Source of the DNA: Agelas oroides
Lineage: Eukaryota > Porifera > Demospongiae > Agelasida > Agelasidae
Direction of reading: 5' to 3'
Length of the DNA stretch: 64,000 nt
NCBI GenBank assembly: GCA_949130485.1
Contig: OX422189.1
Coordinates: 7,845,620-7,909,619 of the forward strand
In this document: positions 1 through 64,000 of the stretch, in pieces
How positions within the stretch are numbered: position 1 is the stretch's first letter
Layout: every line of letters begins with the position of its first letter
Position numbers and translations under genes: made by a program
The notes under the pieces: generated by a model
Seen by the model: the letters and a program-made list of their open reading frames with translations, nothing else
Databases searched by the model: none
What the model was told of the DNA's origin: nothing

Positions 1-914
1 TATGGATAATAGTGTCATGTTTACAGCTCTACCTCTACCTACTAGTTGTCCCCCAGGTGGGAGGAGGGTGGACTTGTTCAAGCCAAATTTCTAACATCTC
101 GACAAGGCACCTATGGAGATCATGTTGATGTGTCCCTGTTATGCGTGCCAGTTTTCCCTTTGGGATCCGAAGGCAGATTCAAATCACCTTCTACATGTCT
201 GCCACTTTGTGATACAGAACAACTCACTGTATTACTACACACTATATTACCGTAGAGTATGTAACTTGGCTGGGGAACATTAGAATGCAGTGGGGTGAGT
301 GCTAGACATGTACACTACATAGACCTTTATCTGTTATTACATGTTAATGACGTACATATTATGCAGGAAGGAATCTCACACCAATCAGTGATCAGCAATT
401 TTCTTAGGGACTCCCATGTGTGCTATGTACCTGAGAAACTAAGTTGACATTTTGAGTTTGTACATACTGGTAGGTTATTATGAAAGTCAAAGTCATCACA
501 ATTGTCATGGTTGTGTCATGATCTGAATACAAACTGCACCCATTCCACACTTAGATGAGATGGCCAAACGTATACGCATCTTAAAACTCTTCGCAAAACT
601 CTGGAGAAGGCTTCTGCATACCTTGCCAGATGCCTGGAGTTACAACAAAACACTGGGAAGGCCACACTCATGTAATATTTAACTTCAAGGTGATGCCATT
701 TTGTTCCTTGCAAAACCAGTACGGCATGGCTATACTGGCTGTACCATTGCTGCTGGCCCTGCAGTCATATCGTGTATCATCACGTATGAATACTGTCACA
801 ATCCTCTGGTCCCTCTCTCATCTAGCTCCGCTACATACACCTGATGCCATCCACACAAACACTACAGTCCCATTCACCGGGAAATACTTAATGGGACAGC
901 TGTATTCATACTTA
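1..914. other. Region without a convincing gene
   Basis: No recognisable domain is present. On the plus strand an acceptor-like CCCCAG near position 55 is followed by an open frame to 255, containing GSEGRF and similar unremarkable sequence. It could be an exon, but nothing else supports it. The remaining open frames are short and overlap on both strands. Confidence 0.3.
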
Positions 915-2522
915 TAACAAGACTTAAAAAAAACATTAAAAATGTAAAAAGATGTAGGGATGGCATGCCAAAAAGTATGCAAACAAGGTAGGGATAATGC
1001 ATGAAAGCAAAGGTCAACATATTGGCAAAGCCCCATCCCTACATCTTTTTCACACTGCAGTTGGACAGTGCATGGGGGTCTTCCTAAAATGTACCACAAG
1101 TACATCCCAACCTTTCATGACTGTAGCCTCATTCTCAGGCCACTTCCTAGCTCCTCCCACATGGACTGGGAACGAGGCTACAAATTCACCAACCTTTCTG
1201 CTGTAGCCTCCTTCTCAGGCCACTTCCTAGCTCCTCCCACATGGCCTAGCCGTCGTACATGTAGGTACCTATCAGATAGCTACTAAGTAGCTTTACTGCC
1301 ATCATACTACTTGTAGTGACAGTGGCACCCTTTCTGATACAACCTAGACACTGAGCTTGAGTGGGCTGTAGACTAGTCATAGTGATCAGTGTGTAAACTC
1401 AAGTACTCATGCTAACTGCATGGATGGGTACAGATTCAGCTCTCAAGCATGCTGTCTAACTGCAGTGTGAAAAAGATGTAGGGATGGGGCTTTGCCAATA
1501 TGTTGACCTTTGCTTTCATGCATTATCCCTACCTTGTTTGCATACTTTTTGGCATGCCATCCCTACATCTTTTTACATTTTTAATGTTTTTTTTTTAAGT
1601 CTTGTTTCTGTACTTTTTTGATGTTAATCTCAGTTACAGTTAGACCAAAGCCTAAGAAGATTTCGTTCAAGTGTACCACAACACCAGAACTTGAAACGGC
1701 GTTGACAGTTTAGTAGTAGTTCATAATGTGTAATATAGCCAGCTAGAACCTGATGAAGGGCCAACCGCTCTCCCTACCAAACTTTGTGAAGCCAATTTCA
1801 TGATTCAGTTGTCATGACGACTATAAAACTATCATACTGACAACTGACCATCCTAGCTTTACAGTTCACAAAAGCTGTGAGCAGGCTATTTTTAGTGTAG
1901 CTACAAGTAGGTAGCGCCTTACCTACGTGGTGTTCATAAGCCTTGCCCAATGCCGCGGGAGGAAAAGACCGTGCCAGCCGTGCGTACTGCCCTCTGGCCA
2001 TTTCGCCTGTGTACTAGTCTCGCTTCCAGACCAATGACCGTGGTCTTTGGTCTGGGAACGAGACTTCTTGCGCGCATGCGTACAAAATTATAAAATGGCG
2101 TCCTAAGCAACGGACAGCAGCTGCAGAGTGTTGTGAATGGCTTTTGTTGACCAGGGTGAATTTGAAGCTATGAAGACGCTGAGTGGCTGGGAAGCTGAGC
2201 GCTGTGATGAGCATTCGTTTCATGCTAAAATCAAGGTGAGTACTTGAGCCGTTTTCGAGTTATCGTCGTTTGACAAGTGGTCTGAACAAAGAAGAATACG
2301 AAAAATGGCACTTTTGCTACCGCACACTTTTGCGTTTAGCTGTCTTCCGCGTGGCTTTTGGGCAACTATATGAGTCTTGCTGATCATAAAGGCACTCAAA
2401 GAGGAAGCCTGGGCGCTTAAATAAGCTTTTAGCACATTTCTGGTAGTAAAGTTATACGGCTTTTGCTTTTTAAGTATTGCATATATTGCGCGTCGGCGCC
2501 ATCCCTACATAGAGAGTCTACC
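915..2522 (+). mobile_element. Repeat family R1, copy 1 (~1.6 kb, with internal inverted repeats)
   Basis: The stretch is shared with 6853-8432. Near its left end two ~125-bp arms (about 938-1063 and 1460-1588) are inverted repeats of each other. Each contains the self-complementary motifs GATGTAGGGATGG and CCATCCCTACATC. The interior (1064-1459) holds palindromic TAGCCTC..GAGGCTA elements. The right part (1589-2522) is unique-looking sequence with an exon-like segment. The right end is a short palindrome, AGAGTCTACCGACTCT, preceded by CCATCCCTACAT. No transposase is visible, so this appears to be a non-autonomous DNA element. The family class was not determined. Confidence 0.7.
2017..2250 (+). 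other. Promoter-like segment and short first-exon-like ORF inside R1
   Basis: A GC-richer segment contains a short inverted repeat (GTCTCGCTTCCAGACC .. GGTCTGGGAACGAGAC) and an AAAATGGCG motif resembling a YY1 initiator site. An ATG at 2137 opens a 33-codon frame (MAFVDQGEFEAMKTL...) that runs to a consensus donor AAG|GTGAGT at 2235/2236, with a stop 12 bases later if unspliced. The same segment occurs in the second R1 copy (8017-8135) with the ATG changed. This suggests a captured promoter and first exon. Function unknown. Confidence 0.4.
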
Positions 2523-2608
2523 GACTCTCTGATGAAGAACTGTTCATTACAACAATATGTCAAAGATGAACACAACTTGGTACTAGCATAATTAGCTACT
2601 CAACTGCT

Positions 2609-2892
2609 TCAGTAAATTTTTGTCAGTTTCAATTTTGTCACGGCAACTCCATTTTGATTCACTCGATCACTTCTCAGAGCCTTCACTAAGGTCTCCCATG
2701 TTGGCAATCCCCTCCTAGTCACTTGGTCTTCTTTCTGCACCCACGCAGCTATCATGTCCTCTCTAAATGTATTTGAGCTTTCCATGTGTTTCAAATGAGG
2801 ATGGGTTAGCCCAAGAGTTAGCCCCAAATAATAGATGTCTGTCTGCTTAAGATTTAGCAGGCATTCTGTGACCTCAAGAAGATCATTAATAC
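2609..2892 (-). CDS. Terminal exon: Death domain
   Basis: The acceptor ACACAG is at 2893/2894. The exon encodes about 94 residues, with the six-helix Death-fold pattern LGLTLGLTHPHLKHME, FREDMIAAWVQ and LPTWETLVKALRS, then a stop. Death domains bind other Death domains to build signalling complexes in the cytoplasm. The incoming phase (1) matches the donor of the preceding exon at 2988. Plain Death domain recognition is confident; the binding partner cannot be inferred. Confidence 0.8.
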
Positions 2893-5635
2893 CTGTGTGA
2901 ATGATGCAGCAAAAACAATACTTTATCCAAAACATTAAATACTACCGTCCAAGACAATTACCCTCTTACTATAGCAACTATACATACTCAATTCAACAGT
3001 TGGTGATTTCTGCACTGGAGTTGCAACAACAGTTGGCCCTTCTGTATGGGGTGATGAGGCTGAGCTAGGCACATTCACACGATGCTGAGATCCTGCATCC
3101 AATCAAATGTAAGACACTAACAATAATAAAACTAGTGAGATAAACATACTGTACATATAACATCTTCAGCAAAAACGCCCTAGGATGTAGCCTAGAATAC
3201 ATGAGCCCATTCCCCTGTGAAAATTTACAACCTTCTGGATCAATTCAGTTATTCTACTTTATATAATTATTGTATACACTAACCAGGGTGGTGAACTATT
3301 ACAAAGAAGTCATTCTCATCTTCAGTTCCCAGCAACTTCACTTTGTATTCCAGTGGCTCTGGGGCTTTATCCTTTAGAAGCCATTTTAGCAAGAGTACAC
3401 ATTCAGGTACCCAAGTACTTTCTGATGAGAAATTATTGACACGATCTTTCTTGATCTAAGATTAAAGACACAAGAATCATTGCTAGATCCGAGAGCTGGA
3501 ATGATTCATAAACTTAGTAAAGCTACTTTTATACATGTGGACTCACGCAAGCCTTATGAAGTGGTTTGATTTCCCATCCACTGTCTATCTGTGTACCATC
3601 ATCAGGGATGTCAAGGGCTACATGGTCACCACCAAATGTAATGGGAGGAGCTATGTCATATTCCTGCTGATACTTCCTCTTCACCACCTGAAACACAAAT
3701 TATACTTCAAACAAAAGTACCGTAAAATCGGGACGGTACCTATTTTTGAAATTAGCAGCCCGAATGGGTGCTTGTTTTCATGGGGTGCTAATAAACGCAT
3801 GTGTAACAACTCAAGGTTTGCAAGAACAAAATCTATCTTGGTACAATGAAGTGCATGTATTTATAGTGATCTAGAAAAGTTTGTAATGAGCTAACCATAT
3901 CCTTTACACCAACACATTAGCCATAGAAGTGAATTTTTAGATCTATACAAAACTGAAGTATCAAAGTAAACAGTACAAGGTGCTACAACCAATACAAAAA
4001 CCATAAATGTAGTCAATGCTTAAATGTCAATGTGGGAACGGATTAGCTGTGTATATTTTAGGCCTAGAGGTTCTTTTTCGATTTCCAGTACGTTAGCATC
4101 CGTATGCTATACAGTGATTTATATGGTTAGGGTGTGGTTAGGGTTAGGTTAGGGCTGATATAAATACAGTATAGCATATGGATGCTAACGTACTGCCCAA
4201 TGTTTATAGCTTTTCTACAACCAGAGATACACGCAGTCAGCATTGCCAACCCCCGCCCACCAATGTAAAGCGCTTGGAACCAATGAATCCATGAAAGGTT
4301 TCTGCTACTTCCTGGATGTTTTATCAAGAGGCCTTGCCTAAATTTTGGTTTTTATCTCGTGTCGATAGCTTGCTTACAGTTGGAGATAGACACTTGCGAA
4401 AAGTAGCTGCTACATTCGAAAAAGCCGAATCAGCAAATTCACTTCCGTTTGCACGGTAACGGGTGCCTATTTTTGTATGGGTGCTTATAAACGTGATATG
4501 GTTGTTGTAATCGAAATGGGTGCCTATATTCATGGGGTGCTAATTTTGTGTGGGTGCTTATTATTTTACGGTAATACTGAGATACAATTTCTTTCCATAC
4601 TTACTGTGAGGCACATCTCCAGGTCTTTGGTAACCACAAAGTGGCAGTAGTATCAGTGGTCTTGCAGGTGTTTGATTGTGAAGTATACTTGAGCACAGTA
4701 CTGACAGGAGTGCTCACCAGGTGTCACTTTCTTTGCTATTCCATTCCCAGAAAAGTGAGCAGCAGAAAGCACTCCATGTTTACTGCCACAGGTGAAGGAC
4801 CCTCCATCAGCGATCTTAAACTTGTATGGAAGGGATTTTTGGGTGCAATTAGTGCGAACAAAGCATAGCTGACTGGGGTTGCTGAAGTTAGCACAATGCT
4901 GAGCTTCTATTCTGACTGGCTTCATAAATTTTCCAGGAGTAGCCACCCAGTACACAGCACTAACAAGCTCATAGCCTTCAGGAAGTTCAAACTGGCCTGA
5001 GAGCGAGGCTTTGATGTTGACACGATATTCAGGAGTACCTTCAGGAAGGGCATTCTCTGGAACATGCAGCTTAAACCCATAATCTTTCCAGTGAAAGTCC
5101 ATGGCTTCATTTGTGACTACTACCTCTTCTTCACCAACAACCTCAATCCCAAGTAAACTACTGTAACCTGCAAGAGTCATAAAAGAGAAACATTTATAAA
5201 AAAATTATCAGTAAGTACTCGACACTTGGATGAAAATCACTGGGTTATCTACATACTATAACCTGTCAGCTATTTGTGTGAGTGGAGACAGAGATTTGTT
5301 GCTGAGCCACTATAGATCATAGCAGCCAAGTGGCCTTCTAATAGCTGGTCTGGTAGTGCCAAATTTGTGCAAACTTTCATAATGAAATTTGATTGAATCC
5401 TGCAGTATGTGGTTGTCTGCAGTGACCGTCTGTACTTTGTAATCACTCAGTGCAGCATGTGTACTCACTAGCCTTTGACTTTTTCTGGTCTAGCTGTCTT
5501 TTAAGTTCCTCAATCTCAGCTTCCCGTATCTTTATTTGCTGCATGACACAACAGTATTTATAACCTTATGTTCAGTTGATATATATCAATGTTGTGCACT
5601 TACCACTTTCAGAGAAGTGTCGGTTTCACCAATGC
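2609..5635 (-). CDS. ZU5 / UPA-like / Death-domain protein gene (contains an in-frame stop)
   Basis: This is the minus-strand gene core, with exons agreeing in phase at 5635-5604, 5538-5469, 5167-4605, 3687-3547, 3455-3284, 3092-2988 and 2892-2609. In order they encode a linker, a coiled-coil-like segment (IREAEIEELKRQLDQKK), a ZU5 domain, a UPA-like region, a Ser/Thr/Pro-rich linker and a C-terminal Death domain ending at a stop at 2609. ZU5-UPA-Death is the cytoplasmic layout of UNC5 netrin receptors and of PIDD/ankyrin relatives. Animals such as sponges carry many cytosolic relatives, so a signalling adaptor is likely. The true 5' end was not found; candidate upstream exons lie at 6005-6288 and 11733-11813. 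A TGA at 4655-4653 interrupts the frame inside a conserved stretch, so the gene may be a recent pseudogene, a null allele or a sequence error. Confidence 0.75.
2988..3687 (-). CDS. Three exons: UPA-like region and Ser/Thr linker
   Basis: Exon 3687-3547 (47 codons, phase 0-0) encodes a start VVKRKYQQEYD and VALDIPDDG. Exon 3455-3284 (phase 0-1) encodes WVPECVLLLKWLLKD and YKVKLLGTEDENDFFV. Exon 3092-2988 (phase 1-1) encodes a low-complexity linker rich in Ser, Pro, Thr and Val. The first two have clear paralogues in the kinase gene at 42203-42057 and 37499-37313, with the same exon boundaries and phases. This supports them as real conserved exons. The region occupies the position of the UPA domain between ZU5 and Death; that name is positional inference. 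Confidence 0.7.
3718..4573. mobile_element. TIR element in an intron (TACCGTAAAAT ends)
   Basis: The ends TACCGTAAAAT and ATTTTACGGTA are inverted. Internal copies of GGGTGCTTATAAACG and GGGTGCTAAT-like words occur near both ends. No coding capacity was recognised, so it looks like a non-autonomous DNA transposon lying within the intron between the ZU5 exon and the exon at 3687. A second palindromic element is nested inside. Confidence 0.55.
4086..4195. mobile_element. Nested 110-bp palindromic element
   Basis: Arms of about 27 bp (CAGTACGTTAGCATCCGTAT.. and the inverted ..GCTAACGTACTG) flank a centre containing GGTTAGG repeats. It is inserted in the larger TACCGTAAAAT element. Confidence 0.55.
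4605..5167 (-). CDS. ZU5-domain exon with in-frame TGA
   Basis: The exon lies between the acceptor TTGCAG (5169/5168) and donor GTAAGT (4604). It encodes a ZU5 domain recognisable from WKDYGFKLHVPENALPEG, VSAVYWVATPGKFMKPV and SLPYKFKIADGG. Downstream is HSCQYCAQVYFTIKHLQDH, then TGA (4655-4653), then YYCHFVVTKDLEMCLT in the same frame up to the donor. The paralogous exon at 42425-42265 continues through this point without a stop (YCAQLYVNMKQMYDWRFYF). The post-stop sequence is clearly coding, and the next exon joins it in phase 0. Confidence 0.75.
5469..5635 (-). CDS. Two short exons: linker and coiled coil
   Basis: Exon 5635-5604 (32 nt) reads GIGETDTSLKV. Exon 5538-5469 (70 nt) reads QIKIREAEIEELKRQLDQKK plus SKA, a heptad-like charged helix. 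Both have consensus acceptors and donors, and phases that run into the ZU5 exon. They are the most 5' exons joined with reasonable certainty. Confidence 0.6.
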
Positions 5636-5684
5636 CTGTATATGTTATACCAAGAGTGATACAATTATGATCGCTGTAATGAGA

Positions 5685-5895
5685 TTTTAATGTTATGAGG
5701 CAAAAATAGTGGAAAGTAAAAGCCGGCAGTTGCAGGGAATTTTAAAGCCAGCTTGGGCACCTGGCCTTAGCCACCAGTGCTTTACCACTGAGCTACGACA
5801 ACCAGACAACCACCAGTCCCCAACAATTCTCTACATGTACTGCACAGGTGGCACTGAATGACTCAGTTCAACAGCCACTCAGTATCTGCTGCCAG
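5685..5895 (-). repeat. tRNA-derived SINE, copy 1
   Basis: A degraded minus-strand copy of the SINE seen three more times at 17.9-18.6 kb. It contains the tRNA-like A-box region (TAGCTCAGTGG, here mutated) and flanks such as CACCTGTGCAGTACATGTAGAG. It is not a functional tRNA gene, because the fold is incomplete. Confidence 0.6.
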
Positions 5896-6004
5896 AAGTT
5901 TGTTAGGAGTCAACCACAAACGTTTCTCCATCAGAACTTGTTGCTTGAGATTTTGAAGCCAGGAGCCATACTGCACTCTCTCCAGATGCCTCTGGTTTGG
6001 TGAA

Positions 6005-6288
6005 TTAATACTTGCAACTTAGAAAGTTGTTGAAATCGAATACATGTATACAGGATTGATTGTAAGAAGTAACTACGTAATAATGCAGTGAACAGTCAAA
6101 ACAATATAAAACAGAACTTTCATCATCTTTAGTGTAGTAAAGTGCCAATTTGTAGGAGCCTGGAATGACGTCAAACAACAGAGGACTGTAGAGAGATGTG
6201 GCTACACCATCAGTGAGTGAGCCCCCTCCAATTGACAGTGATTGATGTGATGATAGCAACTCAGGTTTGTGTTGTACAAGAACGATCA
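6005..6288 (-). CDS. Possible exon, unknown protein
   Basis: An acceptor-like AATCACAG at 6290/6289 is followed by 94 open codons ending in TAA at 6005. The text looks protein-like (SIGGGSLTDGVATSLYSPLL, FDVIPGSYKLALYYTKDD), but I do not recognise a family. It sits upstream of the ZU5 gene exons on the same strand and could be an alternative terminal exon, or an exon of a neighbouring gene. Chance cannot be excluded. Confidence 0.3.
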
Positions 6289-6852
6289 CTGTGATTAATT
6301 ACTCTATACTCATTGCATGTGCATTAGCAACATGATTGTGATGCAATAGCTATGGACTAAAATGAAGTTGAAGTTAACTATGCTCAACATATTATCTTAA
6401 ACAGAGTTGAGACTTTCATTGGTTCATAACTAACTAATTATCTACTGTTGACATTCCTCATACATAGCCAAATACACCTACCATCACTTAGACGCTGCTT
6501 CTTCAGCACCACCATACAGTACAGAAGTAAATATAACATTAACAATAAATAGCAAGGAGTTTACACTTAAACTATCTGTGACCATGTGGCATTGATAAAC
6601 TTACCTCCTTGCTCACTTGCTTTCTTTTTCCTGTAATGACTCCAAATTGCCTCTGAACATCTAGAGTGAGATAGATTTGAGTGGGAACATTCACATTTAA
6701 GAGTAAATGTAATGGTAGTACGCTAATTCAACTTGGTTTGTAACACTTCATGGTTGAGAAGCATACTGGACAAATTTATTCCATCTGAATGGCCTTATTA
6801 GTCATACTGAACTTGCTTACATGATCTTTGCTAGAGCAATCACTAATATATA

Positions 6853-8432
6853 AAACAAGACGTAAAAAGATGGAGGGATGGCATGCCAAAAAGTATGCAA
6901 ACAAGGTAGGGATAATGCATGAAAGCAAAGGTCAACATATTGGCAAAGCCCCATCCCTACATCTTTTTCATACTGCAGTTAGCGTGCTTGAGTTGAGAGC
7001 TGAATCTGCACCCATCCATGCAGTTATGCTGTGCATGAGTACTTAAGTTTACACACTGTCTATGACTAGTCTTCAGCCCACTCAAGCTCAGTGTCTAGGT
7101 TGTATCAGAAAGGGTGCCACTGTCACTACAAGTAGTATGTGGACAGTAAAGCTACTTGGTAGCTATCTGATAGCTACGTACGAGGCAAACATACCTATAG
7201 GCTATACAGACACAGATGCTGGATCATACTCCTCGTTCCCAGGCCATGTGGGAGGAGCTAGGAAGTGGCCTGAGAACGAGGCTACAGCCATGATGAACTG
7301 CCAGTAAAGGTTGGAGTAAACTTGTGGTACGTCTAGGAAGACCCTCATGCACTGTCTAACTGCAGTGTGAAAAAGATGTAGGGATGGGGCTTTGCCAATA
7401 TGTTGACCTTTGCTTTCATGCATTATCCCTACCTTGTTTGCATACTTTTTGGCATGCCATCCCTACATCTTTTTACGTTTTTTAAGTCTTGTTTCTGTAC
7501 TTTTTTGATGTTAATCTCAGTTACAGTTAGACCTAAGCCTAAGAATAATATTTCAAGTGTAACCACAACACCAGAACTTGAAATGGCGTTGACAGTAATA
7601 GTAGTAGTTCCAGGCATGTAATAATAATGTGTAATATAGCCAACTAGAACCTGATGAAGGGCCAACCGCTCTCCCTACCAAACTTTGTGAAACCAATTTC
7701 ATGATTCAGTTGTCAATCACATGACGACTGACCAGCTGCAGCACAGAAAACTATCATACTGACAACTTACCATGCATGCTAGCTTTACAGTTCACTAAAG
7801 CTGTGAGTAGGCTATTTTTAGTGTAGCTACAAGTAGGTAGCGCCTTACCTACGTGGTGTTCATAAGCCTTGTCCAATGCCGCGACAGTGCCAGCTAGGCG
7901 CGCGTACTAGTCTCGCTTCCAGACCAATGACCGTGGTCTTTGGTCTGGGAACGAGACTTCGTATGCGCATGCGTACAAAATTTGAAAATGGCGTCCTAAG
8001 CAACGGACAGCAGCCTCAGTGTGTTGTGAATCGCTTTTCTTGACCAGGGTAAATTTGAAGTAATGAAGACGCTGAGTGGTTGGGAAGCTGCGCGCTGTGA
8101 TGGACATCAGTTTCGTGCTAAAATCAAGGTGAGTACTTGAGCTGTTTTCGAGTTATCGTCGTTTTGACAAGTGGTCTGAACAAAGAAAGAAGAAAGAAAG
8201 AATACGAAAAATGGCACTTTCATGACCGCACACTTTTGCGTTTAGCTATCTTCCGCGTGGCTTTTGGCCACTTATATGAGTCTTGCTGATCACAAAGCCA
8301 CTCAAAGAGGAAGCCTGGGCGCTTAAATAAGCTTTTAGTGTGTCTGTGGTGAAGTTATACGGCTTTTGCTTAAGTATTGCACATATTGCGCGTCAGCGCC
8401 ATCCCTACATAGAGAGTCTACGACTCTCTGAT
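6853..8432 (+). mobile_element. Repeat family R1, copy 2, with interior inverted relative to copy 1
   Basis: Left arm about 6860-6981 and right arm about 7348-7487 are inverted repeats, matching those of copy 1. The distal part 7488-8432 is collinear with 1589-2522. The segment between the arms (6982-7347) is the reverse complement of 1064-1459. For example, its right edge read on the minus strand (GACAGTGCATGAGGGTCTTC) matches the left edge of copy 1. The right end has CCATCCCTACATAGAGAGTC. No transposase ORF is visible. Confidence 0.7.
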
Positions 8433-8479
8433 AAGGGTATTCACTTAACTCTTTACCGACCGTAGCAAATTATTAACCC

Positions 8480-8558
8480 TCGGCGCGCATGCGCAGCGAG
8501 GGTTACGGTAGTTAACCCTCGGCCCACATGCGCGAGAGGGTTACAGTAGTTGTCCTGT

Positions 8559-8594
<36 letters not shown>

Positions 8595-8595
8595 G
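8480..8595. repeat. AACCCTCG direct repeat and (GT)n microsatellite
   Basis: Two copies of a ~45-bp unit begin TTAACCCTCGGC, each with a GCATGCGC core and its complement GAGGGTTA. They are followed by about 18 GT dinucleotides. They form the left subterminal region of the TTAA element. Confidence 0.6.
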
Positions 8596-8929
8596 TTTTC
8601 TCTGTTCTGCCTTCTCGCGCTTTTAGGCGTCCAACGAGAGGTATCAGCGGCTACAGCGCGGAAAATGCAGTAAAATCAAAAAGCCGTTTTCTCTAAAACT
8701 GCTTAGTTCAAAAGTTAGAAGCGTTATAAACTTACGTATTACCGCGACTAAGTCAGCCATTTTCTTCACGTGCAATGTTTCCGTATACCTCTCCGTAACA
8801 CGTACGTAACGGTAATGTGTGATCATGTGAGTCGGTATTGTGGTTTTTCGTCTAACTTTACGTTTGCGACTGTCTTTTACGAGAGGTTCAGAAAGGTATG
8901 CCCACAGTGTAATACCGTAGATTAGGTGT

Positions 8930-9300
8930 ATGCGTCTGAGAAAGGTATGCCCACAGTGTAATACTGTAGTGCACGTGAAGAGGTCAGTTTGTGACTGTGG
9001 CCATGCCTTCGCAGCGAAGAAAAGGAAAGCACGTCTGAGAAAGGTATTCCCACAGTGTAATACCGTAGTGCACGTGAAGAGGTCAGTTTGTGACTGTGGC
9101 CATGCCTTTGCATCGAAGAAAAGGAAAGCACGGTGTACTGCTGTTGAGGAACCTGAGAACGCAATGAAACGTAGAAAAGCCTTTCTGTCTGAGGAAGAGT
9201 TACTAGTGAGGAAAGAGAGAGACAAAGTCCGCTAAACGAGTAATAGAGCTTCTGAAACAAGTGAGCAGACTTTGCACAGGCAAGAACAGAACCGAACACA
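8930..9300 (+). pseudogene. Tandem zinc-ribbon ORF remnant in the TTAA element
   Basis: Two 99-bp tandem units each encode 33 residues around CPQCNTVVHVKRSVCDCGHAF, a CxxC..CxC zinc-ribbon-like motif. The first Cys of unit 2 is changed to Phe. A partial third unit start lies near 8895. A basic stretch (AAKKRKAR, KRRKAFLSEEE) follows. TAA at 9233-9235 breaks the frame, which otherwise continues as NRASETSEQTLHRQEQNRTH to about 9303. There the palindromic insertion occurs, and the frame resumes at 9560 as HMASMRASETS. It is probably a transposon-associated DNA-binding protein now broken; the family name is uncertain. Confidence 0.5.
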
Positions 9301-9304
9301 TATG

Positions 9305-9559
9305 TGACAGTCCCGTGTAGAAATCGAAGGTTATTCCGTTGCGTATTTCGATCGCATCGCTGCGTTCAAAGCGCCGTATCGCTGAACCTCCATTAAGGGC
9401 GGGGCTCATACGCGCTTCGTAGATGCGTAAATAGCTAACGAGTCTACGAAGCGCGTATGAGCCCCGCCCTTAACGGAAGTTCAGCGATACGGCGCTTTGA
9501 ACGCAACGATGCGATCGAAATACGCAACGGAATAACCTTCGATTTCTACACGGGACTGC
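9305..9559. mobile_element. 255-bp near-perfect palindromic insertion with 8-bp duplication
   Basis: Arms of more than 100 bp (starting CAGTCCCGTGTAGAAATCGA and ending with its complement) flank a short centre around 9420-9440. CACATATG occurs immediately on each side (9297-9304 and 9560-9567), consistent with an 8-bp target duplication. Removing the insert restores the flanking reading frame (..RTH-MASMRASET..). It is a fold-back MITE. Confidence 0.75.
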
Positions 9560-10264
9560 CACATATGGCAAGCATGAGAGCTTCTGAAACATCTTATTCT
9601 AAAAATACCATACCTACTTGTGCAACTCTATAACCTATCATCAATCACCTAAACCAATTATGATAAGCATAAACACTTATTGTCTAGCTTGCGCCGAGGG
9701 TTCTGCACTTCTGTGCTGTTCATTGCAATATTACATGAACGACCACACAGGAATTCCGGAAGCGGCTGAGACGACATGTTGTATACAGTTACTCCGTGTT
9801 ATATCTCCAGTTGCAAACCAGCTACAGACTTCTGGTCCAAAACATTGGAGAACCTTAGGCTTTGCCTAGCTTCGCTGTAGTTTTGAAGCTTACCACTAAA
9901 GAGCAAGCTTGGATATAAACCCGATCTTTTTATACCGGAAGTTGCTACCTTCGGTCAGTTCTGGTGCCTGTAACTTGGATGTTACAGTTCTGCTTCCTTT
10001 GAAATCTGAAGCGAAGTTAAAGCTTTCATTTAGCTACATGTTGCTTTTTACCGCATCTTCGTAGCTTGTATACTTCTCGAGATCGGTCGCGACAAGCACG
10101 GCCCGGTCGATTGCGCTAGCACGACACGCTACGCTACGTTCAACTTCCGCCTCATCGAAGTGCTTGTTGCAATTAAAATGTGCACGATTAGCTTCCGGTG
10201 GGTGTAATTGCCGAGCACCATAGCGGGAGGCTACTAATCTTGCAGTGCGTTCTCGGTTGGCGGG

Positions 10265-10420
10265 GTGTGGCTTTGACTTCCGTCCCGCTTTAGGAATGCA
10301 ATTTGTCACGCTTCAGGAATGCAATTTGTCCCGCTTTAGGAATGCAATTTGTCACGCTTCAGGAATGCAATTTGCACGCTTTTGGAATGCAATTCGTCAC
10401 GCTTCAGGAATGCAAAGGTA
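10265..10420. repeat. GGAATGCAATTTG minisatellite (~23 bp x 6-7)
   Basis: Tandem units of the type CGCTTCAGGAATGCAATTTGTC vary in length by one or two bases. A related array with GGAATGTCAATTTGCG units occurs at 27595-27670, and both are preceded by similar ATTGCCGAGC sequence. They probably belong to related transposons. Confidence 0.65.
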
Positions 10421-10429
10421 TGGTTTGTG

Positions 10430-11520
10430 CGGAAAGACAAAACGTGTACACTTACGTAAGTTTATCATATCCAGCGCTGTAGCGGCGCGAGCGGTCTTAT
10501 TGTTGCGACGTCAAAATAGCGGAGAATTGTGAGGAGAGCGAGGAAGAGGTAGGAGACTGGCGCGAAAACGGAAGCAACGACAAAGGGTCCACCCCGTGAA
10601 GTCCGCATTGATGAATGCGAGAGAGAGGAGCTGCGACTAGCGAAACAAAGAAAGCGCATGGCTGTCTTGCCGACCATCCCCGTAGATCCGCCAGGCTACA
10701 GGCCGAGCAACTACGTCTACAACAGCTCACACTGACCGCACTGTTCACACTGCTCTTGCACATGGCCAACTATCAACATGCCACGCCTACTAAATGTAAT
10801 GTCACGTGTCGGTTTAAAGGTAAGATGCGCGCGCGCGAGGCATACACTGCGAATACGTACACCTAGTAATATATAATTATCGTACGAACCTTCGATTCTC
10901 ATTGCACGTTCAGACGCAGCGCACGTGACTTGTAGTACGGGTCTCATTATTTTCACGTCGTTTCATGTCCCCTGTCACATGACCAGGTGCAGGGTAAAAG
11001 CCGCATTACGTCGCACTTACGCCACAGGTGGCATCGCACGGTGTTCGTCACTTTTTAAAGCAGAAAAAAAAAAGGAATAAAACCCATTTCCCGTCCCTAG
11101 CCCTAACCTTACCCCTAAGCTGTATACTGAGCCCTAACCATTAGACCACAAGCAACTTCGAACGACCATGCACACTTTTCCGTCTAATGTGTACTACCGA
11201 ACTGTCCTATAAGTGCCATACTACACTACGCATGCGCAATGCCACCCACACATATCACGTGATGGGGCATGAAACGACGTGAAAGTATTGAAACCCCTTG
11301 TGGTACCTGATACGGATTCTCGCGTGACTTGCAGTACTGATATGGATTCTCGCGTGACTTGTAGTAAAAAATATTTTTATAAACTGCGTGCAGCTGCAAG
11401 GCTTCCCCATTGACTCCCATACATTAGCGTGAGTTAGACGTATGATAAATACTGTTACACGCGGTGCAGTGCGTACTAAACCGCTATCTTCCGGTAAGTA
11501 TTCATGACGCCTTCGGCGTC
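10430..11520. other. Right half of the TTAA element, no intact gene
   Basis: It contains short broken frames rich in Arg, Glu and Ala around 10520-10800. These resemble decayed coding sequence. A duplicated CTCGCGTGACTTG motif near 11318 and 11350, and several GCATGCGC-type words, are also present. I could not assign a protein family. Confidence 0.4.
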
Positions 11521-11732
11521 ATTGGTCGGTAAAGAGTTAACCAGACCCTGAACTGAAGGAAGATAGTTACAACAAGCACAACATCCAGGTACATACATAC
11601 AGTTAGCAACTTCCAACAAGTCTAAAAAAGCACAAGCGGGTCATGTCAAGTGTAGGTACTTCACTTCAATTTGTGTGCATGCATGGTAATGAATATGCTC
11701 ATGTGCAGCAAAACAAATGTGAGTTAACATAC

Positions 11733-11813
11733 CTGTAGTATCATGCTGGTCTCTGATCTCCACAGCTTCTGTCTGCACCTTCTGGTTCTTTACCTCTGCC
11801 TCATCTGAGCCAG
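11733..11813 (-). CDS. Candidate 81-nt exon, acidic linker
   Basis: The segment lies between TACTGCAG and GTATGT and is phase 1-1 (27 codons). It encodes GSDEAEVKNQKVQTEAVEIR and a short tail. It looks like a hydrophilic linker exon and could be a 5' exon of the ZU5/Death gene, whose 32-nt exon also enters in phase 1. The connection is inference only. Confidence 0.35.
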
Positions 11814-11985
11814 CTGCAGTAAAAACTGAGTTTCATAGCAATCCTAGCAGGTACATTCAGAGTCACCAACCATCTACTTATCAAGAATATGCTTTGAAAT
11901 GATGTTATTCAGCAGTCGTGTCCAATCACTTAGAAACAATTTTGATGATGCTGCATGATACCATTTAAGTTATTAAAAAAATTAA

Positions 11986-12452
11986 TACCGTAGTCTCGCG
12001 AAAAAGGGCCCAGTATCAAATATCCGCCCACCCCCCGTTATTGCTTCAATTTCCTGCAAAGGTCTAAAGTTTACTCCAAAAGTGCCAACCCAATTGACCT
12101 CGTGCGAAAATTTTTCAAATGCAACATGATGCAAGGTTAGTCTATAGTTACACAGAAAATGATGTGATATAGGTACTAATACAATATCTAAATGTCACTG
12201 TGGCAGCTTCTGAAAAATTCTGATTACAGCGGCTTTTCTACATGACTAGGTTTGCCATTAAAATTAAAGATGCATTGGAACTTCGAGTCCTTTTCCTGGA
12301 ATGTTAGAACGCTGCCGCTTGTCTGTAACGTTGCATGTAATTGTCCGAAAAGCTTTTTTGTGGTAAAATGCAGCGATGTTATCCGCCCACCCCCTTGTCT
12401 GAGCACAAGTAATGTGTACCGCCCATGGGCCCTTTTTCGCAAGACTACGGTA
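11986..12452. mobile_element. 467-bp TIR element (TACCGTAGTCTCGCGAAAAA ends)
   Basis: The ends TACCGTAGTCTCGCGAAAAA and the inverted TTTTTCGCAAGACTACGGTA continue as about 26-bp perfect or near-perfect arms, including GGGCCC. Inside, CCGCCCACCCCC occurs in both orientations. It is related by its terminal words to the element at 54261-55090. No coding capacity. Confidence 0.65.
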
Positions 12453-12798
12453 AATACAAAACAATGCTGTAAGGTGGGTTTTGATTGAAATTGCGAATTC
12501 ATTTTGCATGTACAATAGGTAAATACAAAATGTGTAGTGCTAGTGATATTACTAAACTCTCCTGTTTTTGTCCGTGATAAGCCTTTGTTTGCTACTCAAT
12601 GCCATCTAAGTCCATGCATCCTGTAACTGGCCATGAGTAAATGCTTTCTCTAGCAAGTGACATATCGGGGTGACCTGCCTAGTCTGAACCCTTGACCGAG
12701 GAGAGTATTCATGCAAGCCTGTCGACATGCACACAATCTATATAACCATCTTGTACACAAAGCATTGAATTAAAATGGTAGAAGCACATGGATAGAAG

Positions 12799-12876
12799 TA
12801 GCCTCCTTCCCAAGCTCTCCCCACATGCTTATTGCAAGCAATGGAAAGCTGGGCAGAGCTTGGGAATGAGTCTAGG
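12799..12876. mobile_element. Small palindromic TAGCCTC-family MITE
   Basis: TAGCCTCCTTCCCAAGCTC and the inverted GAGCTTGGGAATGAGTCTA form the ends. It is the short version of a family seen at several places in the window, with consensus ends TAGCCTCGTTCCCAGGCC. Confidence 0.5.
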
Positions 12877-13086
12877 ACAGAGATATATTGTAGAACAAGC
12901 TGTTGGTTACATGTAGCAAGTAACGTTCCAATCATCAGACTCCAATTGATACAGCAGGACAGGGATTTACAGACCTTCGAAATCCTATGTTCCATCATGG
13001 TTGGTTTTGTGTACACTTAATTTTGTTTCTGGTAGCTTATTTCTGTCATTTTTGTGAGTCCAGTCCAGTCCACTTCAGTCCAGTGA

Positions 13087-13338
13087 TTAGTAACTCCCCC
13101 CCTCCACACACACACACACACACCCCTCACTAGGCTGGGTAGCATATGGTAGACCACCATAGTCCTGATCCGAATCTGTGTATTCTTCCTCCAAGCTGCT
13201 TTGCTCTGCCTCAGGCATATGTGTTGGTGTACCACCTATTTCCTCATCAATTGTAGATCTGCTGTCCTCATCAGCTGTCAATGTTGCTGGCACATTTTCA
13301 GGAAAATGACCCCCTAGGTCTGCAGTGTTGTTGCTTGC
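13087..13338 (-). CDS. Candidate terminal exon, acidic Ser/Glu-rich tail
   Basis: A strong polypyrimidine tract and CTAAACAG (13340/13339) lead into 83 codons. They are rich in Asp, Glu, Ser and Thr (STIDEEIGGTPTHMPEAEQS, LEEEYTDSDQDYGG) and end at 13087 within a (GT)n-like tract. The exon enters in phase 0, matching the donor at 15271. It probably encodes a disordered cytoplasmic C-terminus. Confidence 0.45.
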   Translation of the reverse strand, partial: ASNNTADLGGHFPENVPATLTADEDSRSTIDEEIGGTPTHMPEAEQSSLEEEYTDSDQDYGGLPYATQPSEGCVCVCVEGGSY

Positions 13339-16300
13339 CTGTTTAGACAGAGAAAAGTATACAGTAAAACCAAGTAGTGTTGCTATTAGACCATACAAGG
13401 CAGCAGGAGTATTCAGTTATCTTTCTGATTTATAACATAACATAATTAGATTCGTTCATTTCCACAGAAATTTAGCCTCAGTAGCCATGGGTAGTGAAAT
13501 CACAAGTTGTGCTGGAAGTTATCATAAATTGAACCATAATGATCATGCATCCAATGTCATGATAAATGCACATCTTACTAGCAATGTTAAAAAAAACTGC
13601 TAAACATGTCTCAAACCCACTTTTATGTACTTGAACATTGGAAATTTAAACAGAAACCCCAAATCAGGGGCTGGTCTGGATGGGGGGGGGGGGGGGGGGG
13701 GGGGCGGGGGCGACAAGCACGAAGCGCAAGGCGCAGGCTTTGCTGTTAACATGCTCAGTTATAAACATGCTCCAGACCTGACAGTCAGATCTTAACCTGG
13801 TCAAAGTCATTGAGAGAGAAGGTGAGAAATAAAGACAAGAGATAAAGAGGGGGTAAAAAGACAGTGACTCAGGAGGGAGGGACTCAAACCCGTGACCTGG
13901 TAAATGGCCTGCCATGCTCTAACCAACTGAGCTACCGAATCACTCAGCAACTCAGTGGCTGAGTTCGAGTACTTAAGGCTGAGCTGCCAGGGATCCAGCC
14001 GAAGTGGATACCAAGCTGGCATGTTCAATGGGGGGGGGGGGGGGGGTTGCGATGAGCGCGAAGCAGTAGATATACCCTGAGCCGAAGGCAAGAGGTATAT
14101 CTACTGCAAACTTCCTCTGACCTCGGTCTCGGGTAGTATATTCACCTCCTTACTATGGTTTATATATTATATAGTTGCACATCTGACAGCTTTCAAGCAT
14201 ATTCACAACACCGTCCATATATGTTAGCTGAAAATCTCAAGATACAGATAATACTATTCGAATGCATGATAAAGAGTTCCTGTTCAAGTACTGTTCTACT
14301 GTTCTATGTTCTGAAAACGCAGTCTTCGTCCAAATCTGTAGTGTCAATTGCCACAAACAAGCTACTGACACTGGTTGTAAATTTTGGAGCATTCTACTTT
14401 TTTCCAATTGTTATTTGCTTTATGCTTCCTATTATATATACTGAAAAAATACCTTGGTTAAAGTAACCTCACAGAGTGGTTACTCCAGTTTCAGGGTTCA
14501 TTGAACCTGTCAGCATATACTATGAAGAGAATTTACACACTGTAGTAATCATCCACTTCACAATTCTGTCGAGCCTCATAAAAGCTAGCACAGACACTTG
14601 TCTGCTAGCTAATGCACGTGTAAGCCTGTACCGCTTGTTATGGTCCATCTGCTAGCTATTATCTGGTTCAATAACTATCCATCATCCTCTTCACAATTCC
14701 ATCTGGCTTTATTAAGAAACAGAGAGCTACCACAGACAAGTGTCTGTGGTAGCTTCCTAATGAAGCCTGGAGGAATTGTGAGGGGACAGTGGGCGGTGAT
14801 ATGTTGGTGAATTCTCTTAATAGTACTTACCAGTTCAGTCAAACTTGAAACTGGAGTTACCACTCAGAGTTTGTTTTAACTAAGTACTTTTTGTAGTGAT
14901 ATAGGTTAGCCTTTTTTTTGTGTGTGAGATCAGTTGCAATAGCCAGTTTGTGGCAGTTGTTGGCACCAACAGTTGGTGTCAATAGTCTTGGCCTTCCAAA
15001 TTTCCAAGTATACATTCCAAGTACATACACAGTGGTGAGTTGTGATCCCAGATTCAAACAATGACTCTGGTCGGCCAATGCTGTAAGTCAAAAAAAAATC
15101 ACTATACACAGATATTATAGCTAGCTACAGTGATGCTAAACCCCACAAGGGCAAATATTGGGAGGCTGAGCCCATTCAAGGGCACATTAGTGCTTCGAAG
15201 CCCCTCCCTCTCAATTCTTCAACTCCTGAAAGCACATGTATAGATATTACATAGCTATGTAGGTACTTACAAACAGTTGTTCAATCTTGGTGGCTTCATC
15301 AACAGCCTTAATGTCTTTGAAATATTCAACAAGATGCATCCACTTTCTTGGGCTTTTAGTACGATTGTTATTAAGCCATTCAATGAGGGCAGTTCTGGGC
15401 TTTGACTGTGCTGAACTTGTTTCTGTATCTTGTAGTGCTGGAGTCACCATTTCTCCAACAGAGGCAAGAATGTGGAAAATTGGAATTTCTGGTCTTGTTG
15501 TCTCAATGTGTGCAAGGGCTTCCAGAGTGAACTCATCATTCAGGGTACGACTCACTGGAATATAACAGACATAGATGTAAAAGCAATCTTCCCAAAATCG
15601 AATACATATGAACTGATGCTTTGTAACAAGATTAGATAGGGTAACTAAATGTTGGCTATAATAAGGTTGTTCTTGCTGTGATGACAGAAAACACTACATA
15701 GCCTTAAATAAACCCTGACCATTCTCCAGTAAGATTCATGGTGCACAGAGGGTTTCAGCTAAACCATGCCTTTAGTACATACATGCATGCAGATTCCCTA
15801 AGTACTGAGTTTCTGCTGGTTGTAATTGAAACTTGCATATTGATAATAGCCAAGAATGTGAAGTTGGAACTATAACCACCGTATCAAGCCTTGCAACACT
15901 TTTCCCTGCTTACTGAGTAAATATGTAGATCAGACTTCAATATCTTGCATCTCATGCAATGCCATGCATTTTCAATAATCAAGTTAGCACTATATTCTTG
16001 CATAGTAGATAACAGTTAAACTATAGCTAACCTTTGATTTTGGCTTTGAAGATACGTTTAGAAAACTTGCTGTCAAAGAACTCAAGATTTCCCCCAAAGA
16101 AGAGTAATTTTTTGTATGAACCGACGATCACAGAGCAGGTAGAATCACATGGAACAGGAAAACTGTTGACAAGCACCCATGAACGTGAATGCTCATCGTA
16201 CATCCGAATCTCACGTGTTGGGCCTCCAGCTTGAACTATTCCTCCAACAGCTAGGAGTCGACCTTCCAACACAGCCAGGCTGGAGCATCGTGCAGACATG

Positions 16301-19300
16301 GTAGGGAGCTTCCTCCAAACATCCCCAAACAGAATCAGAATGATCTGTACTTGCAGATAAAATAAGGGACTCCAACGATGCACGGAAAACATCTCGATTC
16401 TGCCATCTTCCACCACCAAGGTACCATGTATCTTTATAAAGAGTGGTCTTCAGAAAATAGGCAGCATGTGGAAGAGGTTTTGCAGATGTCCATTCACCTG
16501 ACCTCACATTATATACTTGAACAAAGTCAAGGGGACTTGTTGGATGATTCTTCACTCCCCCTGCTACAATGAGATGCTCTCCTCTGTTCACAGCAGAAGC
16601 ACCCCAGCATGGGGTATTCATTGGTTCAATGGGTTGAATCCAGTCAGAATCATCATCATCATCAACACCATCCTGAAGAAACCAGAGTTGGTTTGTTGCT
16701 TGTCCACTAGGTAAGTGTCCACCAATGAGCACCAGTTTTCCAGAAAAAGTAGCAAGTGCTGACCAACGTGTAGACGCTGGTGTTTTCAGTGTTTTCGTCT
16801 CTGCTTCTGTTTTGTGGTTGAAGACAAAAATTTTGGTCTCATTTTCAGGATTCGTTGTTATGCCTCCACCAATGTATACTTTATCACCAAGTACTGCTGC
16901 TTGTGCATGCTGTATTCTGTCGGGAAGGACAGTCTCCACTTTTCGCCATTCCAGTGAGACAAGAGGGTTACATAAATCAATCTGCAAAGTTGAAATGCCA
17001 TGAATTTGTCATATTATTTACACCCAGCTATAGCTACCAGAAACAAGAAAATCGGCTCTTGCAGAAATTGATAATATGATATGTATATCTTGCAAAGGAG
17101 ACTTGAAGGAGTACATAGATAATCAGGTTGAGTGCAATAAATCTTCGAATAGGCGTCGCCCTCAAATAGTCACCGCCCTCGAGTAGTAGCCGGGAGCTCT
17201 GGGTGAAATAACGCCTCCCTCGCGACTAGTAGCCGCGACTAGCACATGTGTAAGAATAATTGCCGACGACAGTCACCAAGCTAGTGCTAGGGCTGTTCGT
17301 GTTCTACGACTCATTTCCAGAGCTGGGAGTAGGACTGAGAGGCTGCGCGTACCACAGTCATTGCATTGTGGTTAGCTGCAGACCAGTGGCGTAGCCAAGC
17401 CCCGGCACACCCGGGCACGTGCCGTACCCTATAGCATTCGCTTGTCGTAGTTTTAAATTAGCTCCACGCGCGAAAGAGTCAGCACGCGATCGAAAGAGGC
17501 GTGGATCGGAAGGTCTGGCCAGCCTATATGTATATATATGTTGTGGATGCATTTGCTCAGAAGGAAAATGTATGCATTTGCTCACTGCAGTCTGTGTAAT
17601 AGTTTACTTTGCATTTTCCTCATCTCACAATACATTAAGCACTAGCAAGAGCTTTCTTCAGAGCTGAATAGCAACGAGAGCGCTTCCTGAAAACTGGAGA
17701 TGTGTATTATTTTCGCTACACTTACTTGGCGTGAAAACCCAGCAGATGCGATCTCGGAGGTCCTAAATTCTCCTGGGGGGGGGGGCATGCCCCCAGACCC
17801 CCCTAAAAGAGCATGCTTCCACATGCTAACTTTCTGCACATTGCACAGCACCGTGTATGTTGCCCTACCTGTGCCCGAGCAACTACCCTATTCTGGCTAC
17901 GCCACTGCTACAGACTCGGAAATCGAGTAAATAAAGGAATTTAGATGTTATGAGGCGAAAATAGAGAAAAGTGAAAAGGCCAGCAGCCACCGGAAGTCGA
18001 ACCCAGGACACCTCCGGCTTGAGCCGCCAGTGCTCTGCCACTGAGCTACGGCAACCGGACAACCACCAACCCCCACAATCCTCTATGTGTACTGCACAGG
18101 TGGTACTAAATGCCTCAGTCGCACACCCAGCAGCCACTCAGTATGTGTGGGGGTTGGTGGGTGTCCGGTTGCCTTAACTCAGTGCATGGCAGAGCACTGG
18201 CGGCTCAAGCCGGAGATATCCTGGGTTCGACTCCTGGTGGCTGCCAGCCTTTTCACTTTCCTCTATTTTCACCTCATAACATCTAAATTCCTTTATTTCC
18301 AGCATGAGGCAAGATGGTCTGAGCATTTAGAATGAGAAAACCACTCAGCATAGGTTCTTTCCTGATGGAGGGAATTTTCCGGTTGACCCCTAACAGAGAT
18401 CTGACGGCACATACTGAGTGGCTGCCGGGTGTGTGACTGAGGCATTCAGTACCACCTGTGCAGCACATATAGGGTTAGTGGTTGTCCGGTTGGCGTAGCT
18501 CAGTGGCAGAGCACTGGCAGCTCAAGCCGGAGGTGTCCTGGGTTCGACTCCCAGTGGCTGCCGGCCTTTTCACTTTCCTCTATTTTCGCCACATAACATT
18601 TAAATTCCTTTATTTCCAGCATGAGGAAAGATGCTCTGAGCGTTCGGAAATCGAGTGTTCGCCCAGCTGGGCAAAGGCAGCGTACCCATAAGCTTATAGC
18701 ACGAAGCTGTATCACCTGTACGTACCTTATTCAGCTGTAGTTGATATCTGTGGCATTTCCAAAGAAATAAACGCCACTCTCGAATAGTAGCAACATAAAA
18801 ACAAGCAGCGACAAAAATAGAAGCGGCATCTGATCAAAGAAATACAGTACACAACAAAATTTGTGCAATTGCCTACTGATAATGTGCTGAACTCAATAGT
18901 GGTATATACGGGGACATATTTGCAACAGCACATATAAACTGCCTGTCAAATAGTGCATGGTTTGGTTGTCAAAATAAACTAGAGCTAGCTAATCACCGGG
19001 CATCACAAAACATCACTCTACAGCCCCTAAGTTGTTATGGTTGTACACACTACTCTTTCCTTATTTTTAAGGCTACAAGTAAAATACCTGGGTTTAAGCC
19101 AGTGACGATAAATGTTAGGATCTAGGCCTTAGAATTACCTCATACACAGTTTGATTACAAGAGCACCAAGCTTCCAGGAAAATGTATGCATTTGCAATTC
19201 AACTTGGCTCACCTCATGCTCATGTGACTGATCGTGAGTTGTAGCTCTATCACTCTCCTGTAGTCTATCTGCGATACAAAAGTTCAAACATATTCCAATG

Positions 19301-22300
19301 TAATGCTAATAACATTCACCCAGCAACATATTTCAGTTGCCCCAAAGGAAACCAATTTGTTACAGGCCATTATTGCTAAACCCCTTAGCAAATGTCTTGC
19401 TGTGTATAGGTTGAGATTTCGACATAATGATGATAGTTTGTCAGCATAAGACATTCAGGTAGACTATGATGGCAAATAATCAAATGTGTGGATCATGAAC
19501 ATTTGGCTACCATCTTTACTCAAATACAAATGTAGATCCAAGATAAGAGATCTATTCAATTCTTGGAATCTCAATTGGGCAGAAGCCTGCTGCATTTTAT
19601 GTGAACCCAATTTAGCACATAGATTACTTGTTCAAAACAAATTGAAAAAGTCACTTGGAGAAAGAGGCGGTGTAGTGTACCAGGAAATTTTTTTGTTGTT
19701 GTTGTTGCTAGAATGTTTTTGAAATGCACAGCAAGCTTTAAGGTATTTCAGGTAGTATTATGTAGCAGTACGAAACCAGACAAGAATGAATGTATAGCAC
19801 AAGTGAATAAGAACTAATTCTGTAAAATATATAATGTTCTAAAATGATTTTAAAAAGAATCACTATCAACATTACAAGTGAGAATGTTATTCTCTAACCT
19901 ACTAGCAAAGGACAAATTTAGTCCTAGCATTGTGACATCATACTTGGAGTATAGGTAACTGTATGTTGGGGGTTACTCTATACTGTAAAATGTCTAGGGG
20001 TAGTCAACTTACCAATTTATAGACTTGCAGAGGCATGTATTGCCTTCTTGTCACAGATGATAAGAAAATAAAACAAGCAATTTTCTAGCTCTGAAACAGG
20101 TTTTATGTTCAATGTACTCAAACCTGTTATTGCTTGTCATGCCCAAGAAAGAGCTCATTCCAGCTATGAACCATGCATTCATTGTTAGGTTGGCATAATG
20201 TTTTGCAGAGATTTGTTGTATTTAGTCTTGACTTCAAGATGATTGCTCCCATGCAGACCAAGTAGGCTCCAAGATTAACATCCTTCTGCTGCAGCATACA
20301 GATCAAGAAGAGGAGGCCCAAGAATGGATCCCTGGGAGACTCCAGATGACACAGATTTATAGCTGGATGTACGATCATCTAAACTAGAACTGGCTGTAAT
20401 CTGGCACATAAGTAGACTTTGAGCGATCATGCATAGTAGGCCTGCATGCGTGAAAGTCAAGATCGTTGAGAAGTGCTTGGTGAGGAATGCTGTCAACTTT
20501 TCGTGGAAAATATGCTTCATTATGCAACGAGAAGCAATTTTTATTTTCTGTGTAAATTTGAAGTTTTATAGATCATTACTGCTTCCCAAGATGCAAGACA
20601 AAGAATTCACATAAATGCTATAAGTTATTAGAAGCAATAGAGTTCTAACCTAAATACAAATTATTTAGTGCCAATCCATTATTATGATGTGCTAACAAGC
20701 TTGGAAAAGAGATGGTAGACAACACTAGACCATCTCTCATTTCATTCAGTAGCTATATACATACCAATGGAAGTAAGTTTTCTTAGTAAATTGTCGCAGA
20801 CAATACATATGTTCATAGCAGCAGGTACAAAATGGGCAGAGCGTGTAATGTTCCTTCGTTATGTAAAGTAAGGTAAACAGTTCTAGAAATATGGGGAAAT
20901 GATGTTATGTGATATCAATGCTCAAGTTTAAGGTTGAAAGAGAGTAAGCAATTCAGTACATAAATATTTAGGTAAGAAGCATTCAAATGTTGATTTTGGG
21001 TGCAGCTATCACTTGTACACACATTGTCAATTGACTTTGTGTGGTGGGAAAACATCAAAACAAGGGGAGATGATAGTATTGACTTGGATCGGATAAGAAA
21101 AAGGGGGGTGACTGTGTTGGCATGGAGAAAGCAAAAGGGGTTGACGACAGCTGATAGGGGTAACCATACCCCAAGTAGTCGCGATACTCCATCACAATAC
21201 AAAATCTTTCACTCTCTGTAGCAGCTGCATTCACGTGGCGCCAGCAATAACTATAACCAATAATGAGATTCATCTGAACAGCTTTCGAGTTTGCGCTTTT
21301 AGGTTTTGGCCAGGGTCTACGCAAATAGCTGTACTAAGTATACACGAAGGCAGCCCTTCAAAAAGGGGGTTCCATGAAACCCACGGAACCCCATCTAGAT
21401 CTGCCACTGGCTGACACAGGAAGTGATGCCATGAATAGACTCACAAACCTATAAAAAAAGGTTGGTAAGGCACATAGTGCATGGTTTCCTTCTCCCCTAC
21501 CTTTTTGGCAATACTTGTCTCTCAGCTGTTGAGCCAGGTGCCCTTCTCCCACCGGAGGACTCTCAAGAGCTTCAATGAGAATGTTCCAGGTAGGAGGGGG
21601 ACTAGTGCGCTCCAACCAGACAGTTAGCAGTTTTAACAGACATTCAGGCATTGAGGGGTTTTCCATTCGAATGCAGTTGAGAGACTCAGTGGGAATTTGT
21701 AATTGTACTCCAAGATTATGCCACTTGGAACTGATTGAATACAACTCAAAGCGCAGTATACACCTGTCTCCTTGGCCTAAAGTGGGGGACAGATGATGGA
21801 ATGGGAAAACATGGGTGTGTACATGTAGAGGATATCACCATCCAGCTACAAGCAAGGCAGCAATAGGTATTCATCCTGTCCAATCAATACAACATATCAG
21901 TGTTACATTTCAATGTCACTAGTGGGATATAACTCACTGAGAGGCCCAGGGTTCATCTCTATGTCTCCTCTCAGCAAGAGCAGTAGAATCCCCACCATCA
22001 CTACTGTAACTGCCCTCTTTAGACCAGAGGAAACACTGAGACCCGCGCTGAGTAAAACATGGTGGACAGGATAGGTGCGCCCAATACTAATATTCATCCT
22101 TACTACTCTGCTTTGGAGGACCATTGCTGGTAGCACATTGTTGAGAAATGTCAGGGCCAGAGGGGAATGGCTAAAGGTCATCTGACGTGGATAACCATGC
22201 CACTGTTTGATAGGTTTTGAGTGGTCTGTAGTTAGTATTTTTAAAATACACACCAGCACAAGGAGGGGATGGCGAGGGGTGACATGACCTGTTCGGCAGT

Positions 22301-22415
22301 GCTGGTACATGTAGTGCCACCGCCTTTGGCATGTATTCATTATGTTGACCTGAAATTTCAGGTGCTCAGTACTGACTGGCAATCTAGCAGAAGAGAGTAG
22401 ATTGGGAAGAGCCAA
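13087..22415 (-). CDS. 2A-like leader - Death - Kelch gene (one +1 frameshift)
   Basis: Minus-strand exons agree in phase: leader exon ending at 21938 (ORF opens at 22415), Death exon 21776-21501, linker 19268-19213, Kelch exon 16981-16032, helical exon 15554-15271 and acidic tail 13338-13087. The phases are 1, 1, 0, 1, 0. The Kelch exon is 950 nt where 949 would keep the frame, because of one extra base in a four-base homopolymer (16323-16326). The predicted product would have a hydrophobic 2A-like segment that could release or redirect the leader, then a Death domain for homotypic assembly and a Kelch propeller for substrate binding. The fusion is inferred from splice phases, not from a transcript. 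The acidic tail and helical exon are the least certain members. Confidence 0.6.
13670..14100 (-). repeat. tRNA-like SINE remnant with poly-G tracts
   Basis: About 13870-13945, on the minus strand, contains GGTAGCTCAGTTGGTTAGAG (A box) and GGTTTGAGTCC (B box), as in tRNA-derived SINEs. Poly-G runs of 24 and 16 bases flank it at 13681 and 14031. The acceptor stem does not pair, so it is not called as a tRNA gene. Confidence 0.5.
14472..14873. mobile_element. Imperfect fold-back element, ~400 bp
   Basis: The left arm (CAGAGTGGTTACTCCAGTTT, AAGAGAATT) is the inverse of the right arm (AATTCTCTT, AACTGGAGTTACCACTC). A second perfect hairpin, GCTACCACAGACA with its complement and a 2-base loop, lies at about 14725-14752. 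Non-coding, in the last intron of the Kelch gene. Confidence 0.6.
15271..15554 (-). CDS. Helical domain exon downstream of the Kelch repeats
   Basis: Acceptor TTCCAG at 15556/15555, donor TTT|GTAAGT at 15271/15270; 284 nt, phase 1 in, phase 0 out. It encodes about 95 residues (SRTLNDEFTLEALAHIETT, RTALIEWLNNNRTKSPRKW, MHLVEYFKDIKAVDEA). The pattern is predicted to be all helical and its second half resembles a Death-fold segment, but I cannot name the family. It joins the Kelch exon donor in phase. Confidence 0.55.
16032..16981 (-). CDS. Kelch-repeat exon with single-base frameshift
   Basis: Acceptor CTTTGCAG, donor AAAG|GTTAGC. It encodes about five to six Kelch blades, seen as repeated hydrophobic-GG motifs: VLGDKVYIGGG, FSGKLVLIGGH, RGEHLIVAGG, KDTWYLGGG, LEGRLLAVGG and YKKLLFFGG. 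Kelch propellers bind partner proteins. Near 16323 the frame shifts +1: upstream ...TDHSDSVWG, downstream VWRKLPTMSARCSSLAVLEG. Dropping one base of the run CCCC (plus strand, 16323-16326) joins both halves and makes the exon phase fit its neighbours. This could be a sequencing error or a real disabling indel. Confidence 0.8.
17384..17907. mobile_element. hAT-type MITE, 524 bp, 8-bp target duplication
   Basis: The ends CAGTGGCGTAGCCA and GGCTACGCCACTG are inverted. The flanks CTGCAGAC (17376-17383) and CTACAGAC (17908-17915) match at 7 of 8 bases, the 8-bp duplication expected of hAT elements. The interior has GGGGGCATGCCCCCAGACCC, also present in the element at 57397-57916. It lies in the intron upstream of the Kelch exon. 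Confidence 0.75.
17930..18148 (-). repeat. tRNA-derived SINE, copy 2
   Basis: The minus strand has GCCGTAGCTCAGTGGCAGAG (A box) and GGTTCGACTTCC (B box). A conserved upstream module contains CCACCTGTGCAGTACACATA and the tail CCTCATAACATCTAAATTCC. It is head to head with copy 3. Confidence 0.7.
18148..18308 (+). repeat. tRNA-derived SINE, copy 3 (5' shortened)
   Basis: It starts abruptly near GTGTGGGGGTTGG and includes the A-box region with a small insertion (AACTCAGTGCATGGCAGAG) and GGTTCGACTCC. It continues to CTTTATTTCCAGCATGAG. Confidence 0.65.
18405..18625 (+). repeat. tRNA-derived SINE, copy 4 (full length)
   Basis: It runs from CACATACTGAGTGGCTGCC through GGCGTAGCTCAGTGGCAGAG and GGTTCGACTCCC to CTTTATTTCCAGCATGAGG. 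The intact A and B boxes are spaced as in tRNA genes, and the tRNA-like part sits internally, preceded by a ~75-bp family-specific module. Confidence 0.7.
19213..19268 (-). CDS. 56-nt linker exon between Death and Kelch
   Basis: Acceptor ATCGCAG, donor GAG|GTGAGC. In phase 1 in, phase 0 out it reads RLQESDRATTHDQSHEHE, a hydrophilic linker. The phases match the Death exon donor (21501) and the Kelch acceptor (16981), the main reason to include it. Confidence 0.5.
20275..20520 (-). pseudogene. Non-LTR retrotransposon reverse-transcriptase fragment
   Basis: The reading includes VSSGVSQGSILGPPLLDLY, matching the conserved SGVPQGSxLGPLLF block of non-LTR reverse transcriptases, with some changes. 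It is a short fragment; adjacent frames (20127-20378) may be a frameshifted continuation. It lies in the intron between Death and linker exons and has no promoter or endonuclease part. Confidence 0.55.
21501..21776 (-). CDS. Death-domain exon
   Basis: Acceptor CTTTAG (21778/21777), donor AAAAAG|GTAGGG. It encodes about 91 residues with the Death pattern KWHNLGVQLQIPTESLNCIR, LLKLLTVWLER, PTWNILIEALES and VGEGHLAQQLRDKY. It enters in phase 1 to complete a Ser codon from the 2A-like exon. Death domain recognition is confident; the partner is unknown. Confidence 0.8.
21938..22415 (-). CDS. Leader exon ending in a 2A-like peptide motif
   Basis: The open frame extends from 22415 to a strong donor CTCA|GTGAGT at 21938/21937. 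Its C-terminal end is VVMVGILLLLLRGDIEMNPGP followed by L. GDIEMNPGP fits the 2A consensus D(V/I)ExNPGP, at which ribosomes skip a peptide bond. The preceding hydrophobic run resembles a signal peptide. An ATG at about 22092 (MNISIGRTYP...) would give a ~52-residue leader, a more natural start than the upstream ATG. 2A-like leaders of this hydrophobic type are known from some marine-invertebrate NLR proteins and from non-LTR retrotransposons. Splicing to the Death exon is in frame. Confidence 0.6.
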
Positions 22416-22610
22416 TAAAATTCATGCAAAATAAATGCAGCACACAAACATGTATACATTTGTACAATTGCAATGGCTACAGTCAGTGCAAGACACGATG
22501 CTGCCTTTTTCTACCGGCAAAGAAGATGTTACCTGCCAAGTACGTACCTATATGTAAGCACTAACAAGAAGTTTAGTGTACTCTAGTATCATGTCTTGTG
22601 TGCCTCCAGC

Positions 22611-23317
22611 TACAGTGAAACCCTGCTTAACGGACACCCAAGATATAACGGACAATTCTGAAAGTCCTGACTGTCCTTCCATTCACTTCAATACTTAAGA
22701 AAGCCATTGAACAGCAGACACCCCGCTACTCCGTACAACGAACAGTTATCGCCATTCTAATTTAATATATATGCAAACAATACTTAATGACCCCAATTTC
22801 GTCCAGGACACTCGTCGACCTTTTCAGCAAGATTGTCCACAATTGCTGCTGGAGTAAACAACTTGACATTAGATTAGTGCTGTTACTCATAGTACTATAG
22901 CCTCTGCATGGCCTTCCCCGCAAGCGTATGTGGGAGCACAGTCTAGCTACTGCACTCAGTGTAACATGGCCAAATACAGAGAGCAGTCAAGGGGGACAGA
23001 ACTCTACAATAGCCATAAGTCTCACTCAAGTTGAGTCCACTGAACTTACACAACAGAACATAATTAGCAACAGACAGGACATGTTAATACAATAATTACA
23101 ATACGGACATCATAACATCAATAACACATTTATGCCCCAGCGTTCAGCAAGGGAAAACTCGGAAAACGTATGGGTCGTGCTCAGCAACCCCTATTACGCA
23201 TATACACACCTACCGGAAATATATCGGAAGCCCTGAGTTAGGGACACCTTGCTATAAGGGACAAAATGTTGGTTCCCAATGGTGTCTGCTATAGCTAGTA
23301 AGAGGGGTTCCACTGTA
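22611..23317. mobile_element. pogo/Tigger-type MITE, ~707 bp
   Basis: The left end TACAGTGAAACCCTGCTTAA with ACGGACA repeats and the right end GGGGTTCCACTGTA are inverted. Internal AACGGAC/AGGGACA words are typical of Tigger/pogo relatives, which use TA targets. No transposase ORF remains. Confidence 0.6.
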
Positions 23318-23375
23318 TACTTACGGCTAACTAACTGAATTCAAAGGTTTTCATTATGACTTCATGCTGAGATTG

Positions 23376-24330
23376 TAGCTAGTTGGATTCATGTTCTTTA
23401 TGATTGCATACAATTTTACAAACTTGAAAGTGTCAATGCATCTAAATACTACGGGAAGGTCTAAAGTACTTTGATACTGTGGGTTCTACCAAGATCGCAT
23501 AAGAACGGGCGGCTAGAGTAAGAGCGAAACCGGCCGGAATTTACCGCCAGTACTAAAAATAGTAACACGCCCTGCACACGCTGCGTTGACATAAGCCATT
23601 AAGCATTGTTGCTAAGCACGCACGTGACCGGGTGTTCTATTTTTAGTACGGTTCAATAATTTTGCCCGGACTACGGGCTTCTATTGGAGTTACACGCTCT
23701 TACTCTAGCCGCCCGTTCTTATGCGCTCTTGGTTCTACTTATTCCAGAGGGAATAAAAATGCTTCAGTTTTCCTCTAAGTGTTTGAACTGGGAGTCCACT
23801 CACTTCAGAAGGGTCCAAATCAGTCTTTTGCACAGATCTGAAGTATTTTAACTTAATTAGCTAGTTGGATTCATGTTCTTTATGATTGCATACAATTTTA
23901 CAAACTTGAAAGTGTCAATGCATCTAAATACTACGGGAAGGTCTAAAGTACTTTGATACCGTGGGTTCTACTTATTCCAGAGGGAATAAAAATGCTTCAG
24001 TTTTCCTCTAAGTATTTGAACTGGGAGTCCACTCACTTCAGAAGGGTCCACATCAGTCTTTTGCACAGATCTGAAGTATTTTAACTTAATTAGCTAGTTG
24101 GATTCATGTTCTTTATGATTGCATACAATTTTACAAACTTGAAAGTGTCAATGCATCTAAATACTACGGGAAGGTCTAAAGTACTTTGATACTGTGGGTT
24201 CTACTTATTCCAGAGGGAATAAAAATGCTTCAGTTAATTTTCCTCTAAGTATTTGAACTGGGAGTCCACTCACTTCAGAAGGGTCCAAATCAGTCTTTTG
24301 CACAGATCTGAAGTATTTTAACTAAATTAG
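23376..24330. repeat. Tandem triplication of a ~233-bp unit
   Basis: Units start TAGCTAGTTGGATTCATGTT and end AAGTATTTTAACTTAATTAG. Copy 1 is 23376-23857 (enlarged by an insertion), copy 2 is 23858-24090 and copy 3 is 24091-24330. They are nearly identical, implying a recent duplication. No coding content. Confidence 0.8.
23490..23731. mobile_element. ~242-bp TIR element inserted in tandem copy 1
   Basis: The ends CAAGATCGCATAAGAACGGG and CCCGTTCTTATGCGCTCTTG are inverted, with arms of ~40 bp. GTTCTAC (or GGTTCTAC) is duplicated on both sides. Copies 2 and 3 of the tandem repeat show the empty site GGGTTCTACTTATT, defining the insertion precisely. A 7-8 bp duplication suggests hAT. Confidence 0.8.
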
Positions 24331-25890
24331 AGGGGGGATGTCTGAATAGTTTGAGTTTCATTTGGGAAGGTGAATTTTTTGGTAAATGTAGAAAAATTTC
24401 ACATTATAACTAAGACCTCCATGAGTCCTCTATAATGGCCACCATAGGACCAGCATTTTTTGGCCTTTATGGAAAGGTGGTTGCTTTTTATTTTATACAG
24501 GATTAGTACAACTAGGACCAGGACTATTGGCCATAATAAAGCAGTGGCTGCTTTTGACAGTGGCCACTACGGTGAAGTTCCACTGTACAAAAGACACGGG
24601 TTTCAATGTACGGATGTGGACAGCATCACGATAATGTCCAAGTTATCAGTCGTGTAAACAGGATCCTGGGAATGGCATGGGTAGCTACATTTTTTTTTTG
24701 ATAAGAGCTTCTGTGCAAAGCGCAGAAGTAGCTATGGCAGAATTGGGCCATGCTAAATTTTAGAGTCTTTGCAGTCTGTCAAGAGTACTTATCACCATAC
24801 CTTTGGTAGTAGGTGTGTATGCAGTGTCTCGGATGACAAAACACGCAAATACAGGGTAAAAGTGAAAGCATCTTAGACCACGCCTGCGATTTTTGACCTC
24901 AGCTCATTTTTGAGGGTTCTGCTGTGCAATGAAGCCCCGGGAGCATCATCTTCGCTAGCTGAGTCGAAGGAGAAGTGGTGTAAGCCATTCTGTGATCATG
25001 GCAGTAGGATTTGGCCAATTTGCGGCGTTTTTGCCGAGTATGAAGCATAGTATCTGCAATAAATAATCTCAAAACGATGGCTGGAAGACACGCTGTGCAT
25101 GCACGGCAAGCTAATTTATCCATGGTAGTTATTCCATGCATGCATAACTAACTGTATGGGGAGTGTGATCCCCAGAGGAGCGTGGCAATAATCAAGTGAT
25201 TCTGTAATGCCATTAGCTATGTAAGGCACACCCTGCCGATTGAGAACAAGATTAGCAGCCTAGCGGTAGGACACTCGACAATAAAATCACGATCTGCGGT
25301 CGGTGTCTGCTGGAGTTGGCTTTTGGGAATGTAATTTATACTGATAGACATTATGGCAATAAAACGTTTTTGACTCACCTGAGACAGGAAGGGCGTATAA
25401 TGATTTCTCTTTATGAAGGCAACTCGTGTATATAGTCGAAGCACATTGCTATAGCAGCAGAGAAGTACAGAGAAAGAACAGAACAGGAGTCAAAACAAAA
25501 GATTTTACAGTTCAGTGTTTAACTACATGAATTGTGGAGCTCAGTTCATTGTTTTTCTGTTGGTGTTGTTAATGCTTAGGTTGCTATCTCACATCATCAG
25601 CAAGACTTGAGATAAACTTCTTAGGATGGGTGTATGAATACTGTCCAAATTACACCCCCTTCTTGGGACAGGTGTACAACCAGACATGAATATTGCCTGG
25701 ATTTAGTCCCTTCTTGGGACAGGTGCACAACAAGTTAGAAGGGATTTAGCTCTACAAGGGTAATCCTGGAGCTGTAAGTGTATTTACACTCATCGTGTTA
25801 GCTTCCAGCTAATTACAAATTCCATTACTCAGTCTAAACCACATCAGTACAGAAACTAACAGCACGTTGACCTGAGAGTTGAATGTTACT
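24331..25890. other. No gene recognised; decayed repeat sequence
   Basis: It includes Tigger-like words (TATAATGGCCACC, near 24430) and a repeated TTCTTGGGACAGGTG motif at 25660 and 25710. Open frames are short, without recognised domains or splice contexts. Confidence 0.4.
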
Positions 25891-26003
25891 TTACCTTAAA
25901 TAAGCTTTTAGCGTATTTGCAGTCCAGTTATATGGCTTTTGCTTAAGTATTGCATATATTGCACATCTGCGTCATCCCTACATAGAGCCTACCGACTCTC
26001 TGA
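25890..26003 (+). mobile_element. Right-end remnant of repeat family R1
   Basis: TAAATAAGCTTTTAGCGTAT through CATCCCTACATAGAGCCTAC to CGACTCTCTGATA matches the right ends of the two R1 copies (2410-2522 and 8320-8432). A reverse-oriented remnant lies at 40858-40905. Confidence 0.65.
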
Positions 26004-27590
26004 TATTCCATCATCCTGATCAATTGAAATGTCAAAAAGTCTTGCAAAACAATATTTGCAAATTTGCACACAGCATTGCTGAGACTACTTACACACCATT
26101 AAAAATTAAGGGTAAAACAAATTTCTGACTTTGTGCAGATATGCTAGTCACCTACTCCATAACCACTGCCTTGGGGTATTACATGTAACTATGGCAACCA
26201 AACACTAATTTTGCAGGCCATGGCAATTTAACATTTGAGTTAAAATTACTAACCCGCTTCCGAAACCTCGCCAAACTATCTTTAACACAAAGTTTCCCAA
26301 TTGTGTATCACATTTTTTATGCTTTAAGGCTACATTTTTTGTGTGCTCGGTGTCCCAATATAAGGCATGATAGAAATGTTGCATGAACATTACAACACAT
26401 AGCCATGATGCATGAACATTACAACACATAGAGAGTTCCATCCCTAATTGTCTGGCACAAACATTAAATAAAACCTATATCAAGTATGGCGAAAAATGGG
26501 TGGGCCATGCAACAGCTGTCCCTGATGGATGACAACTTGAGGCCAAAGTAAAAGAAGTAGCTCACAATTAAGAAGGTTTATTTACTGCATTGTCTAGGGC
26601 AAGCACCCATTTTTTGCAACTGTGCACCCCCTGTTTTTCATGTAGCTGCCCACCACACAAATTTGCATCGAAATTTTGCATCAAAAATTTTGCGTTAGTA
26701 TTATGCTAGCTCATTCCCATTATAGTACCAACATACAATATGGCAGCTTATTGAATCAGATGTTACTCAAGTGGGAGTGTTCTATGTTGATCACATAAAT
26801 GGTCACGCACAGGTTTTGCTGAGTATGTTTTCAAGGCTCTCTCCCCCTCCCCCTTGTTAAAAAGAGAGCCTGAGAACAAAACTAGCACCGCCAATTTTCT
26901 TCTCGTGCAGCAATTTCCATCACAAACTCACCAACTTGCTACACAAATCTGCTAGCACAGTGGTGAACTTACCAGTAAAATTACAAGCACATTCTTACTT
27001 CTCTACGGTATCTGTGCTTACTTGTTATTTTTAACGTTCATAAGCAGCATATTCCCTGAATGCATCAGCAATCAGCATATAATTTCAGATTTACGTAGAA
27101 AGAAGGTTAAACTATGTAGTGGCTACAGGCTATGCGTAGTTTTATGACGTAACCTCATGGAGCAATGTGAATTAAAAGAACCCTTTGGTAGACCATAGTG
27201 CAGAAATACGCGAACAAGGAGTCATGTTAAGAGACAAACTCATAGGAGCCACTATGAACTGCAGCTGCACAGTCATGACCATGGAGGTTTTTGTGAGGTA
27301 TCACATTTTTCCTACTCTCATCCCTCCAAAAGGAACTTGCCAAACTTGCAATGTAGCACATTCCATAGCCTTCATATAAAGCTGATTAATAGTTTGTCAC
27401 AGATATTGTTCTTTCCACGTGATCTTCACATGCGGGTTTTAACTGCATGTTCCAGGAAGTTCCCAGCAAATAACAACATTATCATTGTAAGATGTGGTGG
27501 TTTCATATGGATTCTGTTAATTGCCGAGCGTATTAGCGCGAGGCTCTGAATGAGGGATCTATTCTTGCAATGTACGTGCGTATGTACTTG
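26004..27590. other. No gene recognised
   Basis: AT-rich sequence with a short direct repeat (GCATGAACATTACAACACAT near 26380 and 26410) and no domain-like open frame. Confidence 0.35.
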
Positions 27591-29704
27591 TAGGTCACGC
27601 TTAGGAATGTCAATTTGCGGTATCACTTAGGAATGTCAATTTGAGGTCACGCTTGGAATGTCAATTTGCGCTCACGCCCAGGCGGGATGTCGGACACGTG
27701 CATTACACGGGGTTCACTAAGTTCACCCAACTCCATGTGGTGACGTCATAAACTGTAATGTGCGCATTGCGCGCGCAGAGCGCCATGGAACTGGATCAGA
27801 GAACTGGATCCAGACATGTAGCACATAGTCTCGCAAGCCACACCTCTCTGCGAAGCCTAGATCCTCGAGTCGAGTTTGAGTTGCTGGAGGGCATGCAGCA
27901 ACAAAACACCAGTTGAACAAGACATCAGGTAGTCTGTATTGTATTCAAAGAGATTGTGACTTAATTTTATAGCAAGAAAATTATGTAGCTAATACTGGAC
28001 TCGTGTAAAAACCCCCAACAGGTTCAGTCAGTATTTTAATATTGAATACTGTGATCATGTTCGTCCTTAGCTTGTGAGCTGACCTGTTACCTACTAAGAC
28101 TAAGACTAAGACTTTCCTACTAAGACCAAGGGGTAGTCACATGCCGTGTGTTCAAGCGCTTGCGACTGGGATCAAGGTTTTTGATTCGCAAAAAGTGTGC
28201 TTAATTGCTTGGGCCCTTCTGTGTTCTTGATCCATTGATTTGAGCAGTTCAGAGGTCACCTTGATCAGCCCCCAAAAAGGGCTTTGATCACTTGATTCAA
28301 TTTTGATCCCGGTCGCAAATGCTTCTACATGGGTCATGTAAGTGACTACCCCTTGTAAGACTATAAGGTGCCAGTTAGACAGGATTCCTCATGTTTTTGC
28401 GGGTTGCTATGACAAAGTGTAGCCTCCTTCCCAGATTCTCAGTGTATCCTCACTTGATTTATTGCAAGCTTATTAGTGGAGCCCGGAAATGAGTTAGGCC
28501 ATGTAGTCATGTACCCATCGTTGGTTGCTTGCTGTTTCCAGAGCAGAAACTAGAGAGAAACTAAAAATGAGACTACTTTGGGAGTACACTTCAACAGATT
28601 GCACTGTGCATGATTCAGTTTGCAAGAGCAGTTTTCTCTGAAAATAGTGTATGTACGCTAGAGTTCGGTATTTTTGTTAAAATGTTGCACATCTTTGGAC
28701 ACAATACAGACTCTGTGTTTTCTGGTGTTTTGTTTTGCTGCATGCCTTCCAGCAACTGTTTTGTATGACTTGCTGAGGGACAAGTTTTTAGTATCTTAAA
28801 TAATGCGGTCCAGTGAAACCGTGCCCCAAGATACTCACACAAAATTTGTTCTTGTACTCAGATTGTAGTAAACATTTAGGTCATCACATGCAAACTAGAA
28901 CTTACTATAAAAAATCTGCACATGGCTCATGATCACTAGTATAGATTGGTGAAGCTAGACCTGAGCGTGAAAGACTAGGCTAGTAAGTCACACAGCATGT
29001 TACTGAGCTAGCTGTTGCACTCACAAGCTACAAAAAAGGCATGAGAAAAGTACTGAAGCTCTTCAGGTCCAGAAATTATGCTGAATTTAGTTCACAGAGT
29101 TACTGTAAGTATAAAACTACGACCTGTAAAACTATAGCAAGCTGTAAGTGAAAGTTTACCTCACAAGGGACTTTATACTGAGCTTCTTCGGGTCCAATTA
29201 ACATGTCTGGATCCAGTTCCATCTTTCGATCCGCGCGCGCAATGCGCAAGGAATTAACATTACAAATTGTGATGTCACCACATGGAGTTGGGTGAACTTA
29301 GTGAACCCCGCATTACACGGGACGACGTTTCTTGCCGACGGAGGACGGGGAGAACAGCGCGACTGGCCCTTCGCAACGTACGTATTTGCGGAGTGAAGTG
29401 CATAAACTAGTGCTGAACGCAGCCGATGGCTGCCGACTCTGAGAAAAAAGCCTACCGTAGAAAGCCAAGAGAGCGACAGAAGAACAAGAAAGAGTTCAAA
29501 AGTAGAAAGCATGTATACTGGAGATTGTTCACAAGCCAGGTATTTAGGCTCACTCTTCACGTTACCGTTGTTTTGTACTGTTCTTTGGACGCCCACTATA
29601 CTAAACGAGCAACGCCTGACACCTACGCCGCGCGCCCCATCCGCGCATGGCGCTTGGAGCGGCGCGTGGCATCATGCGCATGCGTAGTCCTAACTCACCA
29701 GTAA
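27518..29704. repeat. Region with minisatellite and long inverted repeat
   Basis: GGAATGTCAATTTG units repeat at 27595-27670. The segment about 27696-27822 (GGGTTCACTAAGTTCACCCA, ACTCCATGTGGTGACGTCA) recurs inverted at about 29204-29326. The two arms may delimit a composite element of 1.6 kb or more. At 29426 a plus-strand ORF begins with a very basic stretch (MAADSEKKAYRRKPRERQKN). It could be a first exon, but no donor was secured. Confidence 0.5.
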
Positions 29705-31389
29705 ACTAAAGTAGCCACTCATGGGTTGTTAACATATTATTGCAGTGTTAACGTTAAACAACTTGGGTCACTTCAACCATATTTTTGGAGTCATCTCGGC
29801 TGCATCAGTGAACAGGTTGACACATTATCTGAGGAATGCTACCAAATATGTCTTCTTGAAAGTACAATGAGGAGCTTCTTCTAATAGTTGAATTAGTTTC
29901 TTATTTTAGAAGACCATTTTGGCTAAATTCTTGGCATTTTTACCATTCCTGTGCAACTAAGGTAAATTACCTCTCCAGAGATGCGTCTTTTAAAGGAGAC
30001 TAAATGGAGAAGCTACATTTTGTGTCCAACTATTTGGAAGCATCTCTTTACCTTTAAGATTTCTCATGCACACACATCTTACCACCACAAACCTTGCTGC
30101 AAAATCATTGGGGTCTAAGGTTCAACCACAATGTTATGCACTAATATGATGTTGGGTAGTCACCCTAAAAGTTTCCATTATTGCATGGATACACTAATTA
30201 TAATGCAACTGTGTAGCTAGCTCCATCACACTTCATAAATCTGTCAATTTTCAAAGATCTGTAGTTCTCAGAGCCATAAGAAGCACGAAAAGCTGATGAG
30301 CCAGGTTTCAATGAGATGGCTTACTGAAATCATGGAGGACATGGGGGCATGTGTCGCCAGGTAAACTGTAAAAATTAAGACTTGGCTTCTCGAGTCATAA
30401 AACCTGTTGGATGCCAAAAAGTGGTAAAATGCTTGTAAAAAGGTGATGCTCAGGTTATTTGAGCAAGTCAACAACCTTGTTGATAACAAGCATAGTTTCA
30501 AGTGCATGATCACTGAGAACCATAGTGCCACAGGATAATCATTGTCGAGCACCTGTTGGACTGCACAAAGACCTCATTCTTTTGTTGTAATGTTTCGAGT
30601 ACACTTTGTTACCCGTCATCAGGCAGATGACAGGGAAAAAAGTTGCCAAATGTGTGAAGTTTTTTGCTAACCATGTGCACTCCAACAAGCCTTCAACACG
30701 GTATTAAGTGTTTGAACTTTAACCTTGATTTAAGATGTGCATGGTGTGAGGGTGCATGCCTTTTGTGAGTGGGAGAGGTGCAGCTGTTGAAGGGAGGCTT
30801 ATTGGTGTATGAAAGTTTTATTACTGGGGTAAGTGCACCACAGCATTAATGACTATATTCAGATTGGATGCCTATTGCTTTGTCCAACCCAACGTTATAT
30901 AAACGTCTATATACATGTAGGCCTATTAAATTATTTGGCAAAGTTTTTGGTAAGGATATTGGAGTGATTTTTTTTTTACATTCCAAAGTTTGTTGTTTTA
31001 GTGGTTCCACCATGAGTGCACGGAATATAAAATATATGGACATACTAGTTGCAGATCGTTTTACAATTCAATGAGTTTCTCCGCATACCACATTATGGCA
31101 CATATAGATCTACAGTACTGTAAACTATGGTACACAAACGAAACTCACGTGAAGAATACTTTGTATCTCTGGAACAGAATGCAATATTGCCCGACAAGCC
31201 CAGTGTTCACTGCAACTGAGCCACGTAGTGTACTTCGCACCCAAATGTTTTCTAGAAGTCTCCAGAGGCTGGGTGCGCTAGCTACTTCAGTTTTTTAGGC
31301 TCCAGGCCTTCTGCATTTCCGTTCACAAAATCGCTCCCCTCCCGTTTTTTCCCGATATACATGATGCGAGTAGTGCCTGTGTTGCAGAC
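29705..31389. other. No gene recognised
   Basis: Open frames are short and overlapping with no recognisable domains. No transposon ends were identified by eye. Confidence 0.35.
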
Positions 31390-31995
31390 TTGCCCATGAG
31401 AAAAAAATTACGGGTTTACCCCAAATTTAGATTTTAACCCTCTCCCTACGAGATTTAACTTCACCGAATTTCTGCACACAAGCATGCATTCGGAGATATG
31501 CAGCACATCAAGGAAGAACAGGACAGGTAAGCATGGTATCAGTATAGTATTAAAACTAGTCAGTATTGAATATCAGAGAAGGGATGCATTTCTGGCACCT
31601 GTGTAGGGGAAAACAGACTAGTATCTCAGAGCAGCCTCACAGCCTATTAGTTGATGATCAGTATGGAGGCCTAATTAAGTTTTGCGTTCTCATGGGCAGC
31701 AAAAAAGTTTGCATTATATTTCTTTCCATGATCCTTCAACAGTCTTGTGTTTGGTGCATAATTAGCAAACCTGCTGTGGTGCGGTGTGCATTTGTCCGAG
31801 TATAATATTGTTTATGAACATGATGGAGTGGACCATAGATAATATATTATCTATGAGTGGACTCTACATGGCAGCATGTGCACATGCAGACATTTTGGAC
31901 ATGTGCACGCTAGCTGCCATGTTCGATGATAGAACATACAAATAATCCAAAGGAGCAAGTTGAACACTACCTCATAAGTGCCAGGAAGGTAGTGC
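31390..31995 (+). repeat. Repeat family R2, copy 1 (~600 bp)
   Basis: It begins near AGACTTGCCCATGAG and contains AAATTACGGGTTTACCCCAA, GGGATGCATTTCTGGCA and AGCAAACCTGCTGTGG. It ends near GAACACTACCTCATAAGTGC. The other copies are 58430-58830 (plus) and 60465-61025 (minus). A GTGCACATG palindrome lies near its right end. No coding role. Confidence 0.7.
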
Positions 31996-32094
31996 TATAT
32001 AGCTATGTAGTGGGTGACTTTACATAACATCTAGGCCTGTTTTTAGGGAGATGTGGTTCATTGATTGTTCATACAAACATCTATGCACACATGT

Positions 32095-32118
32095 ACACAC
32101 ACACACACACACACACAC
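32095..32118. repeat. (CA)n microsatellite
   Basis: About eleven CA units directly precede the acceptor of the exon at 32122 and may serve as its pyrimidine-poor upstream context. Confidence 0.7.
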
Positions 32119-32121
32119 CAG

Positions 32122-32205
32122 GTCAAGGAGGTGTATGTAAAGGAGAATGACAGTATTGGTGAGGATGAGGTTATTCTGGAATTCTACCCAGAGGAACAAA
32201 ACTGA
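32122..32205 (+). CDS. Orphan terminal exon resembling a biotin-dependent carboxylase C-terminus
   Basis: A (CA)n tract ending in CCAG is followed by 27 codons and a TGA: VKEVYVKENDSIGEDEVILE then FYPEEQN. This matches the final strands of biotinyl/lipoyl domains in propionyl- or methylcrotonyl-CoA carboxylase alpha subunits (Gxvkev.vk.Gd.v.eddvLlE). I found no upstream exon with the AMKM biotin site. Either introns are long and exons were missed, or this is a dispersed fragment. Confidence 0.4.
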   Translation, partial: VKEVYVKENDSIGEDEVILEFYPEEQN

Positions 32206-32708
32206 AGACTGACCATATCCTCTCTAGGAGACCCTCCAATCGACTAGAATAATTATACCGTCATACAAATGTACAAAGCTGGTCATTCCGATAAAAATTA
32301 GAAATGGGAACTGTACTATTGGTAAAGCAATGTTAAAACTGCATGGGATCACCAAATTGTGCATTGTGAATGGCATGTCTTGTTAGTCATGGTCCTAACT
32401 AGCCTCATGAGAATTGTATATACCATGATACCAGTGATAATAGCTAGGCAGACATGCACATATTCTGCAGCCATTCTGTTATCTGGTCCTATGCACATGA
32501 AGTGAATTGGCAAACCGAGGGGTCAGGAAGCAGAGTGGGTTGACTCACCAAACATTGGCATACCCACATGAAATTGATTTCAATAGGCTTAGGTGACTTT
32601 ACATGGATGAGCTAGTTATGCACTTCCTTGTGTTGGTTTTGGATACCCTGGTTCAGGCCTTGTAACACAAAACCTGCTTCCAATTCTTATCTCATATAGT
32701 CTTATTTT

Positions 32709-33103
32709 TAGCCTCAATCCCAGGCCCCGCCCAGCTTTCCGTCGCTATTAGTACGGAAAAGCGGGAGAGGGCCTGGTATCTTTCCTCACGTGAGTGACGT
32801 CAGGATAGAAAGGATGGTAGAAAGGGTTTAATTGTGCGTGGGTGCACAGGGCCCAGAACAGCAAAAAGAGCCAACGTAGCAGGTAACTTACCGCATGTAT
32901 CTAGCTAGCGGAGGGCGATTGTCATATACACCAAGTGTTGAGCGTGTAGTAGGTTGAACAATACCCGAAACGCAGCCTGTTAGTTCTGCAAAATTTCTCC
33001 ATTTTCCGATTATGTCATGCTCACGTGAGAAAAGATACCAGGCTCTCCCCGCTTTCCGTACTGCAAGCGACAGAAAGCTAGGCGGGGCCTGGGAACGAGG
33101 CTA
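32709..33103. mobile_element. TAGCCTC-family fold-back MITE (395 bp)
   Basis: The arms start TAGCCTCAATCCCAGGCC and end GGCCTGGGAACGAGGCTA, and continue with CCCAGCTTTCCGTCG and AAAGATACCAGGC in opposite orientations. The central ~180 bp is not shared with the 34682 copy. Confidence 0.65.
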
Positions 33104-33430
33104 CTTATTGTAGGAAGTTGTGATAGTATATGTAATGCCCACTTAATCAGTATGCATAGCACAGAAGAACTAATCATACTGTGGTTGCTGAACAATAATA
33201 ACCACTGTTACAAAAATAACAATACCTACTAATCTAATGGTACTTTATATACATGCTAGGAAAACAAAAGCTCCAAAATTATCATTGCAGCATAAAATAG
33301 CTGGGCCTTACCCCCCCCCCCAAAAAAAACAAAAACAACAACAACAAAAAAAACATTGCAAAAGTAGTGAAAGTATATGTATTATTAAGGTTTTTATATC
33401 ATGCATATATCATGCACAAAACATATCTGT

Positions 33431-34308
33431 TTACAGTGTTTTCAAATTCTCAACTTTGGATTCAAGATCACGGCAAATGTCCTTAGCATTCGGACGGATT
33501 TCCTTTTCATCTTGAATGCAGTCACGTATAAGACTACAAAGTGGATGTGTTGCTTCAATTTGCTTAACAAGGGCATCACGATCAGCTTCACGGGCAACCT
33601 TACTGGATTTCGTCACTATCTGAACAACTACAACACCGAAGGAAAATATATCAAGACTAGTACCATAGTCCTTAGAAGCAATCTTGCGAGCTTCTGGTGG
33701 CAAATGTGCTTCTCGGTGGCCTAGTGTAGTGAGTGACCTACACTGATCGGGGTCGAGCATTCTTGACATTCCAAAGTCAGAAACCTTAGCGATGGGAGTT
33801 CCTTTGGTATGCAACAAAAGCACATTGTCACTGCAAAGGTCACGATGAATGATACCCTCAGAATGGAGGAACTGAAGCGCAGAAGCAATATCAAAAGAAA
33901 GGCTAGCTTCAGTATGACGTGAAAGAGAAGTGGAAGGCTTTTCAAGAAAGTGTGTCAAACTCTCATCCATAAGTTCCATCACAAGAACTGGAAGGTTGAA
34001 ACGTGGATCTGTGCGACTACTCAGATGCCTCACCACTTTCGGGTGTCTAAAACGCTCCAAAATCTTACACTCTTCCAGAAACCTCTTTAATGCTTCTTGC
34101 TGAATAGTAGTTTCGAGTGAAGTGTAAAGCTGAAAAGCATGAGGGTGTAGAATTTTCACAGCACATGGTTGGCCACCCAATCTTCCTTTGAAAACACTGC
34201 CAAATGCCCCACTTCCTATAGCCTTCTTATTTATGACAATGTCACCATCAATGACACGTTCATTTGTCCGTGGCTGACTTGCGGAACCATTTCCACCTTC
34301 TGATTCTG
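33431..34308 (-). CDS. Kinase exon (TKL/tyrosine-kinase-like Ser/Thr kinase)
   Basis: A long T tract and CAG precede the exon at 34308. It encodes about 292 residues, all kinase: glycine loop GSGAFGSVFKG, catalytic Lys in CAVKIL, HRD loop IIHRDLCSDNVLL, DFG in VSDFGMSR, the activation-segment end LPPEA and FSFGVVVVQIVTK. All catalytic residues are present, so it should be active. The HRDLCSDN loop and PPEA fit the TKL group rather than classical tyrosine kinases; the exact family is uncertain. The stop at 33431 ends the gene. Confidence 0.85.
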
Positions 34309-37300
34309 CTGAAAAAAAAAAATAGCTAATACACATGTACAAAGATGTATGGTCTTAAGAGTTGATAATTAATGCAGACACTCTTGGGACAAAAAAAATG
34401 TCCTGATTTAATGGTGAGGTGTCTTCATGGAAAATCTAATGTAGAAGGAAAAAAAGGGCTAACTGGGCCAGTGCTTACTGAAAGCTTTCTACATCCAGCT
34501 AAAGTAACTCTTTATTGGTTAGGTCTCACTTCTGTACACTAGCTGAAAATCTGCTCCATTTATTATGAATTTAAATTAGTTGTGTGGTATTGCATGTATG
34601 TCTGATATTAACTGCATCCATGAGTTACAAATCTCTGGTGCCAGATTTATTTCAACGGAGCATAGCGACACTGTCACAAGGTAGCCTCGTTCCCAGGCCC
34701 CACCCAGCTTTCTGTCACTTGCAGTACGGAAAAGCAGGGAGAGCCTGGTATCTTTTCTCACGTGACGTCACTCATGTGAGAAAAGATACCAGGCCCTCTC
34801 CCACCTTTCCGTACTGAAAGCAACGGAAAGCTGGGCAGGGCCTGGGAACAAGGCTAGACACAAGGCACTTCACTTTGACACTGGTGGGTGTGGTACTTGT
34901 CACGTGACCACTCATGTGATTAACATGGCTTGTAATTGTGTGTATACGTGAAGTGTGAACAGGCACACTTGTTCGCATTCATAGACTGCCTTTTCTGGAG
35001 TGGGCTATTACTGCACAGAGTATGTGCCTATATATATAGTCAAAATCAGTTTTTGGCTCACTGTTTTCCTGGTAGTATCATTTGTAGATCACTACAAACT
35101 TATACTTCCCAAAGATCTGCATTATTCACGTCAGTTGCCAAAGTTATTGGTGAATTTGAACATGGTAGTGCCCTAGCTCACACTAATCTGCTAAGCCAAA
35201 TTTCCTAGCTATACAGATCATAACTAGTCCCCCACTCTCCTGTGCTTAGTGTCAGACCTTTGCTCGCCTCATTGTGGTTAAAGCCACTGTTTACAGTGGC
35301 ATCCAAACATCCTATAGCTACAAAGTATCCCAATAACACATGAATACTACCTGCCATCCCTATCTGTTATGATCATGTGGATAAATGAATTTGTACTACA
35401 TAGGAACATGAATTCAGCCTGCCCTTGTGTATGATAACACCATCATGATTACTAGGCGAATGTAGAACATTGTGGGGCAAGCGTGAGCAAGCAGCATTGA
35501 AATGATGTATATACATGTAGCTAAGAGTATCAGATCACAGATCACAGCACACAGGCCGTGGCATTTAGCTAAAAAATGTTTGTCGCTGTTACTGTCTGCA
35601 AAAGTGCTTAACAACTTAGAGAAAACCATCACGACTGCAGAGAATAGCTTGTCATGGAGTGGTACCATATAATAATGGAGCTCTATTAAATTTGTTCTAG
35701 ATAAACAGCTACTCTGGCTAACTGTAGGCTAAGTCTGAACACAGCCTGGCTTGCCATGCATTGTCCTTACTTGAGGCATCTTAGAGAAACAGCAGATGGG
35801 GGGCACCATGCATCAGCTACATGTGAAGCACAATCTCTGCTGCCTTCTGTGTTCAGCCTGTCTACACAACTGTTAGCGCTTGTTGCCGAGCGGGAAGCAA
35901 GGCAAATAATCATGCATTGTGGGGTTCGAATCTCAGTTTTGTCTGTAACGCTCAGGAATGCAACTACAGCGGTGTGTGTGCATGATCACCAGGTAGAAAT
36001 AGAGAGGAGGAGATTAACCAGGGTACAAGTCAGTGACACTGTTGAGCAGAGGATGATTCCTGGAGGCAACAACGAGAGGCCGACCGACGTGGGCACAACC
36101 TCATTCGTGCCTACATTGGTCAGCCTCTCGTTGTTGCTGCCTCCGACAGTGTCACTGCACTCGTATCATGGTTAATTTACAAGTGCAGCAACACCGTCGA
36201 GCAGAGGATGATTCCTGGAGGCAGCAACGACGAGAGGCTCAACGACATGGACACACGTAACAGTTAATATGCAATATCTTGCTTCCAGCGAGGCTCTCCT
36301 GTGTGCATTCACATAACTATGCCCTAGTATACTATACATAGACATACGGTAGGTTCTCATCTTGCCTAAGGCAAAGCTGGCTGCCAAGTTGTACAAAAAT
36401 CTTACTTGCAGTCAATTACCTACTTCCTCCCCTCCACTCATTAATGAGGGCTCTCTGACTAGTGAACGCTCTTACTGACCTAAAGCTGGCTACAGTGCCA
36501 GAAATGGAACACCTACAAAAGCAGAGGAGTTGTTTCTATACGCCCATTTGTGCTGAAATGGTCCAGCCAGTGCCGACCAAGGCCTTTCTACAGACAGCTG
36601 AATACAATGAGTGGACTGTATTGTGACATTAGAAATTTTCTCATATTAGCCTGTCTAACCTGTGGACACACCATATACATGTAGCAAGAGTGAGCTCCAA
36701 TAACATAGACTCGTAGCCTGAGTTCAGGAAGCTCCCGAAATACAGACACCTCCCTAAGCACGCATGCAGCAGATGTCCCTATGGTGTTTGTTTTAGTGAT
36801 GTTCCACTGTATACAACTCCAACAGGGCTTCCTATGCACTGGATGAAGCCTGTCTATTTTCATAGGATGCTGATTTAGATACATGCTTATTAGGTATCAG
36901 CAGCGTGCTCGCCATGTTCAGCTTTAATTTTTATTTTATTTTTTTCAGCAACCCAGTGTGGGAGGACTGTCAAGAACCTCACTCAGAGAGGAACATGACT
37001 TACCCACCTCCATTATCATACCACAGACAAGCCTGTTATGGTTAGTACATGAAGTGCCCAATATACCACACAAGTAAACTACTGCTCCATCATCATCGTG
37101 GGGCAAGCCTGAGCAAGCAGCACACAGCTGGTTTCACCTAATATTTGTTAGCGCAAGTGACCTAGCATCGAGTACATACAAACAGTGCAGCTATTTGTCC
37201 ATCCAGCTGCAGGGTAGCTATTATATGGCTACACAGGCATGGGCTAAGCTTCACAATTGAGTAATCGGCTGAATCTCTGCCATGTATGAGCATCGTTCAT

Positions 37301-40300
37301 GCATGACCTTACCTGCACTATGACGGTCTGCTGGGTCCAGTGTGAGATGGATGTAATTGTATGGTGCTTTGGCTCCGATGAGGTTCACTTTGTGACTCAG
37401 TTGCACAGGTCTCTGGTCCTCCCTTGTCCACTCCACAATCAGCTGACACTCAGGCATCCACTGACCTGGTTGAAACTCATCTACATCCTTCCTGGAGATC
37501 TGAGGTCAGGGTACAGACAATATTAATGTACCAAAGTCACAGTGTTTAAGATATTACCTCATGTAGCATGTCACCCCGGGACATTTTAAAAGTCACCAGT
37601 GTAGAATTTTCACCCTAGTTTCTATGTAAGTGAACTTGCAGTGCAGTATCATGAACATAATGCATGCCAAAGCTGACAAAACTATGAGGTCTGATTTCTA
37701 CCAGCAAGTCACTGTTTTGAGATATATCACCCACAGAAAGGACACCATCTTTGACTTCTATATACAATGCTAATGAAGGCTCCTCCCACTAGCAGAAAGC
37801 TATAGCTATATGAACTACGACATGGTAGTTACTGCTAACAGTCAAACTACTAATCAAGTGCAGACCCTGTACCTGTTGAATGCCTTACACACTGGCTGGA
37901 TATCAGACATGTAGAATCGGAAAACTTCAAGCATATTGAGTGTTTCTCTCACACATTGCAAGTTGGCAGTTAATTGGGCCGAGGTAGGAAATAGCAAGGG
38001 AAGGTCTAACAAATGTCAGATGGTACTGAGAGAATTTTACTCCCACCAATATTTATTCCAAGCTGGTTTAGGTCTGTTTGCCAATATAATTTTTTTGGCT
38101 ATACTCTATTTGAATACCCGTACACAAAACCTGAGAAAAAGAGAAATGCATCAAAATGTGGCACAGGCTTAAGCCAATCAAACTGCTGGGAAATGGTGGA
38201 CAGACATCGTTTCCTGTCTGTGCTGCGCTGGAGGTGAAATTCTTAGCATTTCAGACATGGCTGTGCTCAAGCCTTAGAATGTATCGAAAGACGGCCTTTG
38301 TATGCTCATATGTACTAGAACAGATTTCCGAGTGTTTCTTGTACAGCTGGAAGGACCTGCTGAATGCTCATGCAGTGCTCCTTGTCATGACTCCCTTCAC
38401 TGGGCTGGATGCAATTCCTACTTTTTTTACTGTACTCAGAGGGTGAAAGAAGGTAGTTTTAGCAAGCGTATGGTACGTTGCTTCTTTTAGCCAGTTTCAG
38501 CTCTCAGGTTTTGTGCGCGAGGGTCCAAATACATGTAGTGTCAAAATAACTTACTCTACAAATGAATCTGCTAGACTTTCCCTCACTTTTCCCTATGCCC
38601 CACCCCAACTTCTGGCAAGTGAGTGATAGACTAGCTGGTCAATCACACACTTTTATATACCGGTACCAACTACATGTAATTGCATGGTGTTGTCATTTGC
38701 ATGAGTCATTCTAGATTTGGGTGTACAGTAGACCCCTTGCTAATTTGAATAGCCTTGTAGTTGCAAAAAATTGTCTCAGATTGGTGAAATTTGTTCAAAC
38801 CAGTAAAAAAAAATGGAAGGGTTGCAATTCTTCTATTTAATGCACAGCAAAACAGCCATATGAATATCATAGGTTTAGTGGTGTTCGGAGCAGTCGTTCC
38901 GCCAACGGAAAAGTCACATGAATTTATTTGCAGCGTGACGTCATATTTTGGGCGAAATGGCGGTACCGGAGGGAATGTGAGTGAGAGATACAAACGGGAT
39001 CACAGGCAAGTAGTGGTTGGAGAAAACGGGCAGTTAACGGTTTCTGCGAGCTATGGATTCCCTGTTACATGAACGGAAGGGGTCAAAAGAGGAAATCTGG
39101 CGCGTTTGCTGAAGCAAGGGTGAGTTGAACTTACCGATGTGATTACGCAATCATGTTGTGAAATTTATAAAACTAGCTGTTACTCTGTGGTGCAATGTCA
39201 GAACAAGCTGATTTTTGAGCTTATGTTTGGTAAGCGTGTAAACATACTCCACAGCAAAATTGGTACTTATAGCATTGTTGCAAAATGGTTTCCTCACTGC
39301 AATAAATGGACTACTGCATGGATATGTTTCTTGTAATCACAATAAATATCTTCATTTAGCTAATAGGCTCTAAGCCATTTCCAAGTTCATTGTGAGTCAT
39401 CATCTTCCACAATTGCAGTGTCCTCATCAGCTCCCACAACTTAGTCTATAAGCTCATCTGTGTCTATATCTAGTTATGTAGTGTCTGTTGTTACCACTTC
39501 CCCTACAAGCTAGGTCTATACGTTCTCTCCCTTCAGTTGTGGGAATGTTCAAGCAGCTGATATCATTGTGTGTTCCTTTTGGTCGTACAACCTGCAACAC
39601 ACTTGCGTCCAGTAAGTGAACCCTCTGTTTGCATGTGCATTTCCCAGAGAACAGTCAGCTCGTTATCGACTGTCAAGCTGTACTTGGTGATTAACTTGAG
39701 AACCATGTTGTAGCCTTGTCCTCAGGTCAATCCATCATCCAGTTTTTGATTGCTTACAAGCCTTAAGGAAGGCCTATGATATCTCATTGTGAATGGTGAC
39801 ATCAGGCAGTGTCTGGTAGACAGAAAGTAGACACACAGGGCAGTGCCCGACCACAATAATTCTGTGTCCAGTATACCAAAACCCTGTTGATGCTGTATGA
39901 ATGCTCTGGCCTCCTCCTTTTTGACCAGCATACAAGAAAGGGGATTGAGATCTTTTGCGGGACATCGTCCCCATGTGCACTGTAAAAAATTGGAGGTTAA
40001 TTTAACCCAGAAAAGGTCATCTCAGTTGCAGTCTGGATTTATCATTCAGTTTAAAATGGGTTACCTCAGTTGCAGGATCTATACCACCTCCCACTTTTAC
40101 CACAGTGTAGTGTTACAGTGTTTGTGTACTCAAAGTTCCAATATGGCATGAATACTTGCATAAAAGCACGTAAATAGTGCCCAAAGGTTAGCCAATAGTG
40201 CATGAATATTTTTCAGAGTCAATCCAATAATACATGAATATAGCGAGAGTTCCACCCCCTTTTGGCACAAACATGCAATAACAAATTGAATTTCATTTGC

Positions 40301-42425
40301 AACCCAATTCATTGATTGCTAGAAACTTCCACTGGACAAGGGGTGTAACCCTAAACCCTGGCAAAAGTAGGTGAGCCACTGCCTGGACCTAGATGAATCC
40401 AGACTGCAATTGAGATGACCTTTTCTGGGTTAAATCAACCTCCAATTTTTTACAGTGTGTCTAGCTGATGCTACCCAATGTCATCGTACGTGACGAGATC
40501 TCTCAGGCCTCCTCCCTCCATTTTAGCACACTGAAAGGGAATTGAGAATGGTCTGGACACAAGGCTATCATGTTGTTCTTGTCCTCCACAAGTATTTATA
40601 ACTCGTAGTAGACGGCATTAGCTAGATCAGAAACAATGTGTTACCTGCCCAACATTGACCCTTACTGTAACCAATGATTCCACTACCTAACAGTAAAGCC
40701 TATCGCATTGTAGCAGCCAGGCTCTCTGGTACCTCAAGTGCCATGATTCCTCTTTAGACATGTTGACAAGGGCTCAGCCTGTTCTTTGTTCTTGATCTGA
40801 CCTGCTACGTGCCTAGCAGTTGTCAGTTTCATACCTTTGTCACACTCGATCTGTATCAGAGAGTCGGTAGACTCTCTATGTAGGGATGGCGCGGACGCAC
40901 AATACATTTAGAATTTAAAATACTGTTGCATTAGCCTGTACCTCACCTCTGTGGGTGTACTCTGCCGAGTCGTCTCCTGCACTCTGAATCGAATCCACAC
41001 TCTTGAATTTATAATTCATATTTGAATTCGTATAGAAATATATGTATATACCGAAAAGGTGGGGAAGAGCCTGGGAACAAGGCTAGCAATTAACTACATA
41101 ACAATCGCTGCTCTTAGTTGAACCCTTGCTGGTATTCTTTCTCCATCCAGGTGGTTGGCTAATGCCCTTGTCACATCATGCCTACGCTGACAACATACCA
41201 GACACGCCAAGGGAACACCTAAAGACAGCATGTGTATGAGCATGCTCGTTCTTCCATTCTGCTGGTGGTGACAGATAACTGTGACTGCAGATACTGGTAG
41301 AACCACTACCTGAAAATGACAGCTCTCTTCTACTACTTGATCTTTTGTCCATGTAGTATTCGGTTCTGTAGTACGATTCATGATGGTGCATGTTTTTATA
41401 TTGTATCAAACCATTTCTACAACACCCATAATCCACACTTACTTGCTACACTCACTCCTGCTGGCTTGAAAAGCACAGAAAGCTGTATTCTGGCAGTTGT
41501 CAAAGCGCGCTTCTTAGGGAGCTACTGTACGCCTCATAAATTTTACGTAATAATATTCATGATTTTTGCGAGTCCATATCTCGATAACTATACGTGGGAA
41601 CAGCTTCAAATTTTTTTGCTAAGCTAGGACCAGGAGTCTATTCATAGCTCAAAAAGCTTCAAATTTACCGGGCAATGACAAAATAGTTTCCTCACTCGTT
41701 TTACGGCACCACCGCGAGTGTACATTAGTTAGTGTTGGCGGCTCTGGAGCTCTGCTGCAGTAAGATCACTGCTTGTAACTTGGTAAATTGAAAGTACGAT
41801 GTTCATTCTTCTTGTAACTTGAAAAAGTTTTAGCACTGTTCTTACAGAGAAAAAAATATAGGTGTATGAATATATAATAAGATAGATCACATTTAGCGGT
41901 TACTGAACGGAAGTAGCGCTTCCGTTGCAAATACATTTACACGGCGCGTAGTTACTTCCGTTTCGTTGGCGAAACGACTGGGAGTGTCAGTGAGAGTCTA
42001 CTGTAATAGGGGAGGGGGGAACTTACACTACAATACCAATAAAATGTCTCACTCACAGTGGGGTAAGTGACTGGTTTTATTCTCCAGCCCTCCTTTGTCA
42101 CCAGTCCATCCTCAGGAATGTCCAGAGTGATTTCACTATGCTCAAACTTGACCCGCACAGTAACCTCCAGCCAGGCAATGTGGCGATAGTACTCTTTCAC
42201 AACCTGCAATGGAACAGTAGGTTATTCCTGTAGACACATAGCCTAGGCCTGCATGCAATAACAACGAACCGCATCAAGATCTAGTTGTGTGATGACAAAG
42301 TAAAATCTCCAGTCATACATCTGCTTCATGTTGACGTACAACTGTGCACAGTAGGACTGCGTGGTCCTCTTTCTCTCGGTGATGGCAATCCCAGACATCC
42401 CACATGACGTGCCTGCGTGGATGAA
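33431..42425 (-). CDS. UPA-like region - protein kinase gene
   Basis: Minus-strand exons: 42425-42265, 42203-42057, 37499-37313 and 34308-33431, phases 0, 0, 1. The first three are paralogous to the post-ZU5 exons of the gene at 2609-5635, with identical exon boundaries and phases. The last encodes a full kinase domain to the stop. The ZU5 part is missing: upstream of 42425 the frame stays open to an ATG at 42488, but then a satellite-like spacer begins. The gene may use a truncated 5' exon. The product would be a cytoplasmic kinase with a UPA-like regulatory half, a layout I do not know as a standard family. Introns are 4.5 and 3.0 kb and contain MITEs. Confidence 0.6.
34682..34856. mobile_element. 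TAGCCTC-family palindromic MITE (175 bp)
   Basis: A near-perfect palindrome from TAGCCTCGTTCCCAGGCCC to GGGCCTGGGAACAAGGCTA, with a CACGTGACGTCA core. It is the cleanest copy of the family in the window. It lies in the intron before the kinase exon. Confidence 0.75.
34860..37312. other. Intron of the kinase gene
   Basis: No exon was found here. At 36030-36245 a ~45-bp segment (GAGCAGAGGATGATTCCTGG) repeats directly about 155 bp apart. An inverted copy of CAACAACGAGAGGC lies between them, suggesting a decayed small transposon. GTGGGGCAAGCCTGAGCAAG-like words at 35472 and 37099 recur at 49998. Confidence 0.45.
37313..37499 (-). CDS. UPA-like exon of the kinase gene
   Basis: Acceptor ACCTCAG, donor GCAG|GTAAGG; 187 nt, phase 0 in, 1 out. 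It encodes QWMPECQLIVEWTRED and LSHKVNLIGAKAPYNYI, aligning with WVPECVLLLKWLLKD and EYKVKLLGTEDENDFF in the exon at 3455-3284. The incoming and outgoing phases are the same. The kinase exon accepts its outgoing phase. Confidence 0.7.
37500..39977. other. Part of the 4.5-kb intron; no exon recognised
   Basis: A Tigger-like left end (ACAGTAGACCCCTTGCTAAT) occurs at 38727. Near 38955 the plus strand has ATGGCGGTACCGGAGGGAAT followed by GTGAGTG, a possible YY1-type promoter and first exon, but too short to support. Confidence 0.35.
39978..40457. mobile_element. 480-bp MITE with ~60-bp TIRs (CACTGTAAAAAATTGGAGG)
   Basis: The ends CACTGTAAAAAATTGGAGGT and ACCTCCAATTTTTTACAGTG are inverted, and the arms continue through GACCTTTTCTGGGTTAAAT to about 60 bp. 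CACTGTAAAAA ends are common in animal MITEs; the superfamily was not assigned. Confidence 0.75.
40458..42056. other. Intron sequence with repeat remnants
   Basis: A reversed R1 right-end remnant is at 40858-40905 (AGAGTCGGTAGACTCTC, ATGTAGGGATGG). A TAGCCTC-family end lies near 41066-41090. Open frames at 41094-41436 (minus) are Ser-rich or Cys-rich and not recognised. Confidence 0.4.
42057..42425 (-). CDS. Two 5' exons of the kinase gene
   Basis: Exon 42425-42265 encodes MSGIAITERKRTTQSYCAQL and FYFVITQLDLDA. It corresponds to the segment following ZU5 in the gene at 4605-5167. Its donor is GTTCGT, a weak site. Exon 42203-42057 (49 codons, phase 0-0) encodes VVKEYYRHIAWLEVTVRV and ITLDIPEDGLVTKEGWRI, paralogous to exon 3687-3547. 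The open frame extends upstream to an ATG at 42488, so the true start is unresolved. Confidence 0.6.
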
Positions 42426-42504
42426 CTCAGAGTAGTGAGCTTTCGAATCAACGCCCCTTTTTAATTTTAGTGGGTGTGGCGTTCGCATGGAGTTAATTAT
42501 GGAG

Positions 42505-42700
42505 CGCGGATGTGGACAAAATTGAAGACCGATGTCGAACGTCGATCAACGATCATCGATGTCGACATCGAACGTCGATGACCGATGTCGAACGTCGATC
42601 AACGTTCATCGATGTCGATGTCGAACGTCGGATCAATGATCGTCGATGTCGAACGTCGATCATCGTTCATCGAACGATGGCCAATGTCGACCTGGGAACG
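42505..42700. repeat. Satellite-like array of CGAACGTCGATC units
   Basis: About nine imperfect, partly palindromic 20-22-bp units built from GATGTCGAACGTCGAT and ATCATCGATGTCGAC. The array separates the divergent starts of the kinase gene (minus) and the HECT gene (plus). Each unit contains CpG sites. Confidence 0.75.
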
Positions 42701-42787
42701 AGGCTATCAGCATCTGCTAGTCTCATTCCCAGATCAGAACGGGAATGAGACTGATCAGTGACACGTGTAGTCGTGCCTCGTGGTGCC

Positions 42788-45700
42788 ATGGATCTGTCGG
42801 AGAAGCTGCAGCAAGCCATTGATCTTCTTTCGTCTATCACTTCCTCCGACTCTTCCCAGTCATCCGCATCTGTTGCACAACTGGGCCGTTCCTGTCATCC
42901 TCCCCAAAACCTTTTACCCAGAACCCGCAGAGGTATACACATTTTAATATTTTAAAAAGATTTGCCAAGTGATATGAGGGTTGTGCAAACCTCAGGGAAG
43001 AGGCAGACATGACAGCTGACTTAATTTCCTACCTTAACCTGGCAGATCAATATACATGAAACATTTTTTCCCTTGCAATTTGGGTGTAATTAATCAGCTA
43101 CCTGTTTCACTGACAAAATCATGTGCCTGCATGCATGTACCACAACCTGCACATGAAATTTGTATAGCAATAATGTAATTACAGACTACCTTTAATCCTG
43201 TCACTACATGCAGGAGCAGGAATTGATGGTTCCTGTAGCCGTGCACTTCACGCTATCCGAGCTATTAGACAGCGCTTAGGGTCCAGTGATGTCGTAGCCG
43301 AGCAGAGGGCAAATTTTGCTCCTTATACTAAACCCTCAGCCTTAGGCAAAGGCCAGAATTGGACGGTGAAAATGGTCTGTTTCAGTAGCCATAATGCAAA
43401 CAGAGTGCCATGTACTGTAGCTGACAGAGAAACCTTGGTGCAGGCAGGCTTGGGTGAAAAAAAGATCAGCATTCCAGACATCAGCTGCTCTCCACAAGAG
43501 TTCAGGAATATTGTGGTGGCAGCATTTCCTAAGCTAGATGGATGTGGGGGCTTTGATCTTCTGCGCTGCATTCCCAACACCAAAGATCTTGAGGCCATAT
43601 CATTGGCAGTTTCCCAGTCCCCCAAGCTCCTGAAAAGTGTGGTGGGTGGTGGAAAAGTTTTCATCCGCCCAATCCAACAAGACTTGGATTTGGACCTGGA
43701 CAAGAAACTGATCACCTCAGTTGAGGTTTGTGCAACATTAAGGACCAGCACACGTATAAACTTGTGTCGTACAACAATGATCGTATTTGTAGGTTACGGA
43801 GAAGTGCATCCACTGCAAGAGGGAGGTACCCATGCAAAGCTTACGGAAGCATGTGCAGGGTTGCAGGTTTGAAAGGTAAAATTAGCTCATTGTTGATGAG
43901 CAGTAAGTATATTATGTCTGTGCTATAATTATTAAAGGCTCAAGACAACATTTGACTCTTCAAGTGATTCTGACTTCGAAGAAAACCCATCCCCAAGGTT
44001 GCACACATTGCTATCTCATCTGATGATTCTGAGGTACAAGAAGTATGAGTATGTACCCTCAAATACTAGGCGTACACAGTTGGATGCTTTGTCTCTCCAG
44101 CATGATGTAACCGAAACAGAAGAGGTGATGGTGGATCATGCAATTGCACTATCTGCTCCCTCTTGTTCCCACTCTACAAGGTAAAATACCACAATTAATG
44201 TGCATGTATTAGGCTCTTAGGATGTTGATGCATACCTTTTTCTTGTCCAGTAGTCAGGAACCACTCCAGCCACATGTTGAGAGTCTCCAGGATGTTGTGA
44301 GGATGCTGTCTCAAAATGTACAGCACGAGACAATCACAATTCATATGAGAAGGGGACATGTACTTGAAGATGCCCTTCGTAGTGTCAGACGCAGAGGCTT
44401 TCCATTCACTCACACTGTGAAAGTAAGTATGCGTACTTATGAAAGTGAACTGATGATGGATTACTGCCAGGTTTACTGTGAAATAGGTACAGTTTCTGGG
44501 AGAGGCAGGTGAAGATGGTGGTGGTCCTCGAAGAGAGTTCTGGGCACTACTTTCTAAGGAAATCAAATCATCCATGTTTGAGGGTTATGGCAACAGGTGT
44601 GTCTTGAGGCATGATGTGATTGGGTTGCAGGTAGGTTTCATTATGTGTACCCTTATAGTCATAATGATTGATTGTACGTGTATGATTTATGTTTACGTAT
44701 ACCATCTCTGATTTTATTTCTTGTTATTGTCTAACAGACCAAGAAGTTCTGGTATGTTGGCCGTCTTATGGCAATGAGCTTGGTCCAAGATGGAAGTGGA
44801 TTTCCTTACATGGCACCTCCGCTGTTTGAGTATTTTTGTGGGATGTCTACAATTGATGTGACCAAGGAGGATGTGCCTAGCTATGAAGTCCAACAGCTAC
44901 TCCAGCAGGTATGCATGAAATTGGCATTGGATGAGTGTAACTTCAGACAGCTCTTTAGCCGCCATGCTGACCAACAGCTTTGGCAATAACTTCATGCTGT
45001 TACTCAGACAGGCATATATGCAAAGTATGTCACATTTTCAGTATTTAAGGTAGCATCAAAAGAGAAAGGCTTTCAGAAATGGCCCGGGTATCAGCCTACA
45101 GTATCTACATGTGGCACTATCTTAATTTGCTTGTTGCCTTCTTTTAATGTGACCATGTATTAGATTGAGGAAGCCACAGATGACATGCAGAGCTTTGAAA
45201 AACGTGTGCTCAGAAGAAGTGGACCTAATTATGGAAGCTGGGTACACTAAGCCAGTAACTGCCATCACCATGACTGGCAAGGCAGAGCTCATGAATGTCC
45301 TTAAGTTTCATTACACCTTGTATCGCAATAAAGCAGTGCTAGACCAGTTAAAGTCTGGTCTGGATGTGCTTGGAGTCTTGGATGCGATGATCCAGTGGCC
45401 AAGGATTCTGGAGCCATTCTTTGTAGGTGGGAAGCAAGGACCCCTCACTGCTGGTATGCATTTGTACTACAACAGTGCTGTGTTATGTCCCACTCTGACT
45501 ACTGTAACTTATGCCTCATGTAGACATGATCAAGAACATCCTCAAGGTAGTCCACTTCTCGGATGTTGGCACATCAGAGAGGAATCCACATACATGACTT
45601 GTTATTTCTTGATCTACTTCACCAGTGTGAAGGTATGACCATGTATTATGGTAGTATCATAGTACCATGCATAGTACAAGCACATGATGTGATGTGTTAC

Positions 45701-45980
45701 AAAGTATACCATTTTGCAGATGGTGAGGTCGCAGAGGTGACCCTTGAGCAAATCTTTCACTGGTGCCAACTATCCACCACCTTTGGGGTTTGATCAACCT
45801 GCTGCTCTGTGGTTCAGTCCACTTGCTGAGTTTCCATGTGCTTCTACATGTGCCTTGGAGCTTACACTTCCAACGAAGTATCATGACAGCCCTGACATGT
45901 TTAAGGAGAAAATGATATTATGCTTTGCTGAACCATGGAGGATTTGGATTGCTCTAGACACTTACACATTGTTCATGTAA
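42788..45980 (+). CDS. HECT-like E3 ubiquitin ligase gene (three +1 frameshifts)
   Basis: Plus-strand exons agreeing in phase: 42788-42932, 43214-43725, 43793-43875, 43938-44180, 44251-44422, 44493-44630, 44738-44908, 45164-45453, 45524-45632 and 45720-45980. The product starts MDLSEKLQQAIDLL. It has an N-terminal domain seen in invertebrate HECT-like proteins (AGLGEKKISIP, FPKLDGCGGFDLLRC), a small C2HC finger (CIHCKREVPMQSLRKHVQGC) and an acidic Ser-rich linker. A C-terminal HECT domain follows. HECT enzymes accept ubiquitin on a Cys and pass it to substrates. The C-lobe is complete to LTLPTKY, with the candidate catalytic Cys in ASTCALEL, but the last three exons each need one base skipped to stay in frame. 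An AATAAA follows at 46166. Confidence 0.75.
43793..43875 (+). CDS. Zinc-finger exon of the HECT gene
   Basis: Reads VTEKCIHCKREVPMQSLRKH with VQGCRF following: Cys-x2-Cys, 12 residues, His, 4 residues, Cys. This is a likely zinc-binding knuckle. It is short (83 nt, phase 0 in, 2 out) and supported by the phases of both neighbours. Confidence 0.6.
44251..44908 (+). CDS. HECT N-lobe exons (three exons)
   Basis: Exon 44251-44422 ends RGHVLEDALRSVRRRGF. Exon 44493-44630 has GEAGEDGGGPRREFWALL, the HECT hallmark GExGxDxGGPRREF. Exon 44738-44908 has RLMAMSLVQDG and PYMAPPLFEYFCG. No frame defects are seen in these exons. Phases 0, 0, 0. Confidence 0.8.
45164..45980 (+). CDS. HECT C-lobe exons with three single-base frameshifts
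   Basis: Exon 45164-45453 shifts +1 in an A5 run near 45190 (IEEATDDMQSFEK to NVCSEEVDLIMEAGYTKPV). Exon 45524-45632 shifts +1 at ACATGAC near 45590, where the original frame meets TGA at once. Exon 45720-45980 shifts +1 near 45754 in a TTT run (EVTLEQI to FTGANYPPPLGF). The final segment includes FPCASTCALELTLPTKY, holding the candidate ubiquitin-accepting Cys. Exon lengths fit their neighbours' phases only if one base is removed from each of the first two. Confidence 0.7.
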
Positions 45981-46165
45981 CCGCAGGGTGCGGCCAAGCA
46001 TGCATATCTTGAGTTGTTACATGTTGGCATGTGTCAGCATATTTTAGTTGTTATACTGCCTATGGACCTGTGCCAGCATATTTGTTGCTGCCTGTGAGTG
46101 TATGTTTCCTCTAAATGGTTTGACGTCACACAACATTGTGATAAAAATTACATGTGATCAATATC

Positions 46166-46171
46166 AATAAA
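46166..46171 (+). other. Polyadenylation signal of the HECT gene
   Basis: AATAAA lies 186 bases after the HECT stop codon and overlaps the region where the minus-strand exon 46397-46172 ends, so the two genes converge. Confidence 0.5.
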
Positions 46172-46397
46172 CTACATACAGGCACTCATAAATGCACGTG
46201 TCATCAGATACAGTGAAATACCAAGGTCATCACACTGTTCTAATGGGTCCACAGCCTGCCTTAGTTCACTCCATTGTTGAGGAGTAAGGAAGTCGGGTGT
46301 ATCAGGGACCTCCACAGTGTCTGTGGTAATTCCATTTGATAATGGCTCCTCCCAGTCAATCCCATAGTATTCAGTATACAGTTGTCTGGCAAAGGTA
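46172..46397 (-). CDS. Terminal exon resembling the C-terminus of integrase-type proteins
   Basis: Acceptor CTTTCTTACAG (46399/46398). It encodes ARQLYTEYYGIDWEEPLSNG, VEVPDTPDFLTPQQW, LRQAVDPLEQCDDLGISLYL and a stop at 46172. From memory, similar GIDWxGP ... AxxPLxxxDxxGxxxY tails follow an integrase core in many uncharacterised animal proteins. No integrase core was found here. Its upstream region is partly duplicated at 56480-57255, where the exon itself is degenerate. Confidence 0.4.
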
Positions 46398-47345
46398 CTG
46401 TAAGAAAGGTGACTTTTCGGGCTTGTAGACCCCTCCCATTTTTGTGGGAATGTGTGTAACAGAGTAGGTTTGTGGACATACATGGTCTAGAAAAAAGCAA
46501 ACGTAGTTTGTAGGGGGTGAGTTGAGGTTCTGTCCAGTATACACACACACTTCAAATTTATTCCACCCACGTAACTGTGACGTCATCGAGCTGGGTCTGA
46601 ATATGTAATGAGCTCAACGCGTGGTCAACTTTCAAGCGCTGTATCAGACCTCAAAATTTATTCCACCCATGTAACTGCATGACATCATCAAACCTGGTAT
46701 GAATAAGTAATAAGCTCAACACACGCTAAACCTTCAAGCACTGTATCCAAGTTAGCAAGCTTAATCAAAACAATACTTACACAACGTGTTGGGAGATCTG
46801 TCTACTCTAAGTTCATACATGTAGCACTGCTATTTCTGTTGCTTCGTGTGGTGGTAGAAGTGACGAGATTCAGGTTCAAATAAGCACCATTTTGATTTGT
46901 GGTACAAATATAGGCAAAGTGGAGCTATGAGACAATTAATCTTCACAGCATGAGTACATTACAATCAGCAGTATAACACACTCGAGCTAGAAGACAAAAG
47001 CTCAAGTTCTGCGGGAAATATAAGGGTACACAATATTGGGAAAAATGGCCTTGCGGGCTCAAACGTACACACAGTAGAGAATAAACTATGAACACGCAGC
47101 TAATGCTGCCTAGCTCTGCCTGGTGATTTACTAGAACTTGCAAAATTAAGGTACGATTTTCATAGCTATTACACTCTCCGAAATACGTGCACTTAATTTG
47201 TGAGCACCATCACTTTCAGCTGTGAGCGATTTTCAATCGTTGGTACAAATATGGGCAGAATGTCGAAGAACTCTGCAAATTTCTGGACACATTCTTTTCA
47301 ACTTTGACTACATACTATTCGTATAACTCAGTGTCTTCAAATGTT
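46370..47345 (-). repeat. Degenerate segmental duplication, copy 1 (partner 56480-57255)
   Basis: Shared blocks in the same order include AAAGCAAACGTAGTTTGTAG, GGGTATGAATAAGTAATGAG-like words, and TTTCAACTTTGACTACATAC at 47297 and 57198. The copies differ by many indels. Copy 1 carries the intact terminal exon, copy 2 only its first codons. Confidence 0.65.
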
Positions 47346-47699
47346 TGTAACTGAGCCTAAAAATATATTGGTGGAATTTAAATTTGGCAGTGGCGCCTCA
47401 GTAGCGTATTACATCATCATATACATTGCAATGCGCGTTTATCAGGGAGTGTTGTCATCCTCTTGCTTGAGGTACTTGAACAAAGCTGTGAGTTTGCATA
47501 TTTACAAGAAATAAAACTGGCAGTGTGCTAGCGCCGAGCTAGTTACATGTATAGCTCGCATAGTGGGGCCAAAGTACTACTGCATGCATTACGTCATTAC
47601 GTGTTGCGGCTGAAAAAATACTGGCGGATTTAATTTTGCGGTTTTAACCCCGACCGCCAAACCCCCAAATTTAATTCCCCGTCAAATTTTCTGGCTATA

Positions 47700-48530
47700 C
47701 GGTAGTACACATACAACACGATATCCTGCAGACAGTATTTTTCACATGGTAAAATTTCATATTCTGAAAAATTTTAGCCGATTAAATTTCTTGTGGCAAG
47801 CAAGTTTTCGCAATTTATTTGTTGACATTCATCAAGTGTGAAGTAAGGAGGCTAGTTTCTACCAGAGATGCCCACAACAAAGACCCTTGTCAAGTTGTGC
47901 AGTGTAGTTATGAACACGCTTGTTGGTGGCACTGACTAGTCTCACAAATGGAAGTGGGCTGGCTCATGCAAGACTATGCATGGACAGTATGCAGCAGGTT
48001 GCACCAAGATAGAGAGTGGGCCCAAGGAGCTTGGTAACTGTCTTCATAGGATAGCTATTGCAGTAACAACAGGTTTCACAGACACAACTGTTGGTAGAAC
48101 TACATGCATGTGAATATGACCCACATATAAGTTTTGCAGGCTAATTTTTTTGAAAAATGCTAAAATTACACCCCTTCGAAAAACACCCACTATATCATTT
48201 AAACTACCCATATACAGTATACCACAGTATAAACCTACTTGCATGCGCAGGTCCTACAATGTACTTCAGCTCTATCCTTTCAGCTGTGGTGTTCTCCCCT
48301 ATTCGTCGAAGAGCCCCTACCACATCTATCCATGAAGCACTGGGTGTGCGTTGCAGCCACAGAGAAAAGGTTTCCCGCTTCCATCCATCATACCCTTCAA
48401 TTGGGTGGCTCCTCTCAATCTGGTCTAATTCATAGTCTTGTACACCAAGGTAGAGTCCCAGCCTACGCCAGCCAGAAACACTGACCAGCTCACTGCAAAG
48501 GGTCTTCACGTCTGGTCTATCTGTAGTTGA
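47700..48530 (-). repeat. Tandem duplication unit A (partner 51115-51970)
   Basis: The shared ~800-bp block includes AATTTCTTGTGGCAAGCAAG, TTTGTTGACATTCATCAAGT and the complete Death exon with its splice sites. Sequence identity is high by eye, so the duplication is fairly recent. The unit spacing is about 3.4 kb. Confidence 0.8.
48239..48520 (-). CDS. Death-domain exon A
   Basis: Acceptor CAACTACAG, donor GCAA|GTAGGT; 282 nt, symmetrical phase 1-1. It encodes a Death domain: LCSELVSVSGWRRLGLYLGV, DYELDQIERSHP, RETFSLWLQRTPSASW and DVVGALRRIGENTTAERIE. It is nearly identical to exon B at 51959-51678. Symmetrical phases allow duplication or skipping without frame loss. Confidence 0.85.
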
Positions 48531-48764
48531 TAATACATAGCCTAGCTTTTAATACTAACCCTAATACTAATACCAAAACTTATACTTCCCTCCTGCTGTG
48601 GTTACATATTTGGTGTTAATATCCTTGATCTCAGAGATCAGACATGGTGGAACTGATCACATGCAGTGAATTAAAATGAGGTGGATCACCACAGATCATG
48701 ATCACATGATCAACACTCATGTCCAAGTTTGCCATCAAAATCCTCTGTCCACTTAGGATTGTCC

Positions 48765-48972
48765 TACCTGTCCATTGGACGTCCATGGGACGTTCATTGG
48801 ACATCCCACCCTCACTGACCAGGCTCGTCCTACTGTCCTGTCCAGTCCAACTGTCCAATGGATGTCCATGGGACATCCATGGGACATCCGTTGGACATCC
48901 CACCCTCACTGACCAGGCTTGTCCCACTGTCCTGTCCAGTCCAACTGTGGTACTAGCCTCCAGTCCAACTAT
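48765..48972. repeat. Tandem ~115-bp repeat built on GGACATCC words
   Basis: Two copies of a unit containing GACATCCCACCCTCACTGAC and TCCTGTCCAGTCCAACTGT, with several GGACGTCCATGGGACATCC palindromic words. It is followed by a TAGCCTC-family end at 48974. Confidence 0.65.
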
Positions 48973-48973
48973 G

Positions 48974-49065
48974 GTACTAGCCTCATTCCCAGGCCCCACC
49001 CTGCTTTCCGTCCCTTGCAGTACAGAAAAGTGGGAGAGGGCCTGGAATAATTTATCACGTTAGTT
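48974..49065. mobile_element. TAGCCTC-family MITE, left half
   Basis: TAGCCTCATTCCCAGGCCCC followed by GCTTTCCGTC and GTGGGAGAGGGCCTGG matches the left arm of the 32709 and 34682 copies. The right arm is missing. Confidence 0.55.
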
Positions 49066-49303
49066 ACACAGAGGGTAGAGAGGACTTAATTGAGTGTAGG
49101 TGGATCATCGATGTGCCCACGTACGTAGTTGCATAATCGACAGTACACGTAGGCGTGTTTTGGTAGGAGCCCATTCTGGCAGTTTCTTAAAACAATAAGC
49201 GGCAAAGGCTTGAGCAAAGCCTGAGAAAGGGCCACTTTGGTGTTTAATATCGCCTTGGAAGTCATTCTCTGGGGTGTACAGTGATCAGTTTGCCAGGTAC
49301 TGC

Positions 49304-49715
49304 TTTAATTAAGGTGCCGTTAAAAAATAATTACAATCCACAAAAACGCCTTGTTTGGAGTGGAAAAATTACTTTGGACCCTTGGGGGCGCCTCATTTAG
49401 AGAGGTGCCTTTGAGTTAGAGCACAACTGACGTTTCGGTGTCAGAATTACTATGGGCCGAGCTGCAACAGGCCTAGGTGTAGAATGTGGACTAGGCTTGA
49501 AGTACGCCTTGATTGTTGCTGCCATCATGAGCGAAGTAGCAATCATCAACAGTCGAAAAACAAGTAGTCTCGATAGTAGCACAAGCCGGGTGCGAAATCT
49601 CTCTAAATAGAAAGCGCCCTTCAAAAAATATTTATGCCGCCAAAGGGTGCCCGCGTTAGAGCGGGAAAAATTAGTTTCCCGTCTTAAGGGTGCTTTCATT
49701 AGAGAGGCACCTTAA
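49304..49715. mobile_element. TIR element with TTAAGGTGCC ends
   Basis: TTAATTAAGGTGCCGTT at the left and GAGAGGCACCTTAAAG at the right are inverted. Words such as GGTGCCTTTGAGTTAGAG and GGGTGCCCGCGTTAGAGCG recur inside. No coding capacity was recognised. Confidence 0.45.
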
Positions 49716-49979
49716 AGATTTTATGGCAAGCAAGCAAGTTCAAGGTGAGAGGAGCATTTTCTAAGCCCACTTGTTCAAAAATGGAGAGAAATGGCCTACC
49801 CAGTGCCAACCAAGACCTTTCTACAGTCAAGCCAACAGCCACCACATACTTTTCAGATCATGCATAACCTACCGCTACCTATTCCACCATTTCTGTTAGC
49901 ACAGAATCTATTTCTCAAGCGCACTGTGCCAAGTGATGTTATCAAGTTGAAATTAGATGGCTTCAAATAACTAGTAAGA

Positions 49980-50480
49980 TTATTCATGCATCATCGTGGG
50001 GTAAGCCTGAGCGAGCAATGCATTGCTGGTTCGTCATGGCACACAAACCATGCACTGTTAGTAACAGCAGGAATCATCATTGCATGCATGTCTGCTGTTC
50101 CATGAGCGTGGTGAGCAAAACTCCATGTAGCCAAGCAGCATCTATATCTGGTGAGAACTATAGTCAGGATAACTACTACGGCTACACAAACACTTGGACT
50201 AAACTTCACACTGAAGTCATGAGCTGAATCTCTGGCACTTATGTGAGTGTCGATTATGCATGGCCAACTGAGTTACCTTCGTGTCCAGCCCGGCTGCTGT
50301 CGGTGAAGGGCTACTGCCAGAGCGCAGCGTCGGCGTGAAAGATACCCGGAGCGAAGACGACTCAAGTTAACGCACGCATGGTAACTGCGGACCATGACAG
50401 ACAACGGCAGGCTGGTCACACTCGGTACAAATTACGCGCAGTCTTTATGAAATATTTAAATGCGCTCATTTAAAATTTAC
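49980..50480 (-). other. Segment similar to 37090-37330, plus a CpG-rich possible first exon
   Basis: CATCATCGTGGGGTAAGCCT and GGCTACACAAACACTTGGAC-like words match the intron/exon region near 37095-37310. At 50277-50370 the minus strand is CpG-rich and open through to AAG|GTAACTC. In one frame it is Ser/Thr/Pro-rich (RVSFTPTLRSGSSPSPTA), in another it begins at an ATG near 50393. It could be a first exon of the Death-array gene, but phase 0 does not match exon A. Confidence 0.3.
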
Positions 50481-50488
50481 GGTATATG

Positions 50489-50495
50489 GCCGCAA

Positions 50496-50535
<40 letters not shown>
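50489..50535. repeat. (CAAG)n microsatellite
   Basis: About eleven CAAG/AAGC tetranucleotide units, continuing the AAGCAAG words seen in the adjacent repeat sequence. Confidence 0.8.
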
Positions 50536-50536
<1 letters not shown>

Positions 50537-50836
50537 CACACGCACGTACGCAATGCAGTCACGCTAGTGTGGGGCTCGCTCAGGCTCGCCCCAATTAATA
50601 GAAGGGGTTGGATTTTGGGACTACTTTGCATGAAAACATTAGAGGTAGCTTTTTGAAATTCAAAAAAACCAAAAGAGCTACTAAACAGTAATTACTAGTG
50701 ATAGCGGAAGATTGATGTACTGGGATAGAGTTATTTTTTTCTAAGCAAAGGATAGAAATGTGTACATGTAGGACCTGTGGTACAGCCTACACCTCAGTTA
50801 GGTGGACAGCAAGTTGGAGTTGCAACATTACAGTAA

Positions 50837-51047
50837 CTTACTTGTAGCTTCCCCAACACCACTGGGAGGAGAGATGAGAGGACCTGGAGAAAAGACAAAT
50901 ACCTATAAAATGTGCAGTTGTCACTTAGTATAGGTACACAATATCTGAGTCAGCAAAATTCCTACAACACACTCATGCCTACTAATTAACTGCATACACA
51001 CAATTAACTTACTTGCATGCTCTCCAACACTGATGGGAGAGACGAAG
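50837..51047 (-). CDS. Pair of duplicated micro-exons (39 and 42 nt)
   Basis: The upstream micro-exon begins after TTTCAG near 51047 and ends at GCAA|GTAAGT; it reads SPFVSPISVGEHA. The second follows TCTCCAG near 50885 and ends at ACAA|GTAAGT; it reads SPLISPPSGVGEAT. Both are phase 1-1, matching the Death exons on either side (51678 and 48520). They are paralogous linkers between Death modules. Confidence 0.6.
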
Positions 51048-51114
51048 GGACCTGAAATAAAGCCGAGTGCCTATAAATGTGCAGTTGTAAAGTATAAAGA
51101 TAGCTATGTAGTAC

Positions 51115-51975
51115 ATACACAACACAATATCATGCAGAGGGTATTTTTCACATGGTAAAATTTCTATTCTAAAAAATTTTAGCCGATTAAATTTCTTGTG
51201 GCAAGCAAGTTTTCGCAATTTATTTGTTGACATTCATCAAGTGTGAAGTAAGGAGGCTAGTGTCTACCAGAGATGCCCACAACAAAGACCTTTGTCAAGT
51301 TGTGCAGTGTAGTTATGAACATGCTTGTTGGTGGCACTGACTAGTCTCACAAATGGAAGTGGGCTGGCTCATGCAAGACTATGCATGGACAGTATGCAGC
51401 AGGTTGCACCAAGATAGAGAGTGGGCCCAAGGAGCTTGCTTAGTAACTGGCTTTGTGGGATAGCTATTGCGGTAACAACAGGTTTCACGGACACAACTGT
51501 TACTGTCTGTAAAATTGTTGGTAGAACTATATGCATGTAAATACGAGTCACATCAATTTTTGCAGACTAATTTTCTTGCAGATCCCAGTTGATCAGGAAG
51601 AATTCAAAACTTACACCCCTGTCAAAAATACCCACTATATCATTTCATATCTACCTATACCATAGTATATAACTTACTTGTATGCGTAGCTCCTACAATG
51701 TACTTCAGCTCTATCCTTTCAGCTATGGTGTTCTCCCCCATTCGTCGAAGAGCCCCTACTACATCTCTCCACGAAGCACTGGGTGTGCATTGCAGCCACA
51801 GGGAAAAGGTTTCCCGCTTCCATCCATCACACCCTTCAGTTGGGCGGCTCCTCTCAATCCGGTCTAATTCATAGTCTTGTACACCAAGGTAGAGTCCCAG
51901 CCTACGCCAGCCAGAAACACTGAACAGCTCATTGCAAAGAGTAGCAGTGTCTGGTCTACCTGTAGTTGACAACAT
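51115..51975 (-). repeat. Tandem duplication unit B (partner 47700-48530)
   Basis: Collinear with unit A, including the non-coding block and the Death exon. Small indels distinguish them; for example, unit B has an extra TTACTGTCTGTAAAATTG segment. Confidence 0.8.
51678..51959 (-). CDS. Death-domain exon B
   Basis: Acceptor CAACTACAG, donor ACAA|GTAAGT; 282 nt, phase 1-1. It encodes LCNELFSVSGWRRLGLYLGV, DYELDRIERSRP, RETFSLWLQCTPSASW and DVVGALRRMGENTIAERIE. It lies upstream of the two micro-exons and exon A in the same orientation. The product could therefore contain two or more Death domains in tandem, or alternative Death cassettes. Confidence 0.85.
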
Positions 51976-51999
51976 ATACCACTAACTTAATGGCCCCAC

Positions 52000-53690
52000 T
52001 CAAACCCTCACTTAGTTTCTTCAGCTCTAGTTCAATATTCATATATCCTTTGCCATCCAGACCTACATCTACCTTGTTTTTCTACGTATTGTCATAGTAC
52101 ATTATAAATGTGATGCAATATGAGGACGTGAGGTGACCAACCCAGGCTGGAGGATAATGTTCATGTACAACATATTGTTGAGAATTTCTTTTGAGATATT
52201 ATAACTTGCAAACAAAAGGTCACGAGAAAGCTAGCCTCGTTCCTATGCTGAGGAAAACAGCAGGCAACTTTGCAGGTCCAATCAATGATGTTGTATCATT
52301 AGCTGAATGGTGTGGCAGAATGTATGCTCCTGCAACCAAGAACCTGTTCTAGAATGACAGTAACCATGCTACGTACTTGCACACTGCATGTTGCATTTAG
52401 TCTTGTACCCAGACCCTTCCAAAGGGGTCTACATAGGTTCATGACAATGCTAGGCTCACAACTGAATGACAAAGAGCGACAAACAAGCAGGAGAGCAGTG
52501 GCTGAGTGTCTAAGGTAAAGTGGAGGAATTACTGAGATACAGTGTGTCACTTCTGAGATTAGTTAGGCTGTATAGGGAGGGCATGAGAATAAGGTATCAT
52601 ATATTATGTAACAGGTTTATTGGACTTACAAATTCTATTATGTAACATTTTAACTACTATCTCACAATCTTCAGTGATGTTTAATACAGTTAAATGAGGT
52701 TGATTACTAACGCCAGAAAATGACCTTTTCATACAAGTCTGTGGTTACTTCCATGATGTCCAAAAGGTAGTCTACATCACTGCATGGACAAAATTTGTAA
52801 GCTTGTACTACAAACTACTCCTGTGTTCTCTAATTGTACTCACCTGTATGGTTGCATGATGTGGTCTAATAAGAGCATGTTATACCACAGAGTGGGAAAA
52901 TTTCACTGGTAAGCATGCCAACTGTGGAATTTTAACTTGCAAAAATTACATTGCGAAAATTATTGTTCACATTACTCGACTCCTTCCCTTTGAACTCCTG
53001 ACCCGTGGCCTACTACAAAAAGGGTGGGACCACTACCCGCCTAACGCTTGCTTTGAGGAGCCCAGCTTTTGGTTGGCACATAGTGCTACGGGCATTCACA
53101 GTGCTATGAATATTCAAATTACTAAACAAATTGGGGGTGGGGCTCAATGGGTGGAGTTATCATAACATTAACTAGGGGGGTGGGAGAACCAATGTACGGA
53201 CTCTCGCTGTCGTCTTGTCTGGCAGCACATCTGGGAGGCTTGTTTGATGGTAGGCGTTCCTTTACCGAAGATTCTTTCGCTGGACATTCGGGTCTGTACT
53301 GTGGCGACTTTCCACAGCAACTATACTAGTTTGAGTGTGAGACGCCGTTGATGGGCTTTAAATGGGAGCATGCTTCTCTCAATGTATGTTGTTTGTGTTT
53401 CAAGCTGCTGTCATGAATTTACTTAGAATGTCACCAGCAACTTATGAATAATGAGGCGACTTTCCATGGCAAGTATACTAGTTTGAGGGTAAGTACACGT
53501 ACACCTGCAAGGGAGAGTCCATAGCATGTGTGGAAAAAATGAGCCTGCATCCTGACACATGTACATGTGATAATGCACATGTGTCAATCTTAACAGATAC
53601 CTGAGCGTGATAGTGAGTGAGTGAGAAATATTACTATCAGTGCTGTTAACAGCATTATTGGGCCTGGGAATGCTACAGTGAACTGTAAGT
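52000..53690. other. No gene recognised
   Basis: A VPRPFQRG-like frame near 52400 is repeat-derived text seen in many transposon fragments. A ~40-bp segment (GGCGACTTTCCA..ACTATACTAGTTTGAG) is repeated at 53303 and 53457. No splice-supported exon. Confidence 0.4.
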
Positions 53691-53885
53691 CCTCAAAGTG
53701 TAATGTACTGTAGTCTCATGAAAGAGCGCCCATAGGCAGAGCACCTTACAAGTCTGCCAAAGAGGGGGGTGGACACTTTTTGGAGTATTTCCACATTTAA
53801 CCACGAATGTCATGTTTTATACAGTGTATCACTTAACAGCATCATGAGGACACATAAACACCTTGTATTCTAATGGAAGTCCCAT
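53690..53885. repeat. Direct repeat, copy 1 (partner 54235-54440)
   Basis: The ~195-bp block from AACTGTAAGTCCTCAAAGTG to ACATAAACACCTTGTATTCT is repeated almost exactly 545 bp downstream. It contains the left TIR of the element at 54261. Confidence 0.8.
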
Positions 53886-54260
53886 ACATTGCATACCAGT
53901 GGTGAACTTTAGAAAGGGCTAGCACTAGTTATTCTTGTAGCATGGTGGATGGTGGATCAAAGCAGCCGACAGTGCAATACATATACAGCAAACCAGCTGT
54001 CTGTACAGCAATACCAATGGACAGTTCTGTAAGGCTAATCCATGTTACAGTGCAAGCTGAAAGGAAGATTGGTCAGTGATGCGGCTATAAAAAGCGCTTA
54101 CTACACAGCAATGTTTTATGGTTCCCTACTTTGTAGCCCAGAGTGCTAAGCTATGCACCAAGAACTCACCTCTCCATTCCATTATCAGAGCAGTCAGTCA
54201 CGATACCACCAATGTTTCATGATCACACACAAGTGAACTGTAAGTCCTCAAAGTGTAATG

Positions 54261-55090
54261 TACCATAGTCTCATGAAAGAGCGCCCATAGGCAGAGCACC
54301 TTACAAGTCTGCCAAATAGGGGGGTGGACACTCTTTGGAGTATTTCCACATTTAACCACGAATGTCATGTTTTATACAGTGTGTGTTATACAGTGTATCA
54401 CTTAACAGCATCATGAGGACACATAAACACCTTGTATTCTAGTTGGTGATGTGGCACACCAAGATTGAGTCCCAATGTAAACCAGTCAGAAATGCTTGTC
54501 AGCTCATTGCAAAGGGTTGCAATATCTGATCCCTCCAGCTTCACTGCAATTGACAACAACTGCTATCATTATCAGTTTGCCAATTAAAAGTGCTTCTAAA
54601 TAATTGGTTTCCTTATGCTCAACTTTTAATGTTGGGTCAAAAAGAAACAGTCAGCTAATACATAGTCACACAAAAGAGTGCCCATCCCCTACGTTTGACC
54701 CAATTTTCTGTATTAGTGTCAAAGTTTACTTTGAGCACCATCCTGGAGTGAGCACTTCACATGCATACTCGTGGAGTTTGAGAAAAAACAGCCTCGAGCG
54801 CTATGGATATCTGGGGTAAGAAACTTCCTGCTATACTCCATTGAAGGTTACAAGCTTGATTTGTATAGCTAATGCAGTTTGCTCTGCAAGCTATATACAT
54901 ACACGAAGCTGCTGGCGTCTCTGTTGTACACTATTGTTTGTCAGATTCAGGGGCATGGAGTCGCTGTACACATGACATGGGAGGTCTTTCATGGTTAAAT
55001 GCAGAAACACTCCAAAGAGTACCTAACCCCTCTCTTTGGCAGACTTGTAAGGTGCTCCGCCCATGGGCGCTCTTTCATGAGACTATGGTA
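54261..55090. mobile_element. 830-bp TIR element carrying a Death-domain exon fragment
   Basis: The left end TACCATAGTCTCATGAAAGA and right end TCTTTCATGAGACTATGGTA are inverted. The arms are imperfect but extend about 105 bp (54261-54365 and 54985-55090), including GGTGCTC..GCAGACTTGTAAGG and ATTTAACCA. The interior has no transposase but contains exon-like Death-domain sequence at 54442-54543. The ends resemble those of 11986-12452. Confidence 0.65.
54442..54543 (-). pseudogene. Death-domain exon C, truncated
   Basis: Acceptor AATTGCAG at 54545/54544, phase 1 in, as in exons A and B. It encodes GSDIATLCNELTSISDWFTL and GLNLGVPHHQLE, then runs into non-homologous sequence that soon terminates. 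It aligns with the first third of exons A and B (DTATLCNELFSVSGWRRLGL). It is a fragment, inside the TIR element. Confidence 0.65.
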
Positions 55091-55094
55091 ACTG

Positions 55095-55425
55095 TACAGT
55101 AGACCCTCGCTTATCCGACTACAACGGGACCAGACCATGGCCAGATATGTGAATCATCATGCAAACAGGGTCTATATTGTATCATTATCAGCACTGCCGT
55201 TTCTTTTCCTGTCATGCTATCCATCGTTGGTGCAAACAATCGTCATATTTCGCCCGCTTCAGGCTTTGGACAGTTGAAATTCCGGCGTCCTCACATGGTT
55301 ACTTTTCACTTCAAACGATCTAGTATGGCTACTTTGCTTCATGCGCACGGTGGGTGTTAGCACAGAGATCGAGGCTGGATAATCCGAGCAGCCAGATATT
55401 TGGGGTTCGGATAAGCAAGGTTATA
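55095..55425. mobile_element. Tigger-like MITE remnant
   Basis: TACAGTAGACCCTCGCTTATCCG at the left has a matching inverted CGGATAAGCAAGG near 55408-55420. The outermost right end is mutated. It directly abuts the preceding TIR element. Confidence 0.5.
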
Positions 55426-55437
55426 GCTAGTATCAAC

Positions 55438-55761
55438 TATAGAGCGATTGCACGTGACGTCATTATGTTCGAGATTACGAAGGAAATCAGAAAACAGCCG
55501 CCATTTTGGTGCACAACGAAATAGGAGCTTCTATGGCGATCTTCACGAAATGAGTGATATACTTATAATGCTTCTAATATGTGTTGAATCGGACAAAATA
55601 CCATTGCTACATAAGTTAAAACAGCTATATAAACGCTTACCTGTGGGTGTTTTAATCGATATCGCATATACTGCTAATAACATACTGTACAAGTTGTGCA
55701 CCAAAATGGCGGTTCATTTCTAGTATACGGAATTGTGATCACGTGCTGAAAACGCTCTATA
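55438..55761. mobile_element. 324-bp MITE with TATAGAGCG ends
   Basis: TATAGAGCGATTGCACGTGA and the inverse TCACGTGCTGAAAACGCTCTATA bound it. Inner arms CGCCATTTTGGTGCACAA and TTGTGCACCAAAATGGCG are exact inverses. The plus-strand open frame inside (55448-55723) spans the arms and is probably fortuitous. Confidence 0.75.
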
Positions 55762-56470
55762 CACCCGTTAGCTACATACATATGGTCAATGTCGTATATC
55801 ATGTTCAGAATCAGTCCCTCTAGGTTTCGGAAAAGACATTCTTGCCCTCGGGATGCTCAAACATAGGGTGGATCATGTAGTTAGGCCCTGCCCATCGCTT
55901 GTCACGGTGCACAAGCAGTAAAGCCGGGCAGGGTCTGGGAACTGGGTAGATAATCATGCGTTCTTGCATGGTTTATGTGAATGCATGATCATTTAACTGT
56001 CACATAGTCTGCTGCATCAAATAATCTAAGAGCTGGATATGTGGATATGTAGTTCATAGTCCCTTGCACCCTGCACAAATTTGTAATCACCTTTTTATTG
56101 ATCACCTCCACACACATCTGGTGACCAAGCATGATACTATCTACTGTCACATGATGAGCATCTTACACCAGCTTGGATAACGGTGGCCTCACAAATCCAG
56201 GGCCTCTGGCTTGTTCAATGGCTTGTCTATATTTATTGATGGCAGTAACCAGAATCACCAAGGAGGGGGCATATCCCTTTGTAGTGGCCTGGCGGCACTT
56301 TCATGTGGCCGGGTGGAACTTTGAGGAAATGAAGAAGTCTTACAACACTAAAAAAATACTAGAAAGATTTTCCAGCTCGTTGAATGTGATGCTAGGCTAT
56401 TCGTGTGTGTAAAGCTTGCTAGAGTGGCCTTGAATGTTTGTGAGTGTGCTAGAGAGGAAGAGGGCCATCC
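55762..56470. other. No gene recognised
   Basis: A palindromic segment at 55885-55950 (GGCCCTGCCCATCGCTTG .. GCCGGGCAGGGTCTGGGAAC) is a decayed TAGCCTC-family MITE. The open frame at 56173-56412 has no recognised domain. Confidence 0.4.
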
Positions 56471-56479
56471 TGGAAGATG

Positions 56480-57255
56480 GGCAGCATTATACAGTTGTCT
56501 GGCAAAGGTACTGTAGAAAGGTGACTTTTCCGGCTTGTAGGCCCCGCCCATTTTTGTGCTAGTGGGAATGTGTGTAACTTGGCTCCATTTTAGGGGCAAT
56601 GACAGAGAGTAGGTTGTGGACTCCCTGGCCTGGAGGTGAGCGGCCTAAGAAAAAAAGCAAACGTAGTTTGTAGGGGGTGAGTTGACGTTTCTGAAACTGG
56701 GCTCAGTTTTGGCTGGTTTCAGTGGAAGTGTGTTGATTTCACTTAAAAGTCAACATAGCCAAATTGCTGTTTTTTTAAAGTCAAATGTGAGTTTTGGCCT
56801 GTCCAGTCTACACGCAGACCTAAAAACCATCTGTGTAAATGCGTGATGTCATCAAAGTGGGTATGAATAAGTAATGAGTTCAACGCATGGTCAACTTCCA
56901 AGTGCTGTATCTCCCTGTTAGCAAGCTTTATCGAGAAGATACTTGCACAACATGTTGGGAGATCTGTCTGTCTATTGTAAGTTTATAGCACTGCTATATA
57001 TTTCTGCTGGTTGCTCTCCGGGCCATTTACTATAACTTACAAAATTAAGGTATGATTTTCATAGCTATTATACTCTCCGAGATATGAGTGCTTTTGCGAG
57101 TGCCCTCGGGATCGCTTTCAGCTGAGTGATTTTCAATTGTTGATACAAATATGGGCAAACGTCAAAGAACTCTGTAAATTTCTGGATACATCCTTTTCAA
57201 CTTTGACTACATACTATTCGTATAACTCAGTGTCTTCAAGTGTTTGTAATAAATT
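56480..57255 (-). repeat. Degenerate segmental duplication, copy 2 (partner 46370-47345)
   Basis: It carries the acceptor CTTTCTACAG and the first codons TFARQLY of the integrase-type terminal exon, after which homology to the exon ends. The non-coding blocks run parallel to copy 1. Confidence 0.65.
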
Positions 57256-57396
57256 TGAAGGGCAAATTTCCCACATAACCTTCACTAAGCTATGCTTGGG
57301 TCTGGCCATAGATAGTAGAGTAGAAAGATATGGATTGGAAATGCAATGATTTCTTGTTCCATTTACGTTATGCATTACATCATTTTAGAATAATTC

Positions 57397-57916
57397 CAGG
57401 GCCGTAGCCACCGGTCCGGTTAGTCCGGTTTCAACCGGACCACTTACGTGGAATTCGCTTTTTTCCCTCACCGTGGCTTGCTTGGCGTCGCCAAATAGGG
57501 CCAATGCTCGGCAAACGCCCATGGCACGCACACAGCGTGGTGACATGTTGCAACTAATATGAGATGGCTGCGAACAGTGCGAAAGACCGAGTCTTCCAAC
57601 AATTCAGTTCCGTTCTTCCAACCGAACGATCTGCGAAGGGTGTGGCTTGGGAGATTAGCGAACGATCGGAAAGCCGAAACCATGCAGTGCTATATGGCGC
57701 AACGGGAAGAAAGGGTAGATGTTCATGCATGTAAAATTCTGTCGTCTGGCCTCCGATAAGCATCGTTTTGGCCCAAAAATGGTCTCAGAAGCAACATCAT
57801 AGACTCTAAATTCCCAAAATTTTCTGGAGGGGCATGCCCCCAGACCCCCCTAGCTCTTGCGTGCTTACGCACGCACCACTAACCTGACCACTCCAAATTT
57901 CATGGCTACGGCCCTG
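57397..57916. mobile_element. hAT-like MITE (CAGGGCCGTAGCCA ends)
   Basis: CAGGGCCGTAGCCACCGG and the inverse CATGGCTACGGCCCTG bound 520 bp. It has TCCGGTTAGTCCGGTTTC near the left end and GGGGCATGCCCCCAGACCCC near the right, shared with the element at 17384. The expected 8-bp target duplication is not exact. Confidence 0.6.
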
Positions 57917-58149
57917 GAATAGATGAGGGAGGCTGCCAGAATCGACGAAAATTGCTTGTACCCAGGAGGTCTCACAAGACTTCAATAAAGCTTGCGTAGT
58001 AACAGATCTGGATCAAATTCAACCACACCTTTACCTGTTAAGCCTTTCAGAGTGGCTTGTCGGCATTCAAAAGCTACTACCAAAAGCTACTGTTCCGTGC
58101 CCTACTAGATCCACGTTGCAAAACATGCCGTGAGCCCAGTACATTATAT

Positions 58150-58345
58150 CTCTGATATGAAACCTTGAGAAGCTACTGTTACTGACCTCTAGTCCCACAA
58201 ACACTTGTACCGCGTACTATCTACAAACCTGTACCTCTCCCATCTTTCACTACAGTATGTCAAATGTCATGTTGCAATGCATCTCTGAAATGAAACTTTG
58301 AGAAGCTTCTGCTAGTGACTTGTAGTCCCACAAAAGCTTGTTTTG
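58150..58345. repeat. Short direct repeat
   Basis: GAAACCTTGAGAAGCTACTG..CTAGTCCCACAAACACTTGT recurs as GAAACTTTGAGAAGCTTCTG..GTAGTCCCACAAAAGCTTGT about 130 bp later. Confidence 0.6.
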
Positions 58346-58429
58346 GCATTTTACATGTAAAAGACTGGCTTTCTCCTAGCCTCGTTCCCAGGCCCGCGCC
58401 CAGCTTCCCATCGCTTGCAGTACGGTGAA

Positions 58430-61030
58430 TCTCGTTATGTACAGACTTGCTCATGAGAAAAAAATTACGGGTTTACCCCAAATTTAGATTTTAACCCTCT
58501 CTTTACGAGGTTTAACTTCACTGCATACAAGCATGCATTCAGAGAGAATACAGCACGTAAAGGGAAAAGAGAACAAGTAAGCATGGTATCAGTATGGCTA
58601 GTCAGTATTGAATATCAGAGAAGGGATGCATTTCTGGCAGCTGTGTAGGGGAAACAGACTAACATCTCAGAGCAGCCTCACGGCCTATTAATCAAGGTGA
58701 TCAGTATGGAGGCCTAAGTTTTGTGTACTCTGTGCAGCAAAAAATCTTGAATTGTAGTTTCTATTTCTATCTATGACTGATCAACACTAGTGTGCTTGGT
58801 GCATAATTAGCAAACCTGCTGTGCACTGCTGCAGTCTGCATTTGTGCACTACGTTGCTGTACACTGCAATCTAACTATGCACCAAAGATCAAACTTTGTT
58901 GAAATTGTTGATGATGTGTGTTGAAATCAGGTTTTAGCTATTTTATGTCTGTTCAATGTGTTCATGTTCCTACGCTAGAGGCAAAAATGTATTCTCGGAC
59001 TGATATATTTTCGGACCTCAGACTTCAAAGGTCTAAGCACGGTAGCAACTGTGCCAGATCATCAGAGCAACAAGACATGCTGGGGCTGGGATAGTTTTCG
59101 ATACCCGAAAATATTGTAGTACGCGGGGATAGAAAATCATGTCCAAAAATACAATGCATAACTTCTTTGCCGCCTCCTCCGAAAAAGAAAGACTCAAATA
59201 CTTGCCCTTCCATTGGCCTTGCCTATGATCCCATACCATGCTGCAGCAGTTGCCAAATTTGGCTAGTGATGCGATATAATACATGATTATCAGGCTTGTC
59301 CGCTTGTAAAATCCTTTTTCCGAGGACAGGTGCTTGAACAGATGTAGTACTAAATCCCGGGTAGAAGACTGTTTGGAGTTGAATTTCAAGTATGTTGATT
59401 ATCAAACATTAGCCCACCTACAGTTCTCATGTCTGGTGGACCTCTGCGCGTGCAACAAGAGTTTCTTAAGTGTCTGAGCATCAATTAGTTCCTCTATCTG
59501 TAAATTTGATGAATATTTGTGTAATCCATGCATGTGACAAATTTCTAGCAGCAGTAGCAGAAATTATGAAATTGTGCATGCTTTAGAGCTTCAAATTGAA
59601 CCCTCACTATGCATGCACATAAAAATTAGCATACCTTCTGCATTGTCTTAATATGCTTAAAATCCTTACCCAGTTTGATTGCACTGTTAATGCTGTGTTC
59701 TCATTTTACATATCAAGCAAAATTCTCATTTCTATACTGTCGCACTTGCGTACAAAACCAGTCTCATACTGCAAGCTCAGGGCATGAGGAGCCTGGGTAG
59801 GAGACTATGATACACTTCCCCAATTTATTTCCAGTGTAAAGACTACATGTACAAATGTACTGGTATTTGCTTTGACCTTGCACAAGCTGTGCATATGAAT
59901 ATAATTATGTGGTAAAGTTCTTTACAGGCTACGTAACTGGGAGTGTAACCACATGATTATATTCATGTCACAGCTTTTTGGTTTGTATTTTGCAGTGAAT
60001 ACAGACATCCTTCTCAGAGACTACATATTAGTTCTCCCCTAGCACCCCTTTCAGAGCACTAGAGGACTCAGGACACACTGCGCACTGATGAACCTTCCCC
60101 TAGCATCCCTCTCTTTGAGCACTGGAAAAGACTGCATAATCAAAGAGAGGCTGGGTATACATTTACACCTTTACTTCAAGTAGTGTTAGGCATCCCATCC
60201 ATAATCCTGTACTATCATCTCCAAGCTGGATAAAGCTTGCATTTGACTGATATTCATGTTGACTTGATGTCATAGACTAAGTACATGTACTTGATAAAAA
60301 ATTCAACTTGATGAAGTAACATACATATGTTTAGCATACAAGTATTGTCAGTAATGATGTTCGATAAATGCAGGATTGTATTTTCAGTAACCAATTTGCC
60401 TTACATGCCCAGAGCTTGTAGTGTGTGGCTACACTACCCCCTATATGCACTCCCTCAAACTACCTTCCTGGCACTTATGAGGTAGTGTTCAACTTGCTCC
60501 TTTAATTGGATTATTTGTATGTTCTATCATCGAACATAGCAGCTAGCGTGCACATGTGCAAACGTCTGCATGTGCACATGCTGCCATGTAGAGTCAACTC
60601 TTATTTTGTCCACTCCGTCATGAATATCAAACGCACACCACAGCAGGTTTGCTAATTATGCACCGAACACAAGAGTGTTGAAGGATCATGGAAAGAAATA
60701 GAAAATATAATTCAAACTTTTTTGCTGCCCATGACAACACAAAACTTAGGCCTCCATATTGTCGGATCATCAATTTGAAATGTCAGTCTGTTTGCCCCTA
60801 GCTACACAGCTGCCAGAAATGCATCCCTTCTCTGATATTCAATACTGACTAGTTTTAATACTATACTGATACCATGCTTACTTGTTCTCTTCTCCCATGA
60901 CGTGCTCTCTGAATGCATGCTTGTATGCAGAAATTCGGTGAAGTTAAATCTCGTAGGGAGAGGGTTAAAATCTAAATTTGGGGTAAACCCGTAATTTTTT
61001 TCTCATGAGCAAGTCTGTACATAACGAGAT
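58430..61030. mobile_element. 2.6-kb composite with inverted R2 repeats at both ends
   Basis: The R2 copy 58430-58830 (plus) and copy 60465-61025 (minus) face each other. The outermost GAATCTCGTTATGTACAGAC and its inverse GTCTGTACATAACGAGATTC form the ends. The middle (58830-60465) has minus-strand frames at 59025-59389 with no recognised domain. The right end lies ~210 bp upstream of the transposase-derived gene start. Whether the whole is one mobile unit is inference. Confidence 0.5.
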
Positions 61031-61109
61031 TCCAGTACGGTTAGCGAATTTCTATCTGACGCACACTTTTCGGGCCATCCCCTATATTTCCCGGAACGGA
61101 ACGGACCGG

Positions 61110-61239
61110 AACTCTACCCTAAATCACGGAACGGACCAAAGGTCAAAAGGTTATAATAACGCATGCGCAAGCTCATGCGCAAGTACAGAAGAGTTTAACA
61201 TTTCGCGGGATTTTTGCGCCAGCCACGTGGAAACAAACT
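61110..61239 (+). promoter_or_regulatory. Putative promoter of the MULE-like gene
   Basis: The 130 bases before the ATG contain two NRF1-like words (ACGCATGCGCAAGC and CTCATGCGCAAG), an E2F-like TTCGCGGGA and TTTTTGCGCC, and a CACGTGG box. There is no clear TATA box. CpG density is higher than in the surrounding repeat sequence. Motif recognition is by eye. Confidence 0.4.
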
Positions 61240-63953
61240 ATGAGTGTAGTAGCGAAGGTTTCAGCGTCTCCACTTGCAGTATCTACTGTAGTTGAGCTTC
61301 TGAAGAACCCCCCAAAAGAAGCGATCTCCAGTCTTCCACCAGTCAAACCAAAAGCTGGAGAAGTTTACCTCTTCTCTCCAGGGGGGAATGTGTTAAAAAA
61401 AGGTATGTACTATCTTGATATGATAGACGGTGCATTATTTGAAATCCTCAAGTGAATGTTAGGTGAAATTTTTTGAAGGGTACTGTAGTTCTACCACCCA
61501 GGCCATTTGAAACCAAATATATATTGTTACTATATTTTACAGATGACTGGAAGAGTGACCAATACCGTTGGGTTAACCAAGGGGTGAGGAAACTACCAAA
61601 GAAATCCCCCAAAGTCAAAAAGACTTACTTTCAGGTAGATACTCCCAAAGGAGCATCATCTGAATTTTGCCGACATGCATATGAACTTGTGCCCTACAAT
61701 AACTTCGTCCTGATTCACTATCTGGGAGATGAGAATGCAGCAACTGACTTTCCCCATGGAAATAGAAAACATGATAGCCGGAAACATGTTCGAACATGTC
61801 CATCTCTATTGAGTGACTTGAAGGCTCAGTGCCAAAGTGCCACAACATCCAAAGTGTACAAATTGTCCATCCCAAAGCTCCCACCTACTCCACACATTCC
61901 GGATCTACAGCCACATGATTCCAAGCAGGTAGAAAATATCCGAACCAAAATTCTGCAAGAGCAAAGAATCTCTCATGACACCCTGTACAACTTACATGAA
62001 CTAGCCATTGACATGCCAGATTTCATCCACCAGATCAAAACATTCCCAGATCTTGTCTGTGTCTGTGGTCAGAAAGCTATGCTCCAAGAACTTGATCGTG
62101 TGCTCCTCGTCAAGTCACCATCTCCTCAGTTGCTGTCTTACGACACTACATTTCAACTTGGTGATTTTTATGTTTCTGTACTGTCCTTTCGCCACACTCT
62201 ATTCAAGGAAGCACCAGTAATACCTGCAGCATTCTTAATCCATGAGCGCAAATTTCAACCTCACCATGAAGAATTTCTTGCAACATGCACAAAGCTAGCT
62301 CACTCCTTGCGAAAATGTAGCTACCCAGTAATAACGGATGAGGAGAGGGGAATTGTTAACGCAATCACCTCAAATCTACCTGCAGCAATTCGCCTACGAT
62401 GCTGGAATCATATCTTCCAAGATGTCACAAGATGGCTTCGCAGTCATGGTGCCAAATCAGAGGAAATCTCCATCTACCTCACAGATGTACGTGACCTGTT
62501 TCACCAAGCTTCAGAGGTGGAGTACAGAGAAATGCTAAAAAAGATCAGACAAAAATGGAGTGCACCATTTCATGAGTACTACACCAATGAAATAGCACCA
62601 GACATCACCTCAATAGCAAGGTGGGTAATTGAGCCCTACGGGGTTTATGACCCATATAGTGGTATTACCAACAACCAGGCAGAGGGCCTAAATTTTGTGT
62701 TGAAGCAGCTCCAAGAATGGAGAGAGGCTCCAATAGATTGCATGGCCTTGGCTCTCCACCACCTTCAATCCTACTATTTGGTGGAAATTGCCAGAGGACA
62801 ACATGGCATGGGAAATTACCATCTGCACTCACAGTACCTACAGCTTAGAGAGTTGACTCCCATTCCAACCTCATCCTTCAGTCCTGATGAAATTGTCAGC
62901 AGAATCAGGGGGAAGTTAGCTCATTCAACTGAACAAGAACAAACCCCCAAAGTACATCTGTCTACTTCTAAGCATGATCCAGGAACACAATTCAGCCAAG
63001 TGGAACGAGCAAGGCTAATTGTCGAGCAAAACCGAATTAATCTTGACACAAAACTCCACACGTTTACAGTTTTGGGCTCAGAGCAACCACATGTGGTGAC
63101 ACTATTTCCTAAAGAGACATGCTCTTGCCCATCAACAACAACTTGCTACCACATACTTGCGGCAAAGATGTCTCTTGGGGTAGATCAGAAGCAACAGACT
63201 CAGCATCGAGTGAACCTCACACAACTTCGGAGAAATGCCCGTAGCAGGAGAGAGAAGAAGTCAGGGCGTAAGCATCCACGGCCAGGTGACTGTGATGTTG
63301 TTCCAGCACCAGATTCGTCTGCAGTCATGGACACCTCTCCCACAAATACACCAGTGAAAACAGGTAACTACAGGTGATACATACAAGAGACATGTACCCA
63401 TTTTACATAGATATTGCACACTATCCTTATCACCTGCCAATGCACAATGTAGAATGACCCAGTGCATAGCCGTAGATTATATTTGCACTTCTATAAACAC
63501 ATGCTGCATACTTCGGAAGTGAGTATGGTTACTGTGGCTCAAAAGCCACAGTTCATCGTTTCAAATATCATTAAAAAGTTCCACTCCATTGTAATGGGTG
63601 CTAAATAATGTAAAAGCAAGCTGATTGATATCAGTTTACCATACATCAAAAGTTGTGCTACCAGATTTTTATAATCATACTCCAGATGATCCTGAGGTCC
63701 TCTCTGATGCTGGAGAAGCTCTGAACATAATGTGGGAGCTGTTAACTCAGAGTGACAATAATCCAGGTGAAAATCAGCCAGCCTGTGCTCCATCTGATCC
63801 AGGCCTGCAAGGTGGGAGATTCTCCCTAAGGCATTTGCAACGTAAGAAGTTAGTATGCATCTATTTGTTCTGATACAGACTCTGAAGACGAAGATATACC
63901 ACCTTTGCCACCACCCATGCCCAGTTTGTCTGAACTGTCAAATATTCAAAAAG
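61240..63953 (+). CDS. MULE-type transposase-derived gene with SWIM zinc finger, multi-exon (3' partial)
   Basis: Exons agree in phase 1 throughout: 61240-61402 (ATG, MSVVAKVSASPLAVSTVVEL), 61543-63363, 63686-63766 and 63879-63953, then donor GTCAGG near the window end. The large exon has a Mutator-like DDE core: Asp in LSYDTTFQLGDF (62142-62144), Asp in VITDEERG (62337-62339) and Glu in NNQAEGLNF (62682-62684). A SWIM finger follows (CSCPSTTTCYHIL, from 63120) and then a basic tail. The later exons are acidic and proline-rich (SEDEDIPPLPPPMPSLSEL). The uninterrupted long frame, conserved catalytic residues and spliced structure suggest either an active, intron-containing transposon or a domesticated gene. 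No flanking TIRs were identified. Confidence 0.75.
61543..63363 (+). CDS. Main exon: MULE DDE core and SWIM finger
   Basis: Acceptor TATTTTACAG, donor ACAG|GTAACT; 606 codons open without defects, in contrast to the frameshifted HECT and Kelch exons. The N-terminal part (SDQYRWVNQGVRKLPKKSPK, EFCRHAYELVPYNNFVLIHY) resembles a DNA-binding region preceding MULE cores. The DDE triad is present with the Cys/His residues usual between D2 and E (LRCWNHIFQDV). The SWIM domain CxC..CxH lies about 440 bases after the E. Strong recognition of class; exact family unassigned. Confidence 0.8.
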
Positions 63954-64000
63954 GTCAGGCAAGCAGATTAGAATTTAATTGGCTGCTAGTGATATAGACG

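Follow-up and report, generated by a model that had tools for sequence, protein, structure and literature searches.

A predicted 2A leader exon of the sponge Agelas oroides can be joined in phase to a Death domain and points to a large gene family

We identified a predicted 2A leader exon on the minus strand of a 64,000-nucleotide stretch of the Agelas oroides genome (hereafter the window). The encoded leader is predicted to have two hydrophobic segments, the second of which runs straight into a StopGo/2A motif. In silico, we observed the gene structure, the leader family, its association with Death domains and the constraint on the 2A motif. The leader census, this association, the constraint and the downstream domains together indicate that the exon is a member of a large 2A-leader Death-gene family, and sequence comparison suggests a novel form of the 2A signal sequences described in sea urchins. 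The exon is probably the N-terminal part of a host Death-domain gene, in which skipping would free the Death protein and the uncut form would be targeted to membranes.

Results

Re-reading of the minus-strand ORF 22421..21903 recovered VGILLLLLRGDIEMNPGP, followed by CTC A and then GTGAGT from 21937, which confirmed the 2A sequence and coordinates given in the initial annotation (Table 1). The ORF reading of the window placed an in-frame stop above 22421, upstream of the putative start Met of the leader. The acceptor of intron 1, ...CCCCCACTTTAG, ends at 21777. Joining 21776..21501 to the leader exon phase 1 to phase 1 in silico reads NPGP-LSQGDRC, as expected from the in-phase splice proposed earlier. 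The Death domain matched PF00531 with an E-value of 3.7e-7, its 30.6 bits exceeding the cut-off of 22.6, and the leader had no match in the Pfam scan of window stretches.

In the gene model, one open frame runs from the leader through 2A, Death and linker into Kelch via junctions 21501|19268 (phase 1) and 19213|16981 (phase 0), the latter being an addition to the earlier model. Because the Kelch frame changes near 16330, the in-frame Kelch stops early. No NACHT or LRR was found in the five stretches of the window that were scanned; Kelch is present instead. For ORF 15247-15693, profile comparison put the probability of another Death-like domain at 1.4%, which lends it no support.

Table 1. Features of the window gene and its introns
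Feature	Positions	Strand	Basis and remarks
2A leader exon	21938..22340	-	133-aa leader from Met (22340), end ...LLLLLRGDIEMNPGP, plus CTC A; donor GTGAGT (phase 1) beginning at 21937
2A octapeptide DIEMNPGP codons	21942..21965	-	sequence, pattern census, constraint
Hydrophobic stretch (LKRAVTVVMVGILLLLLRG) immediately 5' of 2A	21966..22022	-	hydropathy, model helix, leader alignment
Predicted intron 1 (GT-AG, phase 1)	21777..21937	-	
Death-domain exon (PF00531), donor GTAGGG	21501..21776	-	Pfam and phase
RT-like fragment (SGVSQGSILGP) within intron 2, outside the gene	20275..20565	-	
Predicted linker exon of 56 nt, entered in phase 1 and left in phase 0	19213..19268	-	gene model
Kelch-repeat exon, in frame; Kelch reading frame shifts near 16330	16211..16981	-	Pfam and gene model
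Kelch repeats continued in other frame (start approximate)	16027..16330	-	Pfam, ORF reading

Across the 259-Mb genome, the degenerate 2A pattern D(V/I/M)ExNPGP occurred at 285 sites and a reversed-pattern control at none. Together with a type-1 leader family of at least 65 copies, this places the 2A leader beyond chance. A second type of 2A leader (type 2) was found at 82 places, merged from 86 rows; stops occurred in 5 of these rows, and the type-1 leaders were stop-free. A query lacking the 2A motif still retrieved D(V/I/L)ExNPGP in 114 of the 120 listed relatives. The exact D(V/I)ExNPGP was present in 28/30 copies, the exceptions being DLETNPGP (L023) and DIKTNPGP (L024). Among the 100 sites listed of these 285, 21 belonged to neither leader type and had no listed Death domain following within 150 kb.

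The octapeptide was the most constrained part of the leader: across 30 copies its pN/pS was 0.089, and that of the leader body 0.576. In the aligned leader sets, Leu -13 and Leu -14 were kept in 30/30, 120/120 (one Met at -14) and 89/89 leaders; both residues are common to the two leader types, and positions -12 and -16 differ between them. Hydropathy gave at least two hydrophobic segments in all 30 leaders, in line with the hydrophobic leader of the initial annotation. The predicted structure has helices at 25-39 and 108-124, in a model of mean pLDDT 53 that is poor except in the second helix. The leader body forms a family in its own right with shared motifs.

We found Death domains downstream of leaders of both types. 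Using the best 150 of 812 Death candidates, 54/65 type-1 leaders (1 upstream, 0 antisense) and 37/82 type-2 leaders (1 upstream, 0 antisense) had a same-strand Death domain less than 10 kb downstream, leaving 45/82 type-2 leaders with none found within 10 kb among these candidates. The type-1 count rose to 59/65 when a second Death search was added; with both searches combined, none was found within 10 kb for the remaining 6. In each of the 20 long loci, NPGP was followed after 4 nt by a GT donor and Death opened at an in-phase AG, which makes a phase 1 to phase 1 join possible, and in 10 of them further AGs in other phases lay close to the chosen acceptor. At seven loci (5/65 type 1, 2/82 type 2), leader, 2A and Death shared a single open frame with the same phase and the same frame length; direct reading confirmed it for two (L027, L052). 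Leader and Death identities were also correlated over 19 loci (r 0.47, 0/2000 permutations).

Downstream, NACHT and/or LRR was detected in 12 of the 17 paralogue loci scanned and ankyrin in two, so that most other scanned members of the family carry one or the other, and some loci have Death-NACHT-LRR layouts. When leaders of both types were compared with 143 of the best 144 of 378 Kelch candidates, Kelch within 20 kb downstream on the same strand was found only in the window and its near-identical duplicate; the omitted row was another fragment, the third, of that duplicate's Kelch. Within the listed leaders and Kelch rows, Kelch as a regular partner of 2A leaders is thereby rejected. With the window Kelch frame also broken, the "2A-Death-Kelch" family suggested by the initial annotation is not supported.

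The duplicate also has the leader-Death-Kelch layout, with its Kelch split by an 829-nt insertion. The linker region 19212-19268 showed no difference between the two copies, whose divergence is too low for an exon versus intron comparison.

Discussion

The initial annotation had interpreted the exon as a leader that is either cleaved co-translationally or takes a Death-Kelch protein to the secretory route. This is partly supported in silico, by the in-phase Death joining that is possible in 20/20 long loci, the open frames, the hydrophobic leader and the 2A constraint; a Kelch family found no support among the rows compared. Judging from the sequences, we propose skipping, membrane targeting, two protein pools and an immune role. 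The host Death gene would belong to a large, partly tandem immune-type family (NACHT-LRR, ankyrin, here Kelch). In many translation events the ribosome would skip the Gly-Pro bond, releasing a membrane-type leader peptide whose last residues are NPG; the Death protein would begin with Pro and stay in the cytosol. Where skipping fails, the uncut leader would direct the attached Death protein to secretory membranes. Such dual localisation is suggested by analogy with the sea-urchin experiments (PMC4981915).

The hydrophobic segments of the leaders would also suit a mere signal anchor or signal peptide that places the Death protein in membranes, with an inactive 2A motif. This is unlikely, since NPGP is unnecessary for a signal sequence, the octapeptide is the most constrained part, and Leu -13/-14 are kept in both types although -12 and -16 differ. 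We also give little credence to near-complete skipping that yields two proteins per mRNA, a freed 133-aa leader working as a membrane protein and a cytosolic Death protein. The shared motifs and the pN/pS of the leader body exceed the needs of a plain signal peptide, but this body is fast-evolving, largely low-confidence in the model and without a Pfam match. As for the window gene itself, its broken Kelch frame and the duplicate's interrupted Kelch indicate that this copy may be decaying. It is thus conceivable, though somewhat doubtful, that it is a pseudogene within a working family; against this, the four-exon model stays open from leader, 2A and Death as far as the frame break, and its splice sites are GT-AG.

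2A, with the same octapeptide as here, was reportedly described in the ORFs of non-LTR retrotransposons by Odon et al. in 2013. Its occurrence there is also stated in PMC4981915 and PMC11512398. In addition, intron 2 holds an RT-like fragment, 1.6 kb from the 2A leader on its downstream side, and 21 of the 100 listed 2A sites lacked both a leader of either type and a listed Death domain. However, a relic of such an element is a very improbable source of the 2A ORF. A single regular expression for the RT motif, run on the 20 long loci, matched just the window and its duplicate, each time as an intronic fragment, and none of the other 18; the window fragment had no Pfam match at E 0.1. Type-1 leaders have no stops, Death follows on the same strand in 59/65, and the splice phase is kept across the long loci. 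The independent retrotransposon ORF that the initial annotation had considered was therefore not what we found: Death, not RT, follows the leaders, and the RT-motif scan of the long loci and the co-location with Death reject a retrotransposon origin of the exon.

A wider version of the preferred reading, a host Death gene with a skipping leader, is doubtful: sponges may run a genome-wide 2A-gated system of about 100 or more Death receptors, in which skipping efficiency tunes the split between cytosol and membrane and the released two-helix leader is functional. If so, the sea-urchin case would imply that 2A leaders on Death-type receptors are animal-old or have arisen repeatedly. According to PMC12846837, cellular genes rarely use 2A. 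A genome with 285 such sites, of which many are constrained leader exons placed ahead of Death domains, allows direct tests of how cellular ribosome skipping arose and what it serves. It also suggests that an animal may send one immune-type protein to two compartments from a single mRNA, and it provides dozens of natural 2A variants.

Among sponges, the NLRD class of Dysidea avara NLRs comprises Death-NACHT-LRR genes in expanded families, according to PMC12909245, and resembles the Death-NACHT-LRR layouts among the present loci. NLRD genes have NACHT and LRR after Death, where the window gene has Kelch, and the main text of PMC12909245 does not mention 2A-like, ribosome, skipping, signal peptide, Kelch or leader.

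A close likeness is to the sea-urchin SpNLR2A sequences, for which Roulston et al. 2016 (PMC4981915) describe dual-function 2A signal sequences. In both systems a hydrophobic leader, probably N-terminal in the sponge, ends in D(V/I)ExNPGP and belongs to receptors of a Death-bearing immune type. They also share Leu -13/-14, whose change in SpNLR2A6 lowers recoding (same paper). R11 of the sea-urchin leader, as given there, is not kept in the present leaders, which have about 133 aa and two hydrophobic segments compared to 26 aa in the sea urchin. Unlike SpNLR2A, the sponge leader occupies its own exon, with a phase-1 intron before Death in the 20 long loci, and the leaders occur in many tandem copies and lie upstream of ankyrin and Kelch as well.

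Structure of the window gene and its duplicate

The initial annotation proposed that a leader exon ending in a StopGo/2A octapeptide (DIEMNPGP) is spliced from a GTGAGT donor to an in-frame Death domain. We found that both the coordinates and the frame hold. The predicted splice is in phase 1 on both sides and gives NPGP-LSQGDRC, and the Death exon scored 30.6 bits against a Pfam cut-off of 22.6. Two further GT-AG junctions, 21501|19268 (phase 1) and 19213|16981 (phase 0), carry the open frame into Kelch repeats (Pfam E 1.6e-13). The reading frame shifts near 16330: the in-frame version reaches a stop shortly beyond, and the Kelch repeats past about 16330 sit in a different frame.

A duplicate of this stretch (L032) was identified 100 kb away, with 99% identity in the leader and 95-98% in the Kelch pieces. 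An 829-nt insertion, its edges marked by an 18-bp overlap, interrupts the Kelch of this duplicate. Both copies show one layout, and an intact Kelch cannot be demonstrated in either. Their high similarity makes exon versus intron divergence uninformative. The two tRNA-Glu-like genes in the window are possibly tRNA-derived SINEs. Behind the Kelch exon, an open frame at 15247-15693 weakly resembles a Death domain; it gave no Pfam match and was rejected as an unsupported Death-like domain.

Features of the window and loci with leader and Death in a shared frame
Feature	Position	Strand	Remarks
Leader exon	22340..21938	minus	133-aa leader ending ...VGILLLLLRGDIEMNPGP, then CTC A and GTGAGT donor
Death-domain exon	21776..21501	minus	acceptor AG at 21778-21777
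RT-like fragment	20565..20275	minus	intron 2; common to duplicate
tRNA-Glu-like (CTC) gene	17981-18056		predicted intron 3; orientation opposite to the next
tRNA-Glu-like (CTC) gene	18488-18563		predicted intron 3
Shared frame, type 1	C1:4188
Shared frame, type 1	C1:3199357		L011
Shared frame, type 1	C2:25918558		L027
Shared frame, type 1	C2:25969109
Shared frame, type 1	C11:2376499
Shared frame, type 2	C1:4736383		L052
Shared frame, type 2	C1:7320363

Association of 2A leaders with Death domains across the genome

The leader family of the window (type 1) matched at least 65 genome places, a lower bound, none with stops. A second family (type 2, query from L051) gave 86 rows, 5 with stops, which merged into 82 places. 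A neighbour of the same type lay within 60 kb for 38/65 type-1 rows and for 69/86 type-2 rows, the latter including pieces of single leaders. On contig C1, a dense array of type-2 leaders occupies 4.06-5.10 Mb, with spacing often 10-30 kb and Death downstream of many.

The long loci examined number 20: the window, its duplicate and 18 paralogues. Death was found downstream on the same strand in all of them, at 0.1 to 7.7 kb, with a best E per locus of about 3e-27 or lower. In every one, a GT donor follows four bases after the NPGP codons, and an AG in phase 1 immediately precedes Death; AGs in other phases also lie close to the chosen acceptor in 10. Across 30 leaders, the donor at this position is GT in 28 and GC in L021, while L027 has no intron. 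Counting only the best 150 of 812 Death candidates, Death lies <10 kb downstream of 54/65 type-1 leaders and at least 37/82 type-2 leaders, with one upstream and none antisense for each type; adding the long-locus matches brings type 1 to 59/65.

Leader and Death share one frame at seven loci, judged by equal open-frame length and coordinates in phase. The L052 Death is under the Pfam cut-off (E 0.011), and the family Death query matches it at E 1.4e-11. Alignments to public proteins P0006, P0007, P0009, P0010 and P0027 cover 86-97% of the L052 ORF, and P0006, the only one of the five scanned, passes the Death cut-off. Leader and Death identities are correlated across 19 loci, the duplicate left out (r 0.47; 0/2000 permutations equally high).

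Two other places were observed. At C1:26515955-26516334, a 2A of neither leader type is followed 76 nt on by Death within a 1249-aa open frame; by coordinates the two frames differ, so a short intron would be needed. At C2:25.55-25.68 Mb there is a cluster of 13 same-subfamily Death matches, with no listed type-1 or type-2 leader nearby.

For 17 of the 20 long loci, selected long ORFs (20 in all) were scanned with Pfam. NACHT and/or LRR were found in 12/17, seven of which have NACHT; two loci have ankyrin arrays, one has Death only and two gave no domain. L050, with no domain in its scanned ORF, has an ankyrin-like ORF outside the scan. Among the rows checked, Kelch follows a leader at just two places, the window and its duplicate. 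Part of the downstream domains may be a property of adjacent genes, such as the Roc-COR ORF of L034 (3144-5609), located immediately behind a 2A-Death-NACHT-LRR locus. From these domains, we infer an immune role for the 2A-leader Death genes.

Possible retroelement sequences and 2A sites

The pattern D(V/I/M)ExNPGP matched 285 places in the genome (259 Mb, 141 contigs) versus 0 for the reversed control. The first 100 places, to which all per-site figures refer, comprise 19 of type 1, 53 of type 2 and 28 others. A listed Death lies <10 kb downstream at 54 of the 100 and upstream at 4. Of the 28 others, 7 lie no more than 1.5 kb from Death; for the remaining 21, no Death is listed on the same strand up to 150 kb downstream, and these 21 may be retroelement 2As. 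They are scattered on C1 and C2 (e.g. C1:10533858, C2:6189509), and some have identical 23-mers. In a single-motif scan of the 20 long loci, the RT-like motif was confined to the window and its duplicate, so this fragment looks like a lineage insertion older than the duplication.

A query ending before the 2A returned 65 rows, 63 of which coincide with type-1 leaders. One of the remaining two adjoins a listed 2A (C1:612779), and the other is a 30-aa fragment.

Conservation of the 2A and comparison with known systems

In 30 copies retrieved by a query containing the 2A, pooled pN/pS was 0.089 in the octapeptide, against 0.576 in the leader body and 0.544 in the hydrophobic run. D(V/I/L)ExNPGP is present in 120/120 listed type-1 public relatives (of 713) from a query that itself contained the motif, and in 114/120 (of 662) found without the 2A in the query; the other six are shortened, shifted or NPGL. 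The residues after NPGP are mostly xGE/xGK, a translated GTGAG/GTAAG donor. Some public entries are 100% identical to leaders here, so the database probably includes the source species. The 713 and 662 clusters, compared with 65 genomic copies, suggest that more genomes are represented, with other leader types perhaps counted.

All 30 leader copies contain at least two hydrophobic segments. The AlphaFold leader model, with a mean pLDDT of only 53, has helices at 25-39 (about 60) and 108-124 (about 85 at 111-120), the latter terminating at the 2A. In the most likely mechanism, argued by analogy with the sea-urchin work, the leader would be freed by skipping and the Death protein would stay in the cytosol, and read-through would yield a membrane-directed Death form.

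Cellular 2A use is termed rare in one source (PMC12846837), and NLRs are named as the cellular sequences with 2A in another (PMC11512398). None of the literature matches listed describes a 2A in a sponge gene; such a description could stand in two papers outside the search, Odon et al. 2013 and Rao et al. 2025 (Cell Rep.). For the sea-urchin NLR sequence SpNLR2A6, substantially reduced recoding is reported after changes at R11, L13 and L14 (numbered back from the last Pro), and little or no effect of several L16 changes (PMC4981915). Here, position -16 is variable across the sets compared. Leu at -13 is found in 30/30 genome copies, 120/120 listed type-1 relatives and 89/89 type-2-search proteins, these 89 being the motif carriers among 120 listed; Leu at -14 is found in 30/30, 119/120 (one Met) and 89/89, respectively. 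The 31 motif-less type-2-search proteins are 4 leaders with a changed or absent motif and otherwise leaderless Death pieces. R11 is not conserved in these leaders (mostly Met, Leu or Ile). The leucines at -13 and -14 of this putative 2A are a residue-level match to the requirement tested in SpNLR2A6.
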